NCBI RefSeq assembly: GCF_037976325.1
Contig: NZ_CP150265.1
Span: 6,737,001-6,801,000, forward strand
Source of the DNA: Paenibacillus sp. FSL K6-3182
GTDB lineage: Bacteria > Bacillota > Bacilli > Paenibacillales > Paenibacillaceae
DNA length: 64,000 nucleotides
Reading direction: 5' to 3'
Shown: positions 1-64,000 of the stretch, one piece after another
Position numbering within the stretch: position 1 is the stretch's first letter
Layout: each line of letters starts with the position of its first letter
Translations under genes and position numbers: made by a program
Notes under the pieces: model-generated
Told to the model about the DNA's origin: nothing
What the model saw: the letters and a program-made list of their open reading frames with translations, nothing else
Databases searched by the model: none

Positions 1-415
1 GCTGCTTCGCATATCGAATCGCGGTTTTATAACGATACGTGAAACACACCATATGAGGGATGGGATGATTCGCTAATTCCTGTCTAAGAATCGCTGCTTC
101 CCTTGCATCAAGGGCAATTGGCTTCTCAAGCGCAAATGGCTTGCGATGAATAATGGCGTCATACGCGATCTGAAAATGATTGCTGTTTGGTGTGCCTATG
201 GTCACAGCGTCCAGCTCTGATTGCTTTAACATATCCAAATGATTTACATACTGCCGCTCAAGCGGAATCCCCAGTTCATTGCCTTTGGCCAAAAGCGCTT
301 CCTCATTACAATCACATATCGACCATATTTCAGCATGTTCACTTGCCAAGATGCCTTCAATATGAAAGTTAGCAATGCCGCCAAGCCCAATAACGCCTAT
401 TTTCAGCTTCTTCAT
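1..415 (-). CDS. Gfo/Idh/MocA-family oxidoreductase, N-terminal part (runs off window)
   Basis: The reverse strand reads from an ATG at 415 without a stop to the window edge, giving 138 residues. The N-terminus MKKLKIGVIGLGGIA is a Rossmann GxGxxG NAD(P)-binding loop. Further on come the family features ...VTIGTPNSNHF and the ALEKPIAL segment, which matches the EKP motif whose lysine binds cofactor and substrate in inositol/glucose-fructose dehydrogenases. A GGGATGAGG stretch precedes the start. The gene is divergent from the AraC regulator at 548, which probably controls it. The substrate cannot be told from this fragment; a sugar or cyclitol is typical. The C-terminal catalytic domain lies outside the window. 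Confidence 0.9.
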   Translation of the reverse strand, partial: MKKLKIGVIGLGGIANFHIEGILASEHAEIWSICDCNEEALLAKGNELGIPLERQYVNHLDMLKQSELDAVTIGTPNSNHFQIAYDAIIHRKPFALEKPIALDAREAAILRQELANHPIPHMVCFTYRYKTAIRYAKQ

Positions 416-547
416 ATGCCTCATCCCGTCCTTATAGTGGCTTCAATTACAAACCCAGTATAGTTTGTGTTAAAATGAACGGGAATGTCCGATCTAGACT
501 CTTTTTGTACAAAAGCGACTTTTACGGAGTGAAGGAGGTCATAACTA

Positions 548-1462
548 TTGCTGTCCATGAACATGGATTTAGTGCCTCGCATAAAAATTATGGGGTTTAT
601 TGCTTACAAAAGCCCGTGGATTCATTTCAAACGAAATATAAATGAGTATGTGCTCTATTTCATCAGAAGTGGAGAACTCCATATTAAAGAGGAGAAAAAT
701 CATTATGTTCTGCGTAAAGGTGACTTGCTTATTCTTGAGCCCAATTTGAATCATGAAGGAACGGCAAAGCATGTTTGCGATTACTATTACATTCACTTTG
801 AGCATTCAGATATTAAAGCTGTGTATAGGGATGATATGCTGGCTTTAGCCAATTACTTTATTGTTGAGCATGACCAGTCTCCGTTTATTGAGCATAAGCC
901 TACCGTTAATGGAATCCATCCAAATCACTGCTACTTCCCCAAATACCATACGATTTCTGATAAAACCAGATTTAATCTCATCCTGAGTGCATTAAATGAA
1001 ATGCAGAAGCTCTACATGCGCAGGTATTACAATAGAAGCCTAACTGCTTTTCAATTTATGCAATGGCTCGTTGAGCTCTCACGTGAGTATTTTATGGATG
1101 AGCTGAAGCGCAAAGACCGAATTCATTCGAAGTCGGTTGTTAAGGTTAACGCGCTGCTCGATTATATCCATCAAAACTATCAGAGCAAAATAACCGGCAA
1201 AGACATTGAGCTTACATTTGAAGGCAACTATGATTACTTAAACCGTGCCTTTAAGCTCGTTACCGGCCAATCGATCATTCGGTACATCAATGCGGTTCGA
1301 GTAAACCAAGCGAAACAATTGATTGAAACGACGCCGCTCAGCATAGGAGAAATCGGTTATCTAGTCGGGATCAACGATCCCTATCATTTCAGCAAAGTAT
1401 TCAAAAAATATGTCGGCCTCTCACCTACTCAATATTTTAAGCAAGTATGGAAGAGCGACTAA
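548..1462 (+). CDS. AraC-family transcriptional regulator (cupin sensor)
   Basis: A 304-residue DNA-binding regulator. Residues about 15-95 form an AraC-type cupin arm (GELHIKEEKNHYVLRKGDLLILEP) that probably binds a small sugar ligand. Residues about 195-302 hold the two helix-turn-helix motifs, ending in the usual ...GINDPYHFSKVFKKYVGLSPTQYF signature. The start is the TTG at 548: AAGGAGG at 532-538 lies 9 bases upstream, whereas the in-frame ATG at 557 would be too far from it. The gene is divergent from the oxidoreductase at 1-415 across a 132-bp gap and likely activates it. A strong terminator follows at once. Confidence 0.92.
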   Translation: MLSMNMDLVPRIKIMGFIAYKSPWIHFKRNINEYVLYFIRSGELHIKEEKNHYVLRKGDLLILEPNLNHEGTAKHVCDYYYIHFEHSDIKAVYRDDMLALANYFIVEHDQSPFIEHKPTVNGIHPNHCYFPKYHTISDKTRFNLILSALNEMQKLYMRRYYNRSLTAFQFMQWLVELSREYFMDELKRKDRIHSKSVVKVNALLDYIHQNYQSKITGKDIELTFEGNYDYLNRAFKLVTGQSIIRYINAVRVNQAKQLIETTPLSIGEIGYLVGINDPYHFSKVFKKYVGLSPTQYFKQVWKSD

Positions 1463-1500
1463 AAACCCTCCAAACGACCATCGTTAGGAGGGTTTTTTTG
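1461..1500 (+). terminator. Intrinsic terminator of the AraC gene
   Basis: AACCCTCC and GGAGGGTT pair around a short loop and are followed by a run of seven T. It begins right at the AraC stop codon. Confidence 0.9.
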
Positions 1501-1634
1501 GGCTTTAATCCATAGAAGCTATCTATCATTATGGGGCAAATATCTTCAATTGATACTAGCAGATTTTGATAGAGATAGGGATATTGACCAGTACGAACAC
1601 TCTATCATGTACGTATACTTACACTACATAGATA

Positions 1635-1771
1635 CAAAATAAATAAGAGAAAGGAGGATCTCTAGCTTTGCTAGAATGCTAGTTTTCCAAGTAGCCTAAG
1701 GTTCAATCTAGAAAAGGAGTGCTGCACAATAAAGCAAAAAAAAGGGTTCAAAACTGAAAAGAGGTTAAAGC
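1635..1771 (+). promoter_or_regulatory. Possible structured leader of the ArsB/NhaD-type transporter
   Basis: The 271-bp gap before the transporter holds two Shine-Dalgarno-like GGAGG/AGGAG stretches that do not serve the gene itself. The first is followed by a tiny reading frame, TTG CTA GAA TGC TAG, inside a TCTAGC/GCTAGA inverted repeat. This could be a leader peptide or a structured 5' UTR. I recognise no known riboswitch class in it. Confidence 0.25.
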
Positions 1772-3103
1772 ATGCATGACTTAATGATCATTATGACCAT
1801 TTCCGCGTTCCTTCTAACAATCAGCTTCATCTTCTGGCGACCGCAGGTCAATGAAGCGATACCCGCAACAATCGGAGCTGCAGTCGTTCTTCTTAGCGGA
1901 AGCGTCTCGCTTTCCGATCTCGGTCAAATAACCGAAACGATAAGCGGGGCTGCGGTCACCATTATTGCTACCATCGTTATGGCCATTGTTTTAGAAAGCT
2001 TCGGTTTTTTCTACTGGGCAGCCGAGCTGCTCACCAAAAAAGCTCGCGGTTCCGGCATTCGTTTGTTTTGGCTAACAAACTTATTTTGTTTTCTCATGAC
2101 GCTTTTTGTAAACAATGACGGAAGCATCTTAATTACAACGCCCATATTGCTGCTCTTGCTGCAAAATATGGGACTAAAAAAACATCAAAAAATACCTTAT
2201 CTATTATCTGGCGCATTAATCGCAACGGCATCTAGTGCCCCTATCGGCGTAAGCAATATCGTCAATTTAATTGCGTTAAAAATTGTTCATATGGACCTCT
2301 ACATGCATACCGCAATGATGTTCGTACCCGCTTCGCTTGGACTTGTCCTCTTGTCGCTCCTGCTGTTTGCCGTCTTCTATCGCACACTTCCAAAAACACT
2401 CCCTCCCGCTTCCAGGTGGAATCTTATGCCCGGCGGCCATCCGTTAAAGGAAACCTTGCCTAAAGAGAACCGCAACCGCTTCATGCGCAATATTCTTATT
2501 TTTGTATTCTGTGTTCGTATCAGCCTCTTTGTCGCATCCTACATCCACTTCCCCGTCGCTGCAATGGCTGTTATCGGATCTGCTCTTCTGCTAGGCTGGC
2601 GTTGGTACCACTTAAAAATTTCACCGGCGGACATGCTCAAAAAAACACCTTGGTATATACTCATATTCGCTTTCAGCATGTATGTGATCATTTATGGCCT
2701 TAACAATATCGGTTTAACGGATTGGCTTATTCATCTTATGCAGCCTCTCATCTCAGGAAGCCTGGTTCACGCCAGCGTTCTCATGGGCGGACTTTTAAGC
2801 GTACTCTCCAATTTATTCAACAACCATCCCGCACTTATGGTCGGTACGATTACACTAATGAATATGGGCCTTGATCCTCTAACGTTAAAAATTGCTTATC
2901 TCGCTAGTGTCATCGGCAGTGACATCGGTTCTCTCCTATTGCCAATTGGTACATTGGCAACGCTTATGTGGATGCATATCGTACGTAAAGGCGGGGTTCC
3001 AATTAGCTGGGTTCAGTATTTGAAGGTAACTTCAATCGTCATTCCGATTACCGTTGTATTCACGTTAATTCTATTATCGTATTGGGTATACTGGGTGTTC
3101 TAA
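1772..3103 (+). CDS. ArsB/NhaD-type (ion transporter superfamily) membrane transporter
   Basis: A 443-residue protein with about 11-12 hydrophobic segments. The central NNDGSILITTPI segment and the repeated LSNLFNNHPALM segment in the second half are the paired re-entrant signature of the ArsB/NhaD ion-transporter superfamily (arsenite or Na+/H+ antiport, dicarboxylate uptake). No arsR or arsC neighbour is present, so an arsenic role is not supported by context. GAGGTTAAAGC before the ATG acts as ribosome binding site. A long leader precedes it and a hairpin follows it. The substrate is not assignable from sequence alone. Confidence 0.85.
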   Translation: MHDLMIIMTISAFLLTISFIFWRPQVNEAIPATIGAAVVLLSGSVSLSDLGQITETISGAAVTIIATIVMAIVLESFGFFYWAAELLTKKARGSGIRLFWLTNLFCFLMTLFVNNDGSILITTPILLLLLQNMGLKKHQKIPYLLSGALIATASSAPIGVSNIVNLIALKIVHMDLYMHTAMMFVPASLGLVLLSLLLFAVFYRTLPKTLPPASRWNLMPGGHPLKETLPKENRNRFMRNILIFVFCVRISLFVASYIHFPVAAMAVIGSALLLGWRWYHLKISPADMLKKTPWYILIFAFSMYVIIYGLNNIGLTDWLIHLMQPLISGSLVHASVLMGGLLSVLSNLFNNHPALMVGTITLMNMGLDPLTLKIAYLASVIGSDIGSLLLPIGTLATLMWMHIVRKGGVPISWVQYLKVTSIVIPITVVFTLILLSYWVYWVF

Positions 3104-3114
3104 TTTGCAAAGAA

Positions 3115-3140
3115 AGAGACCTTCCGCAAGGAAGGTCTCT
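3115..3140. terminator. Hairpin between convergent genes
   Basis: A perfect 11-bp stem, AGAGACCTTCC with GGAAGGTCTCT, closed by GCAA. The plus-strand tail lacks a T run. Read on the minus strand it is followed by TTTCTTTG, so it may also end the Nudix transcript. Confidence 0.7.
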
Positions 3141-3186
3141 ACTATAAATAACAGGATAAACATTTCATCTGGTTAATAGCTTTATT

Positions 3187-3744
3187 TTATACTCGAAATA
3201 ATCCATAACCGTTCAAAGGCAAGACAGGCGACCTATCTATCTTGAGTCCCTGTGATTGTCCATGGAAAGCAACATCAACCAGCCACTGTGTAAAGCTGGC
3301 AACATCCATTGATTCCAGCTCCTGCAAGGTGAAGAAACCGGCAGCATCAACCTCCACAAAATCCGGGGTAGGCTCTCCGCTCACATATTCCATCTCAAAT
3401 GCGACGTACAGATTATGTATATTTCTCGGCTGATCACGCAGTGCTACGACGTTTTTTACGATTGCTTGCACGCCGCACTCTTCCATAACCTCTCGCTCAA
3501 TCGTGTCTTGAATGGCTTCCAGCTGCTCAATATAGCCGCCAGGATTCGTCCATTTACCTTTTCCAGGCTCTTGCGCTCGGCGAACGAGCAAAATTTTCTC
3601 ATCCTTAACGACCAGTGCCCCGACACCAATGCTATAATTTCCCCAATGAACGAAGCTGCAGCTCGTACAAGCCCGCCTCATCGTACCGTCAACGTCACGG
3701 GTTTCGAGCTCATGACCGCATGACATACAAAATTTCGCTTCCAT
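3187..3744 (-). CDS. Nudix hydrolase with N-terminal zinc ribbon
   Basis: About 185 residues. Cysteines 6, 9, 26 and 29 (FCMSC...ACTSC) make a zinc ribbon like that of NADH pyrophosphatases. The Nudix box G-x5-E-x7-REVMEECGV is complete at about residues 70-92, with the metal-binding EE at 88-89. It should hydrolyse a nucleoside-diphosphate-linked compound (NADH, ADP-ribose or a sugar nucleotide). A GTG at 3753 is also in frame, but the GAGGTG overlapping it sits 7 bases before the ATG at 3744, so I take the ATG. Its 3' end faces the transporter gene. Confidence 0.9.
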   Translation of the reverse strand: MEAKFCMSCGHELETRDVDGTMRRACTSCSFVHWGNYSIGVGALVVKDEKILLVRRAQEPGKGKWTNPGGYIEQLEAIQDTIEREVMEECGVQAIVKNVVALRDQPRNIHNLYVAFEMEYVSGEPTPDFVEVDAAGFFTLQELESMDVASFTQWLVDVAFHGQSQGLKIDRSPVLPLNGYGLFRV

Positions 3745-3905
3745 TTGATTCACCTCTGCATCAAGCTTGTTTTCTCATTCGATTATACGAATTATTTCAG
3801 CTTATGCATAGGTTGTACCCATTAAGTACGAACCTTTCATTTGATAAGGAACAGGACGTACAGGTATAATGCCAATATGAGCTACAGCATAGGAGGACAA
3901 AAATC

Positions 3906-4898
3906 ATGCGTTTTGTAAGCAATAATGGCATCACCGATCCAACGCTTAATTTGGCATTAGAGGAATATATATTGCGTTCATTGCCTGACAACGATGACTA
4001 CTTGCTTTTCTACATAAATGAGCCATCCATCATCATTGGCAAAAACCAAAATACCGTCGAGGAAGTTAATGCAGATTACGTCGAAAGCAGTGGGCTTCAC
4101 GTCGTCCGCAGACTATCTGGAGGGGGAGCCGTCTACCACGATCTCGGCAACTTGAATTTCAGCTTTATTATGAAGGATGACGGCAAGTCCTTTCACAATT
4201 TCAAGAAGTTCACCGAACCTGTTGTACGTGCGCTTCAAGAGCTGGGAGTAGACGCCGAAATGACCGGCCGAAATGATCTACAGGTTGGCGAGCGAAAAAT
4301 ATCCGGCAATGCGCAATTTTCGACGAAGGGCAAAATGTTCAGCCATGGAACGCTGCTGTTTAATTCTGAAATCGAAAATGTTGTATCTGCGCTGAAGGCA
4401 AATGCTGAAAAATATGTATCGAAATCAACGAAGTCGATCCGCAGCCGCGTGGCTAATATTACAGAGTTTTTGAAGGAGCCTATGACAATAGAGCAGTTTA
4501 GGCAAAGACTGCTTCAGTCCATCTTTGAGCAATCTGCTGAAATTCCGTTCTACGAGTTATCTGAACAGGACTGGCAAAATGTACACAAGCTGGCGGCAGA
4601 GCGCTACCGCAGCTGGGAATGGAACTATGGCCGTTCTCCATCCTTTAATGTGCAGCAGAAGAAACGAATCGAAGGAGTTGGCACCTTTGATGTTCGCCTT
4701 CAGGTTGAAGAAGGATTAATTGTGAACGCTGCTATTTACGGAGACTTTTTTGGCCGTGGCGACAGCAATGAAGTTGCTCAGAAACTGATCGGCATTCGTT
4801 ATGAAGCTTCCGCTCTAAAGCAGCTTACGGCTGATATTGATCTGCCCTTCTATTTCGGTCCGGTAACGAAAGAACAATGGCTTGAGTTAATTTTGTAA
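3906..4898 (+). CDS. lplA: Lipoate-protein ligase
   Basis: A 330-residue LplA/LplJ-type enzyme that activates free lipoate with ATP and transfers it to lipoyl domains (E2 or GcvH). The N-terminal ligase domain shows the family motifs: INEPSIIIGKNQNT, VVRRLSGGGAVYHDLGNLNFSF (RRxxGGGxVYHD) and the GNAQ...HGTLLF region. The last 80-90 residues form the LplA C-terminal domain, including WNYGRSP. AGGAGG lies 8-9 bases before the ATG. Single gene, followed by a strong terminator. The length matches the family norm. Confidence 0.96.
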   Translation: MRFVSNNGITDPTLNLALEEYILRSLPDNDDYLLFYINEPSIIIGKNQNTVEEVNADYVESSGLHVVRRLSGGGAVYHDLGNLNFSFIMKDDGKSFHNFKKFTEPVVRALQELGVDAEMTGRNDLQVGERKISGNAQFSTKGKMFSHGTLLFNSEIENVVSALKANAEKYVSKSTKSIRSRVANITEFLKEPMTIEQFRQRLLQSIFEQSAEIPFYELSEQDWQNVHKLAAERYRSWEWNYGRSPSFNVQQKKRIEGVGTFDVRLQVEEGLIVNAAIYGDFFGRGDSNEVAQKLIGIRYEASALKQLTADIDLPFYFGPVTKEQWLELIL

Positions 4899-4907
4899 GC
4901 AGCATGC

Positions 4908-4940
4908 AAACAGCCCCTTGCGATATGCGAGGGGCTGTTT
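4908..4940 (+). terminator. Intrinsic terminator of lplA
   Basis: AAACAGCCCCT pairs with AGGGGCTGTTT around an 11-base loop, just after the lplA stop codon. Confidence 0.85.
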
Positions 4941-4989
4941 ACGTAATCATTGAAGGAGAGATTATGTTCACCCTTCATCCCCGCTCTCT

Positions 4990-5178
4990 TTATCCATTGA
5001 AACGTCGATATAACCGATTTACTGCTGCTGACATCTTCTCATTTTCCTTCCCCTTGCGCTCCATGCTTTCCTGATCTGCCCTCTCAAGCGAAAGCAGGAT
5101 TAATCCATAACCAAGGGCTGAAAGCGATGCTGAAAGCTTGGCCAGTTCTTCAGACTTAATCTCTTTTTTATCTGCCAT
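4990..5178 (-). CDS. Small hypothetical protein (62 aa)
   Basis: A short charged protein with a hydrophobic centre (LSALGYGLILLSLE) and a basic, hydrophilic C-terminus. AAGGAG lies 8 bases before the ATG at 5178; an in-frame TTG at 5181 is closer than ideal. No family recognised. The good ribosome binding site and isolated position support a real gene. It may be peripheral to the membrane. Confidence 0.6.
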   Translation of the reverse strand: MADKKEIKSEELAKLSASLSALGYGLILLSLERADQESMERKGKENEKMSAAVNRLYRRFNG

Positions 5179-5250
5179 CAACTTTTCTCCTTTATATTGA
5201 AATTTTTAGGAAACTTTTATGTGACAAGCTGAATCATCATGGTCAAAGGT

Positions 5251-5397
5251 TTAAAGCAGCTCTTCCTTTTCCTCTTTTGCTTTTATGACGGCAAACAATC
5301 CAAATAAATCGCCAATGACTAATATAACTGCAGCCCATATAGCAAGATCATCAGACGATAATTCGGTTATCTCCGGTTTTGTTGTCGTTTTTGGCAT
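5251..5397 (-). CDS. Small single-span membrane protein (48 aa)
   Basis: Starting at the ATG at 5397, which has AAGGAG 10 bases upstream, the product is MPKTTTKPEITELSSDD, then one hydrophobic helix (LAIWAAVILVIGDLFGLFAVI), then a highly charged KAKEEKEELL tail. The frame stays open upstream to 5514, but no ribosome binding site supports a longer form. Similar tiny hydrophobic proteins are common in Bacillales; function unknown. Confidence 0.6.
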   Translation of the reverse strand: MPKTTTKPEITELSSDDLAIWAAVILVIGDLFGLFAVIKAKEEKEELL

Positions 5398-5502
5398 TCG
5401 GATTAAGCTCCTTGATTTAATGTGATGATAACAGCCTATGCCAAGGAGCTGATTTGGGTTTGGGCGTATGCCGCTGTGTCCAGAAATAAAAAGGACGACA
5501 AC

Positions 5503-5529
5503 AAGAAACCCCAAGCGGTTCGCTCGGGG
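5503..5529 (-). terminator. Intrinsic terminator of the chemotaxis receptor gene
   Basis: On the minus strand CCCCGAGCG and CGCTTGGGG pair (one G-U) around AAC and are followed by TTTCTTGTTG. It lies just past the receptor stop codon. Confidence 0.8.
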
Positions 5530-5540
5530 CTTTCAACCAG

Positions 5541-7247
5541 TTATTCCATTCTGAACTTAGAGACATGGCTTTGCAAATCACCGGCTGCGGCATGAAGCGT
5601 TGTTGCAGATGCTGTTATTTCCTCCATGTACGCTAGCTGCTCTTCGGTTGCTGCAGATACGCTTTGCGTCAATGCTGATGATTCATTAGCCTGCTTCGCG
5701 CTGGCTGAAGTGGATGCAGCAATGTTTTGCGAGCCTGAAGATATTTGTATGGATGACGCAGCAATCTCTTGAATTTGGCTTGCTACCTCACTCACTGAAC
5801 TTCGGATAAGCTGGAATTGGCTGCTTGTCTCGATCAATGAACGCTTTCCCTTTTTCACTTCGTTTTTCCCTTTATCCATCATAGAAACAGCCTGCATTGT
5901 ATTGTTGCGTACAGTGCCGAGCAGCTTAGACGCTTTTTTTGACGCTTCTTCTGATTGTTTCGCTAAGTTTCTAACCTCTTCCGCTACTATAGCAAACCCT
6001 AAGCCATGTTCCCCTGCCCTTGCTGCTTCAATGGTTGCATTTAATGCAAGCAGCCGAGTCTGAGCCGAAATGGATGCAATTAATGCTACGATGTTCTCGA
6101 TGTGCTGCACGCTTTCCTTCACATTTTCCATCGCATTCGCAGTTTCATCGACGATTTGATCAATGCTGATCATGTCTTGGGTGGCAAGCTCCATGTAAGA
6201 ATGTCCGCCATCTACGATAAGAATGGCTTGCTCTGACGTTTCCGAAATCACCGTTACCGCGGATGTTATGCTTCTAATTGCTTCGACAATGTCCGCCATC
6301 GCTGTTGAAATTGTTTCTGAGCCTTGCAGCTGCTCCTCTGCTGATGCAGCAACCTGCTGTGTTGATTCAACGATGTAATGCGTAGCTGCTGAAGTTTGTT
6401 TGGCGCCTTCACGCATCTCCTCCGAGCTTGCTGCCAGCTGCTTCGCAGCCTGATTGACCTGCTCTATCATCTCCTGCAAACCGCTTCTCATACTATCAAA
6501 CGAGTCTGCTAATGAACCGATTTCATCTTTATTTCGAATGTGAAGAGGCGTGCTGCGCAAATCACCGCTGGCTACGGCCACAGCTAATCCAGACAAACGT
6601 CTAATGGGAATGGAAATATTTCTAGAAAGCAGTGTACCCAGCAGCAGCGTCACCGCAATAAGGAGGATACTTCCGATAAGCATAGAAATATTTGACTGAT
6701 TAACTTCCCTATCGTTTGCCAATACCTTGTCCGCCATAACGTCCTTTTGTTTTTGAGCGAGTTTAATCGCATTGGTGCGAATTAACTTGGCCAGAGGGAA
6801 AACCCGTGTGTTGGCATAAGAAGTGGCTTTTAACTGCTCCACATCGTTAATTTCTGCTATCCGTTCCATGTATTGATTGTTCCAGCCCAGAAGGGCGTCA
6901 AGCGCTTTATTATCTTCCTCATTTTGTATCAAAGCTTGTGCTGCCTTTGCTTGTCTAACAATATCCGCACTTACCGCATCCATTTCTTTTAACATGTCTT
7001 TATTTTTATTCAATAAGTAATCGCTAAAGCTGCTATTGAGCTGAACGGCATTTCTTTGAATAGACTCCATATTCATAAGGACGGCTACATTATTGTTAAT
7101 AAGCTCATTATAGGATCTATTAAGGTTATTGAGATTATAAAAAATAAAGCATAATAGAAGCATAATAAAAACAATTGCAGCAAAAAAACTGCCGTAAATC
7201 TTATTGGCTATCGTTAATTTACGTTTGCTCCCAATATTCAATTTCAT
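5541..7247 (-). CDS. Methyl-accepting chemotaxis protein
   Basis: A 568-residue transmembrane receptor. TM1 is at about 17-37 and TM2 at about 187-208. Between them lies a helical ~150-residue extracytoplasmic domain of the four-helix-bundle type. A HAMP domain follows at about 209-262 and then a long cytoplasmic signalling coiled coil. The conserved hairpin tip is clear ([20 protein letters not shown] and [13 protein letters not shown]), which contacts CheA and CheW. The ligand is unknown. AAGGAGG lies 9 bases before the ATG. It is transcribed alone, behind the terminator of the surface peptidase. Confidence 0.95.
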
Positions 7248-7308
7248 CTATGCCGTCCTCCTTACGTTTTCTGTGAGGCAATATGTACTTCATAAAAAAG
7301 CTTTAAAT

Positions 7309-7335
7309 AAAAGGGCTGCCGCTGGCAGCCCTTTT
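7309..7335 (-). terminator. Intrinsic terminator of the surface peptidase gene
   Basis: AAAAGGGCTGCC and GGCAGCCCTTTT form a 12-bp stem with a 3-base loop. On the minus strand it is followed by ATTTAAAG. Confidence 0.88.
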
Positions 7336-7350
7336 ATTTATTGCTATAAT

Positions 7351-10300
7351 TTAATTTTTCTTAAGAAGCTTGCTAATGATAACGGCTGCTTGTGCTCTAT
7401 TAGCTATGCCTTTTGGAGCATAGGAGCCGTCCGTCATGCCGTTGATCACACCTTGCTCTGTCAGAAGGGCAATTGCTTCTTTCGCATACGATGCCATTTT
7501 AGCTTGGTCGCTAAATTTACTTAAGGCACCCTCTACGTCACTTGCTGCTGCATCCTTATTGATGAGCTTCAAGGCGTTCGCAGCCATAATAGCCATTTCC
7601 TCACGTGTAATTGGTCGGTTAGGATCGAATTTGCCCTCTCCTACACCTTGAGCCAGTCCTGCTTTCACCGCTGCAGCTACTGAAGCGTAGTACCAATCCG
7701 ACGTTTTCACATCACTGAAGTCTGCCGTGGCACTCTCATCCGCTAGTTGATAAGCGCGAACAAGCATCGTCAAAAACTCAGCTCGCGTTACTTGTTTAAG
7801 CGGTGCAAATGATGTGCTGCTAATACCTGTAATAATGCCTTTTCCAGCCAACTCCTTAATTGCGTCTCCAGCCCATGCCTCAACAGCTCCTAAATCTTTA
7901 AACTCAGGAACGTCAACTGGCGTTGGCGTCGGTTTAGGAGTCGGTGTTGGCGTTGGTGTTACAACTGGACCTGGTCCGCCGGTGCCTGGGTCCGGTGTCA
8001 CAACAGGTCCCGTCTCCTCAGCAGATGCCGCAGCGAATATTGCATTGGCTACTACTCTGAATTGCTTTTGCGGATGTGCTCTGTTCAGTAAATCATTCGC
8101 AAATAACGTGACATTAATTTTGCCTTTTTTGTAGGTGAAGCCAATTGTTTTACCTTTTACTTTATCATTTCCAGGCCACCAGCCTGCTTTAAAGAAGTCA
8201 GCATCCGTACTTGCCGTTGCCAACACCTTCGCATTTGCAGGAGTAGAAGTGATCCATGAACCCGATGCAGTGTAGAAGTATTCTTTTGCATCGTACGCAG
8301 CCGTAATCAAATGCGTCTGATCCAGCTCTGTTTTGAACAAGCCTTCATGAGAGCTTCCTGTCGTTGCGAAATCGAATCCTGGCAACAGCGTTGAACCCTT
8401 CATCGTGTTCATTGCCGATCTTCCGAATCCAACATAAGGCTTGCCCTCACCGATCAGGTTCGTGCTTGCTTGTCCGCTTGTGTTAATAAGCACATCGCTT
8501 GCCGCCATATCCGTTGTCACAGGGAAACCCAAATCTTTTAGAACAAAAGCAGGGACTCCTGTTGCGGATACTGTCGTTAATTTCAGCAGCGGCCCTTCCT
8601 TGCTGTTCTTATTGTCAAAAGCGATAACATCGAGCAAATACTTTTTGGAAATAGACTGGAGATCCGCTTTGGAAACGAGGAAATCTCCTAATTCATAACC
8701 TGCAGCACCTTTGCTCAGCATCGTTACTGCTTTCTTAGCTGCAAGCAATTCATTTACTGCTTTAATGGCCGCATTGCTTGTATTTCTAATGACATATTGT
8801 TCTGCGTCGCCTGGAATGGTCGTCTCTGGGATTACGACTCCAGTAACGCTCGTCGTTTTACCGGAGAAGGCTCCATCCTGACGTACCACATAACGATCAA
8901 AACCTCTCATATCAGCAAAGCTTTGAACGATTTCCGCATACATTTCAGAGAAATCCGATACATCAAAGCCATCGTACAAGACGAGGTTAGCGTACCCCCT
9001 CTTCGCTTGCTTCATGTTGACAACGTAAGAGCCAATTGGATAAACAACCCCGCCAATCGTCACAGGTGTCGTGGTTTGTTCGACTTTGACGCCATTGCTC
9101 AGCAAGTACTGAACCATTTCATACGTTGCTAGGCGGTTTTTTTGCAATTCGCTTGCTACAGGAAGAACATAATAGTCTGGGAAGAAATTAGTTTCTGCAC
9201 CGCGTGGCCTGCCAATGACTTGATCAGCAGCATTCGTCAAATATTTATCAACGGTACGGCTGTCTGTATTCTCAACTCCGCGTTTATAAACTTCAAGCTG
9301 GTTCAAAAACAATTTTTCTTTGTTTTCTACTACATACTTGGTTGCTGCAACGCTCGCATAGAAGAGTGCAGTCGTTGAATCCTCGTTAAGCTCTGGTATT
9401 TCCAGCGTGTGACCTAATGCACCATGGTGCATCGCATAAACAGCTGTGTAAGCAGGGGATGCATCGTCCCAGCCTGATTTATTAGGTCCGTTGTTGTTTT
9501 GATGAGATTCATACGGAATTTCGTAGCTTGTATATTTGGTATTAGCAATACCTGCTTTACCCATCGCATTCGCTTGCTCGAGCATGCTTCCAATCAATAG
9601 ATCGTACTCGAAGTTCGGATCATGCGGCGGCGTACACGGCTCGATCAGGAAGCTGCCTACGAAACCGTGCATATCCAAGAAGGAAAGCGGCGACCATTTG
9701 GCAATTTCTTTCGTTACGATTTTTGTTTCGGGCTGTGTTTGATAGGAATTATCGCGGTTCAAGTCAAACGAGTTGGCATTTGCTCGCGTATTCAATGAAC
9801 GTCCATCTGGATTTTCCGTAAAATTCATTAGGAAAATAGCATTTTCAAGCGCATCATTTACGTTTAACGTAACAGGCAGCGGATTAGCAGCATCCTCGTT
9901 CGTATTAAACGTAATGTTATCCTTCATCCCCATTTCCCGGAAGAAGTTAAGAATAACGTCAACGCCAGGCGCTTCATCCGGATGGATGTTGTTAAGCCAT
10001 ACTGGAACTTTATAGTCGGTGAACGTGCCATTTTTGATTTTATCCTGCAAGCCTTTCGGATCATTCATCATAGCAGGCATCGTTTCATTTAAGTATTTGT
10101 CTACAGACGCTTTGTCCTTTGCCAAAATCGTAAAATAAATGTTTCTGCCCTGCACGGATTGGCCAAGAACCTGCGTTTCGACATAGCGATTATTCTTCGC
10201 ATTAATTTCTGCTGTAATCGCGTCAATCTCTGGTTTAATTTCATCATACGAATGATAGCTGTCATAAACATTAAGCTTAATAGGTGCTGTCGCAATGGTG

Positions 10301-11700
10301 CGGCCTTTCTGATCTAGAACAGCAAAATCACGAGTACCAAGCATTGCCGGGTATCTGGAACGGTGAGCACCAGACAAGTTTGTTGTGTTGTAAATAAGGT
10401 CGAACGTAACTTGCGCTTTAACCGTCGTTCCATCCAGCACTGGCGTCCCTTCCAAATAGATGAATGGGTCTCCCGAATAAGAGTTCGTGCCCCACTTCTT
10501 CCATTCGGTTAGAGGTTTCTCGCCATAGCTCCATTTCAGATCTGCAAGCGCTACGCCTGCCGGCAATTCGAATGAAACGTCAATCGTTCTTTTTTCTGTT
10601 ATGGATGCTTTATCTTTGCTTAGTTGAAGCTCTTGTACTTCAAGAAGAATGCCTGTGAGCACTTTAGTAAATGTCGTTAAATGCTCTTGGATTCTTCCCG
10701 GATAAGCAGACTCGATATAATCAAGAGTATCTTTTGCTGTGTGCCATATTTCTCCATCCAGTGTAGTCTGCGTATAACCATCCTTGTCGCCAAGGCTCCA
10801 GTTCGTCGCTTCCAAGTAGGCGTAAGGAATGCCTGCTTTCGAGAATGGCGCATGATCACTCCAGTCTCCTGTTGTACCAGCTGGATACTTAGGATTTTCA
10901 CCTGGATTAGTTATAAGGGAAAGACCTAGACGGTCAGCAATACTAAGGCCTAGGTCACGAACGAAACCTTTTGAACCGCTGCTGCCATAAATGTACATAT
11001 TATCGCCGACAGCCACACTGTCGAGGTTAATCATCGCAACTGTGTTTTTCTTATCTTGAGCAGTCATTTGAGACACATAATATTGAGAGCCTCTAAGTCC
11101 TTGCTCTTCCGCGCCAAACGCAATGAATTTAATCGTATACGGCGTAGCTAGCTCGGACACTGCTTTCGCTGATTCCAGCATAACCGCTACACCTGATGCA
11201 TTATCATCAGCGCCTTTGCCTGCATTGACAGAGTCATAATGCGCGCCTACGATTATAACCTTTGGCGAGGTTCCTACTTTAGTCGCTACGATGTTATTTG
11301 AATTAACCGTTGTCCCACCGCGAGTATAGCTGAACGGCTGTACCGCAGTATTAAAGCCTAATTTTTCAAATTCAGCCTTTACATAATTTCCGGCTTCAAC
11401 CTCTTTCGCTGTACCCGCAACACGAGCACCGATTGTGGTCGCCATATAATTAAGATAATCATAAGCACTTTTACCTACCGAATCTTCCGGCTCAGCAAGT
11501 GCAGAGACGATCAGCGGCTCCGTATCCGAAGTTTCTTCCAGCCCCGTTGTTTCTGGAGCAACTGCAGTCTCCTCAGCAGGAACCGAACCAGTATCGGCAC
11601 CTTCCCGCGCATATGCAGCACCAGGAGCAATGATAGAGAAAATGAGCATTAAGGAAAGCATGAGTGCGAGAAGCTTTTGAGAGATAATCTTCTTAGACAT
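7351..11700 (-). CDS. Surface-anchored M28 aminopeptidase / M14 carboxypeptidase-like fusion with SLH domains
   Basis: 1449 residues. A signal peptide of about 31 residues ends near AAYA. An M28 zinc aminopeptidase domain (about 75-350) keeps all expected ligands: H154 (GAHYDS), D165 (GADDNASG), E198/E199 (GAEEQG), D227 (NLDS) and H283 (SDHAPF). From about 490 to 860 lies an M14 zinc carboxypeptidase-like domain with HPDE, DLNRDN, the second zinc His in LDMHGF and a candidate catalytic Glu in HTLEIPE. After an uncharacterised ~300-residue part comes a Pro/Thr linker and three SLH repeats that bind cell-wall polymer. AAGGAGG lies 6 bases before the ATG. Its promoter carries the same palindrome as the arginine genes, so a role in peptide feeding is likely (inference). 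Confidence 0.93.
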   Translation of the reverse strand: MSKKIISQKLLALMLSLMLIFSIIAPGAAYAREGADTGSVPAEETAVAPETTGLEETSDTEPLIVSALAEPEDSVGKSAYDYLNYMATTIGARVAGTAKEVEAGNYVKAEFEKLGFNTAVQPFSYTRGGTTVNSNNIVATKVGTSPKVIIVGAHYDSVNAGKGADDNASGVAVMLESAKAVSELATPYTIKFIAFGAEEQGLRGSQYYVSQMTAQDKKNTVAMINLDSVAVGDNMYIYGSSGSKGFVRDLGLSIADRLGLSLITNPGENPKYPAGTTGDWSDHAPFSKAGIPYAYLEATNWSLGDKDGYTQTTLDGEIWHTAKDTLDYIESAYPGRIQEHLTTFTKVLTGILLEVQELQLSKDKASITEKRTIDVSFELPAGVALADLKWSYGEKPLTEWKKWGTNSYSGDPFIYLEGTPVLDGTTVKAQVTFDLIYNTTNLSGAHRSRYPAMLGTRDFAVLDQKGRTIATAPIKLNVYDSYHSYDEIKPEIDAITAEINAKNNRYVETQVLGQSVQGRNIYFTILAKDKASVDKYLNETMPAMMNDPKGLQDKIKNGTFTDYKVPVWLNNIHPDEAPGVDVILNFFREMGMKDNITFNTNEDAANPLPVTLNVNDALENAIFLMNFTENPDGRSLNTRANANSFDLNRDNSYQTQPETKIVTKEIAKWSPLSFLDMHGFVGSFLIEPCTPPHDPNFEYDLLIGSMLEQANAMGKAGIANTKYTSYEIPYESHQNNNGPNKSGWDDASPAYTAVYAMHHGALGHTLEIPELNEDSTTALFYASVAATKYVVENKEKLFLNQLEVYKRGVENTDSRTVDKYLTNAADQVIGRPRGAETNFFPDYYVLPVASELQKNRLATYEMVQYLLSNGVKVEQTTTPVTIGGVVYPIGSYVVNMKQAKRGYANLVLYDGFDVSDFSEMYAEIVQSFADMRGFDRYVVRQDGAFSGKTTSVTGVVIPETTIPGDAEQYVIRNTSNAAIKAVNELLAAKKAVTMLSKGAAGYELGDFLVSKADLQSISKKYLLDVIAFDNKNSKEGPLLKLTTVSATGVPAFVLKDLGFPVTTDMAASDVLINTSGQASTNLIGEGKPYVGFGRSAMNTMKGSTLLPGFDFATTGSSHEGLFKTELDQTHLITAAYDAKEYFYTASGSWITSTPANAKVLATASTDADFFKAGWWPGNDKVKGKTIGFTYKKGKINVTLFANDLLNRAHPQKQFRVVANAIFAAASAEETGPVVTPDPGTGGPGPVVTPTPTPTPKPTPTPVDVPEFKDLGAVEAWAGDAIKELAGKGIITGISSTSFAPLKQVTRAEFLTMLVRAYQLADESATADFSDVKTSDWYYASVAAAVKAGLAQGVGEGKFDPNRPITREEMAIMAANALKLINKDAAASDVEGALSKFSDQAKMASYAKEAIALLTEQGVINGMTDGSYAPKGIANRAQAAVIISKLLKKN

Positions 11701-11862
11701 GTTCTTCCTCCTTTTTTGTCTAGCAATTAATCCAATAAACAGAGTGCAGCCAAACGACAGATTGACAATGCTATACTCATCACTCCCATTCCGCTTTTGC
11801 GTTAATCAATTTTGACTTAATCTAGGATGCGCCTTATGTATATGTGGGTAAAGCGTCAAAAT

Positions 11863-11921
11863 TTGTATACAATATACTTCTATACGTGAGATAGTGTAAC
11901 ATCAACATTCCATATAGACAA
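11863..11921 (-). promoter_or_regulatory. Promoter and GntR-type operator of the surface peptidase
   Basis: In the 317-bp gap upstream of the peptidase, the minus strand reads -35 TTGTCT (11916-11921), a 17-bp spacer and -10 TACACT (11893-11898). About 21 bases downstream lies the perfect palindrome TTGTATACAA (11863-11872), preceded on that strand by GTATA. The layout matches the promoters at 19145-19204 and 16774-16801. Apart from this promoter I see nothing else in 11701-12017. Confidence 0.65.
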
Positions 11922-12017
11922 TGATATTTTCAGATATTCGATCGAAATTCGATAAAAATCAATCTTTTATGTTACTTTAATTAACACAAAACTCGTATAA
12001 TCGCGACTATTATTCAT

Positions 12018-13583
12018 TCATAGTTTAATAGACGTAAGTTTAGCTTGTGTGAACAATAGCATATAATCATGTCCGCCAGCCTTTGAATCTGTACCTGACA
12101 TATTAAATCCTCCAAAAGGATGAACGCCTACTAACGCCCCTGTGCATTTACGGTTAATATATAGATTGCCGCAATGCATATCCTGCAGCGCCGCTTGGAT
12201 TCGATCCTCTTCTGCCGAGAAAAAAGCTCCTGTCAGGCCAAACTCCGTATCATTGTAAATATGAATAGCCTCCTGCCAATCCTTCGCCTTAGCAATCGCT
12301 AATACAGGCCCGAAGATCTCTTCTTGCATTAACGAATCTTTTGGAGCAACATCAGCAAATACCGTTGGCTCTATGAAATAGCCGCTCTCTATTCCTTTTC
12401 CGCCGCCTGCTATTAATCTACCTTCACTCTTGCCTCTCTCAATGGCATTCAAAATCTTGTCAAAAGAAGCTTTATCAATAACAGGCCCGATTGCCGCATT
12501 CTCTTCCGGGGAACCCATAACAAGCTTGCTCGTTCTTTCTTTCACTTTTTCAATTAGCTCATCATACACATCCGCTACAACAATGGCTCTTGAGCCTGCC
12601 GAGCATTTCTGTCCTTGAAACCCAAAAGCAGAAGCTACAATAGCATCAGCAGCAGCATCGATATTGGCCGTTTCATCAACGACAATACCGTCTTTCCCGC
12701 CCATTTCCGCTACAACTCGCTTCATCCATATTTGTCCCGGCGCTTGTTCAGCAGCCAGCCGATTAATACGCAGCCCTATTTCCTTCGAGCCTGTGAAGCT
12801 AATGAATCTGGTCTTTGGATGGCTAGTCAAGTAGTCGCCGATTTCTGCACCGCTTCCCGGTAAATACTGAATAACATCAGCAGGCATCCCCGCCTCCACC
12901 ATCAGCTCATAGAACTTGTATGCAATAATCGGAGTTGTAGATGCAGGTTTCATAATAATCGTGTTGCCTGCAACGATAGAAGCACTAGCCATCCCAGCGC
13001 ATATTGCCAGCGGGAAATTCCAAGGCGGAATAACAATCCCGACGCCCAGCGGAATATAAGTCAGTCGATTGTCTTCACCTGCTAGCTTAACCAGTGGTTT
13101 AATCTCATTGGTTTCCGCTAATTTCAACATTTCACGTGCATAATAATCCATAAAATCAATCGCTTCTGCCGTATCTGCATCGGCTTCTGCCCAGTTTTTA
13201 CCCGACTCAATTACGAGCCACGCCGAAAAATAATGCTTCCGCTCCCGCATGAGCGCTGCGGCTTTCATCAAGCAGGTCGCCCGTGTCCATACCGATGTAT
13301 GTTTCCACGTTTCAAAAGCAGCAAGCGCTGATTTCATCGCCTGTTCAGCTAATTCTTGGCTTGCTTTTGCCACTTCACCTACTACTTCATCCGACTTTGC
13401 CGGGTTGCGTGATACGATATAATCAGAGGTATGAACGGCATGACCTCCAATATGCAGCGGGTATTGCTTGCCTAATTCCGTTCTCACATAAGCAATTGCT
13501 TCCAGAAAGGCAGCACGGTTCTCAGCATTGCCAAAATCAGTCATCGGTTCAGTAACAAATGGCGTTACATTCCATTCTCTCAT
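12018..13583 (-). CDS. rocA: 1-pyrroline-5-carboxylate (glutamate semialdehyde) dehydrogenase
   Basis: An aldehyde dehydrogenase of about 521 residues that oxidises glutamate-gamma-semialdehyde to glutamate with NAD+, the last step of both arginine/ornithine and proline breakdown. The catalytic cysteine C327 is in GFQGQKCSAG and the general base E293 in VAEMGGKDG. PPWNFPL and FTGSKEIG shape the NAD site. Length fits RocA. An ATG at 13589 is in frame, but AGAGGGG overlaps it; the second ATG at 13583 is 7 bases past that site. Translation is tightly coupled to the proline dehydrogenase gene, whose stop lies inside this ribosome binding site. Confidence 0.95.
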   Translation of the reverse strand: MREWNVTPFVTEPMTDFGNAENRAAFLEAIAYVRTELGKQYPLHIGGHAVHTSDYIVSRNPAKSDEVVGEVAKASQELAEQAMKSALAAFETWKHTSVWTRATCLMKAAALMRERKHYFSAWLVIESGKNWAEADADTAEAIDFMDYYAREMLKLAETNEIKPLVKLAGEDNRLTYIPLGVGIVIPPWNFPLAICAGMASASIVAGNTIIMKPASTTPIIAYKFYELMVEAGMPADVIQYLPGSGAEIGDYLTSHPKTRFISFTGSKEIGLRINRLAAEQAPGQIWMKRVVAEMGGKDGIVVDETANIDAAADAIVASAFGFQGQKCSAGSRAIVVADVYDELIEKVKERTSKLVMGSPEENAAIGPVIDKASFDKILNAIERGKSEGRLIAGGGKGIESGYFIEPTVFADVAPKDSLMQEEIFGPVLAIAKAKDWQEAIHIYNDTEFGLTGAFFSAEEDRIQAALQDMHCGNLYINRKCTGALVGVHPFGGFNMSGTDSKAGGHDYMLLFTQAKLTSIKL

Positions 13584-13595
13584 TGTCATTCCCCT

Positions 13596-14510
13596 CTACT
13601 TCCACATATTTTTCAATACAAACCAAACATTATCAGGTCGTTCTGCCAGTCTTCGCATGAAATAACCAAACCAATCTTCACCGTAAGGGACATAGATTCT
13701 TACTCTATAACCATCACGAACGAGTTCATCCTGCAGCTCCTCGCAAATGCCATAAAGCATTTGGAACTCGAATTGCTCCACTGGAATTCCCTGTTCTTTG
13801 ATGAACCTTTTTGCGGTATCAATGATGGCGCGATCATGGGTCGCTATCGCCGTGTAGCTGCCGCTCTGCAAATGCATCTTTATTAATCTCTCAAATGATT
13901 GATCGACATCCGTTTTCTGCGGATAGGCAACCTCTTCAGCTTCTTTATAAGCGCCCTTCACCAGCCTTAGGTTGGCACGATTAAGTCCTAGCTCATGAAC
14001 ATCCTGCTCCGAACGAAACAAATAAGCTTGAATAACGATACCAACATGTTCATATGACTCTCGCAGCCTCTTATATAGATCAAGAGCAGGCTGGCAGTGA
14101 GAGTAATCTTCCATATCGATTCGAACAAAAATGTTCATTTTCGCTGCGGCATCCAATATCGTTCTCATATGCTCCTCGCACAGCTTGCTATCCAGATCCA
14201 GTCCTAAGCTTGTAAGCTTTAAGGATAAGTTCGCATTTGCATTAGAAGCAGCAATTGCTTTAAGCGTGCGCAAGCACATATTTGCGGAATGAGCAGCTTC
14301 TTCCTTGCCTCGAATAAATTCACCTAAATGATCTAAAGTTGCCATTTTCCCTTGTTTATTAAGCTTCTTGACCGCTTCAATGGCGCTGCTTATCTCAACC
14401 CCAGCTACAAATCGGCTAGCTCCCAGCTTGAGCCCATATTTACGCGCCAAACTCCCAATCCGACTGCTTTTGCCGAGAGTCAGAAAAAAGCTCCTCATCA
14501 TTTTTTCCAT
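13596..14510 (-). CDS. Proline dehydrogenase (single-domain, PutB/FadM type)
   Basis: A 304-residue FAD enzyme that oxidises proline to pyrroline-5-carboxylate. It is the stand-alone Gram-positive form, not the PutA fusion. Features of the family barrel include LKLTSLGLDLD, VRIDMEDYSHC, IVIQAYLFRSEQD, RLVKGAYKEAEEVAYP, TAIATHD, FEFQMLYGI, and the C-terminal YVPYGEDWFGYFMRRLAERPDN with the conserved arginine pair. GAGGG lies about 6 bases before the ATG. It sits between arginase and rocA on one strand, so arginine- and proline-derived P5C feed the same dehydrogenase. Confidence 0.95.
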   Translation of the reverse strand: MEKMMRSFFLTLGKSSRIGSLARKYGLKLGASRFVAGVEISSAIEAVKKLNKQGKMATLDHLGEFIRGKEEAAHSANMCLRTLKAIAASNANANLSLKLTSLGLDLDSKLCEEHMRTILDAAAKMNIFVRIDMEDYSHCQPALDLYKRLRESYEHVGIVIQAYLFRSEQDVHELGLNRANLRLVKGAYKEAEEVAYPQKTDVDQSFERLIKMHLQSGSYTAIATHDRAIIDTAKRFIKEQGIPVEQFEFQMLYGICEELQDELVRDGYRVRIYVPYGEDWFGYFMRRLAERPDNVWFVLKNMWK

Positions 14511-14541
14511 AGCGAACCCTCGTCCCCTAACCGCCTAGATT

Positions 14542-15444
14542 CTATATAATTCGTTTGCCAAGCAGAGAGGTCGCCATTTCAACCGCAAGCCGAGAAGTAC
14601 GCATGCCTACATCCAGCAGAGGATTTACTTCCACAATATCCATAGAGGTTACGCGGCCTGTTTCAGCTAGCAGCTCCAGCGCTAAATGCGCTTCGCGATA
14701 GCTTATTCCGCCTGGAACCGGCGTTCCTACACCGATAGCCTCCGCCGGGTCCATACAATCCATATCAAAGCTTACATGCACACCATCCGTACCGCTGCTC
14801 ACAATCTCAATCGCCTTCTCCATAACTGCCTTCATGCCCATTCGGTCAATGTCATGCATTGTGAAGCAAGCGATTCCTTCTGATCGAATAAGCTCCTTCT
14901 CGTAATGATCTAAATCACGCGCTCCGATAATCACTACATTTTCTTTCTTAATGAGCGGTCCAGCTCCCGGTATATCGGAAAGCTTAAATTTCCCTAGACC
15001 CATCGCTACCGCAAGCGGCATACCGTGCATATTTCCGGAAGGAGTGGTCTCCTCCGTATTCAAGTCGCCATGCGCATCAAACCAGATAATGCCCAAATTA
15101 TTGTAATGACCAGTCAAACCAGCTAGCGAGCCAATCGCAACACTGTGGTCCCCGCCTAATACGAGAGGAAAAGAGTCCGCAAGCACTGCGCGATAGACCT
15201 GTTCCCCTACTAGCCCGCTCATCTCTATCACTTCGGGAAAATATTTCATCTTGGGCTGCTTCGGATCAAGCACGCCATGCCTCGGGCAGCTGACCTCGTA
15301 GTTGCCAACTAAATCAAATCCCATACTTCTGATTTGACGCGCAAGCCCTGATTGAATAATGCTTTCCGGTCCAAGCTCCGATCCTGCGCGGCTTCCGCCC
15401 ATCCAGAACGGAACGCTTATGAGTCTCACTTTTTTGCTCGCCAT
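14542..15444 (-). CDS. rocF: Arginase
   Basis: A 300-residue manganese ureohydrolase that splits arginine into ornithine and urea. All metal ligands are visible: H100 (GGDHS), D123, H125 and D127 (WFDAHGD), D227 and D229 (SFDMDCMDP). The frame is open to 15585, but GGGGAGG lies 9 bases before the ATG at 15444, which begins MASKKVRLISVPFWMGG and gives the usual arginase length. An ATG at 15495 with AGGGG upstream is a weaker alternative. Agmatinase is less likely given ornithine aminotransferase directly upstream. Confidence 0.93.
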   Translation of the reverse strand: MASKKVRLISVPFWMGGSRAGSELGPESIIQSGLARQIRSMGFDLVGNYEVSCPRHGVLDPKQPKMKYFPEVIEMSGLVGEQVYRAVLADSFPLVLGGDHSVAIGSLAGLTGHYNNLGIIWFDAHGDLNTEETTPSGNMHGMPLAVAMGLGKFKLSDIPGAGPLIKKENVVIIGARDLDHYEKELIRSEGIACFTMHDIDRMGMKAVMEKAIEIVSSGTDGVHVSFDMDCMDPAEAIGVGTPVPGGISYREAHLALELLAETGRVTSMDIVEVNPLLDVGMRTSRLAVEMATSLLGKRII

Positions 15445-15542
15445 AGAATCCGTCCTCCCCGTCTTGTTAAGATTCGCTTCACCAATGCTTCCCATAGTGA
15501 ACATCCCCTTCCTTAAGCTGTCTCCGTCCGCAAATTCATCCC

Positions 15543-16748
15543 TTATTCGGATTGAAGCACAAACGCAATCCTTTCTATCGCCCAATCGATCTCTTCTTTC
15601 GTAATAATGAGCGGCGGCGCGAACCTTATGGTCGTGTCATGTGTTTCTTTGCACAATAGCCCTTTCCCCATCAGACGTTCACAGTATGGCCTCGCTGCTG
15701 TATCAAGCTCCAAACCGATAAACAAGCCCTTACCGCGAATTTCCACAATATGCGGTGAACTAATTTCAGCTAATTGTTCTCGAAAATATTTCCCCAGTTC
15801 ATCCGAACGCTCTGCCAGCTTCTCCTCCTCGATGACATCAATCGCTGCTGCAGAGACGGCACAAGCCAGCGGGTTGCCGCCAAACGTAGATCCATGCGAA
15901 CCAGGCTCAAAAACATTTAAAATCGTATCGTTTGCGGCGATTGCCGAAATGGGCATCACCCCGCCGCCCAGCGCTTTGCCCATAATATAAACATCTGGCG
16001 TTACATTTTCCCAATCGCATGCAAAGCGTCTGCCTGTACGTCCAAAACCGGTTTGAATTTCATCGGCCACGAACAGCACATCATTTTGTTTGCACAATGC
16101 ATAAGCTCCTGACAAATATCCTTCCGGCGGAATAATGATGCCCGCCTCCCCTTGAATCGGCTCAACGAGAAAAGCAGCTGTATTTGGTGTAATCGCCTGT
16201 TCAAGAGCAGCCAAATCGCCATAAGGAACTAGCTTGAAGCCTGGCGTAAATGGCCCAAAATCCTTTTTGTATTCCTCCGTTGATGAGAAGGAAGTGACCG
16301 TTATTGTCCGACCATGAAAATTGCCTATACAAACGATAATTTCCGCTTGGTCGTGCTCCACGCCTTTCTCACGATATGCCCAGCGACGAACCGCCTTAAT
16401 GGCGGTTTCCACTGCTTCTGCCCCCGTGTTCATTGCCAAAATTTTATTTTTACCCGTGTAATTAACTAGTTTTTCATAAAACTCGCCCAGCTTATCATTG
16501 TGAAAAGCTCGTGAAGTGAGCGTTACTTTATCCGCTTGATCTTTAAGTGCATGAATAATCTTTGGATGCCTATGACCATGATTAAGAGCGCTGTACGCAC
16601 TGAGCATATCCATATACCGATTGCCTTCAGGGTCGTTCACCCAGACACCTTCAGCCTCCGAAATGACGATAGGCAGCGGATGGTAATTGTGTGCGCCGTA
16701 TCGATCCGACTGCTCCATGACAACCGCTGTAGATTTGGTAGATGTCAT
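15543..16748 (-). CDS. rocD: Ornithine aminotransferase
   Basis: A 401-residue class III PLP aminotransferase that converts ornithine to glutamate semialdehyde. The PLP lysine is K258 ([10 protein letters not shown]), with D229-E230 in [15 protein letters not shown] and phosphate-binding [10 protein letters not shown]. The frame extends upstream to 16790, but the ATG at 16748 fits the family start and has GGGGAGTGAT upstream (a somewhat long 13-base spacing); the longer form would run through the operator. It is the first gene of a rocD-rocF-proDH-rocA series on the minus strand. Confidence 0.94.
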
Positions 16749-16773
16749 ATCGATGAAATCACTCCCCGCAAAT

Positions 16774-16830
16774 TTGTATACAATATTCAATTACTGTTAT
16801 AAAAAAACCTGGATTGATTATTAACCACCA
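16774..16830 (-). promoter_or_regulatory. rocD promoter with GntR-type operator, overlapping an upstream terminator
   Basis: The minus strand shows a possible -35 TTAATA, a 17-bp spacer and -10 TATAAC (16796-16801). The palindrome TTGTATACAA at 16774-16783 lies 12 bases downstream, next to the expected start of transcription. A weak hairpin (CCTGG/CCAGG, about 16807-16831) followed by seven T overlaps the spacer and -10; it could end the transporter transcript. Confidence 0.6.
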
Positions 16831-16858
16831 GGAATTTACAAACTAAACGACCTTGCTG

Positions 16859-17581
16859 CTATAAAACCTTTGCCAAAAAATCTTGCGTTCGCGGGTGCTG
16901 AGGATTTTGGAATACCTTCAGCGGCACTCCCTCTTCAACAATGCAGCCGCCATCCATAAACAGGAGCCTATCGCCAACCTCGCGGGCAAAACCCATTTCA
17001 TGCGTTACAATAACCATCGTCATTCCGTTTTGAGCAAGCTTCCGCATGACTTCAAGCACCTCACCAACCATCTCAGGATCGAGTGCTGACGTTGGTTCAT
17101 CAAACAGCATCACGCTAGGCTGCATGGCAAGCGCTCTCGCTATCGCAACACGCTGTTTCTGTCCGCCTGAGAGACGATCTGGATAGGCATCTTTCTTGTC
17201 TTCGAGCCCCACTAAGCGCAGCAGTTCCACAGCTTCTACATTCGCCTGCTCTTTGCTCAGCTTCTTTAGCTTACACGGAGCAAGGGTCAAATTTTCCAAG
17301 ACGGTCATATGCGGAAATAAATTAAAATGCTGAAACACCATGCCCATTTCTTGACGAATGCGATTTAACTCCGACTGTTTATTCGTAATCTCACGATCAT
17401 TCAGCTGAATATGACCTGCCGACGGCTCCTCCAATCGATTCAAACAACGAAGAAAGGTACTTTTCCCCGATCCGCTTGGTCCAATAACAACGACGACCTC
17501 GCCTTTGCGAATTACCGTGTCTATCCCCTTCAATATTTCGTTTTTTCCATAAGATTTGCGCAGCCCTTTTACGACTATCAT
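16859..17581 (-). CDS. Polar amino-acid ABC transporter ATP-binding protein
   Basis: A 240-residue GlnQ/ArtM-type ATPase. Walker [11 protein letters not shown]-loop [16 protein letters not shown], signature [14 protein letters not shown], Walker [15 protein letters not shown] and the switch histidine in IVTHEMGFA are intact. It powers uptake together with the permease, whose stop overlaps its start by one base, and the binding lipoprotein. Being next to arginine catabolic genes suggests arginine, ornithine or another basic amino acid as substrate (inference from context). Confidence 0.94.
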
Positions 17582-18237
17582 CAGCTTCTCAACTTCCTCT
17601 CTAGCACAGCAAGCAGCCTGGATAATGTAAATGTCATGATAAAATATAAAGCGCAGGCAATTAATAACGGCTCCATCGGCGAGAAGGTGACGCTCTGAAC
17701 CGTCCGAGCATTGTACATCAGCTCCGCAATGCCTATGACGGATATAAGCGAGGAATCTTTTATAATAATAATGAATTCATTGCCTATTGCCGGCAGCATG
17801 TTGCGGAAAGCTTGCGGCAGCACGATGTACCGAAGCGCCATACCTCTGCTCAGACCCAATGATCGAGCCGCCTCCGTCTGACCCCTGTCGATTGCTTCGA
17901 TTCCCGCTCGAAATACCTCTGCCATATAGGCAGAACTATTAATTGTGAGCGCTACCACTCCTGAAATGAAAGGCGGAAGATTTATACCAAATCCAGTCAG
18001 TCCATAATGAATAATGAAGATTTGCACGAGCATTGGGGTGCCTCGTATAATCTCGATATAAGTAGAGGCCAAAAACTTAACCGGCCAGAAGCGCGAGATT
18101 CGCATTAATGCAAAGAGTACCCCGAGCACTGTGCCGAGCGCCACGCCGAAGAAAGACAACTCCAGCGTGACCAAGGCTCCTCTCAAAAAAATCGGCCAAT
18201 ACTCAGCCATGAAACCGAAGTTTAAATCCATATCCAA
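17581..18237 (-). CDS. Polar amino-acid ABC transporter permease
   Basis: A 218-residue inner-membrane permease of the HisMQ/GlnP type with about five membrane spans. The EAA loop that docks the ATPase is visible as [22 protein letters not shown]. The family segment [16 protein letters not shown] is present. It sits 16 bases from the binding-protein gene and overlaps the ATPase gene by one base, so the three genes are one operon. Confidence 0.94.
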
Positions 18238-18253
18238 CTACTCCGTCCGCTCT

Positions 18254-19078
18254 TTATTCTCCAACCAGCTCATTGGCCTCAACGACATAACGATCAATTT
18301 CGCCGCTTTCCTTCAAACGAGCAATCGTTCCATCAATTTTATTAAGCAAATCTTGATTGCCCTTCTTAACAGCTATGGATACGCCAGCCTCTTCTACGGG
18401 CTGCTCAATCTTCACTTCAGACACTGCAATATCCGTTTGGGCCACTGCGTATTGATCCGCTACCGGTTTTTCTAGAATAATGGCATCTACACGACCGCTC
18501 TTCAGCTCCAAAATCAATTCAGGAATTTTAGCTAAAGCCGTTAGCTTCGCATCGGCGATTTCCTGTGCAATGCCTTCTTGAATCGAACCTTTTTGAATAC
18601 CGATTTTTTTGCCTTTCAAATCATCCAATGACTTGAATTGCTCAGCTTGATCCTTTTTCACCAAAACGCCTTGGCTAGTCAGGTAATAGATTTCAGAGAA
18701 ATCAACGTTCTTTTTACGTTCTTCCGTAGGCGTCAGACCTGAAATAACCATATCTACTTTTCCTGTATCGAGTGCGAGCAGCAAACCATCAAAGTCCATA
18801 TCTTGAATTTGGAGCTCAGCATTCATATCTTTTGCAATCTCTCTAGCAATTTCAATATCAAAACCTACGATCGTATCTTTACCGTCTATCATCTTATGGA
18901 ACTCAAAGGGGGCGTAATCTGCACTTGTACCCAGGGTAAGCGTTGTTTTCTCTACTGCTGGAGGATCTGTTGCCGCGTTATTGTTCGTTGCAGCTGGCGT
19001 ATTTTCCTTATTGTTTTGACCACATGCCGAAAGGACGACCATAACCGAAATAAGCAGCAATGATAATTTCTTTTTCAT
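18254..19078 (-). CDS. Amino-acid ABC transporter substrate-binding lipoprotein
   Basis: About 274 residues, with a lipoprotein signal (LLLISVMVVLSAC, lipobox LSAC) and then a low-complexity Asn/Thr/Ala linker. The SBP family 3 fold is clear: TLTLGTSADYAPFEF, VGFDIEIAREIAKDM and the aspartate-containing DMVISGLTPTEERKK. Of the in-frame starts at 19093 (TTG), 19084 and 19078, GGGAGAG is correctly spaced only for the ATG at 19078. It is the first gene of the transporter operon, behind a clear promoter and operator. Confidence 0.94.
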   Translation of the reverse strand: MKKKLSLLLISVMVVLSACGQNNKENTPAATNNNAATDPPAVEKTTLTLGTSADYAPFEFHKMIDGKDTIVGFDIEIAREIAKDMNAELQIQDMDFDGLLLALDTGKVDMVISGLTPTEERKKNVDFSEIYYLTSQGVLVKKDQAEQFKSLDDLKGKKIGIQKGSIQEGIAQEIADAKLTALAKIPELILELKSGRVDAIILEKPVADQYAVAQTDIAVSEVKIEQPVEEAGVSIAVKKGNQDLLNKIDGTIARLKESGEIDRYVVEANELVGE

Positions 19079-19144
19079 TTCCATCTCTCCCAATTCATTA
19101 TCTGATTTAGTCTAAAATCCCCCGAATTGAATACGGAGTTAAAT

Positions 19145-19204
19145 CTGTATACAATATACATATATGATGGTAGTAATTATAACATCGGTTTCCACTATCT
19201 ACAA
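19145..19204 (-). promoter_or_regulatory. Promoter and GntR-type operator of the amino-acid transporter operon
   Basis: On the minus strand: -35 TTGTAG (19199-19204), 17-bp spacer, perfect -10 TATAAT (19176-19181), then a near-palindrome TTGTATACAG (19145-19154) with GTATA in front. The operator lies 21 bases past the -10, as at 11863. The GntR gene reads away from here on the plus strand. The rest of 19079-19430 shows no further gene and no second copy of the palindrome. Confidence 0.7.
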
Positions 19205-19430
19205 TGTTTTTTTATGATTCTATTAAAAATTGTTATTTCAATGTGAGTTATTATGACACCTTTCGACATATTCACACACTTGTCTAATATCTGGATCAGA
19301 TGATAAAATAGTGAAATCATCTACTGTACGAATGCATGATCATTCACCTAAGCCATTTATCTATCCCATATAAAAGTTATACAGCAAACAACTTCACCTC
19401 ATTAAAGTAAGTTAGAACAGGGGAACCTAC

Positions 19431-20075
19431 ATGCAATCACCTAAATACCAATCGTTAAAAGACCATGTTTACGAGTATATCGCTCAAAAAATCCAAGATG
19501 GCACATTACTGCCGAATCAAAAAGTTAATGAAGCTGAAATTTGCAAAAAACTAGATATAAGCCGTACGCCTACCAGAGAAGCATTATTTCAACTATCCTC
19601 CGACAATCTCCTAGATTATTTACCTAGACGCGGCTTCACTGTCAAAGCCTTCGATTCCAAGAAAAAACTCGATTTTTCCCGAATTATTGGAGTGTTGGAT
19701 GCACTCGCTGCTACCTTGTGCATTGATTTACTTCAGCAGCCTGACTTCATCGAAATGGAAAGGCTTGTCGACAAAATTGATCTTGATATTAGCAAGCTGT
19801 ATTTCTCCGATTATCATATGGACCAATACAACTTCCATGATATTTATATAAAAAAATGCGATAATCCAGTATTAATTGAAACGTTGAATTCATTAAAAAA
19901 CAGCTTTATTCGTCAATCCTATGCAAGTGAAGACAAACCAAAGCTCGCAAACGTGCTAAAGCAAGTAAATGCGGAGCATCGAAAAATTCTTAACTTGTTC
20001 AAAGAGAAGGATAAAGAAGCCTTGGAAGCTACACTTAAGCATCACTGGCGCATTATTGATACCGAGATGCTCTAA
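19431..20075 (+). CDS. GntR-family (FCD domain) transcriptional regulator
   Basis: 214 residues. The N-terminal winged helix (about 8-70) contains the GntR signature ISRTPTREALFQL and the wing LPRRGFTV. Residues about 80-210 are a helical FCD effector domain with histidine/aspartate positions (NFHDIYIKKCDN, VNAEHRKIL, LKHHW) that often bind a metal and an organic acid or amino acid. It is divergent from the amino-acid transporter and is the obvious candidate to bind the TTGTATACAA sites (inference). AACAGGGGAACCTAC supplies the ribosome binding site. A bidirectional terminator follows. Confidence 0.92.
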   Translation: MQSPKYQSLKDHVYEYIAQKIQDGTLLPNQKVNEAEICKKLDISRTPTREALFQLSSDNLLDYLPRRGFTVKAFDSKKKLDFSRIIGVLDALAATLCIDLLQQPDFIEMERLVDKIDLDISKLYFSDYHMDQYNFHDIYIKKCDNPVLIETLNSLKNSFIRQSYASEDKPKLANVLKQVNAEHRKILNLFKEKDKEALEATLKHHWRIIDTEML

Positions 20076-20090
20076 TGCCATACAAAAAAA

Positions 20091-20119
20091 AGGCTGCCAG
20101 CTTGAAGCTGGCAGCCTTC
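20091..20119. terminator. Bidirectional terminator between GntR and GGDEF/EAL genes
   Basis: A 13-bp perfect stem, AAGGCTGCCAGCT with AGCTGGCAGCCTT. An A run precedes it, which becomes a T run on the minus strand, so it serves both convergent genes. Confidence 0.88.
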
Positions 20120-20140
20120 GTTTATGTACTTCCGAACCTA

Positions 20141-22507
20141 TCACCTAGCGATTAATAGTTTATTAAACTCTAGCAATGGGAGCGGCTTATGATAGTAATA
20201 ACCCTGCGCTTTGTCACAGCCAAGCTGCTTTAGCTGTTCATATTGATCCAATGTTTCTACGCCCTCGGCAACCACCTGCTTCTGCAGGTCATGCCCCATC
20301 GACACAATCGTCTTCACGATGGATAAGCCGCCTTGATAGGCATCCATGTCTGTAATAAAGGAGCGGTCAATTTTGATAATAGCAATCGGCAGCTGCCTTA
20401 GCACACTTAATGAGGAATAGCCTGTCCCAAAATCATCAATGGCGATATGTATACCTAAAGCAACAAGCTCATCGAGCATTTTTCTAGCTACATTTAAATT
20501 ATTAACGACCATACTCTCCGTAATCTCCAAGCATAACCGATCAGGCTCCAAGCCACTGCTGCGCAAAATCTCCTGAACCTTGTTTACGAAATCAGGCTGC
20601 ATAAATTGTCTCGACGAAACGTTCACCGATAGCATAAAATCATTCCAGCCTTGCTCCTGCCACAGTTTACCCTGCTGACAAGCCTCCGAAATAACCCATT
20701 GTCCAATTTCATTAATTAATCCCGTTTGCTCTGCCAGCGTGATAAATTCTCCTGGATGCACCATGCCAAGCTCTACCGATTGCCAGCGAATAAGCGCCTC
20801 TGCCCCTATCAGCTGTCCGCTCGCCAAATTAATCTGCGGCTGATAATGGAGAACAAATTCCTTGCGTTTCAGTGCTTTGCGAAGATGCTTCTCCAGCTTG
20901 ACGTCTCGCTGTACTAGAGCAATCATCTCATTCGTATATAACCGATACTGATTGCCTCCGCTATGTTTCGCATTGTACATGGCAATGTCTGCCCTCTTGA
21001 TAAGCCCATCAGAACTGTCATCATCAAATGGATGGACACTAATTCCAATGCTGCCGCCTAGGTAGAAATCTTGCCCTTGAAGCGTAATCGGCAGCTGAAA
21101 GGCTAGATGAATGTTTTCGGCAAGCGACACGATCTCATCATATTCTTCCGCTTCTTTAATTAAAATAATAAATTCATCTCCGCCCAGACGGGCAAGCAAA
21201 TGCCGATGGTCTACATTTTGACGCAGGCGCTGAGCAACGTCAATTAAAGCCTGATCACCAAACTGATGTCCAAGCGTATCGTTTATCAGCTTAAAGCGAT
21301 CCAAATCGATAAGCATGACTCCGAGCAGCGCTTTTGATGATTTCACAGCTTTTAACGAAGCTTCCAGCTCACGATTAAAATGATAGCGGTTAGGCAGCTT
21401 AGTCAATGTATCGTGATGTGCCAAAAAATGTATGAGACGCGACTCTTCCTGCTGCTGCGTAATATCCCGAATGACCATTAACAAAAACCAATCCTTGCCC
21501 TCAGCCATCATTTCCGTATCAGCCAAAATCGCACGTTTCTGGCCTTTTCGATTCACTATGGTCAGCTCGCGGTTTCTCCATGCATCCTTCGGAAAGGAAG
21601 CAGCAAAGGCTTCCTCCATGTCTTTGCGTTCGTTCATAACGATGAATTCAGATAAAGAGCGATTTTCCAGCTCCTCTTCCTTCTCAAATCCAAGTATACG
21701 AAGCGCACCTGGATTTACTTCCTTCATGATCATATTTTTGTCGATCATAATGATGGCGGTTGGGGAAAACTGATAAAGCAGCTCATATTTTTTGGATGTA
21801 GAAGGCAAGAAATCATTTTTCATATAGACACGAAGGGAAATACTCCATATTATAGTTGTCAAAAAAATGACTGAATCTGAAATATAAACATAGGGTGAGA
21901 AAGCAGTATATACAATTAAGACCCCGATCGTCGCCAGCTGGTAAAATAGATTGGCTTTAAACAGCACCATAAATCGTTTACGATCAACGTTGTTATTCGC
22001 TTTATAATGGGCTATTAAACAAATAGCTACATTAAGCAATGAATACATGACCAAAAAACCATAAATAACAGTCATGGCCGGAGCAGCTTCGATTTGCTTC
22101 CAAAAACCTTCTACCCGAACCCCTTCAAGCAAATACTCTCTTCCTCTTATGGCTAGAAGCAGAAAATACAATATAAATGGTATAAAAGCTATGCCTATAG
22201 TGCTCCATCGAGAAAGCCGATGATAACTGTTTGTTGCCGTAAGATGAAGCAAAACGCTCATGCTTACCGCGGCTATAGAAGCTGGGTAAACCATATAAGC
22301 AGAAATATTCAGCGCATACTCGGCAGATAACAGCTGCTCGAGGTATTGAAAAAAAATCATACTCGCCAGCAAACAAATGGTAAGAAAGGCAAGACGATTC
22401 TCAATATGCTTAGCGTTTCGTCTTATAATAACTAAAGCGGTGTCAATCATATACATGACGGGAAAGATAAAGAAGAGCAGAAGCATTATGGATTGATAGT
22501 CACTCAT
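20141..22507 (-). CDS. Membrane-bound PAS-GGDEF-EAL cyclic-di-GMP protein
   Basis: 788 residues. The first ~235 residues carry about seven membrane spans resembling a 7TM sensor. A PAS domain follows (about 240-350; FSPTAIIMIDKNMIMKEVNPGALRILGF). The diguanylate cyclase domain has an intact GGDEF (LARLGGDEFIIL), but I see no RxxD inhibitory site at the usual distance. The phosphodiesterase domain keeps its EAL (GAEALIRW), ESMVVNN, DDFGTGYSSL, KIDRSFI and AEGVET motifs. It should therefore make and/or degrade c-di-GMP. GAGGTG lies 10 bases before the ATG. Monocistronic. Confidence 0.95.
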   Translation of the reverse strand: MSDYQSIMLLLFFIFPVMYMIDTALVIIRRNAKHIENRLAFLTICLLASMIFFQYLEQLLSAEYALNISAYMVYPASIAAVSMSVLLHLTATNSYHRLSRWSTIGIAFIPFILYFLLLAIRGREYLLEGVRVEGFWKQIEAAPAMTVIYGFLVMYSLLNVAICLIAHYKANNNVDRKRFMVLFKANLFYQLATIGVLIVYTAFSPYVYISDSVIFLTTIIWSISLRVYMKNDFLPSTSKKYELLYQFSPTAIIMIDKNMIMKEVNPGALRILGFEKEEELENRSLSEFIVMNERKDMEEAFAASFPKDAWRNRELTIVNRKGQKRAILADTEMMAEGKDWFLLMVIRDITQQQEESRLIHFLAHHDTLTKLPNRYHFNRELEASLKAVKSSKALLGVMLIDLDRFKLINDTLGHQFGDQALIDVAQRLRQNVDHRHLLARLGGDEFIILIKEAEEYDEIVSLAENIHLAFQLPITLQGQDFYLGGSIGISVHPFDDDSSDGLIKRADIAMYNAKHSGGNQYRLYTNEMIALVQRDVKLEKHLRKALKRKEFVLHYQPQINLASGQLIGAEALIRWQSVELGMVHPGEFITLAEQTGLINEIGQWVISEACQQGKLWQEQGWNDFMLSVNVSSRQFMQPDFVNKVQEILRSSGLEPDRLCLEITESMVVNNLNVARKMLDELVALGIHIAIDDFGTGYSSLSVLRQLPIAIIKIDRSFITDMDAYQGGLSIVKTIVSMGHDLQKQVVAEGVETLDQYEQLKQLGCDKAQGYYYHKPLPLLEFNKLLIAR

Positions 22508-22609
22508 ATGATGAAGCCACCTCGCTGAACATTATTCAAAAATACAATTCACATTTTTATCCAAGCAATAGTACCATTATAAAACTTAAATATCGGCAGG
22601 ACAACGAGA

Positions 22610-22642
22610 AAAAGACGGCTAAACAGAGAGCTTCCCTGTCTA
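22610..22642 (-). terminator. Intrinsic terminator of the small basic protein gene
   Basis: On the minus strand AAAGACGG and CCGTCTTT pair, with an inner GACAG/CTGT pairing, followed by TTTTTC. Confidence 0.75.
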
Positions 22643-22700
22643 ACCGTCTTTCGTTTCATAAGAGCGCCATGGCTCACGCGCAGGCTGCTCTTTGTTATTT

Positions 22701-22946
22701 CTATTTTCTGCCCTTAGCCGCGCTTCCACCTTTAAATGCGGTACTGCCTTTAGTCATGTTAGCGCTTTTAGCATTAGGCGTATTTTTATCGTCCGTTTTA
22801 CCTTTTTCACCTTCAGCGCCTTTAGCACCTTGGTTTCTGCCAAATACCTTTTTCGCTAACTTCTTCTTTTCCCCTGCTTGCCAACGATTCCAGCCTTTTT
22901 TGTCCGTTCCTCTGCCGGTCCCGCCTTTACCCTTTGTACTACTCAT
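22701..22946 (-). CDS. Small basic Gly/Lys-rich protein (DUF3934-like)
   Basis: An 81-residue, strongly basic, disordered protein. Its start, MSSTKGKGGTGRGTDKKGWNRWQ, resembles the short DUF3934 proteins of Bacillus, from memory. The rest is rich in Lys, Gly, Ala and Asn with no membrane segment. GGAGTGATAAT precedes the ATG and a good terminator follows, supporting expression. A plus-strand frame of 110 codons over the same DNA lacks a ribosome binding site. Function unknown. Confidence 0.7.
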   Translation of the reverse strand: MSSTKGKGGTGRGTDKKGWNRWQAGEKKKLAKKVFGRNQGAKGAEGEKGKTDDKNTPNAKSANMTKGSTAFKGGSAAKGRK

Positions 22947-23122
22947 ATTATCACTCCATCATGTCTTCTATGCCGAGTTAAACCTCATAAAATGCAGCTA
23001 AAGCATCTATCAGAATCTTGTTCCTCGTTATCATTACTTATCAGTATACCATTAATCCTGCACTTGGATTCTTATGATGGCTTTTAAATTTTAAATTTCG
23101 TTATGCTCTTCGTTTGTTATTC

Positions 23123-23317
23123 TTAATAAACATGAACCTTATCGCTCATGATTTTCCGAAGAATATTTTTATGGCGCTCAGCTCTAAGGACCAAAGCCTT
23201 TAGCGCAGCTAACGCTTCACCAGCTTGTTCGAGGTAATACTCGTCGCCAAAAAGCGTGTATAATCTCATATAATCATTATATTCATCCAGCCATTCATTG
23301 AAGTAAGAAGAGATCAT
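23123..23317 (-). CDS. Small hypothetical protein (64 aa)
   Basis: Starting at the ATG at 23317, 8 bases after AGGGAG, the product is a mostly helical, Tyr/Leu-rich protein (SSYFNEWLDEYNDYMRLYTLFGDEYYLEQAGEAL cut here by motif) with a basic end. The open frame extends to 23398, but that part lacks a ribosome binding site. I recognise no family; short proteins of this look occur in Paenibacillus. Confidence 0.6.
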   Translation of the reverse strand: MISSYFNEWLDEYNDYMRLYTLFGDEYYLEQAGEALAALKALVLRAERHKNILRKIMSDKVHVY

Positions 23318-23600
23318 TCCCATCACTCCCTTAATTCGATTATAGAGCAAGAACATTAAGATTTTATGAAAAAAATAGGAGGAAAAACATAAAATCATTC
23401 TAGCTGTTTCTGTTCTTATCGTTTATAGTATATTTTAAAGTTTTCTGAATATTCCCAAAAATGTTTACGCACCATTAACAAATGCTGCCCCAATCTATTT
23501 ATCCTTCTCTATACTATTAAATAGGAAATAACAGAAAAGTTAAATAGAAACTTCAGTTATAATTGTTTCTTATTTTATGGAAGAAAAAAACAGCTGCTTA

Positions 23601-23660
23601 TTGACCAGAGAATGGAATCCTTTGTATTATGAATTTGCTGACAAATAGAAAGCGCTCACA
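23601..23660 (+). promoter_or_regulatory. Promoter of the SGNH esterase with downstream cre site
   Basis: -35 TTGACC (23601-23606), 18-bp spacer, -10 TATTAT (23625-23630). At 23647-23660 lies AGAAAGCGCTCACA, whose reverse complement matches the CcpA cre consensus TGWAARCGYTWNCW at all but one position. Its place about 10-25 bases past the expected start fits a roadblock for carbon catabolite repression. The remaining part of 23318-23728 is AT-rich with nothing else visible. Confidence 0.6.
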
Positions 23661-23728
23661 GCTATCCCGCTTCAAGACATGTTTTATCTTATGAAGACTA
23701 GTATTTGAACTCATTGGAGGCCTAAAAA

Positions 23729-24355
23729 ATGACATTAATCGATCAAAACGCAATTGTTCTATTTCAAGGCGACAGCATCACGGATGCTGGCCGCAACCGA
23801 AATGACTGGGCAAATCTAGGATCGGGTTATGCAAATCTTGTAACGTCTTTGTTTACGAGTAAATATCCTGAGAAACAAGCTACGTTTCTGAACCGCGGGA
23901 TATCGGGTGACCGTGTCATTGATTTGGAGCGGAGATGGGAAGTGGATTGCCTTGATTTGAAACCAAGCCTGTTGTCTGTTTATGTAGGCATTAATGATAC
24001 TTGGCGCCGCTATGACAATAACGATCCACTTAGCACGGAGGAATACTATACCACTTACCGCCGCTTGCTGAGCAGAGCAAAGGAGCAGTTGAACGTTAAG
24101 CTTGTTCTAGTCGAGCCTTTCGTGCTTCCAGTAAATGATAGCCAGAAGCAATGGCGTGAAGATCTTGATCCAAAAATTCAAGCTGTCCGCGAGCTCGCTG
24201 GAGAATTTAAAGCCATTTATGTTCCGCTTGATGGTTTGTTCGCACAGGCTGCAACACAGACAGGACCGGCTTATTGGGCTCCCGACGGTGTTCACCCGTC
24301 TCCTGCTGGTGCCGCACTCATTGCTGAAGCATGGCTTCAAGCGGTCAAAGCATAA
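23729..24355 (+). CDS. SGNH/GDSL hydrolase (acyl or carbohydrate esterase)
   Basis: 208 residues, cytoplasmic (no signal peptide). The SGNH catalytic blocks are complete: Ser in FQGDSITDAG, Gly in NRGISGD, Asn in GINDTW, and Asp/His in APDGVHPSPAGA. It likely removes acyl groups from imported sugars, for example acetyl groups of hemicellulose fragments (inference from the sugar locus beside it and the cre site in its promoter). TTGGAGG lies 9-10 bases before the ATG. Convergent with the oxidoreductase gene. Confidence 0.92.
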   Translation: MTLIDQNAIVLFQGDSITDAGRNRNDWANLGSGYANLVTSLFTSKYPEKQATFLNRGISGDRVIDLERRWEVDCLDLKPSLLSVYVGINDTWRRYDNNDPLSTEEYYTTYRRLLSRAKEQLNVKLVLVEPFVLPVNDSQKQWREDLDPKIQAVRELAGEFKAIYVPLDGLFAQAATQTGPAYWAPDGVHPSPAGAALIAEAWLQAVKA

Positions 24356-24395
24356 GCGATTTAGAAGGCTTCTGCTTAGAGACAGCGATACTGAT

Positions 24396-24436
24396 AAAGA
24401 AAGGAGTAGGCGAATACGCAGCCTACTCCTTTCTTT
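24396..24436. terminator. Bidirectional terminator
   Basis: A 16-bp perfect stem, AAAGAAAGGAGTAGGC with GCCTACTCCTTTCTTT, lies between two convergent genes. Confidence 0.9.
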
Positions 24437-24442
24437 TAGTAA

Positions 24443-25432
24443 TTATTCATCAGTAGGGTAACGAAGACCCCACTGCTTCCTGATCGTATCCAGCGTCTCC
24501 ATGATTGCTAGCGTCTCATCCAGCGGAATGATTGAACTTTCGAGCCTTCCCTCACGGAGCGCATTCATCGCTTCCTCAGCTTCAAATGAATAACCCTCTG
24601 CTTCACGGTCGTCCTCGATCGACTCTGCAGCACCCTGTTTCGGGTGCAAATATGCTGATTTACCGAACAAGAAGTTTGGCACATGAATATGCCCCTTCGT
24701 TCCATAAATATAAGCATCATTAACCATTTCCAGCTGTACCGCTCCATTCAGCGATGCAGTACGTCCACCTTCATATTCAAACAACAATGAAAACTGCTCG
24801 TCTACTCCCGTCTCGCCAAGACGAGCACTGCTCAGAATTTTGGATGGCGCCCCGCCGAAAATTAATGATGCGAAGGAAACGGGATAAATACCAGCATCCA
24901 GCAGTGCCCCGCCGCCCAGCGCAGGATCAAGCAGACGGCTTTCCGGCGCCCAGCCGATATCAAAGCCAAAGTCAGCTTTAAGCATTCGCACTTCTCCGAT
25001 TTTACCATCCGCAATCCATTCCATAACCTTAAGGATTGGCGGTAAAAACCGTGTCCACATCGCTTCCATAAGAAATACTCGTTTTTCTCTGGCTAATGTA
25101 ATGATTTCTCTTGCTTCCGCCGCATTCATTGTGAATGGCTTCTCGCAAATGACAGCTTTGCCAGCACGCAATAGGGCGAGCACATTTTCTTTATGGATGG
25201 GATGCAGCGTGCCCACATAAACAATATCGATCTCGGAATCTTGCGTCAGCTCTTCAATGCTGCCATAAGCGCGTGGGATATTATACTCTTTGGCAAAACG
25301 CTCTGCCTTCTCCAGGTTTCTCCCACCAACAGCGACTAGCTCCGCGCCCTCTGCAAATGCTAAATCTTTAACAAACTTTGAGGAAATCCAGCCCGGACCC
25401 AAGATGCCCCATTTCATTGTTTGTACCGACAT
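24443..25432 (-). CDS. Gfo/Idh/MocA-family oxidoreductase
   Basis: About 329 residues. The Rossmann start MKWGILGPGWISSKFVKDL, the VYVGTLHPIHKENVLALL segment and the VICEKPFTMNAAEA (EKP) motif place it among NAD(P)-dependent sugar dehydrogenases of the trans-dihydrodiol/scyllo-inositol type. The C-terminal sheet domain contains LLDAGIYPVSFASLIFG. GAGGAG precedes the ATG at 25432; the longer frame to 25504 overlaps the ThuA gene and is not needed. Last gene of the GH35 sugar operon, probably oxidising a sugar or 3-keto-sugar intermediate. Confidence 0.92.
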   Translation of the reverse strand: MSVQTMKWGILGPGWISSKFVKDLAFAEGAELVAVGGRNLEKAERFAKEYNIPRAYGSIEELTQDSEIDIVYVGTLHPIHKENVLALLRAGKAVICEKPFTMNAAEAREIITLAREKRVFLMEAMWTRFLPPILKVMEWIADGKIGEVRMLKADFGFDIGWAPESRLLDPALGGGALLDAGIYPVSFASLIFGGAPSKILSSARLGETGVDEQFSLLFEYEGGRTASLNGAVQLEMVNDAYIYGTKGHIHVPNFLFGKSAYLHPKQGAAESIEDDREAEGYSFEAEEAMNALREGRLESSIIPLDETLAIMETLDTIRKQWGLRYPTDE

Positions 25433-25484
25433 ATCCTTATTCACTCCTCTGAATAAAAAATGCACATTTGTTGTTTGCTCCCTA

Positions 25485-26123
25485 TTATTGGTCGCTTCCA
25501 CCACACCATCTCAAAGCCTGTTTTATCGTTGCTTGATACTCTTCCATCTGCAGCACGGATAAGAGATGCCCTGGTGTAAGCACGCAAACTCTTCCTTCAC
25601 CTTGCTCCCTTATCCAGCCCGCTGGCTGCGTGCCGTGCTCTGACTCCGAAGTCATCAACACTTGAATGCGCTCGTCGATAACCTCCATAAAATAATGCTC
25701 GTCATGTACCGTAAAGTCCTGTGCATGCGCCTTGTCCCATGGCGTTTCGTCCTTATGAACGATCGTAACGGAACAAGCGGCCGGATGATGCTGGAATACC
25801 CCGCCTACAAGCTCAAAGAAAACAGACTCATCACGATAGCCCACCGTTCCTGCATGCAGCACCAGCAATCCTTTTCCTTGCTCAACATAGCTCTGGAATT
25901 GCAGCTGAATCTCCTCAGTGAGCCAAGGCGTTGTATCTGTTGACGACACTTGGTTCGACTTGGCAAGCACAACCACATCCTGCTGATCCATCCACCCTCG
26001 CGACCATTCTGATGCATGCTGGGTATAATCGAGCTGAAAACCTTGCTTGCCGAGCGGCTCCAAGCCTTCCTTGATCAGCTTGCCCGGGTGCCAATAATCG
26101 TCGCAAATGATGCCGATTTTCAT
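25485..26123 (-). CDS. ThuA-like domain protein
   Basis: About 212 residues with the class I glutamine-amidotransferase-like ThuA fold: MKIGIICDDYWHPGKLIKEGL at the start, GLLVLHAGTVGY, and the HDEHYFMEV and GRVCVLTPGHLL segments. ThuA proteins act with Gfo/Idh dehydrogenases and TIM-barrel isomerases in 3-keto-sugar (trehalose-type) use. GAGAGG lies 9 bases before the ATG at 26123; the ATG at 26132 is too close to it. Flanked by exactly those partners. Confidence 0.9.
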   Translation of the reverse strand: MKIGIICDDYWHPGKLIKEGLEPLGKQGFQLDYTQHASEWSRGWMDQQDVVVLAKSNQVSSTDTTPWLTEEIQLQFQSYVEQGKGLLVLHAGTVGYRDESVFFELVGGVFQHHPAACSVTIVHKDETPWDKAHAQDFTVHDEHYFMEVIDERIQVLMTSESEHGTQPAGWIREQGEGRVCVLTPGHLLSVLQMEEYQATIKQALRWCGGSDQ

Positions 26124-26159
26124 CTCTATCATCCTCTCGCTTCTATATTAGCACTGCTC

Positions 26160-26921
26160 CTATAGAAATTGTTTTAAATTGTTAAAGCTAATAGCCAAGC
26201 TCTCAAACGGATCACGTCTGCATACATCCTGCTCGACTACATACCACTCTACTCCAATCTCTCTGCATGCTTCAATAATCGCTTTGAAATTTAAGTTTCC
26301 TTCGCCAATTTCAGCGAACACTTGCTTATAATCAACGATTTCCAAATCTTTGAGATGAACAACACCCATCCGGCCTTTAACCTGATGAATCGCATCCACC
26401 GGATTTACTCCGCCAACATGTACCCAATAGGTGTCGAGCTCGAATCCAACTGCAGACGGGTCACTTTCTTGCTGCAAAATATCCATTCCTGTTCTGCCTG
26501 CAAACTTCTGGTACTCAAACTGATGATTATGATAAATAAACTGCAAGTCATGCTCCTTCAGTTTTCTTCCAATTTCTGTCGCTTGCTTCGCAAAAGTGGA
26601 ATAGCCCTCCCCGCTAGTGCGGTATTCATCCGGAATAGAGCCTAACCCAACATACTTACAGTTCCACAGCTTATGCATTTGCACGGTATTGTCAAAGTCA
26701 TTGACCATAGAATCCAGACTTACATGCGTTGCACAAATACGAAGCCCTTCAGCATCTGCTAATTGCTTCACTCTTTCTGGAGCAATAGGGCCTATTCCCG
26801 ATACTTGAACCGCTTCATAACCTATTTCCCTTACCTTGCGCAGCGTCTGCTCCAAATCCGCTTCATTCTGGCAATAGTCACGCAAAGTATACAACTGTAC
26901 TGCAATATTTGATAAATTCAT
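26160..26921 (-). CDS. Sugar phosphate isomerase/epimerase (xylose-isomerase-like TIM barrel)
   Basis: 253 residues. The AP-endonuclease-2/IolE-like barrel is seen in NIAVQLYTLRDYC, YEAVQVSGIGP, ICATHVSLDSM, FIYHNHQFEYQ, VGFELDTYWVHVGG, GVVHLKDLEIVDY and the closing EWYVVEQDVCRRDPF. The metal-binding Glu/Asp/His/Glu set is in place. It lies upstream of ThuA with a 36-bp gap. Likely acts on a keto-sugar or inositol-like intermediate; the exact substrate is unknown. A candidate cre lies about 70 bp upstream. Confidence 0.92.
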   Translation of the reverse strand: MNLSNIAVQLYTLRDYCQNEADLEQTLRKVREIGYEAVQVSGIGPIAPERVKQLADAEGLRICATHVSLDSMVNDFDNTVQMHKLWNCKYVGLGSIPDEYRTSGEGYSTFAKQATEIGRKLKEHDLQFIYHNHQFEYQKFAGRTGMDILQQESDPSAVGFELDTYWVHVGGVNPVDAIHQVKGRMGVVHLKDLEIVDYKQVFAEIGEGNLNFKAIIEACREIGVEWYVVEQDVCRRDPFESLAISFNNLKQFL

Positions 26922-26989
26922 TTCTTCGCCGCCTTTATCATAGATTTGGGTTAGCTTACATGGTTATAGATTAATTGTAGCATTATTAA

Positions 26990-27003
26990 TGAAAGCGCTA
27001 CTT
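26990..27003 (+). promoter_or_regulatory. Candidate cre site upstream of the isomerase gene
   Basis: TGAAAGCGCTACTT agrees with TGWAARCGYTWNCW at 13 of 14 positions. It lies between the binding-protein terminator and the isomerase start, suggesting that isomerase-ThuA-dehydrogenase may have their own CcpA-controlled promoter. Confidence 0.45.
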
Positions 27004-27077
27004 TACTGAGGTTAACCAAGCATACCCCGCCAATTGATTATAATTGACCAAAAGGACGCTTTTCTTTTAAAGGTGTT

Positions 27078-27133
27078 GAAAAAAGCGCAACAGGAGCCCC
27101 GCACTTTCGTGCTTGGAAACCCCTATTGCGCTT
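27078..27133 (-). terminator. Terminator after the sugar-binding lipoprotein gene
   Basis: On the minus strand GCGCAATAGGG pairs with a CTCCTGTTGCGC arm, with a GCAC-GAAA-GTGC hairpin inside, followed by a run of six T. It separates the transporter genes from the isomerase group; read-through is possible. Confidence 0.75.
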
Positions 27134-27150
27134 CGCAAACTATCTATTCG

Positions 27151-28767
27151 TTAACCTTCGATCAGCTTCTTGTAAGCATCCATTTGGCGCTGCAATTCTG
27201 CAAGCACCTTGTCGTAGCCAGCTGTTTTCAGCTTGCTGCGGAATTGCTCTACGGCTTGAGCCGGGTCTCCTGCTTTACCATACGTAATCGCTGGCCCCAT
27301 CTCGCCCGAAACCTGTGTAATCGCCGTTAATTCAGCTTCTACCGGCGTTTTATCAAATACAAATTGGCCGTAAGGGTAAGGCTTTTTGATTTTGTCATAT
27401 TCCGCATACAACGTTTCTTCGAGCTGATCCCAAGTTGTTACGCTCGGAATTTCGAATTTGTCGACACGTCCACCCCAGAAATCCGAATAAAAGGAATCCT
27501 TTGCTTCGTTGTAGGCTGCTGGCTGTTGGCGTTTGCCGTCTTTCACTTCGTATTGAACGCCTTCCAAACCGTAGTTGATCAAATGATAAATTTGCTCGTC
27601 ATTGCGAATTAAATCATAAGCCATTAGAGCACGCTCAGGGTTTTTGCTGTGCGCTCCAAGCGATGTTCCTCCGTGCGTGATGGAGAGCTCCGTCAAGTTA
27701 TTGCCGCCTGTACGAGCAAATGGGAACATTTGCAGCTCAGAACCTGGTTGATCCTTATCCATATTAACGCGCAGCCCGCCAAACGTTTGTGTATGATGCT
27801 GATCTAGTCCCGACAATCCAGCGCGCAGTGCGGAGCGGTTGTCGTTTTTGTTGTTCAGCACATCCTCGCGCCAGTAGCCTTTATCTGCCCATTCCTTCAT
27901 TAACGTTGCGAAATTAAGGAATGTGTCTTCGAATACAGGACTCACTACTGTATACTTCTCCTCAAATGATTTGGTCGTGTACACTGGCAAATAGCCTGTT
28001 GAAATTGGAAGCTCTAATTGATCCGTGTAGGACGCTGCATATCCGCCAAATGTGCTTGTTGCTGCAACAGCATCCCAAGGAATGACGCCTTCTTTGTTAT
28101 CTTTAATATATTGCAGGTATTTGCCAATGCCTTCCCAGTCTTTAATTGGATCCGTTATGCCTGCTTCCTTCGCCCAATCTCCACGGTAGAAGAAGCCATG
28201 GTTTACCCACTGTGTGTAATCATTTTCTGGAATCAGAACGATATTCCCTTTATATTTGCTCTCCGACCAGTCCTCTTCAGGAATTGAATTCCAGGTTTGC
28301 GGCGCATATTGAGGCAATAAATCATTCAAATTCATAAACGCGCCACGCTGTGCATTGCCCCATGTATCAAGCCAATCCGTACCAATCGTAATCAAATCCA
28401 CCGCTTCGCCGGATGCCAGCAGCAGATTGTATTTCGTCTGCCAATCTGCCCACTCGACCCATTTCCACTCCAGCTCGGCGTTGATTTTTTCCTTCATCAG
28501 TTTATTAACCTCAGCCAGCACCTTCTCGAACTGACCGTTTTTCGGCTTATCGCCAAGTACGACATAGCTGATTTTTACGAATTTGGACGTATCAGCTGCT
28601 TTATTGCCATCTTCCGTGTTCGTGCTCCCCTTATTGCCGTTTTCCGTGTTCGTACTCCCTTTATTGCCGCTTTCCTTTTTATCTCCGTTGCTGCCGGAAC
28701 AGGCCGCAAGGCTGATGATCATCATTACAGCGATTAGCAGAGCGGAAATCTTCTTGACGTTCGACAT
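27151..28767 (-). CDS. Carbohydrate ABC transporter substrate-binding lipoprotein
   Basis: About 538 residues. Lipobox ISLAAC follows a short basic/hydrophobic signal. A linker contains the duplicated unit GNKGSTNTE. The body is an extracellular solute-binding protein of the LplA/YtcQ type common in Paenibacillus. GGGGAG lies 7 bases before the ATG at 28767; an upstream in-frame ATG at 28791 lies before that site and is unlikely. With the two permeases just upstream it forms an oligosaccharide importer. No ATPase is encoded nearby, so a shared MsmX-like ATPase is expected. Confidence 0.92.
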   Translation of the reverse strand: MSNVKKISALLIAVMMIISLAACSGSNGDKKESGNKGSTNTENGNKGSTNTEDGNKAADTSKFVKISYVVLGDKPKNGQFEKVLAEVNKLMKEKINAELEWKWVEWADWQTKYNLLLASGEAVDLITIGTDWLDTWGNAQRGAFMNLNDLLPQYAPQTWNSIPEEDWSESKYKGNIVLIPENDYTQWVNHGFFYRGDWAKEAGITDPIKDWEGIGKYLQYIKDNKEGVIPWDAVAATSTFGGYAASYTDQLELPISTGYLPVYTTKSFEEKYTVVSPVFEDTFLNFATLMKEWADKGYWREDVLNNKNDNRSALRAGLSGLDQHHTQTFGGLRVNMDKDQPGSELQMFPFARTGGNNLTELSITHGGTSLGAHSKNPERALMAYDLIRNDEQIYHLINYGLEGVQYEVKDGKRQQPAAYNEAKDSFYSDFWGGRVDKFEIPSVTTWDQLEETLYAEYDKIKKPYPYGQFVFDKTPVEAELTAITQVSGEMGPAITYGKAGDPAQAVEQFRSKLKTAGYDKVLAELQRQMDAYKKLIEG

Positions 28768-28842
28768 CTCACTTCTCCCCTTTGTTTTCATGATTCGGGC
28801 TTCGCCCTTTATGTGAAGAGACCCTTGCAGGCCTGCGGCACA

Positions 28843-29754
28843 TCAGCCTTTTACAGCACCTACTGTAATTCCCTTAATGAAATACCGTTGCACGAATGGG
28901 TAGAACAAAATGACAGGGCCGGTCGCAACCACCGCGGTAGCCATCTTCATCGATTCCAGCGGCATATCACGAAGCTGCACATTAGATGCAGCGGACGAAT
29001 TGCGGATAAAGTCAGCGCTGGTTACCACATTGTACAAAAACAGCTGAAGCGGCCTGTACTTCATGTCCGCAGAGAGGAACAGCATCGAGTTGTACCACTC
29101 ATTCCAGTAGCCAAGGGCGATAAACAACCCGATGGTTGCTAACGCCGGCGTCGTCATTGGCAAAATCAGCTTTAGAAAAATGGTAAAGTCGCCTGCTCCA
29201 TCGATCTTCGCTGATTCGGTAATGGCATGCGGGATTGAACGAACGAAGCTTTTCATCATGATGATGAGAAAGGGACTAAGCAGTCCCGGAAGAAGGATAG
29301 CAAGATAATTGTCCTTCAGCGTCAAATATTGCGTCATCAGCAAGTAAAAGGGCACAAGACCGCCGGAGAACAGCGTCGTGAAATAAATGAAAAACGAAAT
29401 GCCATTTCGATAGCCGAAGTCTGGGCGCTGCAGTGCATAACCCGTCATCGCCACGAGGAAGAGACCAAAGACCGTTCCAACAATGGTGATTCCCATCGTG
29501 ACAAGGTAGGAGCCAATAATGAGATCGGGGTTTTCGAACACGATTTTGTAGGCAAAGGTGCTAAAATCGCGCGGCCACAAGTTGAAGCCGTACTTCTTAA
29601 TCGTGCCTTCTGCTGTCAGTGAGGTGCCAAGCACTAGCAAGAAGGGTAATAAACAGCATATCGAAAAACATGTAATGAAAAGATAACCAAAACCTTTGAC
29701 GATGATGCCACTTATATCTGTCCGAATGCTGCGTGATTCATCCCTATTTTCCAT
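28843..29754 (-). CDS. Carbohydrate ABC transporter permease (MalG/YtcP type)
   Basis: About 303 residues, six membrane spans. The EAA loop ESAKIDGAGDFTIFLKLILPMTTPALA docks the ATPase. The C-terminus, PFVQRYFIKGITVGAVKG, is typical of this subfamily. AGGAGG lies 8 bases before the ATG at 29754; the in-frame GTG at 29763 overlaps that site. Adjacent to the partner permease (12-bp gap). Confidence 0.94.
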   Translation of the reverse strand: MENRDESRSIRTDISGIIVKGFGYLFITCFSICCLLPFLLVLGTSLTAEGTIKKYGFNLWPRDFSTFAYKIVFENPDLIIGSYLVTMGITIVGTVFGLFLVAMTGYALQRPDFGYRNGISFFIYFTTLFSGGLVPFYLLMTQYLTLKDNYLAILLPGLLSPFLIIMMKSFVRSIPHAITESAKIDGAGDFTIFLKLILPMTTPALATIGLFIALGYWNEWYNSMLFLSADMKYRPLQLFLYNVVTSADFIRNSSAASNVQLRDMPLESMKMATAVVATGPVILFYPFVQRYFIKGITVGAVKG

Positions 29755-29766
29755 ATGTGACACCTC

Positions 29767-30735
29767 CTAAAATAACGAGTTTTCAGGCGAGGCCTTCTTC
29801 ACAAGCCAGTTGGCTGTTAAGACGACTACAAAACCGAACAAGGATTGATATAAGCTTACTGCGCTGCCAAGTGAGAAGTTGAAGTTTGTCATCAGGGCAC
29901 GGAATACGTAAGTCTCGATAATATCCGTTGTTGGATATAAGGCTGTGTTATTTGCGCCTACTAAGTTGAAAAACAAACCGAAGTTGCCTTTAAGAATGCC
30001 GCCGAGCGAGAACAGCATCAAGATGATGAAGGTTGGCTTTAGCCAAGGAAGCACGATGTAAATAATGCGTTGAAAGGCATTGGCGCCGTCAATTTCGGAT
30101 GCTTCGATAATTTCGTTGTCCAGCCCCATGATGGCTGCAAAATAAATGATCGAACCGTATCCAGTGGACTGCCATAGGTAGGTGAGTACGATGATAAACG
30201 GCCATATTTTCGGATCAGAATAGGTTTTGACAGGCTCCATGCCTAACGATTCCAGCAAGCTGTTCAATAAGCCGTAGTCATAGCTCAAGATGTTGTAGGC
30301 GATAAGCCCGATTAGAACGGCTGATATAAAGTGAGGTAAAAACATAAGCGTTTGCGTGATCTTCTTGAACCATTTGCGCCGAATCTCATTCAGTAGAATA
30401 GCTACAAAAATTTGCATGACATTTCCCAGCACGATGAATACCAAATTGTAAGCTACCGTATTAAATGAGAGCCGCCATAGATCACCATTCATGACGAGAA
30501 AGCGAAAGTTGTCAAATGCAACAAACGGGCTTTTGAAGATGCCATCGGAGTAGTTGTAATTAATAAAAGCTAGATACAAGCCGGGCATCGGCAAGTAAGC
30601 GAATATAAGAAAGAAAGCGATGGCCGGCAAACACATGATTAATAACGTTTTGTTGTTCCAAAATCGTCTAAGCTTGCCGCTGCTCATTCGCTTCTGCTTC
30701 CTTTGGGGAGCCCGCTCGACTATGGTCGTTTCCAT
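29767..30735 (-). CDS. Carbohydrate ABC transporter permease (MalF/LplB type)
   Basis: A 322-residue inner-membrane protein with six predicted spans after a basic N-terminus. LIMCLPAIAFFLIFAYLPMPG is the first span, and EASEIDGANAFQRIIYIVLPWLKP is the EAA loop. AAGGGGGAAGAAGG precedes the ATG. It lies 24 bp downstream of the GH35 enzyme, so importer and glycosidase are co-expressed. Confidence 0.94.
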   Translation of the reverse strand: METTIVERAPQRKQKRMSSGKLRRFWNNKTLLIMCLPAIAFFLIFAYLPMPGLYLAFINYNYSDGIFKSPFVAFDNFRFLVMNGDLWRLSFNTVAYNLVFIVLGNVMQIFVAILLNEIRRKWFKKITQTLMFLPHFISAVLIGLIAYNILSYDYGLLNSLLESLGMEPVKTYSDPKIWPFIIVLTYLWQSTGYGSIIYFAAIMGLDNEIIEASEIDGANAFQRIIYIVLPWLKPTFIILMLFSLGGILKGNFGLFFNLVGANNTALYPTTDIIETYVFRALMTNFNFSLGSAVSLYQSLFGFVVVLTANWLVKKASPENSLF

Positions 30736-30759
30736 CCTTCTTCCCCCTTGTCGTCATTG

Positions 30760-33564
30760 CTAGACGGATATGAATTGAATTGCTTCCAAACGCCCTTGCT
30801 TCTCTTGATCAACCGCTTCCAGCAGTATCGTTAAGCTTCCTTCTCCACCCTCATACCAAGCTCCCGGCAAGTAAAAGGAATCCGGGCTTCCGCCTGACAT
30901 GACAGGCCTGCTCGCTTGGCTTGGCAGCCATAGTCGTCCAACGATCCTTCCTTCCAGAAACACTGTCATTTTAAGGCTAGTGCCGGAAACCTTCGCTCTC
31001 CAGCCTTTGCCTGCTTCCGAATTCACGGTAGTCGCATACAGCCATGCGGTTTCTCCTGGCTCCAATGAGATGGGGAATTCAGTTGTTCCGCTTTGCGACC
31101 GCAAGCTTACCGCATGCTCCAGAAGCTCTTCCTCCTCTGCCGCATAAACTGCAAAGTTGTCGGCCTCTTGGCCTTCATACAAGTAAACCTGCCCGGATGG
31201 TAAACCAAGCACTCTTTCAACGAATACAGTAAGCTCTACGAATTGCCCTGCCGTCACATGCTCAGAGATATTAAAGTATGGATCAAACGGATGCACCTCG
31301 CCTATTTCCTTTCCGTTTACAAAGAGCCGAGCAAGCGATTGAATGCCTTGGAAATGCAGCGTCCACGAGTCCGCTGATTCCGATGCACGAAATGTTTTTC
31401 GGTAATATTCGAAAGCCGGATGATCAGGAGACATCCAGCCGCCAAAGTTAACGATCGGCCACATGCTGCTATCAGGCGACTCGATCAGCTCCTTGCGCAA
31501 AATCCGATCCGCAGCCCGGTAAACACTCCAGTTACGGCTAAGGTCTCTAACCTCTGTAATGGCTGACAGTCCTTTAATCCCCTTCATCGCATGCAATCGA
31601 AGCCCGGGAAGCCTAGCATCGTCAAAGTTCGAATGTCCCCATATCTCCACTCTGGCAAGCAGCTTTCCATCTTGTAGGCCATTGCTTAAATGAAGATAAG
31701 AACTGCCTCCCCCAGCCACTGCCGTTCCCGCGTATTCTCCTCCCGCATACAGCGACACAACATCACTGCCTGAGCGAATAAGAATACCTTTTACCGCTTT
31801 GTCTTCAGGCAGTCGAACCATCGCTTCATACCAAGCATACCCTCGGTAAATTTCATGCTGTTCTAAGTAATCTGCTTTTCTTGAAGCGGATGGGCCTCTC
31901 TTATCCTTTTTATTCATAGGTGATGCCGCATCAAAAAGATTTAGGCGCCACTCAGCAGCAGCCATTTCAGTGCGATCCGAGTAATGGAGCGGCTTGCCAT
32001 GATTAATGGTGTCATCAGCATCGTTTAACCCTTCTGAATAAAGCGCTTTCATTCTGTCTGTAATAAATAGCTTCAACGTATGCCCATCCGAAGTAATAAT
32101 GGAACAGACGCTATCTTCTTTACCTTCAAAGGCGATCCTAACCTTGCCTCCCTCTATCGTTTCCACAGTTGCATTCAGAGCTTTCATATCCACCGCTGCA
32201 TCTAGCAGCAATACAATTTCACCATAACCTTCTGTATGAAAAGCGAGACTTGCACCTGTATCATTTGTTTCTGCCATATATAGCTCCGCTGTCGAGCTCT
32301 CTAGTGATCCTTCTACTCCCCAATGCTGTAGAGGAACTTGAGAAGGCAGCGCCAGCGACCTGCCCGATTTGAGCTTAAAGCTGCTCGCAGCTTTTGTATT
32401 CGTATCATTCTCCATCACGATGGCTAGTTCTTTATCTTGATCATCTAAATTCGTAACAAATAGGAGTTTTCCGCCGCCCTTTAACTGCAGGGCATAGGGG
32501 CCAACAACTCTAACGCTTTGTCCAATCAGCTTCCAATCCGTGCTTAAGCCTTGGCTTTCTGCCTCAGCAAGCGGAGTACCGTAAGCTGCAATCATCCGCC
32601 CAAGCAGCCTGCCTTCATACGCTTCCCCGCGGATATGCCCTTCAGGAGAAATCATGCCGCCAAAATCATAGTCCGACGTCATAAACGCTAGCGGCTTGCC
32701 CCAATTGTTCGTCGCATTCGTGAAGCCAAAATCCGTTCCCGATACCTGCAAATACGGACCGAGCAGCTTGGCGCCGCAGGAGAGCAATCTACGTAGGAGG
32801 TAATGTGCCCGGTTCGTCTCCGTTACGAGCAGCGGATAACCTAGTTTAGCTAAGGTTCCACTGTAGTGAAGCACCTTGTCTTCAAATTCAGCCTCCCGAT
32901 TATCTGGATAGAAATTACAGGTCGGCACCACATCCTCTGCGAGCCCCGATGCTTGCAGCAAGCCGCCCTGACCAGCACAAGCGAACAGCGGCACGGTTAT
33001 TCCGTGATCAAGCACCATATCGCGCAGTGCACTAATATATCCTTTGGGGTCATGACAATCATAGAAATCGAGCTCATTATCCAGTTGAACACCGATTACC
33101 GTTCCGCCCTCACCTGCTTGGTTCTGCTTTAGCAAAGGCAGGATGTGATCAAACCATTTGGAAACATAGCCGAGGAATTCAGCATCGTTATCGCGAAGCT
33201 TCAGTCCCTTCGTAAGCAGATAAGCCGGAAGTGCCCCTCCATCCCACTCCGAGCAAATGTAGGGGCCAGGTCTTGCGACGACGTATAGTCCTACTTCGGC
33301 AGCCGTTGTCAGGAATGCGGCAATGTCACGCTCTCCGCTAAAATCCCATTCTCCTTCAGCTGTTTCATGATAGTTCCATGGAAAATACACATCGATGCTG
33401 TTATACCCAAATGCCTTCAGCTGCTCCATCCTCTCCTTCCAAAGCGCGCTTGGAATACGGAAGTAAAACAGCGAGGCACATAGCAAAATATGAGGGGTTT
33501 CCTGAATCTTCACGGCATCCGCATCAAATCGCACGGCTGCTTTCGCTCCAATGTCCATGACCAT
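30760..33564 (-). CDS. GH35-like beta-galactosidase
   Basis: 934 residues, no signal peptide, so intracellular. The N-terminal barrel has GH35 features: FRIPSALWKERMEQLKAFG, NSIDVYFPWNYHE, VARPGPYICSEWDGGALPAYL, the acid/base Glu in VQLDNELDF and the probable nucleophile Glu in LLVTETNRAH. The later half carries beta-sandwich domains ending in SFYLPGAWYEGG. It should cleave terminal beta-galactose (or a related sugar) from imported oligosaccharides. GGAGG lies 7 bases before the ATG. First gene behind the LacI-operator promoter. Confidence 0.9.
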   Translation of the reverse strand: MVMDIGAKAAVRFDADAVKIQETPHILLCASLFYFRIPSALWKERMEQLKAFGYNSIDVYFPWNYHETAEGEWDFSGERDIAAFLTTAAEVGLYVVARPGPYICSEWDGGALPAYLLTKGLKLRDNDAEFLGYVSKWFDHILPLLKQNQAGEGGTVIGVQLDNELDFYDCHDPKGYISALRDMVLDHGITVPLFACAGQGGLLQASGLAEDVVPTCNFYPDNREAEFEDKVLHYSGTLAKLGYPLLVTETNRAHYLLRRLLSCGAKLLGPYLQVSGTDFGFTNATNNWGKPLAFMTSDYDFGGMISPEGHIRGEAYEGRLLGRMIAAYGTPLAEAESQGLSTDWKLIGQSVRVVGPYALQLKGGGKLLFVTNLDDQDKELAIVMENDTNTKAASSFKLKSGRSLALPSQVPLQHWGVEGSLESSTAELYMAETNDTGASLAFHTEGYGEIVLLLDAAVDMKALNATVETIEGGKVRIAFEGKEDSVCSIITSDGHTLKLFITDRMKALYSEGLNDADDTINHGKPLHYSDRTEMAAAEWRLNLFDAASPMNKKDKRGPSASRKADYLEQHEIYRGYAWYEAMVRLPEDKAVKGILIRSGSDVVSLYAGGEYAGTAVAGGGSSYLHLSNGLQDGKLLARVEIWGHSNFDDARLPGLRLHAMKGIKGLSAITEVRDLSRNWSVYRAADRILRKELIESPDSSMWPIVNFGGWMSPDHPAFEYYRKTFRASESADSWTLHFQGIQSLARLFVNGKEIGEVHPFDPYFNISEHVTAGQFVELTVFVERVLGLPSGQVYLYEGQEADNFAVYAAEEEELLEHAVSLRSQSGTTEFPISLEPGETAWLYATTVNSEAGKGWRAKVSGTSLKMTVFLEGRIVGRLWLPSQASRPVMSGGSPDSFYLPGAWYEGGEGSLTILLEAVDQEKQGRLEAIQFISV

Positions 33565-33602
33565 GTCAAAACCTCCAACGAATTAGACTAAAAACCCGAA
33601 AT

Positions 33603-33632
33603 GTGTAACCCGTTTCATGTAACCCGTTACAT
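33603..33632. promoter_or_regulatory. Two tandem LacI-type operators
   Basis: ATGTAACCCGTTACAT at 33617-33632 and a two-mismatch copy, GTGTAACCCGTTTCAT, at 33603-33618 overlap by two bases in the 5' leader of the GH35 gene. The same word recurs at 33746. They are good candidate sites for the adjacent LacI regulator. Confidence 0.7.
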
Positions 33633-33745
33633 TTTTAGATAAAAATAAATACACGTCATGACCGGGATAAACAGAACGCAATTCTGTACGGTTCGCTGAT
33701 GTGTATTTATGTGTTAGCTTCTGGAAAGAAGCGATCTCGCTGTAA

Positions 33746-33761
33746 ATGTAACGGGTTACAT
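33746..33761. promoter_or_regulatory. LacI-type operator near the transcription start
   Basis: ATGTAACGGGTTACAT, the reverse-complement form of the site at 33617, lies about 30-45 bases downstream of the predicted start. Together with the tandem pair 115 bp away it could form a repression loop. Confidence 0.7.
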
Positions 33762-33798
33762 TATTGTAGGTGACACCTTGTTATCTTTTCACATTTTG

Positions 33799-33827
33799 AT
33801 TGTATTCAACATTGTAAGCGTTGTCAA
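33799..33827 (-). promoter_or_regulatory. GH35 operon promoter with overlapping cre
   Basis: On the minus strand: perfect -35 TTGACA (33822-33827), 17-bp spacer, -10 TACAAT (33799-33804). The cre-like TGTAAGCGTTGTCA occupies 33813-33826 and matches the consensus at 13 of 14 positions, covering the -35 and spacer. CcpA binding there should block RNA polymerase directly. The promoter lies just past the LacI stop codon. Confidence 0.75.
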
Positions 33828-33848
33828 TAATTATTTAAAAGCGCAATT

Positions 33849-34910
33849 CTAAGCATTATTTTGCTTTGAAGGTGGAGCTGTAGACTCCCTTACAACGAGC
33901 TCCGGCCTTAATTTGGTGCTCTTATTCACTTTGTTTTTCGTAATCATTAGGTGGAGCAGCTCCGCTGCGTTCCGGCCTACCTCATAACATTTTAGAGAAA
34001 TCGTCGTTAATTCTGGAATGCTGTTCGAGGCATAAGGAATATCGTCAAACCCAATCAGCGATAGGTCCTGCGGTACGCGAAGCCCTGCTTTGTGAGCAAC
34101 TTTCATAACGCCGATAGCTACTAAATCGTTCGCGCAAAATATAGCAGTTGGTCGCTCGGGCAGCTCCAGCAGTTGATGCATTAGCTTCTTACCCGCTTCA
34201 ACGGAAAAACCGCCATCGCGTATCCATTCCTTGCGAGTTTGGACTCCGTTTTTCTCCATCGTTTTCACAAAACCGCGAGTACGCTGAATCGTGTTGGACA
34301 TGTTTTTGTACCCGCCAACAAATGCAATATCCGTATGTCCTAAGTCAATCAAATGCTGTGTCGCAAGCTCTGCGCCCTCCAGCTCATCGGCATACACACG
34401 AGTCATCCCTTCACCGGGGAGATTGCCGTTAATGAGCAGCAGCGGCACGCGTTTACTAGCTTCAACCACTTCGCTTACAAGATCTTTGCTTGGCTTAGCA
34501 AGGTTAATTCGACCGCCTATCATCACAATGCCGTCTACTTGCTTCTCCATCAGAATACTCAAATATTGCGACTCCCGCACATATTGCTCTGCTGAATCTC
34601 CGTTCGTTGATACCGTATCGCATAGAAAAAAAGTGTAGCCTTTGCTGCGCGCTTCTTGATCCAAGCCTGACAAAACCTCTGGAAAAAAAGGGTTCGTAAT
34701 ATCTGGCAAAATAACGCCAATCATTCCCGTTTCCTTCTTAAACAGGCTTCTTGCAATGGCATTCGGCTGAAACTGATGTTTCGCAATTAACTCCATAACT
34801 CGCTCTCTGGTTGACTTTTTTACCGGAGCCGTATTATTAATGACGCGCGACACAGTGGCTACTGAGACGTTCGCTTCCCTAGCAATATCATATACAGTAA
34901 CCGGCTTGAT
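33849..34910 (-). CDS. LacI-family transcriptional regulator (apparent ATC start)
   Basis: About 353 residues. The full LacI helix-turn-helix, KPVTVYDIAREANVSVATV then SRVINN, is only encoded if translation begins at an ATC (34908-34910). The next upstream in-frame codons are GCT GCT after a TGA stop, and GAGGAG lies 9 bases before the ATC. The first standard start, GTG at 34853, would remove the recognition helix. The periplasmic-binding-like sensor domain follows (GMIGVILPDITNPFF, ADELEGAELATQHLIDLGH, FCANDLVAIGVMKVA, GFDDIPYA). It probably represses the GH35 operon through the ATGTAACCCGTTACAT sites. Confidence 0.88.
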   Translation of the reverse strand: MKPVTVYDIAREANVSVATVSRVINNTAPVKKSTRERVMELIAKHQFQPNAIARSLFKKETGMIGVILPDITNPFFPEVLSGLDQEARSKGYTFFLCDTVSTNGDSAEQYVRESQYLSILMEKQVDGIVMIGGRINLAKPSKDLVSEVVEASKRVPLLLINGNLPGEGMTRVYADELEGAELATQHLIDLGHTDIAFVGGYKNMSNTIQRTRGFVKTMEKNGVQTRKEWIRDGGFSVEAGKKLMHQLLELPERPTAIFCANDLVAIGVMKVAHKAGLRVPQDLSLIGFDDIPYASNSIPELTTISLKCYEVGRNAAELLHLMITKNKVNKSTKLRPELVVRESTAPPSKQNNA

Positions 34911-35004
34911 AGCAGCTCACTCCTCAGTCCAAAGTTCTATTCTTCAGTAGAATAACAGACTTTTGTTTAAATAGAAACGAACATTTCCTATTATTTACAA
35001 CGAA

Positions 35005-35048
35005 AGCCAAGAGGAACTAGAGCGCTTTCCCCTAGACTCCGCCTGGCT
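35005..35048 (-). terminator. Imperfect inverted repeat after the MFS gene
   Basis: AGCCAAGAGGAACTAG and CTAGACTCCGCCTGGCT pair with small bulges. It lies between the MFS stop and the LacI start. The T run is poor, so termination may be partial. Confidence 0.5.
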
Positions 35049-35079
35049 TGTGCTGCCTATTTATTCACTCTTCTCCGAG

Positions 35080-36300
35080 TTACGCTCGATAGGCTATCTT
35101 CGTTTTCACCATCTCATGTCTCCGCTTTATCCATACGCTTACGCCGGCTGCAGCCATAATCATCCCCGTGGCGACAAAGATCCAGTGGATGCCTACGGCC
35201 AGGCCTAACAAACCTCCGATGAGCGGACCAAGCATCGCACCGAACTGATTCGCGCTTGTTGTTAGCCCAAATGATCTGCCTCTAAACTGCTCATCTGTGC
35301 TTTGGACAACCAGCGTATTGACGATAGGCGCTATGCCAGCCATAAATAAACCGAATACGAATTGCACGATAGCGAAAAGCCATAATTGTTGTACAAAAAA
35401 CTGCATGCTAATGATCGATCCCGCGCAGAACAGGCATACGACGAGAATCCGGTAGAAACCCTTCTTCTCACCAAGCCTTCCCCAAACTGGCGATGCCAAA
35501 ATGCCTGCTATTCCAATAAGCGAGAGCACAAAACCAGCTGACAGCTCCGCTCCTTGCAGCCCCCCTTGCAGCTTGGCAATATGAAGGGTAATGAGCGGCT
35601 GTATCATATTAATCGATAGCTGAACGATAACGAGCAGCAGCAGCATACTCATGAGTGCACGATTGCGAAAAGCCATCCGATAAGTGATTGGCTTTTCTTT
35701 TTTGGTTCCGGTCGCTGCCCCTTCAGATGTGTCCGCTTTTCCTTCCCTCACCCATACAATAACCGCCACTGTCGCAGCTAAAATAATAAACGCAGCGACA
35801 ACAAAGGATCTGCGAAGTCCAAATGCTTCAGCCAACAGCCCGCCGAATAATGGTCCGAGAATACCGCCAGTCATCGTACCCGCTTGCATCATGCCAAGGC
35901 TCCAGCCAAGCTTCTCCTTCGGTGCAACTGATGCTACGATCGACATCGATGCTGGAACAAATCCACCCACAAAACCATGCAGCATTCGCACACCGACGAG
36001 CTGCCATGGCGTTTGCACAAAAGCGATCAGCGCATAAATAATAGCTAGGCTGAGTCCTGCTCGTATGACCATTTTCCGCTTCCCATACTTGTCTGCAAGC
36101 ATCCCCCATAAGGGAGCCATCACTGCTCCGACGAGGAAAGCTGAGGAATGCACAATTCCAGCCCATAGGTTGACGGAGCTTTCCGGCACCCCCAAATCGA
36201 ACAGAAATAGCGGCAGGAACGGTACGGACATCGTATAGCTTGAGCTGCAAAAAAGAACGCCGAACCATAAAATCCACATGGTACGCTTCCATGGTTCCAT
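35080..36300 (-). CDS. MFS transporter (12-span, drug/sugar efflux type)
   Basis: About 406 residues with 12 membrane spans in two halves. The motif-A loop GMLADKYGKRKMVIRAG follows TM2, and GRLGEKKGFYRIL is its second-half counterpart. It resembles MdtG/YfmO-like exporters; in this locus a sugar or oligosaccharide substrate is possible. The start at 36300 (MEPWKRTMWILWFG) has GGAGG 9 bases upstream; the frame continues to 36345 without a nearby ribosome binding site. A strong AAAGGAGG further upstream instead serves a GTG at 36361 in another frame. Confidence 0.9.
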   Translation of the reverse strand: MEPWKRTMWILWFGVLFCSSSYTMSVPFLPLFLFDLGVPESSVNLWAGIVHSSAFLVGAVMAPLWGMLADKYGKRKMVIRAGLSLAIIYALIAFVQTPWQLVGVRMLHGFVGGFVPASMSIVASVAPKEKLGWSLGMMQAGTMTGGILGPLFGGLLAEAFGLRRSFVVAAFIILAATVAVIVWVREGKADTSEGAATGTKKEKPITYRMAFRNRALMSMLLLLVIVQLSINMIQPLITLHIAKLQGGLQGAELSAGFVLSLIGIAGILASPVWGRLGEKKGFYRILVVCLFCAGSIISMQFFVQQLWLFAIVQFVFGLFMAGIAPIVNTLVVQSTDEQFRGRSFGLTTSANQFGAMLGPLIGGLLGLAVGIHWIFVATGMIMAAAGVSVWIKRRHEMVKTKIAYRA

Positions 36301-36568
36301 ACTCGGCAACCTCCAGTCTGCCTTGCTTTGCAATTTCCGTGTCATTTACACTATTAACCACTATACGCCTCCTTTACCATTTGTTCAAAAACCACTATAA
36401 GGTGCAAAAACAAGAAAACCCGAGACAAACCACGTCAAATGATGGTTAACGAGGTTATTTGCGCTTAGAGGGGCAGTCTGGAAAATGGCATCTAAATACC
36501 TAGAGGGCAGCCTCTCTATAATCAGCTGCCGCCATTTTATCCCCAAATAACAGAAGGGGCTGTCCCAA

Positions 36569-37852
36569 AAGTTAGAATCTATGTGTGCTTACTGCTCCAT
36601 TTCCACCTCGAACAAACGCTGCCGTAACTCTGTAAGCGCATATTTGTTCTTACAGACAACAAACCTAGCCTTTTCTCTCGCTGTAAGAACCTATGCGTGC
36701 TTACAGCTCCGTTTCCACCTCGAACAAACACTGCCGCAACTCTGTAAGCACATATTTGTTCTTACAGACAACAAACCTAGTCTTTTCTATCGCTGTAAGA
36801 ACCTATGCGTGCTTACTGCTCCATTTCCACCTCGAACAAACGCTGCCGTAACTCTGTAAGCGCATATTTGTTCTTACAGACAACAAACCTAACCTTTTCT
36901 TCAGCTTTAAGAACCTATGTGTGCTTACAGCTCCATTTCCACCTCGAACAAACGCTGCCGCAACTCTGTAAGCGCATATTTGTTCTTACAGACAACAAAC
37001 CTAGCCTTTTCTCTCGCTTTAAGAACCTATGCATGCTTACAGAGAGATTTCCACCTCGAACAAACGCTGCCGTAACTCTGTAAGCGCATATTTGTTCTTA
37101 CAGACAACAAACCTAACCTTTTCTCTCGCTGTAAGAACCTATGTGTGCTTACAGCGAGAGTTCCTACCTCGAACAAACGCTGCCGTAACTCTGTAAGCAC
37201 ATATTTGTTCTTACAGACAACAAACCTAGCCTTTTCTCTCGCTGTAAGAACCTATACGTGCTTACTGCTCCATTCCCACCTCGAACAAACGCTGCCGTAA
37301 CTCTGTAAGCGCATATTTGTTCTTACAGACAACAAACCTAACCTTTTCTCTCGCTGTAAGAACCTATGTGTGCTTACAGCGAGAGTTCCTACCTCGAACA
37401 AACGCTGCCGTAACTCTGTAAGCGCATATTTGTTCTTACAGACAACAAACCTAGCCTTTTCTCTCGCTGTAAGAACCTATGTGTGCTTACTGCTCCATTC
37501 CTACCTCGAACAAACGCTGCCGTAACTCTGTAAGCACATATTTGTTCTTACAGACAACAAACCTAGCCTTTTCTCTCGCTGTAAGAACCTATACGTGCTT
37601 ACAGCGAGATTTCCACCTCGAACAAACGCTGCCGTAACTCTGTAAGCGCATATTTGTTCTTACAGATAACAAACCTATCGTTTTCTCTCGCTGTAAGAAC
37701 CTATGCGTGCTTACTGCTCCATTTCCACCTCGAACAAACGCTGCCGCAAGTCTGTAAGCGCATATTTGTTCTTAAAGACAACAAACCTAACCTTTTCTCT
37801 CGCTGTAAGAACCTATGCGTGCTTACAGCACCATTTCCCACCTCAAGCAGAC
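36569..37852 (+). repeat. Tandem array of 112-113 bp repeats (11 full units plus a partial one)
   Basis: The phrase around ATGYGTGCTTAC recurs at 36581, 36693, 36805, 36917, 37029, 37141, 37254, 37366, 37479, 37591, 37703 and 37815, a period of 112 (three units... two of them 113) bp. Each unit has two 26-bp palindromes of the type CTGTAAG-N12-CTTACAG, for example at 36630-36655 and 36681-36706, 51 bp apart, then 61 bp to the next. TTCTTACAG and CTGTAAGAA also pair between the two. Some units extend the second palindrome to TCTCGCTGTAAG/CTTACAGCGAGA. There are no unique spacers and no recognisable protein. The 36301-36568 stretch before it holds only short inverted repeats. Confidence 0.95.
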
Positions 37853-37908
37853 GCAGAAATTCGCTCGCCTACCATTTATTTAAACAAACATACATAGACC
37901 AAAAAAGA

Positions 37909-37951
37909 AAAATGGCGGCACTGGAATAAGTTCCTGTGACGCCATTTTTTC
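37909..37951 (-). terminator. Terminator of the GH27/SLH gene
   Basis: On the minus strand AAAATGGCGTCACAGGAA pairs with TTCCAGTGCCGCCATTTT (few mismatches), flanked by A and T runs. Confidence 0.8.
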
Positions 37952-38026
37952 AATATTTTTATGGTTTTTAATTAAATCGAAATATCTCTTCAGCGAGTTT
38001 AACTCTTTTTGGACACCCTCTCTCTG

Positions 38027-41000
38027 CTACTTAACCGACGCCGCTAAAATATCGCCATAAGCCCAATGATTGCTAGCAACATCCTTCCACGGGGATGAGG
38101 TTACGCCGACTAGATTGCCTCTGCCGAGTACTTTGTTGATCATGCTGACTGCTTCTGCACGCGTCAGCGCGTTATTTGGCTTAAAGCTTCCATCCGCATA
38201 ACCATTAGTGATTCCAGCGGCTTGCACATTTAGAATAGCTGCCTTCGCCCAATGAGTCGAAATATCGGTAAAACCTGCTCCAGCCTTTGGTGCAACACCG
38301 ATAAGCGTGGATATAAGCTTCGCCATTTCAGCGCGTGTCATTGCTTTTTCAGCACCAAACGTTCCATCTTCATACCCTTGCATTAAGCCCATTTTTGTTA
38401 CTTTCGAAATCGCATCCTTCGCCCAATTGCCTGCGAGAACATCATTATAAGGAATGTCCGCCTCAGTTGCTACCTGCTTAACGATTCTTGACAGAATAAC
38501 CGCCATCTCAGCACGGGTAATCTTGTTTTCCGGCCTAAATGTACCATCCTTATAACCATTCATATAAGCGGTACCCAAGCTAGAATCGGCTAAGCCCTCC
38601 ACATGGACGAGTGAAAAAAGACTGAATTTGTCGACTGTGAATTGAAGGCCCATCTCGCCCTTGTCGTTAAACGGTACGATAATGCCCTTCAGCAGCTGCT
38701 TCGTTCCGTCGCTGTGCTCGATATATACAGCCAGGTCCTTCCGGTCTGCTTCGCTCAGCTTCACATCCTTCAAAGGCAAAATGAGGGTTACATTGCCTTT
38801 TGGCAAATTCGTTTCAATGTTCATCGGACGGCCTATTATAGATGCCTCTTTATTTCCTGCAACGATCCTTAACATCGCTTCTTTATTCGCTCGACCCGCA
38901 ATTTCCTGCTTCTTCGCTTCCTCCTTAACCGGTGTAAAACGAATGAACAGATCCTCCAGTGATGACTGAAGCAAACCGCTAGCCACCATTATCTTAACGT
39001 TTTCTGTCGATATGCCTAAATCAATTTTTGCATCTGCGAACACTTTTTTTGCTTCCTTCGGCAGAGTGACAGAAGTTAGCGTTACTTCATCCTTCGTATC
39101 AGGAATCGTGATCGTAACCAATTTGTGTCCCGCTGCTGTGACGCTGTTTACAGCTTTTTGCGCTTGATCAACTGTAATAGGTACATCATCCGTTTTCTTG
39201 CCATCCGCTTGTGTCGTACGCGTGATTACAACCCTAGCAGCATTTTCAACATCAATCGTGATGAGCTCCTTAGCTGGAGCATTCGTGGTTACGGGTGCCG
39301 ATGTTGGTGTTATCGTTGGTGTTGCCGACGGCGTCGGCGCTATTGTTTCTTCCGGCGTTGCCGTTGGTGTTGCTGACGGTGATGCTGTTGACGTTGGCGT
39401 TGCTGACGGTGTTGCCGATGGCACTGTCGCCGCATTCACCTCAAACTTCACACCATCCACCAACATATACTCGCCGGATTTTTTAACCGCCTTAATCGTA
39501 TGAGCGCCATTTGCTAACCCAGATATGCTGTATACCGCTTGCTGGGTCAGTCTGCTCGCATGATGCGCGCTTACCGTTTCTTTAAATACATCGTCAACAT
39601 AGATGTCTATGTCACCTTGAGAAGCTGACATCGGCGCAATTAATGTTATGCCGGTTCCAGTAAACGAATATTCAACATAGTCGCCATCCGTCTCCGTAGC
39701 GTGCAGGTCATTTTGATAATCGCCTTTATAGGAAATGGCTAAGCTCAACGCTCCATCCGGCTGTGCGGCAAGATATTCTTTTTTAACTGTAATCACACTA
39801 CCGGATATTGTGTAATCACTGCCCGCTGCAAGCGTTGCAGCACCATTCGCAATACCAAGCAGATTGCTACCATCAATACTAAGCGTTGTCGTTACATCGA
39901 CTTGTACCGTCTTGTCAAAGCTTGCAGCATCCGGACTAATCATATCTGCAATTCTAAACTGTAATTGGTCTAACAGCATATAATACCCGGATTTCTTAAC
40001 GACCTTAATCTTATGTGTTCCTTCAGACAATCCCTCAATACTATAAACCGTCTGCCTAATTTGCCGGCTAGTATTGTACGTGCTGATCGTTTGCTTAAAC
40101 ACGTCATCCACATAAACATCGATATCCCCTTGCGAGGAATCCTTCTCCGTTACGATCTCAATGCCTGTTCCCTCAAACCGATATTCAAAATAATCGTTGT
40201 TCGCCTCCGTGTAATGGACATCATCCTTGTAATCGCCTAATCCACGGTTTCTGCCATGCTGCCATGCACCCTTATAAGAGATTCCGCTATCATCATTATT
40301 AATAGATACATAGCGGCCTCTAGACGTATCGCTTACTGCGATAGCCAGTATTTGCGCGGCTCCACCGCTAAAAGACAACGTCAGATTGGTCATTCCATTT
40401 GGCTTGGCCGCAAGGAATTCCTTCTTAATCGTAAGCTGGTCGCCCGACAACTGAAAATCGACGCCTGCCTGCAAAGCCGCCGCACCATCAGCAATACCGC
40501 TCAAGCTGTTTCCGTTAAAGGTGAGCTTCGTCCAAATATCTGCTTGTGCATTCGCTCTTTTGTCGAAGCTTAATGCGCTTGGGACCATTGTGCTGTTCTG
40601 ACCTGTCGTATCACTTACGACAATCGATAGGTTCTGTGCCATTCCGTGATCAAAGCTAAAGCTTAGATTCACCATGCCGAGCGGCAATGATGCCAGATAC
40701 GCTTTATTAATCGTGACTGTATCGTCCAAAACGATATAATCGCTGCCTGCCGCCAACGTCGTTGTGCCATTCGAAATACCGGCAAGCGTATTTCCATTCA
40801 GCGTTAACGTTGTTGCGATATCTGCTTGCATATCTGCCTTCTTATTAAAGCTGGCTGTGACTGGGTTAATTGTGCTGTTAGCAGCAGATGAATCACTTAC
40901 AGCAATCGCCAGCGTCTGTGTCGCTCCGCCATCAAAGGTAAAGATCAAGCTCGCAGTCCCAAGAGGCTGTGCCGCCAAATATTCCTTTTTAAACGTCACC

Positions 41001-43570
41001 ACATTGCCAACAACCGTATAATCCGTGCCCGCTATCAAGGCTCCTGAACCGCCTGCAATACTGCTTAGGCTGCTTCCATCGACTGTTGTCGAAAGAGTAA
41101 AATCAGCCTGCTGCCCATCAGCCTTATCAAACATTCCACTGCTCGCGCTAATTAAATCCGGCACACTAATTCTCAGCTTATCAAGCAGCAGGAAGTAACC
41201 GGACTTCTTCACCGCTTTAAGCGTGTGGGTTCCGTTAGTGAATCCTGTTATGTTGAATACTGGCTGCTGTGCCAGCCTTCCGATGTTGTAGGTACTGATC
41301 GTTCGCTGGAATACGTTGTCCATATAGATGTCTATTTCGCCTTGTGAAGGATCCAGCTCGGTAATGAATTCAATGCCCGTTCCCGTAAACGTATACTCAA
41401 AATAATCGTTGTTGTTCGCCTCCGCATAATGCACATCATCCATATAATCGCCAAGTCCGCGGTTATAGCTGCGGTTCCAGCCGCCTGTATAGACAATAGA
41501 CGGATGGTCATCATTGATGGAAATCGACCCGCCTTCAGATGTATCCCTTACGACTAAGGAAACATGCTGCTCCGCTCCTGCACTGAATGAGAAGGTTAAA
41601 GCCGTCGTTCCCATAGGAAGCCCCGCTAGATACTCCTTCTTAATCGTCAGCTGGCTTCCCGAAACAGTATAGTCCGTGCCGATTGCCAAAGCGTTTCCTT
41701 CATGCGCAGCGCCCGTTAATTCATTGCCGTTTAACGAGGTCGTCAGCGTAATATCAGCTTGAGAGGACAGCTTCTTATCAAAACTCACTGTTGCAGGAGT
41801 AACCCTACTATCCCTTATTGTCGTGTCGGTTACGGTTATGGCAAAGGTCTGTGATGCCCCGCCGCTAAACGCAAACGTTAAATTCGTAATGCCTGCCTGT
41901 CTTGCTGCTAGATACTCTTTTTTAATCGTAACGGTATCACCTGATACGGTGTAATCCGTACCAGACACCAGTACCGTTCCATTGTTAGTGATACTATTCA
42001 GTGTATTTCCGTTCAGCGTCATCACCGTCGCAGCATCAGACTGCTCCGAAGCCTTCTTATTGAAGCTTGCCGCAGATGGGCTAATACTGCTGTTTAGCGC
42101 TGTGTTATCCCTTACATCAATAATGAGATTTTGCTTGTCTCCGACTAGCTCCTGCCCGCCGTTGCGAACCCAATGGCCCGAATATTTCATTCCGGTATCG
42201 TCGTCATTAGCAGCTGCTGTTCCATCCTGTGCCACTACCTTGAACAACCTCGAAGCATGCGAAGCCAAATTTTCATCACTGTATCCAGTCGCAAATGAGC
42301 CCAAATCCTCATGGCTCCACAGATCACGGACAGTGGCTGGACCGGTGATGCCAATATCACTCCAATTCACGTTAACCGTCGCAGCAGAGCTTCCGAGATT
42401 AAAGAATCCCACCGTATAGCTTCCGTCACCATTATTCGCATACCACACCTGCTGCTCCGTCGCTGTCGATACAGGATGCCCCGGCCTGCCAGCCTGATTG
42501 ACCGCGATTACTTCTTCATTCGTCAACAGCTCGATGCCGTAATCGTCCAACTTTGTCATGTCATTGCCGATGTATAATTGCGCCGATGAAATCGCCCAGA
42601 ACGACATCGCCGACATCCGCTCGTCCTTCGTGATGCCATCCATTGTTCCATTTCCGATATTCAATGAATCAAAATCATTCCAGCCGCCTGGACCTGCATG
42701 ACGCCAGAACTGCTCTGCTTTCGGGAATAATCTAGCGATATTAGGCCAAGCCGTTAAACCCCCGTTGCTGCAGTAGCATTCGATGTCCCAGTCCACACGC
42801 CATCCGTTTGCATACTGCTTCCAGTAATCGATGTATTTGATATCAAGCGCCCAGGAAAGCTCCAGCCAAATTTGGTGGGGAGCCAGCGCCTGCGACCAAG
42901 CCTTTACATCGTCACGCGCATCCAGCGAAAGGTCAGAAATACCTGAGCCTGGCGTCACGCTGTCAAATTTCAAAAAGTCGATTCCCCATTCTCCATAAAG
43001 GTCGGCAATTGAATTTATGTAGCTCTGCGCGCATGGCTGGCTGAAATCTATTTTGTAGCCAAGCCCCCAATAATCCGACTCCTGAATCGGCTGAGCCGCG
43101 ATGTCCTTCATCGAGCAGCCCGGAGCGCCATAGATCGGCAGATCCTGATCATACGCTTGCGGCGATAAACCTGGAATGCCATACAAGCCGATCTTTTGCC
43201 CATTCGCATGGACGTAATCAATCACCTCTTGAAAGCCATTTGGATATAAAGTTGTACTCGGAATTGGCCGCCCATACTCGTCCATTCCGCCATTCCATGC
43301 CGCATCGATATTAATATACTCGTAGCCATAAGGCTGAAGTTTCTCATGCATTGCATCCGATTGTGCCTTAATATTGTCTGCGTTAATCCACTGCCCATTG
43401 CCCGTATAAACCTGCAAGCTGTAGCTGCTCCAGCCCATATATGGCTTCGCAGCTAATCCATTATTCGCCGCCTCCGCAACATCTGTTTTTGGTATCACGA
43501 TTCCCAGCTGCGCTGTAATCATCACAACGATTAGCAGCCACAAACGTGATTTCTTCATTATTTGCGTCAT
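38027..43570 (-). CDS. Giant surface GH27 alpha-galactosidase-like enzyme with X2, carbohydrate-binding-like and SLH modules
   Basis: 1847 residues. A signal peptide of about 35 residues is followed by a GH27 barrel (about 36-360: PYMGWSSYSLQ, YINIDAAWNGG, nucleophile Asp in FLKFDSV, acid/base region RVDWDIEC) and a beta domain to about 450. Then come X2-like Ig modules at about 492-583, 585-678, 805-895, 897-989, 990-1083 and a short sixth at 1207-1280. They alternate with three copies of a beta-sandwich module (about 683-802, 1088-1206 and a shortened one to 1378; DYFEYTFTGTGIE, SQGDIDVYVDDVF, KKSGYYMLLD). A Thr/Pro linker, a ~220-residue domain and three SLH repeats follow. It should hydrolyse alpha-galactose or beta-L-arabinopyranose side chains at the cell surface. 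GGAG lies 7 bases before the ATG. Confidence 0.93.
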   Translation of the reverse strand: MTQIMKKSRLWLLIVVMITAQLGIVIPKTDVAEAANNGLAAKPYMGWSSYSLQVYTGNGQWINADNIKAQSDAMHEKLQPYGYEYINIDAAWNGGMDEYGRPIPSTTLYPNGFQEVIDYVHANGQKIGLYGIPGLSPQAYDQDLPIYGAPGCSMKDIAAQPIQESDYWGLGYKIDFSQPCAQSYINSIADLYGEWGIDFLKFDSVTPGSGISDLSLDARDDVKAWSQALAPHQIWLELSWALDIKYIDYWKQYANGWRVDWDIECYCSNGGLTAWPNIARLFPKAEQFWRHAGPGGWNDFDSLNIGNGTMDGITKDERMSAMSFWAISSAQLYIGNDMTKLDDYGIELLTNEEVIAVNQAGRPGHPVSTATEQQVWYANNGDGSYTVGFFNLGSSAATVNVNWSDIGITGPATVRDLWSHEDLGSFATGYSDENLASHASRLFKVVAQDGTAAANDDDTGMKYSGHWVRNGGQELVGDKQNLIIDVRDNTALNSSISPSAASFNKKASEQSDAATVMTLNGNTLNSITNNGTVLVSGTDYTVSGDTVTIKKEYLAARQAGITNLTFAFSGGASQTFAITVTDTTIRDSRVTPATVSFDKKLSSQADITLTTSLNGNELTGAAHEGNALAIGTDYTVSGSQLTIKKEYLAGLPMGTTALTFSFSAGAEQHVSLVVRDTSEGGSISINDDHPSIVYTGGWNRSYNRGLGDYMDDVHYAEANNNDYFEYTFTGTGIEFITELDPSQGEIDIYMDNVFQRTISTYNIGRLAQQPVFNITGFTNGTHTLKAVKKSGYFLLLDKLRISVPDLISASSGMFDKADGQQADFTLSTTVDGSSLSSIAGGSGALIAGTDYTVVGNVVTFKKEYLAAQPLGTASLIFTFDGGATQTLAIAVSDSSAANSTINPVTASFNKKADMQADIATTLTLNGNTLAGISNGTTTLAAGSDYIVLDDTVTINKAYLASLPLGMVNLSFSFDHGMAQNLSIVVSDTTGQNSTMVPSALSFDKRANAQADIWTKLTFNGNSLSGIADGAAALQAGVDFQLSGDQLTIKKEFLAAKPNGMTNLTLSFSGGAAQILAIAVSDTSRGRYVSINNDDSGISYKGAWQHGRNRGLGDYKDDVHYTEANNDYFEYRFEGTGIEIVTEKDSSQGDIDVYVDDVFKQTISTYNTSRQIRQTVYSIEGLSEGTHKIKVVKKSGYYMLLDQLQFRIADMISPDAASFDKTVQVDVTTTLSIDGSNLLGIANGAATLAAGSDYTISGSVITVKKEYLAAQPDGALSLAISYKGDYQNDLHATETDGDYVEYSFTGTGITLIAPMSASQGDIDIYVDDVFKETVSAHHASRLTQQAVYSISGLANGAHTIKAVKKSGEYMLVDGVKFEVNAATVPSATPSATPTSTASPSATPTATPEETIAPTPSATPTITPTSAPVTTNAPAKELITIDVENAARVVITRTTQADGKKTDDVPITVDQAQKAVNSVTAAGHKLVTITIPDTKDEVTLTSVTLPKEAKKVFADAKIDLGISTENVKIMVASGLLQSSLEDLFIRFTPVKEEAKKQEIAGRANKEAMLRIVAGNKEASIIGRPMNIETNLPKGNVTLILPLKDVKLSEADRKDLAVYIEHSDGTKQLLKGIIVPFNDKGEMGLQFTVDKFSLFSLVHVEGLADSSLGTAYMNGYKDGTFRPENKITRAEMAVILSRIVKQVATEADIPYNDVLAGNWAKDAISKVTKMGLMQGYEDGTFGAEKAMTRAEMAKLISTLIGVAPKAGAGFTDISTHWAKAAILNVQAAGITNGYADGSFKPNNALTRAEAVSMINKVLGRGNLVGVTSSPWKDVASNHWAYGDILAASVK

Positions 43571-43646
43571 TATTTAGCTCCTTTGTTTATGAAATAGGAT
43601 CAGGCTTTTATCTCGCAATAAAGAACCTGATCCTTTGAAATCACTA

Positions 43647-45320
43647 TTATTTAAATGATTGGTCGTATGCTTTTTGCAAAATTTCAAGATAACGATCGAT
43701 TTTCAGATCCTTGAGTCCCTTCACGTAACCGTCCCAATCCTTCTCAAGCGATTTATTTCCGGTAATGAATTGAAGCGCATTTTGCTCAATAAACGACTTA
43801 ATGTTTGTTTGCAAAATGCTTGCCTCATCGATTTCCGCTGAATCAATCCAAATCGCCCACAATGGGAAAAGCTCCTTCGGCTCATGGCCTTGGTACAGCA
43901 GCGTCGCTTGATACAGTCTGCGCTCATAGTTGGCGGAATCATAAATATCCGTACCTTGAACCCAGCTGTCTCGGTATTCCCTTGGCATGTAGAAGTGAGC
44001 CGTTCCGCTCCAGCCTGCATTACGAGGGGCTTCGCCTTCAACCGCAGGAATCGTTGCTACCTTCGGTGTAACGCCTTCTCCAAGCGCTACTTCGCCTTCC
44101 TTCGGCTTTCTCCAGTCGATGCCTTCCATGCCGGAAGCGCCATTCGTTTGTCCTTCTTCTGTAAACATGTAATCCACCAATTTAATAAGCGCAATTTTTT
44201 GTTCTTCAGATGCTTTATTTGTGATTACAAATTTTGCTCCCGGCGCAACGCCGCCGCCATCATGAGTCGCGAACGAGCCATGTGGTCCTGTAAGCGGAGG
44301 TACGGGGTTATAATCAGCTGAGTTTTTGTTGCCTACATCGATGTTTACGAATATAGCAGGATGCATGCCGGCGCCAGCGCCCAAAATTTGAGCATCGCCA
44401 TTTTCGCCAATCTTTTTGAAAGCTTCCGCATTTTGTGCAAAGGCACCCGGATCGATTAAGCCTTCATCGTATAACGATTTAATATACGTTAAGCCTTCTC
44501 TCCATTCCGGCTTAAGCGCAGCCGACTCTACTTTGCCATTGGTTAGATTCAAGTAATTCCGGTCATCGTCATAGACAAAACCATTCATGAGGAATGGAAT
44601 GACGCGTACGCCAAAATCCTCAATTGAACCGCTGAGCGGCACTTCATCAGCAATGCCATTGCCGTTTGGATCTTGTGTTTTGAATGCTTTCAATACAGTT
44701 TTAAACTCTTCAGGCGTTTTGGGCATTTCCAGCTGCAATTTATCCAGCCATTTCGTATTCAACCACATTTTGTTCGGATACGAGCAGTGGAAGCACTGGC
44801 TGTAAGCGACAAGTCCGTAAATATTTCCATCGGGTGCCGTGTTGAACGCTCTTAAGTCAGAGTTATTTTCCATGGCTGCTTTGATGTTTGGCGCATATTG
44901 CTCGATCAGATCGTTCAGAGGCACCAGCACCCCTTGTTTTCCATACTTCACAACATCAGCCTGTGTGAATTGATCAATGTAGCCAGGAAGCATATACGCA
45001 TCCGGGTAATCTCCGCTCGCTAATGAAATTTGACGTTTTTCCTTCGCGCCATCCGGAGGTGTCGTTTCAAATTTAAGTTTGATGTTGAATTTCTCTTCTA
45101 CAAATTTGGTAAATTTATTCGTTGCCATATCGATATTCGGCTCTTGTACCGCAAATATCGTAATTTCAACCGGTGCGGTTGCTCCCGTCTCTTCCGATTG
45201 TTCCTTTGGCGTATTTGTTGCCTTATTAGTGTTGGAAGTTCCTTTATTATTCGAGCACGCGGCAAGCACCAAGCTGATCATCAGCATGATTGCGAGCAAA
45301 CTTACGAGTCTCTTTTTCAA
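43647..45320 (-). CDS. Carbohydrate ABC transporter substrate-binding lipoprotein (paralog 1)
   Basis: 557 residues beginning with a TTG (GGGAG 8 bases upstream). Signal peptide and lipobox LVLAAC, then an Asn/Thr-rich linker. The body is an LplA/YtcQ-like binding protein. GAKEKRQISLASGDYPDAY, NTAPDGNIYGLVAYSQCFHCSYPNKMW and YIKSLYDEGLIDPGAFAQNAEA are almost identical in the paralog at 47560-49200. The CFHC pair is unusual for this family and could form a disulphide or bind metal outside the membrane. Lies between the permease pair and the GH27 gene. Confidence 0.93.
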   Translation of the reverse strand: MKKRLVSLLAIMLMISLVLAACSNNKGTSNTNKATNTPKEQSEETGATAPVEITIFAVQEPNIDMATNKFTKFVEEKFNIKLKFETTPPDGAKEKRQISLASGDYPDAYMLPGYIDQFTQADVVKYGKQGVLVPLNDLIEQYAPNIKAAMENNSDLRAFNTAPDGNIYGLVAYSQCFHCSYPNKMWLNTKWLDKLQLEMPKTPEEFKTVLKAFKTQDPNGNGIADEVPLSGSIEDFGVRVIPFLMNGFVYDDDRNYLNLTNGKVESAALKPEWREGLTYIKSLYDEGLIDPGAFAQNAEAFKKIGENGDAQILGAGAGMHPAIFVNIDVGNKNSADYNPVPPLTGPHGSFATHDGGGVAPGAKFVITNKASEEQKIALIKLVDYMFTEEGQTNGASGMEGIDWRKPKEGEVALGEGVTPKVATIPAVEGEAPRNAGWSGTAHFYMPREYRDSWVQGTDIYDSANYERRLYQATLLYQGHEPKELFPLWAIWIDSAEIDEASILQTNIKSFIEQNALQFITGNKSLEKDWDGYVKGLKDLKIDRYLEILQKAYDQSFK

Positions 45321-45427
45321 ATGTATCGCTCCCTTTTTCGATTTGTGCCATACTTTTGTATTGCAATTACACTACAAATGAACCACCTCCTCTCATCCAA
45401 ACCGGTGTAGTCTCTGCCTCTTTCCGG

Positions 45428-46348
45428 TTAGCCTTTGACTGAGCCAACAAGCATCCCTTGTACGAAATAGCGCTGTACGAAAGGATAAATAATAAGAACC
45501 GGCAGCGTAGCTACTACGATCAGCGAATATTTAAGCAGCTCTGACAGCTGCTGCCTTTCCACTTGCTTCAAGGCATCCGTTACGCTTGCGCTGTTGTTCA
45601 TAATGATGATGCTCCTCAGAACGAGTTGAAGCGGAAACAACTTCGCTGATTTGAGATAGATTAAGGCATCGAAGTAGGCATTCCATTGACCTACGCCGTA
45701 CATTAGGAAAAGCACCGCAAGAATGGGCTTGGATAACGGAATAACCACGCTTCGCATAAATCTGATGTCGCTGCAGCCATCGATCTCGCTTGCTTCAAAC
45801 AATTCATCTGGAATGGACGACTGGAAGAAGGAGCGTGCAATAATGACCTGCCATACCCAAACGGCATTCGGAATGAGCAGCGCCCACCGCGAATCGATCA
45901 TGCCAAACTCCTTCACCACCATGTACGTCGGAATCAAACCGCCGCTGAAGAGCATGGTGAACGTAATGAGCATCATAATGACGCTGCGGCCAAAAAAGGA
46001 TTTGCGCGACATCGGATACGCAATCATGACCGTAAGCGTTACGCTGATTAACGTTCCTGCTGCGGTATAGAATAGCGAGTTCCCGTACCCTCTCATAATT
46101 TCAGGCGTATCGAACAGAACCTTAAAGCCCTTAAAGGAAATATCAACAGGCCACAGCCAGACACGGCCTGAAGTAACGGCTGCCGGGCTGCTGATCGAGC
46201 TGCTGATAATATAAATGAGCGGATAAATAACCGCGATCAACACAACCGCCAATATGGCATAAATAATGAACAAAAAAATCTTATCGCCTGTTGAATCCTT
46301 AATCGTTTGTCTGATTGGTGCCTGCGATGCTATCTTCGTTGATGCCAT
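45428..46348 (-). CDS. Carbohydrate ABC transporter permease (MalG/YtcP type)
   Basis: 306 residues, six spans. EASEIDGCSDIRFMRSVVIPLSKPILA is the EAA loop that contacts the ATPase, and YPFVQRYFVQGMLVGSVKG is the typical end. AAGGGGAG lies 8 bases before the ATG. Sixteen bp separate it from the partner permease. Paralogous to the permease at 28843-29754. Confidence 0.94.
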   Translation of the reverse strand: MASTKIASQAPIRQTIKDSTGDKIFLFIIYAILAVVLIAVIYPLIYIISSSISSPAAVTSGRVWLWPVDISFKGFKVLFDTPEIMRGYGNSLFYTAAGTLISVTLTVMIAYPMSRKSFFGRSVIMMLITFTMLFSGGLIPTYMVVKEFGMIDSRWALLIPNAVWVWQVIIARSFFQSSIPDELFEASEIDGCSDIRFMRSVVIPLSKPILAVLFLMYGVGQWNAYFDALIYLKSAKLFPLQLVLRSIIIMNNSASVTDALKQVERQQLSELLKYSLIVVATLPVLIIYPFVQRYFVQGMLVGSVKG

Positions 46349-46363
46349 AGGCGCACTCCCCTT

Positions 46364-47311
46364 TTACCAAATGCTTGATTTCATAAACCGTTTGGCCAAA
46401 CCGTTAACCGTGAACAGCAGCAAGAGATTGATGAATGAATTAAACAAGCCTACCGCTGTAGCGAAGCTGTAATTGGCATTTAAGAGCCCAATTTTGTACA
46501 CGTATGTGGCGATTATTTCGGAATTAACGATATTGAGCTGATTTTGCAGCAAATAAATTTTCTCGAAGCCAATCGCCATTACGCTGCCTACATTTAAAAT
46601 GAGAATGATCGTAATCGTCGGCAAAATGCCCGGCAAATCAACGTGGACGATTTTCTGAAATCGCGAAGCGCCATCCACTTTGGCAGCCTCATAAAGCGTA
46701 GGATCGATGCCCGCAAGCGCCGCTAAATAAATGACCGCGGAATAACCAGCCGTCTGCCAAATATCCGACCAGACAAAGATCGATCGGAACATGCTGGCTT
46801 CACCAAGGAAGTTGACTGAATCCATGCCGAAGTAGTGGAGCGCCACATTCACAAAGCCAAGCCGCGGCGCCAGAAACATCATAATGATCGAAACCATAAC
46901 GACTGTAGATATGAAATAAGGAGCGAAGGTGACCAGCTGTACAAGCCGTTTGAAACGGCCATTTCGCACTTCATTAAGCATCAATGCCAAAATAATTGGA
47001 ATCGGAAACCCCGCGAGCAATAAATAACCGCTGACGTATATGGTGTTCTTGACCAGAGTCCAGAACATCGGATTTTCAAAAAAAAGCCTGAAGTTTTTGA
47101 GCCCGACCCATTCGCTGCCCCAAATGCCTTTGATGACGTTGTAATCCTTAAAGGCAAGCACCGCATTCAGCATCGGGTAATATTTAAAAATAAGAAAAAA
47201 CAATACAGGCGGTATAATGATAAGGTACAGCTGCCAATGCTTCTTGAAGCTTCTGCTCGCTTCATCCGCAAGGCTGCGCTTGCTCTTTTGCTTCAACAGC
47301 TTGTTATTCAA
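46364..47311 (-). CDS. Carbohydrate ABC transporter permease (LplB type)
   Basis: About 315 residues. YLIIIPPVLFFLIFKYYPMLNAVLAFKDY is the first span region and EAAKVDGASRFQKIVHVDLPGILPT the EAA loop. The frame is open to 47443, but the first ~44 residues (Cys/Lys-rich, MYVKRRKCTC) look non-coding. I place the start at a TTG (47311) giving LNNKLLKQKSKRSLADE; the AGGGGGG about 20 bases upstream could instead serve a CTG or ATT nearby, so the exact start is uncertain. First gene of a permease-permease-lipoprotein-GH27 operon. Confidence 0.9.
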   Translation of the reverse strand: MNNKLLKQKSKRSLADEASRSFKKHWQLYLIIIPPVLFFLIFKYYPMLNAVLAFKDYNVIKGIWGSEWVGLKNFRLFFENPMFWTLVKNTIYVSGYLLLAGFPIPIILALMLNEVRNGRFKRLVQLVTFAPYFISTVVMVSIIMMFLAPRLGFVNVALHYFGMDSVNFLGEASMFRSIFVWSDIWQTAGYSAVIYLAALAGIDPTLYEAAKVDGASRFQKIVHVDLPGILPTITIILILNVGSVMAIGFEKIYLLQNQLNIVNSEIIATYVYKIGLLNANYSFATAVGLFNSFINLLLLFTVNGLAKRFMKSSIW

Positions 47312-47513
47312 TACAATCTCTTTTTCCAGAACAATCCCCCCTAGGTAGCTAATGGCCGATGAAATGACAGCGCTTTCTATACGATGATCATAGTAGAAAT
47401 CCACATTATCCAAACAGGTACATTTGCGTCTTTTAACGTACAATAACCCCTGTTTTCAGGGGGCAAATCGCCGCAGCGGCGTACAATTTTCAGGATTGCT
47501 GCTAATAAACGCC

Positions 47514-47544
47514 AAAAAAACCCGACTGCTTGGGCAGTCGGGTT
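47514..47544 (-). terminator. Intrinsic terminator of binding lipoprotein paralog 2
   Basis: AACCCGACTGC pairs with GCAGTCGGGTT (4-base loop). On the minus strand seven T follow, so it ends the upstream lipoprotein transcript before the permease operon. Confidence 0.9.
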
Positions 47545-47559
47545 CTTTCTTATGCATTT

Positions 47560-49200
47560 CTAGTGCATAGGTTTGTTTTGGTCATATGCTTTTTGCATGA
47601 TTTCAATAAAACGATCAACCTGCATATTCTCCAGTCCGCTCACATAGGTATCCCAATCCCTATCCAAATCCAAGTTCCCGGTAATAAATTGAAGCATGCT
47701 TTGATCAATGTAATTCATCAAATTTGTGCTCAGCATCCCCACTTCATCCGCTTGTGCCGAATCAAGCCAAATGTTCCACACCGGAAACATTTCGTCAGGC
47801 TCATGTCCCTCATACAGCAGAGTCGCTTCAATAAGCCTTCGCTCATAGCCGTCGGGCGCGTATATGTCTTTGCTTGCGACCCAGCTGTCTCGATAATCTC
47901 TTGGCATATAGAAATGCGCCATCCCGCTCCAGCCGGTGTTCTTTTGCTCAGTGCTTTCGATGGGGATCAGCGTTGCAAATTTGGGCTCCAGCCCTTCACC
48001 AAGCGCAGCCTCACCAGCTGTCGGCTTTCGCCAGCCTACGCCTTCAAGACCCGATTGCGCTAGCGTTTGTCCTTCCGGCGTGTACATGTAGTCAACCATT
48101 CGAATTAAGGCAATTTGCGCTTCCTTGCTCGCCTTATTCGTAATGACAAATTTAGCTCCCGGTGATATGCCGCCGCTGGCAAAGGTAGCATAGGAAGCAT
48201 ACGGCCCCGCAAGCGGCGGCAGCGGTGCATAATCCTTCGTTCGCTCACTCACGAAGATAGCAGGATGCATGGCTGCAGCTGCGCCGAGAATATCAGCATT
48301 TGCATTGTCTCCAGCTTTTTTTAGCGCCTCGGCATTTTGAATAAAGGCTCCCGGATCAATTAAGCCCTCATCATAAAGTGACTTAATATAAGCAATCCCT
48401 TCCTTCCATTGCGGCTTATTGGCCGCTGTATCCACCTTCCCATTATTCATATACAAATAATTGCGGTCGTCATCATAAATGAAGCCATTCATCAAATAAG
48501 GAACAATATGAACGCCAAAATCTTCCGTCGAGCCGCTCAGCGGAACTTCATCCAATAAACCATTTCCGTTCGGGTCGTTTTGCTTGAACGCTCTCAGCAT
48601 CTCTTTAAATTCGGCTGTCGTTTTTGGCATATCAAGCCCTAATCGCTGAAGCCACTTCGTGTTTACCCACATTTTGTTTGGATAGGAGCAGTGGAAGCAT
48701 TCACTATAAGCAACAAGCCCATAAATATTGCCATCAGGAGCTGTATTCAAAGCTTTAAGCTTCGGATCTTTCTCCATCGCGGCTTTAATGTTCGGCGCAT
48801 ATTGCTCTATAAGCTCATTTAACGGCAGAAACACGCTTTGCTTGCCATACTTCAACAAGTCGGATTGTGTGAACTGGTCAATGTAGGCCGTTAAAATATA
48901 AGCATCAGGAAAATCGCCGCTTGCAAGTGAAATTTGCCGTTTCTCCTTCGCGCCGTCCATCGAAATAATGTCCCAATTAAATTTGACATTAAATTTATGT
49001 TCAAGCAGCCTCGTAAAATCATTTGTTTTCAAATCGATGCTGGTATCCTGCTGAGCGAAAACATTAATCTCGACCGGCTTGTCTAAGGAAGTAAGCGGTG
49101 CAGCATCCGTATGAGCTGGCTCATTGCTTTGCGAGCACGCGGCAAGCAGTAAAACTACAAGAAGTATAAGCGCAGATAGGCCTGCGATTCTTTTCTTCAT
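47560..49200 (-). CDS. Carbohydrate ABC transporter substrate-binding lipoprotein (paralog 2)
   Basis: 546 residues, lipobox LLLAAC. Strongly similar along its length to the lipoprotein at 43647-45320, including the CFHCSYPNKMW motif and YIKSLYDEGLIDPGAF. It has no permease of its own: a terminator closes it downstream and the membrane AraC gene is 37 bp upstream. The two lipoproteins probably share the permease pair at 45428-47311 and may differ in ligand. AAGGAGAGGG precedes the ATG. Confidence 0.93.
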   Translation of the reverse strand: MKKRIAGLSALILLVVLLLAACSQSNEPAHTDAAPLTSLDKPVEINVFAQQDTSIDLKTNDFTRLLEHKFNVKFNWDIISMDGAKEKRQISLASGDFPDAYILTAYIDQFTQSDLLKYGKQSVFLPLNELIEQYAPNIKAAMEKDPKLKALNTAPDGNIYGLVAYSECFHCSYPNKMWVNTKWLQRLGLDMPKTTAEFKEMLRAFKQNDPNGNGLLDEVPLSGSTEDFGVHIVPYLMNGFIYDDDRNYLYMNNGKVDTAANKPQWKEGIAYIKSLYDEGLIDPGAFIQNAEALKKAGDNANADILGAAAAMHPAIFVSERTKDYAPLPPLAGPYASYATFASGGISPGAKFVITNKASKEAQIALIRMVDYMYTPEGQTLAQSGLEGVGWRKPTAGEAALGEGLEPKFATLIPIESTEQKNTGWSGMAHFYMPRDYRDSWVASKDIYAPDGYERRLIEATLLYEGHEPDEMFPVWNIWLDSAQADEVGMLSTNLMNYIDQSMLQFITGNLDLDRDWDTYVSGLENMQVDRFIEIMQKAYDQNKPMH

Positions 49201-49236
49201 TCAAACCCTCTCCTTATCGGTAACTGCGCTGAACGC

Positions 49237-51537
49237 TTACACTTCGATCGATTGTCGATATGAGCTTGGCGCAACGCCCATGACTCGCTTAAAGGCTCTT
49301 CGGAACGAATGAGAGCTGTTGTACCCGACGCGAGCAGCGATTTCATCAACAGTATAAGCGTTCGTCCGTAATAAGGAGGAAGCCTGCTCTATACGAATCA
49401 TCTCCAAATAGTCAGAGACATTTATATCCGTAACCTCTTTGAACAATTGTGAAATGTATTTCTCCGGCCGCTCCACCCGCTCTGCAATGCGGTATAAGGT
49501 CATCTCAGAGTCGCCATAAGCCTCAGCAATAAACTGCTTAATTTCCTCGACGGTTTGAATATGAACATGATTTTTTTTACTGTTGATGACGCTGCATAAT
49601 GCTTCTACAATACCGATGATCTCCTCCTGAATAGCCGCCATTGGATTAGAAGCTTGAATGCCGATGATTTGATTTTTCAACGCATGCAGCATATCGGATT
49701 CCATGAACGTTTTCTGGTCCAGCAGCTTAAGCAGCGTACCCTTCAGTTCGCCGATCAGCTGCTGCTTCATCTCGATAGATAGCTGCTTATTCTCCATATT
49801 AATATTCATAACCGAATGAACCATCCGCTTTGCCTCATCCGAATCTCCCGCACGAATGGTGCTAATCAAGCGCTGCTCAATGTCCATTGGATAATAATAT
49901 GTCGCTGTTTCAAGCCTGGAGTCCGTAAACCATACGAAGCTCTTTTTGCTGTTAAACTCGGCATACTCGATCGTTTGTTTCGCTTGCTCATAGGAGTGGC
50001 TAACGTCAAGAATAGTCGTGAACGCATCTCCGAATGCTGCAGTGACCGAAATCTTATACTCCCTATAAGCGATATCGGACAGCTTCTCAAGAATATGACT
50101 CATTCGCAGCTTAGCTGCTTCGACTCCATACTCCCCTTCCATGGTCGTTATAATCGTCACAATTCGATCCGAGCCAAGATCCGTCATATGCAGCTGGCTG
50201 TCCAGATCGATTAACGCCTTTTTCAAAATGAGTCTTGCTGCATACAGCTCGTTCAGTATTTCTACGTTGTCCATGCCGGAGTATCCATTTATCTGCAAAA
50301 TACCGACATAACCCTCATTCGTATCAAACCTCGTATCCGCCTGTACAGCCGCTGCCGTAATTTCCTCAGTAGTGTGAAATTCCCCAGCAATTAACCGTTT
50401 CAAGAAACCATCTCTAACTAAAGGAAGCTGCCGTTTTAATTCCGTCTCCAGGTGGCGATTGCTCGTAATGATGCTCGATATGTTGCCTTGCAAAAAATCA
50501 TATTCGTTTCGGCCCGTGATGCCATCCTTGCCGAACTGCTCCTTCATAACCGTAAGCAGCCTATTCATTGGTGCGCTGTTTCGGTAGGACAGGAGCAGAC
50601 CAGCCAGCAGGCCGAGAAGTAAAGCGATGCCTGTCACCAGCCAAGTAATATGTTTAATTTGATTTGCGTTTTCCATCAGCACCTGCTTTGGAATTCCCGC
50701 TCGATAGGTCCAACCATTTTTTTCGGAATGGATCGTAATGACGAGATCGTTATTATAAAATTGACTAACTTTGTCTTGGATGAGGCGTGAATCCGAAGAC
50801 AGCAGCTTGGCATTTTCCTCGCTAATTCCGCGCAGTCCAACTGTATTCCCTTGCGCATCGCTAATATGAGCCCAGCCGCCGTAACGATCCTCTACTCCCG
50901 CGAGCAGGCTAGATATGTTTTCTTCATCAATCATGACGACCACAGTGGCAGGCGATGAGCCGCTAAAGCTGTCCAAAGGGAGCGACTGCATATACGTAAC
51001 GACGGAGGATTGTTTGGCATTGCTAGTAAAGGAGCGAAGAGGCATAATTTCACTTCGGTGAGTTTTATCCAGTACTGTTTCCTTCCATTCCGCGAGCGTA
51101 AGATCGTTATAATGAAAGTTCTGATAATAATGTTCGGGACGGAAATAGGCGGAGCCCTGTGTAAAGATCACATCATAGTTATTTAAGTAGATAAAATAGT
51201 TTTGCAAAAAATCATTTGTCTGGCTAAACGGCGTTACCTGTCTCACCATGCTCCAAATGCCATAGACGTTGACGATGTCGCCTTTTTTCTGCTCATTCAT
51301 TAATTTATTTAAATCAGGATTCAAAGCGAGCTGCCTTGTGAAGCCCTCAACCTCAACCATCCTTCTCTCCAAAATATCCTGGCTCCGCTGCAGCAATGTG
51401 ACGCTATTCTCAATGGAAATGGATTGTGTCACCGAGATTGAAGTACGATAGGAAACGTAGCCCGCTATGCTTGGAATGACCAAAATAATAAGATATGAAA
51501 TGAGAAATTTCCGAAAAATGGTTGAGTACTTTGGCAC
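49237..51537 (-). CDS. Membrane-anchored AraC-family regulator
   Basis: About 766 residues. TM1 at about 12-32, a ~260-residue extracytoplasmic sensor part, TM2 at about 296-316, a cytoplasmic linker with a degenerate GGDEF-like region, and two AraC helix-turn-helix motifs in the last ~95 residues (ITLYRIAERVERPEKYISQLF-like and VDEIAARVGYNSSHSFRRAFKR). Such one-component regulators sense a ligand or binding protein outside the cell and switch on the neighbouring transporter. AAGGAGG lies 10 bases before the GTG at 51537 and 4 before a TTG at 51543, so the GTG is preferred. Directly upstream of lipoprotein paralog 2. Confidence 0.9.
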   Translation of the reverse strand: MPKYSTIFRKFLISYLIILVIPSIAGYVSYRTSISVTQSISIENSVTLLQRSQDILERRMVEVEGFTRQLALNPDLNKLMNEQKKGDIVNVYGIWSMVRQVTPFSQTNDFLQNYFIYLNNYDVIFTQGSAYFRPEHYYQNFHYNDLTLAEWKETVLDKTHRSEIMPLRSFTSNAKQSSVVTYMQSLPLDSFSGSSPATVVVMIDEENISSLLAGVEDRYGGWAHISDAQGNTVGLRGISEENAKLLSSDSRLIQDKVSQFYNNDLVITIHSEKNGWTYRAGIPKQVLMENANQIKHITWLVTGIALLLGLLAGLLLSYRNSAPMNRLLTVMKEQFGKDGITGRNEYDFLQGNISSIITSNRHLETELKRQLPLVRDGFLKRLIAGEFHTTEEITAAAVQADTRFDTNEGYVGILQINGYSGMDNVEILNELYAARLILKKALIDLDSQLHMTDLGSDRIVTIITTMEGEYGVEAAKLRMSHILEKLSDIAYREYKISVTAAFGDAFTTILDVSHSYEQAKQTIEYAEFNSKKSFVWFTDSRLETATYYYPMDIEQRLISTIRAGDSDEAKRMVHSVMNINMENKQLSIEMKQQLIGELKGTLLKLLDQKTFMESDMLHALKNQIIGIQASNPMAAIQEEIIGIVEALCSVINSKKNHVHIQTVEEIKQFIAEAYGDSEMTLYRIAERVERPEKYISQLFKEVTDINVSDYLEMIRIEQASSLLRTNAYTVDEIAARVGYNSSHSFRRAFKRVMGVAPSSYRQSIEV

Positions 51538-51558
51538 GGTCAACCCACCTCCTTTGAT

Positions 51559-51572
51559 TGTTAGCGCTTACA
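51559..51572. promoter_or_regulatory. cre site in front of the membrane AraC gene
   Basis: On the minus strand TGTAAGCGCTAACA matches the CcpA consensus TGWAARCGYTWNCW at every position. It lies 20-35 bases before the start codon and directly after a possible -10 TATGTT, so catabolite repression of the AraC-lipoprotein unit is likely. Confidence 0.75.
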
Positions 51573-51704
51573 TAACATAGGCAGTACAGAAGCCTGGAAG
51601 CAACGAAAGAGCTTCGCTCATTTATAATAACTTACTGACGCGAAAAGACAACTACTATTAAAAACAAGTAGTTGTCTTATTCATTAACTAGGCACACATT
51701 CCGT

Positions 51705-54026
51705 TTAAGCTTCTTGCTGTACTTGAGCTTTCAAGTCTTTATCGAATCGATAGACGCGGCCGGGAATCAGAGTAATTTGCACTTCCTGCTCACCGAATCT
51801 TACGACCGTTTCCCCTATAGAGAAAGCTTGAATCGTTGCTTCAGTCAGCACGCCATTTTCCCACGACACGTCAACCTCTACATTTCCTTTGGCACGCAGT
51901 CCTTTGTATGACCCTTTGTTCCAGACAGCGGGAAGCGCTGGAAGCAGGTGAATTTCGCCCGGCTGGCTTTGAAGGAGCAGATCCGCTACCGCTGCGGTTC
52001 CGCCATAATTGCCGTCGATGACAAAAATATTCGTCTCCGCTCCGGCTACACCCGCCTTGGAATAGGTCAGCATATTATCGAAGCACAGCTCTCCAATTAA
52101 ATGAGTGATATGCTTTAGCGCACGATCACCTTCGTACAATCTGGAGAAGCCGGTGGAGAACAGTACCGCTGTAAATTCAATATCCTCCAGCTCATCGGTC
52201 TGCATTCGGCCAATCAACGTTTGCTTAGCGGCAGCACTCAGCTCCGGCGTCTTCCGCGGTGTAATTTGATTGCTCGGGTATAAGCCAAATAGATGAGCAA
52301 GGTGGCGATGCTCCGGCTGCGCCTCCTCATAATCCTCGAGCCACTCCTGCAGCTGTCCTTTTTTTCCGATCATGAGAGGCGGCATCAGCAATAATGCTTG
52401 CTCCAGCTTCTCTTGGAACTCAGAATCCATTTGCAGCAGCTTCGCCGACTCTAGGCAAAAAGTGAACAAATCCCATATCAGCTGCTGGTCCATCGTTGAG
52501 CCCATCGACAGCTGCTGAGCTTCATCCTTGCTGCCGCTCGGATAAAAGCTGTTCTCAGGCGAATTGGACGGTCCGGTTACGAGCCAGCCATAAGTAGGGT
52601 GCACAGTCATATAATCGAGGAAAAAGACCGCCGATTCCTTCATAACGGGATACGCCTGCTTCATTAGGAAATCGCGGTCAAGCCCATACTCATAATGCTC
52701 CTTCAAATGCATCGCAATCCATAATCCGCCTGTTACATTCAGTCCCCAGCCCGTCTCCCAGCCCGGTGCCGAGAAGCCCCAAGCATTCGAGAACACATGC
52801 GCCACCCAGCCCTCGCTTCCGTAGAAATCCTGAGCCGCTTGCCTGCCTGCGACAGATAAACGTTCAATATAGTTCATCAATGGTACATGGCATTCCGCCA
52901 AATTGCTTATTTCCGTCGGGTAATAGTTCATTTCCGTGTTGATATCCAAGTGGTAGTCGCAGCTCCAAGCCATGCGATTCGCTTCGCCATCGTTCCACAC
53001 GCCTTGCAAATGCAGCGGCAGCGGCGAATCCTCGCGCGAACCTGCAATCGTTAGATAACGGCCGTATTGGAAAAATAAAGCGACTAAATCCGGATCATCA
53101 TAATGCCCGTTCCGAAGCTGCTTCATCCGCTCGTCTGTTGGCAGCTTCGCACTCGCCGTATCGCCTAAATCAAGGGTAACACGAGCGTACAAATCGCGAT
53201 AATCTACAATATGATCCGCTCTTAGTCGCTCATAACCTTTGGCAATAGCATCGTTAATTTGCGCATGGCATTCCGAAGCCCAATTCTCATCCGTCCTGCC
53301 ATAATCCGTATTCACCGCGAAATATATAAACGCCTCATCCGCTTGCGATACCTTGATTTCATTACCACTAGCTTCGATAATGCCGCCTACGGCAACGACC
53401 TTCACCTTGCCCTCGCAAAACACACCACATTTTCCGTTGCTGTGCACATCTTCCGTCGCTTGGCCGCGGAACCCAATTGTATCGTTATCCGCAGCTGTCG
53501 TTGCAAAATCTCCGGTTCTACCTTGAATGCTCAGCGAGAAGGATATTGCCCCTTTTAGCTCACTCTTTATGCGCGATACAACAATGCCATCGGCATGCGT
53601 TGCGAACGTCTCACGTGTTATTTTGCCGCCAGAGCTTGTATAGGAAGTTTGTACGATTGCCTTTTCCAAGCTTAACTCACGAACCAGATCTTCCCCTTGC
53701 TGCTCGAAGCACAGATTGATATCGCACACAGAAAGGTTTGTGCCAAAGTTTTGCTTCTTCGGCTGCAGCCCTTGCTTAGCAAGCCGGTCTCCCTCGCTAT
53801 AATTGCCCTTGAAAAACTGCTCTCTCATCTGCTCCAGATTGGCTTTCGGGTTTCCGTTTCCTTGAATGCGCTCCACCTGACCCGACCAGTAAGTAATTTC
53901 TGTCATGCTCCACGTTTCGCTTTCTATTCCACCGTGAATGACCGCGCCTATTCTTCCATTCCCTATCGGCAGTCCTTGCTTCCAATCGACTGCTGGCCCT
54001 GAATACCAAAGCTTTGAATGATTCAT
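51705..54026 (-). CDS. GH95 alpha-L-fucosidase-like (or alpha-L-galactosidase) enzyme
   Basis: 773 residues, no signal peptide, so cytoplasmic. The N-terminal GH95 domain starts LWYSGPAVDWKQGLPIGNGRIGAVIHGG. The (alpha/alpha)6 barrel has DYHLDINTEMNYYPTEISNLAECHVPL, containing the catalytic Asn pair, and LVTGPSNSPENSF with the putative acid Glu. The end resembles the family's C-terminal sandwich. GH95 enzymes release alpha-1,2-linked fucose or L-galactose, as found on xyloglucan. GGATGGGG precedes the ATG. Sits with a dehydratase and an SDR that could process the released sugar. Confidence 0.92.
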   Translation of the reverse strand: MNHSKLWYSGPAVDWKQGLPIGNGRIGAVIHGGIESETWSMTEITYWSGQVERIQGNGNPKANLEQMREQFFKGNYSEGDRLAKQGLQPKKQNFGTNLSVCDINLCFEQQGEDLVRELSLEKAIVQTSYTSSGGKITRETFATHADGIVVSRIKSELKGAISFSLSIQGRTGDFATTAADNDTIGFRGQATEDVHSNGKCGVFCEGKVKVVAVGGIIEASGNEIKVSQADEAFIYFAVNTDYGRTDENWASECHAQINDAIAKGYERLRADHIVDYRDLYARVTLDLGDTASAKLPTDERMKQLRNGHYDDPDLVALFFQYGRYLTIAGSREDSPLPLHLQGVWNDGEANRMAWSCDYHLDINTEMNYYPTEISNLAECHVPLMNYIERLSVAGRQAAQDFYGSEGWVAHVFSNAWGFSAPGWETGWGLNVTGGLWIAMHLKEHYEYGLDRDFLMKQAYPVMKESAVFFLDYMTVHPTYGWLVTGPSNSPENSFYPSGSKDEAQQLSMGSTMDQQLIWDLFTFCLESAKLLQMDSEFQEKLEQALLLMPPLMIGKKGQLQEWLEDYEEAQPEHRHLAHLFGLYPSNQITPRKTPELSAAAKQTLIGRMQTDELEDIEFTAVLFSTGFSRLYEGDRALKHITHLIGELCFDNMLTYSKAGVAGAETNIFVIDGNYGGTAAVADLLLQSQPGEIHLLPALPAVWNKGSYKGLRAKGNVEVDVSWENGVLTEATIQAFSIGETVVRFGEQEVQITLIPGRVYRFDKDLKAQVQQEA

Positions 54027-54088
54027 GCAGTCCCCATCCTTTAGTTATAAGATTCGTGTAACAAATGATTTGTCAATTTCCCTGCTAT

Positions 54089-55189
54089 CTATCGAATACG
54101 GAATTCATTAAAATATTTAGGAATGATTTCAGTGGAAGCGCCCGGCAGCTCCGGCAGCACATATTGTCCATTCTTGACGGTTGCCGGTTCAACAAAGATC
54201 GTTCTGATCCAAGGGATATACTCAAGCATCATTGCCCCCGGCGTAGCCGCCACCAAATGCTGGTGAATTTGTCCCATATCGCCGACATGCGGGCATATTG
54301 GTATGTCGTACGAAGCGGCCAGCCCCGCGACCTGCAGCCACTCCGTAATACCCGCTACCCGCGTAACATCAACCTGACAATATTCGATAGCGCCTTGATG
54401 AATATAATCACGGAACGCATATTTCGAGTACACATGCTCACCGAGTGCAATCGGAACATTTAGTGCATCAGCCAGCTTCTTGTGACCTAAAATATCATCA
54501 GGATTAAGCGGCTCCTCCAGCCAAAATAAATCAAATTCCTCCAGCTTCTTGCCCCAAGTCATCGCCGTATTAATATTCCATTGCTGATTGACGTCGATCA
54601 TAAAGATCACCTGATCGCCAATCGCTTTGCGCACCGCCTTCACTCGGTCATAATCTTCATGTGGATCGGACTTGCCAACTTTAATTTTCACCCCTGTAAA
54701 CCCCTGCTCGATAATGTCCGTGACATCCTTCAGCAAACGCTCCTTCGACCAGTTCAACCAGCCGCCGTTCGTGTTATAGGCTTTAATGCCTTTTGATTTA
54801 TGTCCGCCAAGGTACTGCCATAACGGCTTATTGGACGCCTTCGACATAATGTCCCATAACGCAATATCCACAGCAGCAAGCGCCATATGCGTAATGCCTG
54901 CCCGTCCGATCCAGTGCATTTTGCCATACCGCAGCGTTTCCCAAATCTCCTTTACCATAAAAGGGTCCTTGCCGATCAACTCCGGAGCGTAATAACGTTC
55001 AATCGTGTCGACGATCATATCATCGCCATGGGCGCAGGTTCCTGTGTAGCCGTATCCGACGTAACCTTCATCTGTAAAGATCCGAACGCCTGACAGTCCC
55101 CAGTGCGTCGCCACATTAATCGCATCCGTTATTGGCGGGTCGATGGGGACATGAAGAACGAATGTTTCCACTTTTGTGATTTTCATCAT
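54089..55189 (-). CDS. Enolase-superfamily sugar-acid dehydratase (mandelate racemase/MLE group)
   Basis: 366 residues. The capping domain (about 1-130) precedes a barrel with the KxK base (GVKIKVG), metal ligands in MIDVNQQW, FWLEEPLNP and IALGEHVY, and a histidine base region ICPHVGD. These fit an acid-sugar dehydratase such as L-fuconate, L-galactonate or D-galactonate dehydratase. Next to a GH95 fucosidase and an SDR, L-fuconate or L-galactonate is plausible, but the substrate is inferred from context. Only 62 bp upstream of GH95. Confidence 0.9.
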   Translation of the reverse strand: MMKITKVETFVLHVPIDPPITDAINVATHWGLSGVRIFTDEGYVGYGYTGTCAHGDDMIVDTIERYYAPELIGKDPFMVKEIWETLRYGKMHWIGRAGITHMALAAVDIALWDIMSKASNKPLWQYLGGHKSKGIKAYNTNGGWLNWSKERLLKDVTDIIEQGFTGVKIKVGKSDPHEDYDRVKAVRKAIGDQVIFMIDVNQQWNINTAMTWGKKLEEFDLFWLEEPLNPDDILGHKKLADALNVPIALGEHVYSKYAFRDYIHQGAIEYCQVDVTRVAGITEWLQVAGLAASYDIPICPHVGDMGQIHQHLVAATPGAMMLEYIPWIRTIFVEPATVKNGQYVLPELPGASTEIIPKYFNEFRIR

Positions 55190-55209
55190 TTGTACTCCCT
55201 TCCTTTTGT

Positions 55210-55995
55210 TTAATAGCCTAGCGAAGCTCCACCCTCAACCGGAAGAGCTACACCCGTTATGAAAGCCGCTTGCTGGGAAGCCAAATACAGTACCGACTGC
55301 GCGATCTCCTCCGAGGTTGCTGATCGGCCAAGCGGATGCATCGCATTCAGCGCATCCAGCGCTGCTGCTTGATCAGGCTGCTGTCTCAGCCAATCTTCCA
55401 GTAAAGGCGTCATCACACCCGCCGGACACACACAGTTGACTCTTACACCATCCGCTGCAAAATCGAGCGCCAATGACTTCGTCAGCGCAATAACGGCACC
55501 TTTGGAAGCAGCATAAATCGGATTATTCCGCTGCCCGATAAGACCGTTCAGCGAAGCCATATTCACAATCGCGCCTTTGGTCTGCCGCAATAGCGGAATC
55601 GCGTGCTTGATCATCAAATACACGCCCTTCACATTTACCGCAAGAACATGGTCAAATGACTGCTCATCGATTTCCTCAAGCGGCTTTGGCAGTATAACCG
55701 CTGCATTGTTATACAGAACATCGAGCTTGCCGAATGTCTGAACCGTTTCTTTCATAAGCGCTTCAACCGCACTCTCACGCGATACATCCGTCTGCATTGC
55801 CCGCGCACTTCTATATGGAAGCCCTTTCAAGATTCCTTGTTGTTTATTGATTTCATCAGCCACGCGCTGCCCTTCATGCTCATTCCAATCCGCTATTACG
55901 ACTTGTGCGCCCTCTGCCGCGAACAACCGTGCGCTTTCCTCGCCGATACCAGAACCGCCGCCGGTTATAAGCACAACCTTATCTTTAAATCTCAA
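55210..55995 (-). CDS. SDR-family sugar dehydrogenase
   Basis: About 261 residues, classical SDR. MRFKDKVVLITGGGSGIGEESARLF holds the TGxxxGIG cofactor site (split here by family motif), then NNAAVI, the catalytic Ser in NMASLNGLIG, and YAASKGAVIALTKSLA with Tyr and Lys. GGAGG lies 7 bases before a TTG at 55995, which gives the usual SDR start; the ATG at 56001 is only one base past the site. In this locus it may oxidise a free hexose such as L-fucose to its lactone, ahead of the dehydratase (inference). Confidence 0.92.
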   Translation of the reverse strand: MRFKDKVVLITGGGSGIGEESARLFAAEGAQVVIADWNEHEGQRVADEINKQQGILKGLPYRSARAMQTDVSRESAVEALMKETVQTFGKLDVLYNNAAVILPKPLEEIDEQSFDHVLAVNVKGVYLMIKHAIPLLRQTKGAIVNMASLNGLIGQRNNPIYAASKGAVIALTKSLALDFAADGVRVNCVCPAGVMTPLLEDWLRQQPDQAAALDALNAMHPLGRSATSEEIAQSVLYLASQQAAFITGVALPVEGGASLGY

Positions 55996-56149
55996 AGGCA
56001 TTCCTCCATGTACACGCAATCGTTAATGAAGCTAAAGAAAAGATTTATGTTGTTAATTGATCCACATCAGCTATTGCTGTTCATTCCCCAATATTTTTGT
56101 TATTGTATCATCTATACAGGAACGTGTATTTGATCAGACATCCATTAAG

Positions 56150-56178
56150 TTGACAATTCATCCGCTAAATTTTATATG
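56150..56178 (+). promoter_or_regulatory. Promoter of the AraC gene at 56205
   Basis: Perfect -35 TTGACA (56150-56155), 17-bp spacer, -10 TATATG (56173-56178), 27 bases before the start codon. Confidence 0.6.
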
Positions 56179-56204
56179 AATATACCAAAGAAAAGGGTGT
56201 TCGC

Positions 56205-57068
56205 TTGAAGAAGCTGAACGAGATCACGCCTCATGTCGGAGATTCCATGTATTACCTTTACGATGGCAGCTCCAATGAGAAGCTGCGTATTTGCAGCGTT
56301 TATGCCTTTCATTTATTTACTGATGGTCCCGGAGAAATGGAGATTGACGGCAAGAAATACCCTATCAACAATCGAACGCTAATCTTTCTTAGGCCAGAGC
56401 AGCCTCACGCCTTCCATATTTCATCCGACCATCCGCTGTCCTCCTACAATTTGTATTGTGATCTCTGGAATCAGAGTGATCCCGTCTCTGCCAATCGAAC
56501 GTTCATCTACGCCCCGGAGCCGTTCGAGCTGAATACCGTCGCCCCTTCCATGGCATGTGATGAACTCGACAGCCTGCCATGCGTATTTTCCTTGCAGCCT
56601 TATCCAGAGCTGTACGATTCCTTCTTAATGCTCGCTAAGCTGTATAATGATTCGCAATTTTACCGAACAGAGATGATGAACAGCTTGCTCTATGCTTGGA
56701 TTCTGAACTGGTACAATACGATTCATACGCACCAGCCTACCGATTATCGCATCGTCCGCTTGCTCACGCATCTAAATGCTCATCCTGAGAAACGCGAGTC
56801 CGTCGAGACATGGTGGGAATTTTGCGGGCTGAAGCGAACCTACTTTCATGCTTTGTTTCTAAGAGAAACCGGACTCACGCCTAAAGCCTACCATCACAAG
56901 CTGCTCATGAGACGCGCTTCCCATCTCTTGCTCGAAAGCGAGTTGAGCGTTACCGCCATTGCCGAGAAGCTTGGTTATGCCTCTATCCATCCTTTTACTC
57001 GTCATTTCAGCGCCTTCTATGGCACCAGTCCAAAACATTACCGCATGCAGCCTCAGTCAGAGAAATGA
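56205..57068 (+). CDS. AraC-family transcriptional regulator (cupin sensor)
   Basis: 287 residues starting with TTG (AAAGGGTG upstream). The cupin arm includes FHLFTDGPGEMEIDGKKYPI and LIFLRPEQPHAFHIS. The C-terminal ~95 residues hold two helix-turn-helix motifs, with VETWWEFCGLKRTYFHALFLRETG and VTAIAEKLGYASIHPFTRHF. It is divergent from the SDR-dehydratase-GH95 unit and likely its activator. Its 3' end is followed within 25 bp by the second palindrome array. Confidence 0.92.
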   Translation: MKKLNEITPHVGDSMYYLYDGSSNEKLRICSVYAFHLFTDGPGEMEIDGKKYPINNRTLIFLRPEQPHAFHISSDHPLSSYNLYCDLWNQSDPVSANRTFIYAPEPFELNTVAPSMACDELDSLPCVFSLQPYPELYDSFLMLAKLYNDSQFYRTEMMNSLLYAWILNWYNTIHTHQPTDYRIVRLLTHLNAHPEKRESVETWWEFCGLKRTYFHALFLRETGLTPKAYHHKLLMRRASHLLLESELSVTAIAEKLGYASIHPFTRHFSAFYGTSPKHYRMQPQSEK

Positions 57069-57088
57069 CCAGACCAGTAACGAAAAAG

Positions 57089-57552
57089 CTGGAAGCACAC
57101 ATATGTGCTTCCAGCCACAAAACAGTATATGTTGATCGTCCTTGAGCACACATTTGCGCTTACAGCCTCAATATAGCCTAGGTAGCTCGTCCGTAAGCAC
57201 ACATATGTGCTTATTACGCCAATTCGAAGTGTGCGCAACAATGAAAAATGGCTGTAAGCACACATTTGCGCTTACAGCCTCAATATAGCCTATATAGCTC
57301 GTCCGTAAGCACATATACGTGCTTATTACGCCAATTCGACGTGTGCGCAACAATGAAAAATGGCTGTAAGCACACATTTGCGCTTACAGCCTCAATATAG
57401 CCTAGGTAGCTCGTCCGTAAGCACACATACGTGCTTATTACGCCAATTCGACGTGTGCGCAACAACGAAAAATGGCTGTAAGCACACATTTGCGCTTACA
57501 GCCTCAAAATAGCCTATGTGGCTCGTCCGTAAGCACACATATGTGCTTATTA
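57089..57552 (-). repeat. Second tandem array of the 112-bp palindrome repeat (about four units)
   Basis: 26-bp palindromes start at 57089, 57140, 57191, 57252, 57303, 57364, 57415, 57476 and 57527, so spacings are 51 and then alternately 61 and 51. The strong ones read CTGTAAGC...GCTTACAG; alternate ones are weaker (CCGTAAGCACA...TGTGCTTATTA). Period 112 bp, equal to the array at 36.6-37.9 kb, and the sequence aligns best to that array when reversed. The first element is CTGGAAG/CTTCCAG, a change that keeps pairing. The last one overlaps the stop codon of the next gene. Frames read through it are not genes. Confidence 0.93.
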
Positions 57553-59145
57553 CGCCAATTCGACGTGCGAGGAACATTGAAAAAGGCTGCTCCTCCTATT
57601 GATGGCAGTCAACAACGACTTTGCTTCCTCATGTTCTGGCTCCATCGCCAAAACTTGATGCGCATATTGCAATGCTTCTGGCTCTTCGCCCTCTTCATAG
57701 CAGCAAATCGCCAGCTTGTAGAGTGCATCCGCATTAGTCTTGCCAGCCTCCATCGAACGCTCCAAATATAGCCTCGCATCCGCATACAACTCCAGCTCAT
57801 AAAGCAGACTTCCGCATGCCAAAGCCAAATGGTGCTGTTCATTCATCGGATAATAGCTCGCCCACATCATTTGCATGCCCCGCCGAAGATCATCGGCTTC
57901 TTCGTCGCTGCTATCTGGCAGCAGCGACTGTATGCGCTCAGCGCTTTGAATGAACAATTGCGCATCGTAGCGGCTGAGTCGCCAGAAAGGTAAAATAGAA
58001 TAAAGCTCTAGCGACTCCAAATGCTCATCAAACCATAACTTCAAGCTAAAGAAATCATCCGGTCCAAAACGTTCAACAAAACGACGATAAGCTAAGCGTG
58101 TGTTCGCATAGGTCGCTGGCTTCTCCAGCATGATGATGCAGCCGACATTCAAATTTTTATAATGATGGTTAGTAAAATAGGACAATGCGCCTTTTTGTTC
58201 AAAAACATGCTGTATAGCATGATAATTGGCCGTGAGCGAAAAGCTGCCGTGATGAATCAGCTCGGGCGGCTCAGCAAATGCCCAGTTCTCCATTCGGTGA
58301 TCGCCTTTATCGGCTGTAAGCAGCACAAATCCCGCTTGTGATAACCGTCCAAGCCGTTCAAGACAATCCATCCCAATCTCCGGGAAGAGGATATGCGAAT
58401 CCTCAAGCTGCTGCTTATACAGCTCAATCACATTCCGATAAGGATACGATTGCTCTTCATACTCGGCTGCTCTTCGGTAATGATACTCGGGTTCTATGCT
58501 CACCAGCATGTCCGATACATCTCTGCCATCCTCCTCAGCAGCAGGTACCGCGAAGGACACTTTACATTCAAAAGTATGACCTTCATCCACATAAATGAGC
58601 TCCTGCGGAATGCTGTCAAAAAAATAATTGGCAACAAGCAGCAGCGGCTCCTTCAGGTCTGCCTGCTTTATCGTGACGCTCGATTCCGTCAATCGAAGCT
58701 CTGTATCACGTACCGCGTCAAACTTAGCGAAATCGAGTATTCCTTGCTGGACAAATGGCTGTAAGCGTTCATGCTGCTGCCAATAGGCAATATTTTTGAC
58801 TGGCAAATCACTCATGATGTAACGAAACGGCGGAAGCTCCATACCTGCAAAATCTATCAACTCACATAATGCCGTCAACACTTGAAAGGCTAGTCTACCC
58901 GAGCCTGCTCCAAGCTCAAGGATCGTAATCGGTTCCTCCGATATGCCGCCTAACCTTGCTCTATCCTGTAAAAACCCAAATATGATCTCCGCATAAGCAG
59001 ACGCGATCACAGGATTGTTCGTAATGTACTGCGGCACTTCATCATTTTGCCACGCCTCGATGCCCTGCTCTTCAAAATAAGCGCGCTGCAGCTCCCAAAT
59101 CGGCGCTTCGCTAAATCGGTAAATCGGCTGATCGCTATTATTCAT
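57550..59145 (-). CDS. MidA-like SAM-dependent methyltransferase with C-terminal TPR region
   Basis: 531 residues. The methyltransferase fold is seen in AYAEIIFGFLQ and motif I ITILELGAGSGRLAFQVL, then YIMSDLPVKN, LLLVANYFFDSIPQEL and VLLTADKGDHRME. This resembles the MidA/NDUFAF7 (COG1565) group. From about 440 the sequence forms TPR-like helical pairs (LALACGSLLYELELYADARLYLERSME, DALYKLAICCYEEGEEPEALQYAHQVLA). The last ~10 residues (CSSHVELA) and the TAA stop are encoded by the edge of the palindrome array, so the original C-terminus may have been different. Target unknown. Confidence 0.85.
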   Translation of the reverse strand: MNNSDQPIYRFSEAPIWELQRAYFEEQGIEAWQNDEVPQYITNNPVIASAYAEIIFGFLQDRARLGGISEEPITILELGAGSGRLAFQVLTALCELIDFAGMELPPFRYIMSDLPVKNIAYWQQHERLQPFVQQGILDFAKFDAVRDTELRLTESSVTIKQADLKEPLLLVANYFFDSIPQELIYVDEGHTFECKVSFAVPAAEEDGRDVSDMLVSIEPEYHYRRAAEYEEQSYPYRNVIELYKQQLEDSHILFPEIGMDCLERLGRLSQAGFVLLTADKGDHRMENWAFAEPPELIHHGSFSLTANYHAIQHVFEQKGALSYFTNHHYKNLNVGCIIMLEKPATYANTRLAYRRFVERFGPDDFFSLKLWFDEHLESLELYSILPFWRLSRYDAQLFIQSAERIQSLLPDSSDEEADDLRRGMQMMWASYYPMNEQHHLALACGSLLYELELYADARLYLERSMEAGKTNADALYKLAICCYEEGEEPEALQYAHQVLAMEPEHEEAKSLLTAINRRSSLFQCSSHVELA

Positions 59146-59302
59146 TCTTTTAAACCTACTTTGCTTAATATAATAAAAGAATTAATCTGGCCTTATCCAA
59201 ATATCCTAGGTCAAATCCATCCGCTTTAAACCTAGCATCTGTATGCAGCCTTGTCTACTCTCGCCTTAATGAACCAGCGAAATGGTTTCACCTGCCCTAC
59301 GC

Positions 59303-59340
59303 AAAAGAGGAGACGAGCCTGCAGGCTCGTCTCCTCTTTT
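59303..59340. terminator. Strong intrinsic terminator
   Basis: A 17-bp perfect stem, AAAAGAGGAGACGAGCC with GGCTCGTCTCCTCTTTT, and a TGCA loop. It ends the ABC-F gene on the minus strand. Confidence 0.92.
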
Positions 59341-59357
59341 TGGCTATATTAGACGAA

Positions 59358-60914
59358 TTAAAATACCTTCGTCGTCCATGATTCACAGTTCCATGTATCG
59401 GTTACAACATCGCGGTAAAATTCTGGTTCGTGAGAGATAAGCAAAATGCTGCCTTTGTACGCCTTAAGCGCACGTTTCAGCTCATCCTTCGCATCGACAT
59501 CCAAGTGATTGGTCGGCTCATCCAGGACTAACAGGTTTGTTTCGCTGTTGATCAGCTTGCAAAGGCGAACCTTCGCCTTCTCGCCGCCGCTAAGCACCGC
59601 AATTTTGCTTTCAATATGCTTGGTCGTCAGCCCGCATTTCGCGAGTGCCGCCCGTACTTCGAATTGGGAGAGTGAAGGGAACTCCTTCCACACTTCCTCA
59701 ATACACGTATTGTAGTTTGCATCCTTAATTTCCTGTTGGAAATATCCGATTTGCTGATGCTCCCCGCGCTGTACCGTACCCGATATAGCTGGAATTTCGC
59801 CTAAAATACTGCGAAGCAGCGTCGTTTTACCAATACCGTTCGCCCCTACGAGAGCAATCTTCTGACCGCGTTCCATACGAAGATCAAGCGGTCTCGACAA
59901 CGGACTGTCATATCCGATAACAAGCTCCTTCGTCTCAAATATGAGCTTGCCCGAGGTTCTTCCGTCCTTGAAGTTGAACTGCGGCTTCGGCTTTTCCTTC
60001 GCAATTTCAATGACTTCCATCTTATCGAGCTTCTTCTGTCTCGACATCGCCATGTTCCGCGTCGCTACGCTCGCTTTGTTGCGTGCTACGAAGTCCTTCA
60101 AATCAGCTATTTCCTGCTGCTGACGCTTATATGCCGATTCAAGCTGCTGCTTTTTCATTTCATGAACCTGTTGGAAGTATTCATAATCGCCCACATAGCG
60201 GTTCAGCTCTTGATTCTCCATATGATAAATGAGGTTAATTACACTGTTAAGGAACGGAATATCATGTGAAATGAGAATGAATGCATTCTCGTACTCTTGC
60301 AAGTAACGCTTCAGCCATTCGATATGCTGCTCATCGAGATAGTTCGTCGGCTCATCGAGAAGCAAAATGTCCGGCTTCTCCAGCAGCAGCTTCGCTAGAA
60401 GCACCTTCGTCCGCTGCCCTCCGCTCAAATCATTAACGTCCTTATCGAGACCAATATCCGTAAGGCCAAGACCACGAGCCGTTTCGTCAATTTTCGCGTC
60501 AATCAAATAGAAATCCTGATTCGTCAGCGTATCCTGAATCGTTCCAACATCCTCAAGCATTTGCTCGAGTTCCTCTGGCGTCACATCGCCCATTCTGCCG
60601 TACATATCGTTCATTTCTTGTTCCATATCGAGCAGGTACTGAAAAGCTCCCTTCAGCACGTCCCGCATCGTCATTCCTTTGCTGAGAACCGCATGCTGAT
60701 CGAGATAACCTACGCGCATGCGCTTCGACCATTCAACCTTGCCGTCGTCAGGCTGCAGCTTGCCTGTAATAATGTTCATAAAAGTGGACTTGCCCTCGCC
60801 GTTAGCGCCGATCAGTCCAATATGCTCGCCTTTAAGCAGGCGGAAGGATACGTCGTTGAAGATCGCGCGATCTCCAAAGCCGTGGCTTAGTCGTTCTACG
60901 TTTAATATGCTCAT
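59358..60914 (-). CDS. ABC-F family ATPase (ribosome-associated)
   Basis: About 518 residues, two ABC domains in tandem without membrane spans. Walker A GANGEGKST and GANGIGKTT, signatures LSGGQRTKV and LSGGEKAKV, Walker B ILLLDEPTNYLD and LLVLDEPTNHLD. Between them is the charged P-site linker (HEMKKQQLESAYKRQQQEIADLKDF), typical of ABC-F factors that act on the ribosome. The start sequence is close to Bacillus YfmM as I remember it. AAGGTG lies 6 bases before the ATG at 60914; the GTG at 60923 overlaps that site. A housekeeping translation factor is more likely than drug resistance. Confidence 0.94.
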   Translation of the reverse strand: MSILNVERLSHGFGDRAIFNDVSFRLLKGEHIGLIGANGEGKSTFMNIITGKLQPDDGKVEWSKRMRVGYLDQHAVLSKGMTMRDVLKGAFQYLLDMEQEMNDMYGRMGDVTPEELEQMLEDVGTIQDTLTNQDFYLIDAKIDETARGLGLTDIGLDKDVNDLSGGQRTKVLLAKLLLEKPDILLLDEPTNYLDEQHIEWLKRYLQEYENAFILISHDIPFLNSVINLIYHMENQELNRYVGDYEYFQQVHEMKKQQLESAYKRQQQEIADLKDFVARNKASVATRNMAMSRQKKLDKMEVIEIAKEKPKPQFNFKDGRTSGKLIFETKELVIGYDSPLSRPLDLRMERGQKIALVGANGIGKTTLLRSILGEIPAISGTVQRGEHQQIGYFQQEIKDANYNTCIEEVWKEFPSLSQFEVRAALAKCGLTTKHIESKIAVLSGGEKAKVRLCKLINSETNLLVLDEPTNHLDVDAKDELKRALKAYKGSILLISHEPEFYRDVVTDTWNCESWTTKVF

Positions 60915-61003
60915 GAATGACACCTTTTCTTTTGGAATATTATCGTTTTATTATAAACGTTATAGGCCCTACAACTCAATGTGGGATTAAATTGTTCATG
61001 AAC

Positions 61004-61033
61004 TTCGACACGATTCGATAATTTTGATATAAT
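61004..61033 (+). promoter_or_regulatory. Promoter of the EAL gene
   Basis: -35 TTCGAC (61004-61009), 18-bp spacer, perfect -10 TATAAT (61028-61033). The predicted start near 61040 lies past the ATG at 61038, which supports the downstream ATG at 61077 as the true start. Confidence 0.55.
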
Positions 61034-61076
61034 TAACATGAAATTTTTAACATATTTCGGGTTAGGCGGTGCCATC

Positions 61077-62072
61077 ATGAGTTGTCAAAATTGTGAGCTT
61101 GTCCCCCCTATTCAAGACCAAGGTAAGATAAAACTCGTTACCCCGCAGAAATCCGAACAGATACAATACACATCCAAAGAACAGCTTTTGGAGTATTTGA
61201 ATAAGCTGTTGCAGCAATTGAGTCCGGAAGAGCAATCATCTGTTCAAATCGAATTTGGGAACGTAGGAGAGACAAGCTCTGCTTTGACTCCCTATCGTCT
61301 CCCTCTCAACCTATTTGCCGCACGCATTCATCACCATCACCTCGTCCATATGATAGCTGATAATCATTTTACAAGTTTTATGCAGCCCATTATGGATATC
61401 GATAGCCAAAACATTTTCGCCTATGAGTTTCTCATGCGCCCTGCCGAAGGGCAACCTGCCTTCCAACCTTATGAACTATTTCAGGTTGCACAGCAAACTG
61501 GCCTGCATTCTTTTCTTGATCGCTCTGCCCGTATTTCAGCGATTCAAGTCAGTGCTATGCACCTCAAAAAGGGAACAAAACGGTTCATAAACTTTTTACC
61601 TTCATCCATTTATAATCCTAATTATTGCTTAAGTCATACCTTTGAGGCGATTGAGCAATATGAGCAGGACCCGCAGGATTTTGTTTTTGAAGTCGTAGAA
61701 ACGGAAAAGATTTCGGATGTGTTGCATTTAAAAAACATTTTTAATGTATACAAAGAGCACGGTATTCAAGTTGCACTGGATGATGTTGGATCTGGATTTT
61801 CTACGTTAGACGTTTTGGAAGAGCTCAAGCCCCATTTTGTAAAAATAGATCGTGAATTGGTAAGCCACTGCGATAGCAACGATAAGAAACAGAAGCTCAT
61901 TGCAGACATCGTGCGAAGTGCGAGATCGTTTGGCGCTACGGTTTTAGCAGAAGGAGTGGAACGGAAAGAAGAGCTCGATTTCTGTAAAACGCAGCAGATC
62001 ACTCTTGCTCAGGGTTATTTAATAGGCAAACCTGCCCCGCTGCCATTATCAAATAAACCAATTTTGATTTAA
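61077..62072 (+). CDS. Stand-alone EAL-domain protein (c-di-GMP phosphodiesterase-like)
   Basis: About 331 residues. A Cys-containing N-terminal part (MSCQNCEL) and ~90 residues of unknown fold precede an EAL domain. EAL itself reads EFL (FAYEFLMR), but the catalytic glutamate is kept, as are the Asn in INFLPSSIY, the Glu in FEVVETE, DDVGSGFS, the Lys in VKIDREL and AEGVE. It could still hydrolyse c-di-GMP. The start at 61077 has AGGCGGTG 5 bases upstream; the in-frame ATG at 61038 has no ribosome binding site and overlaps the promoter. Confidence 0.9.
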   Translation: MSCQNCELVPPIQDQGKIKLVTPQKSEQIQYTSKEQLLEYLNKLLQQLSPEEQSSVQIEFGNVGETSSALTPYRLPLNLFAARIHHHHLVHMIADNHFTSFMQPIMDIDSQNIFAYEFLMRPAEGQPAFQPYELFQVAQQTGLHSFLDRSARISAIQVSAMHLKKGTKRFINFLPSSIYNPNYCLSHTFEAIEQYEQDPQDFVFEVVETEKISDVLHLKNIFNVYKEHGIQVALDDVGSGFSTLDVLEELKPHFVKIDRELVSHCDSNDKKQKLIADIVRSARSFGATVLAEGVERKEELDFCKTQQITLAQGYLIGKPAPLPLSNKPILI

Positions 62073-62096
62073 TTAACTTCATCTGAACCCATCGTT

Positions 62097-62136
62097 GCCA
62101 CGGTATCCTCCATGTGATTATCGTGGCCTTTTTTTA
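62097..62136 (+). terminator. Intrinsic terminator of the EAL gene
   Basis: GCCACG and CGTGGC close a long, partly paired stem followed by seven T. Confidence 0.75.
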
Positions 62137-62308
62137 TACATGTTCAACCCATTCCCTCTTTCTCTTAAACTCCAATAATCAAATGCAGCTCTCCAAAGCG
62201 CAGTTCGCGATTGACAATAGCAAGGCAAGTGGTTAATATTATCATATAAAACTATTCTAGTTTTTTTAGTTTTCTCAAGTCTAAAGTTTTCTCTCAGGGG
62301 GTCTGTTC

Positions 62309-62878
62309 TTGATAGATCGAATTATGAAAGCATTTATCGAAGAGATTCATGATAAAGGAATCAAATTTACAATGGACGATTTGGCCTCTCGGCTAGGGAT
62401 TAGCAAACGGACATTGTACGAGCATTTCCCTTCTAAAGTAAGTATTTTGGAAGCACTCATTGCGCAAACTTTAGGTGAATTCGATGAGAAAACAGCTCTG
62501 ATCACACAAGATGCAAGCTTATCGATTATTGAGAAAATCAGAGGTATTGTAACCCTTCTAACAAAACATTATGAATTATATGATATACGGATACTGGAGC
62601 AAATGAAGCGTTACTACCCAGAGCAATGGAAAAAAATTGATGATGCGCTGACCGATGACTGGGATGCATTGCGCAGCGTCATTGAACAAGGCATTCACGA
62701 AGGCATTATAGTTAACAAAAATATATCTGTCATTATGAAGCTAATGATCGACGCAGCAAACTCAACACTCGATCAACGCTTTTATCAAAAAAATGATATT
62801 ACGCTTTCCGAAGCTTTATCCACCATTGTCGATATTATTCTATTTGGACTAGTACCTAGAGCTTCAAAGGGAGAATAA
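62309..62878 (+). CDS. TetR-family transcriptional regulator
   Basis: 189 residues starting at a TTG with AGGGGG 7 bases upstream. The N-terminal TetR helix-turn-helix is clear: FTMDDLASRLGISKRTLYEHFPSKVSILEALI. The helical rest is an unspecified ligand pocket. It precedes an acetyltransferase and an MFS exporter on the same strand and probably controls them. A terminator overlaps its stop codon, so the downstream genes may have a promoter of their own. Confidence 0.92.
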   Translation: MIDRIMKAFIEEIHDKGIKFTMDDLASRLGISKRTLYEHFPSKVSILEALIAQTLGEFDEKTALITQDASLSIIEKIRGIVTLLTKHYELYDIRILEQMKRYYPEQWKKIDDALTDDWDALRSVIEQGIHEGIIVNKNISVIMKLMIDAANSTLDQRFYQKNDITLSEALSTIVDIILFGLVPRASKGE

Positions 62879-62903
62879 AAGCCAACGCTTTTATTCTTTT
62901 TTT
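62872..62903 (+). terminator. Terminator overlapping the TetR stop codon
   Basis: AGAATAAAAGC and GCTTTTATTCT form an 11-bp perfect stem with a CAAC loop, followed by a run of T. Confidence 0.85.
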
Positions 62904-62981
62904 AAACAGCTAGAAAACTACAAAAACAAAAATAGTTTCATGAGTATTGAAATTTACTGCAAAAGAAAGCGAGTGAACAGA

Positions 62982-63434
62982 ATGAGTCTTCATTTTTGTA
63001 AAGTAACAACAGAAAACTGGCGCGCTGTAGCCGCATTATCGGTGTCCAAGGAGCAGCAACCATTTATCGAAAGCAACGCCTTTTCTTTAGCCGAATGTTT
63101 ATTTGAGAAAAACGCAGCATCGCTTGCATTATATGATGGGGAAACCTTAGTCGGCTATGCGATGTACGGCTGGCAAAACAACGTGAACAAGAGTGTGTGG
63201 CTGGACCGCTTTATGATTGATCACCGCTTCCAAGGAAACGGATATGCCAAACGTTTTATCCCCATACTACTCGAATATTTACAGCACTTATATGAAAGCC
63301 GAACCATTTATTTGAGCCTCCATCAACATAATTCGCGTGCTCAACAGCTTTATGAACATTTTGGATTCCGCTTAAACGGTGAGATTGATGCAGACGGGCC
63401 GGTTGTCGGAATGGTCATGGAATTAAATTTATAG
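62982..63434 (+). CDS. bltD: Spermine/spermidine N-acetyltransferase-like (BltD type) GNAT protein
   Basis: About 150 residues. The GNAT core is VWLDRFMIDHRFQGNGYAKRFI with the Q/RxxGxG/A acetyl-CoA loop. Similarity to Bacillus BltD runs along the length as I recall it (VGYAMYG, WLDRFMID, IYLSLHQHNSRAQQLYEHFGFRLNGEID). BltD acetylates polyamines and lies beside the Blt efflux pump. An MFS gene follows here 21 bp downstream. GAGTG lies about 8 bases before the ATG at 62982; the in-frame ATG at 62940 has no ribosome binding site. Confidence 0.85.
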   Translation: MSLHFCKVTTENWRAVAALSVSKEQQPFIESNAFSLAECLFEKNAASLALYDGETLVGYAMYGWQNNVNKSVWLDRFMIDHRFQGNGYAKRFIPILLEYLQHLYESRTIYLSLHQHNSRAQQLYEHFGFRLNGEIDADGPVVGMVMELNL

Positions 63435-63455
63435 AAACATAATAGGTGAAACCAT

Positions 63456-64000
63456 ATGAAAACATTATTTAGTAATCGCGTTTATTTATTAGTTACCGCT
63501 TCTGATTTATTGCAAAATATAGGTACATGGATACGGAACATTGCTTTGCTCTTTTTTGTATTGGAAAAATCAAATAATGACCCGGTCGCTGTGTCGATGC
63601 TGACGGTTATCGAATATTTTCCTATCTTTGCTGTTGCCCTTGTAGGCGGGGCACTCGTTGATCGGTGGAATCCCAAAAAAACGATGATTATAGCTGACTT
63701 ATTAAGTATCGTATCTATTTTGCTCATCATTGGCGTTTTGGATCTAGGCTTCTGGCCAGCTATTTATATAGCCACTTTCGTATCAACTATTATTACACAG
63801 TTCTCTCAGCCATCATCCATTAAGCTTATTAAACGTTATGTCGAACCGCAGCATGTTGGAGCAGCTGTTGGTTTAACGCAAAGCATGAACTCGATTTTCA
63901 TGATTGTTGGGCCTGTCATCGGTACCGCTATTTACGTTAATTTTGGACTTAAGGTGTCCTTATACAGCTTATTGATCCTATTCGCCCTTTCTGCCTCCTT
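63456..64000 (+). CDS. MFS transporter, N-terminal part (runs off window)
   Basis: Starts at the ATG at 63456 (AGGTGA 6 bases upstream) and stays open to the window end, giving 181 residues. MKTLFSNRVYLLVTASDLLQN, the motif-A-like loop GGALVDRWNPKKTMIIADL and about five hydrophobic spans fit the MFS_3/enterobactin-exporter-like group. It lies 21 bp after the acetyltransferase, as in a small polyamine or drug efflux operon. Not the same subfamily as classical Blt, judging by eye. C-terminal half missing. Confidence 0.88.
   Translation, partial: MKTLFSNRVYLLVTASDLLQNIGTWIRNIALLFFVLEKSNNDPVAVSMLTVIEYFPIFAVALVGGALVDRWNPKKTMIIADLLSIVSILLIIGVLDLGFWPAIYIATFVSTIITQFSQPSSIKLIKRYVEPQHVGAAVGLTQSMNSIFMIVGPVIGTAIYVNFGLKVSLYSLLILFALSAS

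Follow-up and report, generated by a model that had tools for sequence, protein, structure and literature searches.

Palindrome arrays and a MITE-like element in the window

The DNA analysed here, referred to as the window, is a stretch of 64,000 bp from the 7.56 Mb genome of Paenibacillus sp. FSL K6-3182. It contains two tandem arrays of palindromes, neither of which was assigned a strand. Array 1 (36569–37852) comprises 23 palindromes, each 26 bp long, separated by alternating linkers of 25 bp and 35/36 bp, with a period of 112 bp. TRF reported this repeat at 36574–37844 (period 112, 11.3 copies, 91% matches, score 2121), and the distances between neighbouring palindromes alternated between 51 and 61 bp, with 62 bp occurring twice. 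The palindrome arms were exact in 15 of 23 cases and had one mismatch in seven; the truncated first palindrome had four. The layout described in an earlier sequence-only reading of this DNA, a tandem array of 112-bp units with 26-bp palindromes at 51/61 spacing, was thus confirmed. An example of palindrome type P1, CTGTAAGCGCATATTTGTTCTTACAG (36630–36655, no strand), is followed by a 25-bp linker (36656–36680), and an example of type P2, CTGTAAGAACCTATGCGTGCTTACAG (36681–36706, no strand), by a 35-bp linker (36707–36741). Each of these linkers, likewise without strand, belongs to a distantly conserved linker class.

Array 2 (57089–57590) lies between convergent genes and has nine palindromes in the same 51/61 layout with linker sequences of its own. 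Its neighbours are an AraC-type gene and, in convergent orientation, a methyltransferase/TPR gene. The sequence-only reading had recorded array 1 correctly but overlooked array 2 and 13 further arrays elsewhere in the genome. In a whole-genome pattern search, the exact site CTGTAAG-N12-CTTACAG occurred 78 times and a reversed control pattern not at all, so sites of this type are not due to chance. All but one of the exact sites (77/78) fell within 15 arrays, each with 5 to 29 palindromes, two of these arrays being in the window, and the remaining one was a lone site; the total of 15 may miss arrays without any exact site outside the stretches examined. A coding function was rejected: the 112-bp period is not divisible by 3, and the ORFs found within the arrays or overlapping them are limited to ~80 to 140 aa. 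Beside array 1, positions 38027–43570 encode a protein of 1847 aa in which an alpha-galactosidase stretch is combined with six CBM_X2 and three SLH stretches.

Array 1 is enclosed by a MITE-like element. The left terminal inverted repeat, GGGGCTGTCCCAAAAG (16 bp; 36556–36571, + strand), has a counterpart with three mismatches at 38005–38020 (− strand). Between the array and the right end lies a module (37853–38004, no strand) that recurs at two other arrays of this genome, L038 (79% identity over 126 bp) and L163 (76% over 124 bp); reading by eye, we noted a T-tailed hairpin within it at about 37908–37950. Inverted repeats of the type GGRGCTGTCCCAAAAG bound array 1 and L163 at both ends and, in the sequence searched, no other array of this genome. 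No target-site duplication was evident by eye at either locus. The non-coding element family with these ends comprises the window copy (36556–38020), L163:7105–7710, L261, L262, L264, L265 and L266, and two copies contain arrays.

One explanation is that a MITE with GGGGCTGTCCCAAAAG ends carries the array as cargo or as a subterminal repeat, for which array 1, L163 and the right module of L038 speak. Against it, neither an end pair nor the right module was found in the sequence searched around the other 12 arrays of the genome (L029 has one end nearby), and the 112-bp unit itself does not have such ends. Only 4 of 57 arrays had any MITE-like end within 700 bp. Conversely, of 11 near-matches to the end in the genome, two flank array 1 and L163, and the other nine had no palindrome within 1.5 kb when up to one arm mismatch was allowed. 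Five of these nine had a second inverted end 366–760 bp away, with no 120-aa ORF between the ends among the ORFs listed. Since 13 of 15 arrays lack the end pair and nine end loci lack an array, the 112-bp unit is not part of the MITE itself. Of the proposal that the unit might be a transposon or MITE fragment, what stood is that array 1 sits between MITE-like ends; as an account of the arrays in general, we consider MITE cargo very improbable. MITE carriage may nevertheless sometimes create new array positions, as at the array 1 locus.

Distribution, shared loci and gene context

The exact site was searched for in 394 genomes of the family (51 of the genus and 343 others). Within Paenibacillus, where the sequence-only reading had suggested such a search, it was present in 16 of 51 genomes with up to 102 copies and absent from 35, so the array type is not unique; copy numbers may be underestimated in draft genomes. 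Outside the genus, 8 of 343 genomes had one or two exact sites, compared with 7 of 343 for the control pattern. Among viral contigs, 19 matched a loose palindrome pattern and none of these had a neighbour at 51/61 bp, and the array sequence had no blastn match in plasmid and phage collections; an origin from phages or plasmids was rejected on these grounds. As judged by titles and the beginnings of abstracts, none of the open-licence papers listed in literature searches gave an account of these arrays, and the term ‘Paenibacillus’ was absent from PMC12306157 and PMC3733652.

The 76 arrays examined formed 46 locus groups, 14 of which included at least two genomes. Thirteen of the 15 arrays of the window’s genome had a counterpart elsewhere, 11 in a different species (G029) and two only in G033, which is of the same species; array 1 and L163 had none in this locus-group analysis. 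At the 11 loci common to two species, the arrays had 6 to 29 palindromes. The array between ftsZ and spoIIGA occurred in 10 genomes of the 76-array set, down to P. glycanilyticus (SpoIIGA identity 71%). Of 80 SpoIIGA loci examined, 14 passed a loose palindrome criterion, and many species therefore lack an array there. Because independently assembled species have arrays at the same loci, an assembly artefact, named by the sequence-only reading as a possible refutation, is unlikely.

Copy number differed widely at shared loci (27 vs 1, 29 vs 3 and 20 vs 2 palindromes), and in G032, G040 and G018 a single palindrome was left at some of them; some low counts come from drafts, but the count of one palindrome in G032 comes from a genome in a single contig. 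A full array is therefore not indispensable. At the window’s own locus, the draft genome G033 had two full palindromes and a truncated one, compared with 23, and the left element end was missing. In eight other species with the neighbouring gene, no array was found at this position. The array 1 locus thus looks young.

Such variation in copy number would suit a passive bacterial satellite, i.e. a hairpin-prone repeat that grows and shrinks by slippage or unequal exchange and is kept by descent and homogenisation without any function. The distinct linker consensus of each array, a sign of concerted evolution, points in the same direction. The persistence of arrays of 6 to 29 palindromes at 11 loci common to two species is harder to reconcile with this explanation, as are the spacing and half-site data presented below. 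We consider a passive satellite possible but rather unlikely.

The arrays are intergenic except that, in 10 of 57 cases, 2 to 89 bp overlapped a script-called ORF at its edge. Their gene context was convergent in 20 cases, co-directional in 34 and divergent in three, one of which (L191) is apparently an ORF-calling error. The corresponding baseline numbers were 23, 141 and 59 (223 gaps, from the window’s genome only, with orthologues kept and genes called by script). Of the 55 3'-facing gaps, 20 had a T-tailed terminator between gene end and array (0.4 expected from shuffles), as did 1 of the 31 5'-facing gaps; this count covered gaps of 25–450 bp, with L191 dropped and with shuffles rather than ordinary gene ends as the reference.

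Unit orientation agreed with the sign of the local GC skew in 53 of 76 arrays and, with one array per locus group, in 32 of 46 (binomial P=0.011). This agreement would suit a polar element linked to replication, e.g. a fork-pausing or strand-guide array with a role like that of Ter or KOPS, which are examples of such sites. The bias is modest, however (~70%), and may in part reflect gene strand. Moreover, the sites themselves are nearly symmetric, and the replication terminator protein family RTP (PF02334) reached the cut-off in 0 of 51 genus genomes, for which reason RTP was rejected as the array binder. On this evidence, a replication-linked element is improbable. Sub-threshold RTP matches occurred in 17 of 51 genomes (G000:C1:6105646–6105879 and 16 other genomes), in an open frame of about 200–260 aa; nine of these genomes are among the 16 that bear the palindrome and eight among the remaining 35 of the genus. 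This stretch may be only a PadR-type regulator.

Spacing, linkers and half-sites

Among neighbour distances of up to 80 bp at the sampled loci (about 17 genomes), 541 of 549 were 50–52 bp (281) or 60–62 bp (260) and eight had other values; palindromes were identified by their arms only (at most two mismatches) with no spacing filter, at loci that had been picked for carrying the site, one of which was counted twice. We compared linkers in 11 pairs of arrays at the same loci of the window’s genome and G029. None of the 22 linkers had changed in length, while their consensus sequences had drifted by 136 substitutions in 659 aligned bases; the alignments contained two gap events, which cancelled and left no net length change. 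The flanks of the same pairs had 75 indel events and 598 substitutions (0.125 per substitution), which predicts 17.1 linker indels. Units in this test were chosen by their spacing, which favours a zero-change result, but the count of 549 distances is free of such a choice. We conclude that array spacing is constrained while linker sequence drifts. Divergence of linkers at constant length, next to flanks that accumulate indels, argues against a passive satellite. Spacing anomalies of the types 51-51 and 61-61 also occur and resemble the loss of one segment between palindromes, which would be in line with passive turnover.

Rare odd spacings of 71 bp (L254:5007), 41 bp (L252:4983) and 68 bp (L247:5405) were observed, the first two differing by ten from 61 and 51 bp, about one helical turn. 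The proposal that all palindromes lie on one face of the DNA holds only approximately: with 10.5 bp per turn, 51 and 61 bp correspond to 4.86 and 5.81 turns, and they would equal 5 and 6 turns only at ~10.2 bp per turn.

The linkers are not entirely free of common sequence. GTAAC or GTTAC occurs at a fixed offset in the 25-bp linkers of many arrays, array 1 excepted, and exact GTAAC at offset 8 was present in 18 of 60 arrays (at most 2 in shuffles). Among the 41 arrays that have 35-bp linkers, about half carry TTCG or CGAA at a fixed offset in these linkers, and 19 have TTCG at offset 7 (at most 3 in shuffles).

In the window’s genome, the 26-bp site is composed of two facing copies of the half-site CTGTAAG-M-R-C-N-Y-A, in which CTGTAAG is followed by A or C, mostly A, C, any base, mostly T or C, and A. 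Half-site similarity was 0.634 for loci of the same genome; between genomes, it was 0.505 at different loci and 0.449 at the ftsZ locus, the last value being lowered because this set of 8 loci includes more distant genomes. For the 25-bp linker, the values were 0.494 within genomes, 0.450 between genomes at different loci and 0.528 at the ftsZ locus (shuffled: 0.362). Half-sites had a within-genome excess of 0.129, and the two linkers had excesses of 0.044 and 0.041; none of the three was reached in 1000 label shuffles. The small linker excess indicates that shared ancestry adds to the half-site signal. The half-site code therefore follows the genome, and the linkers partly follow the locus. 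A factor that is encoded by the genome and reads the palindromes would produce this pattern; a passive satellite gives no reason for half-sites to track the genome more than linkers do.

The sequence-only reading had offered a string of RNA hairpins as one of its two explanations. In transcripts, such a string might act in 3' end protection, in attenuation or as an sRNA, and the position of arrays near gene 3' ends would suit this. Single units can also fold, either into short hairpins or into one long hairpin spanning the 25-bp linker (z below −2.6 against shuffles in 8 of 10 single units). We examined whether the palindrome halves vary together. Among 123 distinct palindromes of the window’s genome, position 8 was complementary between halves at 0.37, compared with 0.50 if independent. 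At positions 9 to 13, pairing was at or below expectation, except for position 11 (0.44 vs 0.38). Short-hairpin pairing showed no overall excess in the window’s genome, G022 and G014, and G-T pairs were not commoner than A-C pairs in the window’s genome. For the long P1-P2 fold, pairing of the inner 12 bases of adjacent palindromes was 0.634 in the window’s genome, compared with 0.674 when partners were permuted between arrays, and it was also below the permuted value in G022, G029 and G014.

Exceptions of the kind that a hairpin would produce were seen in a few genomes, mostly with few palindromes. Pairing exceeded independence at position 11 in G029 (0.69 vs 0.40) and G032 (0.58 vs 0.38), at position 8 in G008 (0.89 vs 0.52; 9 palindromes), and at several positions in the P. 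lupini/G011 group, as in G011 at position 8 (1.00 vs 0.62; 8 palindromes) and G017 at position 11 (0.91 vs 0.63). Apart from G029, G032, G008 and G011/G017, compensatory stem changes gave no general signal for either hairpin in the window’s clade. At a locus shared within the P. lupini group (L188, L191 and L013), the palindromes have GC-rich inner arms of the GGCYG or GCNCC types around an A-rich centre, and these arms appear more paired than those of the window’s clade.

Rfam had no family at gathering score over the arrays, and with a relaxed threshold gave one chance-level match (mir-891, E 0.46); a known RNA family was rejected accordingly. With a terminator ahead of the array in 20 of 55 gaps, transcription of the arrays seems less likely. 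With these terminators and the low covariation in the window’s clade, the hairpin string is disfavoured, and we rate it as highly improbable. On balance, the mostly independent variation of the two halves is in keeping with a dimer that recognises double-stranded DNA.

Known systems and interpretation

Regularly spaced extragenic palindromes in tandem clusters are also known from the BIME-2 and REP clusters of enterobacteria and Xanthomonas, where BIME-2 is reported to bind DNA gyrase strongly and REP copies usually number more than 100 (PMC2817692). REP palindromes carry a GTAG or CGTC tag at one end, according to PMC3733652. Tandem clusters on the 3' sides of genes resemble BIMEs as described in PMC2817692, and the arrays could accordingly be mobile palindromes of the REP/BIME/REPIN type spread by a Y1 (RAYT) transposase. 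Y1_Tnp (PF01797) had no match, however, in eight array-rich genomes (G000, G014, G017, G022, G029, G032, G033 and G038), and a resident RAYT was rejected as the driver of the arrays. Across the genus, PF01797 matched in 8 of 51 genomes, and G015 was the only one of these among the 16 with the palindrome. No constant GTAG or CGTC was seen beside the arms in units inspected by eye. Unlike BIME-2/REP clusters, the arrays number 15 rather than more than 100 copies, and they keep the 51/61 spacing across species with diverged linkers, at many loci common to species rather than as scattered singletons.

REPINs consist of a pair of inverted palindromes able to form a single long hairpin. Neighbouring inverted palindromes of the arrays can do the same as those of Pseudomonas REPINs, but they lack P1-P2 covariation and a RAYT, and the exact palindromes lie in arrays (77 of 78). 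Mobility of the REP/BIME/REPIN type is extremely improbable. Because the defining transposase is absent and the REPIN-type pairing is without covariation, we did not file the arrays under REP/BIME; they are phased palindrome arrays that resemble a multi-site protein-binding array.

Arrays of parS or Ter sites and the CENP-B-box satellites of centromeres are clustered symmetric sites with a conserved core and diverging linkers. The Paenibacillus arrays share these three properties, although to our knowledge their site sequence and spacing match no parS-, Ter- or CENP-B-type site.

Of the explanations put forward in the sequence-only reading, a protein-binding array appears to fit best, given spacing that is kept independently of sequence, mostly independent half-sites and a code common to the loci of a genome. 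We regard it as a roughly even call that these are genus-specific tandem arrays of phased, two-fold symmetric double-stranded sites for a putative dimeric chromosomal protein. Such a protein would occupy the 26-bp sites, and neighbouring dimers would touch in a fixed geometry. The resulting nucleoprotein stretch in intergenic gaps could be a chromosome-organising or topological element with a BIME-like layout. Several observations weigh against this reading: most single units fold better than shuffles, inner positions pair in excess in some genomes, linkers too have a small within-genome excess, arrays have shrunk to one palindrome at some shared loci, and the exact site is absent from 35 of 51 genus genomes. 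No candidate for the binder emerged from the 13 lone palindromes inspected, which had no common neighbour gene. Several of them (L016, L204, L219 and L220) are what is left of arrays at shared loci, and the idea that lone palindromes are operators beside the binder gene was set aside.

More tentatively, and with less confidence than in a dimer-binding array as such, we suggest a lineage-specific chromosome-organising system in which the putative protein and the satellite-like arrays coevolve. The half-site code would then switch between species while the 51/61 spacing stays fixed, a possible bacterial parallel to CENP-B-box satellites.

Satellite-like DNA of kilobase length is unusual in bacteria. 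Here, arrays lie at the same positions in several species and keep base-pair-exact spacing despite drifting linkers. If a protein reads them, they would offer a handle on a new nucleoid or topology factor in Bacillota, together with a natural series of site/protein pairs of altered specificity. If no protein reads them, they would exemplify passive satellites that persist for long periods in bacteria.
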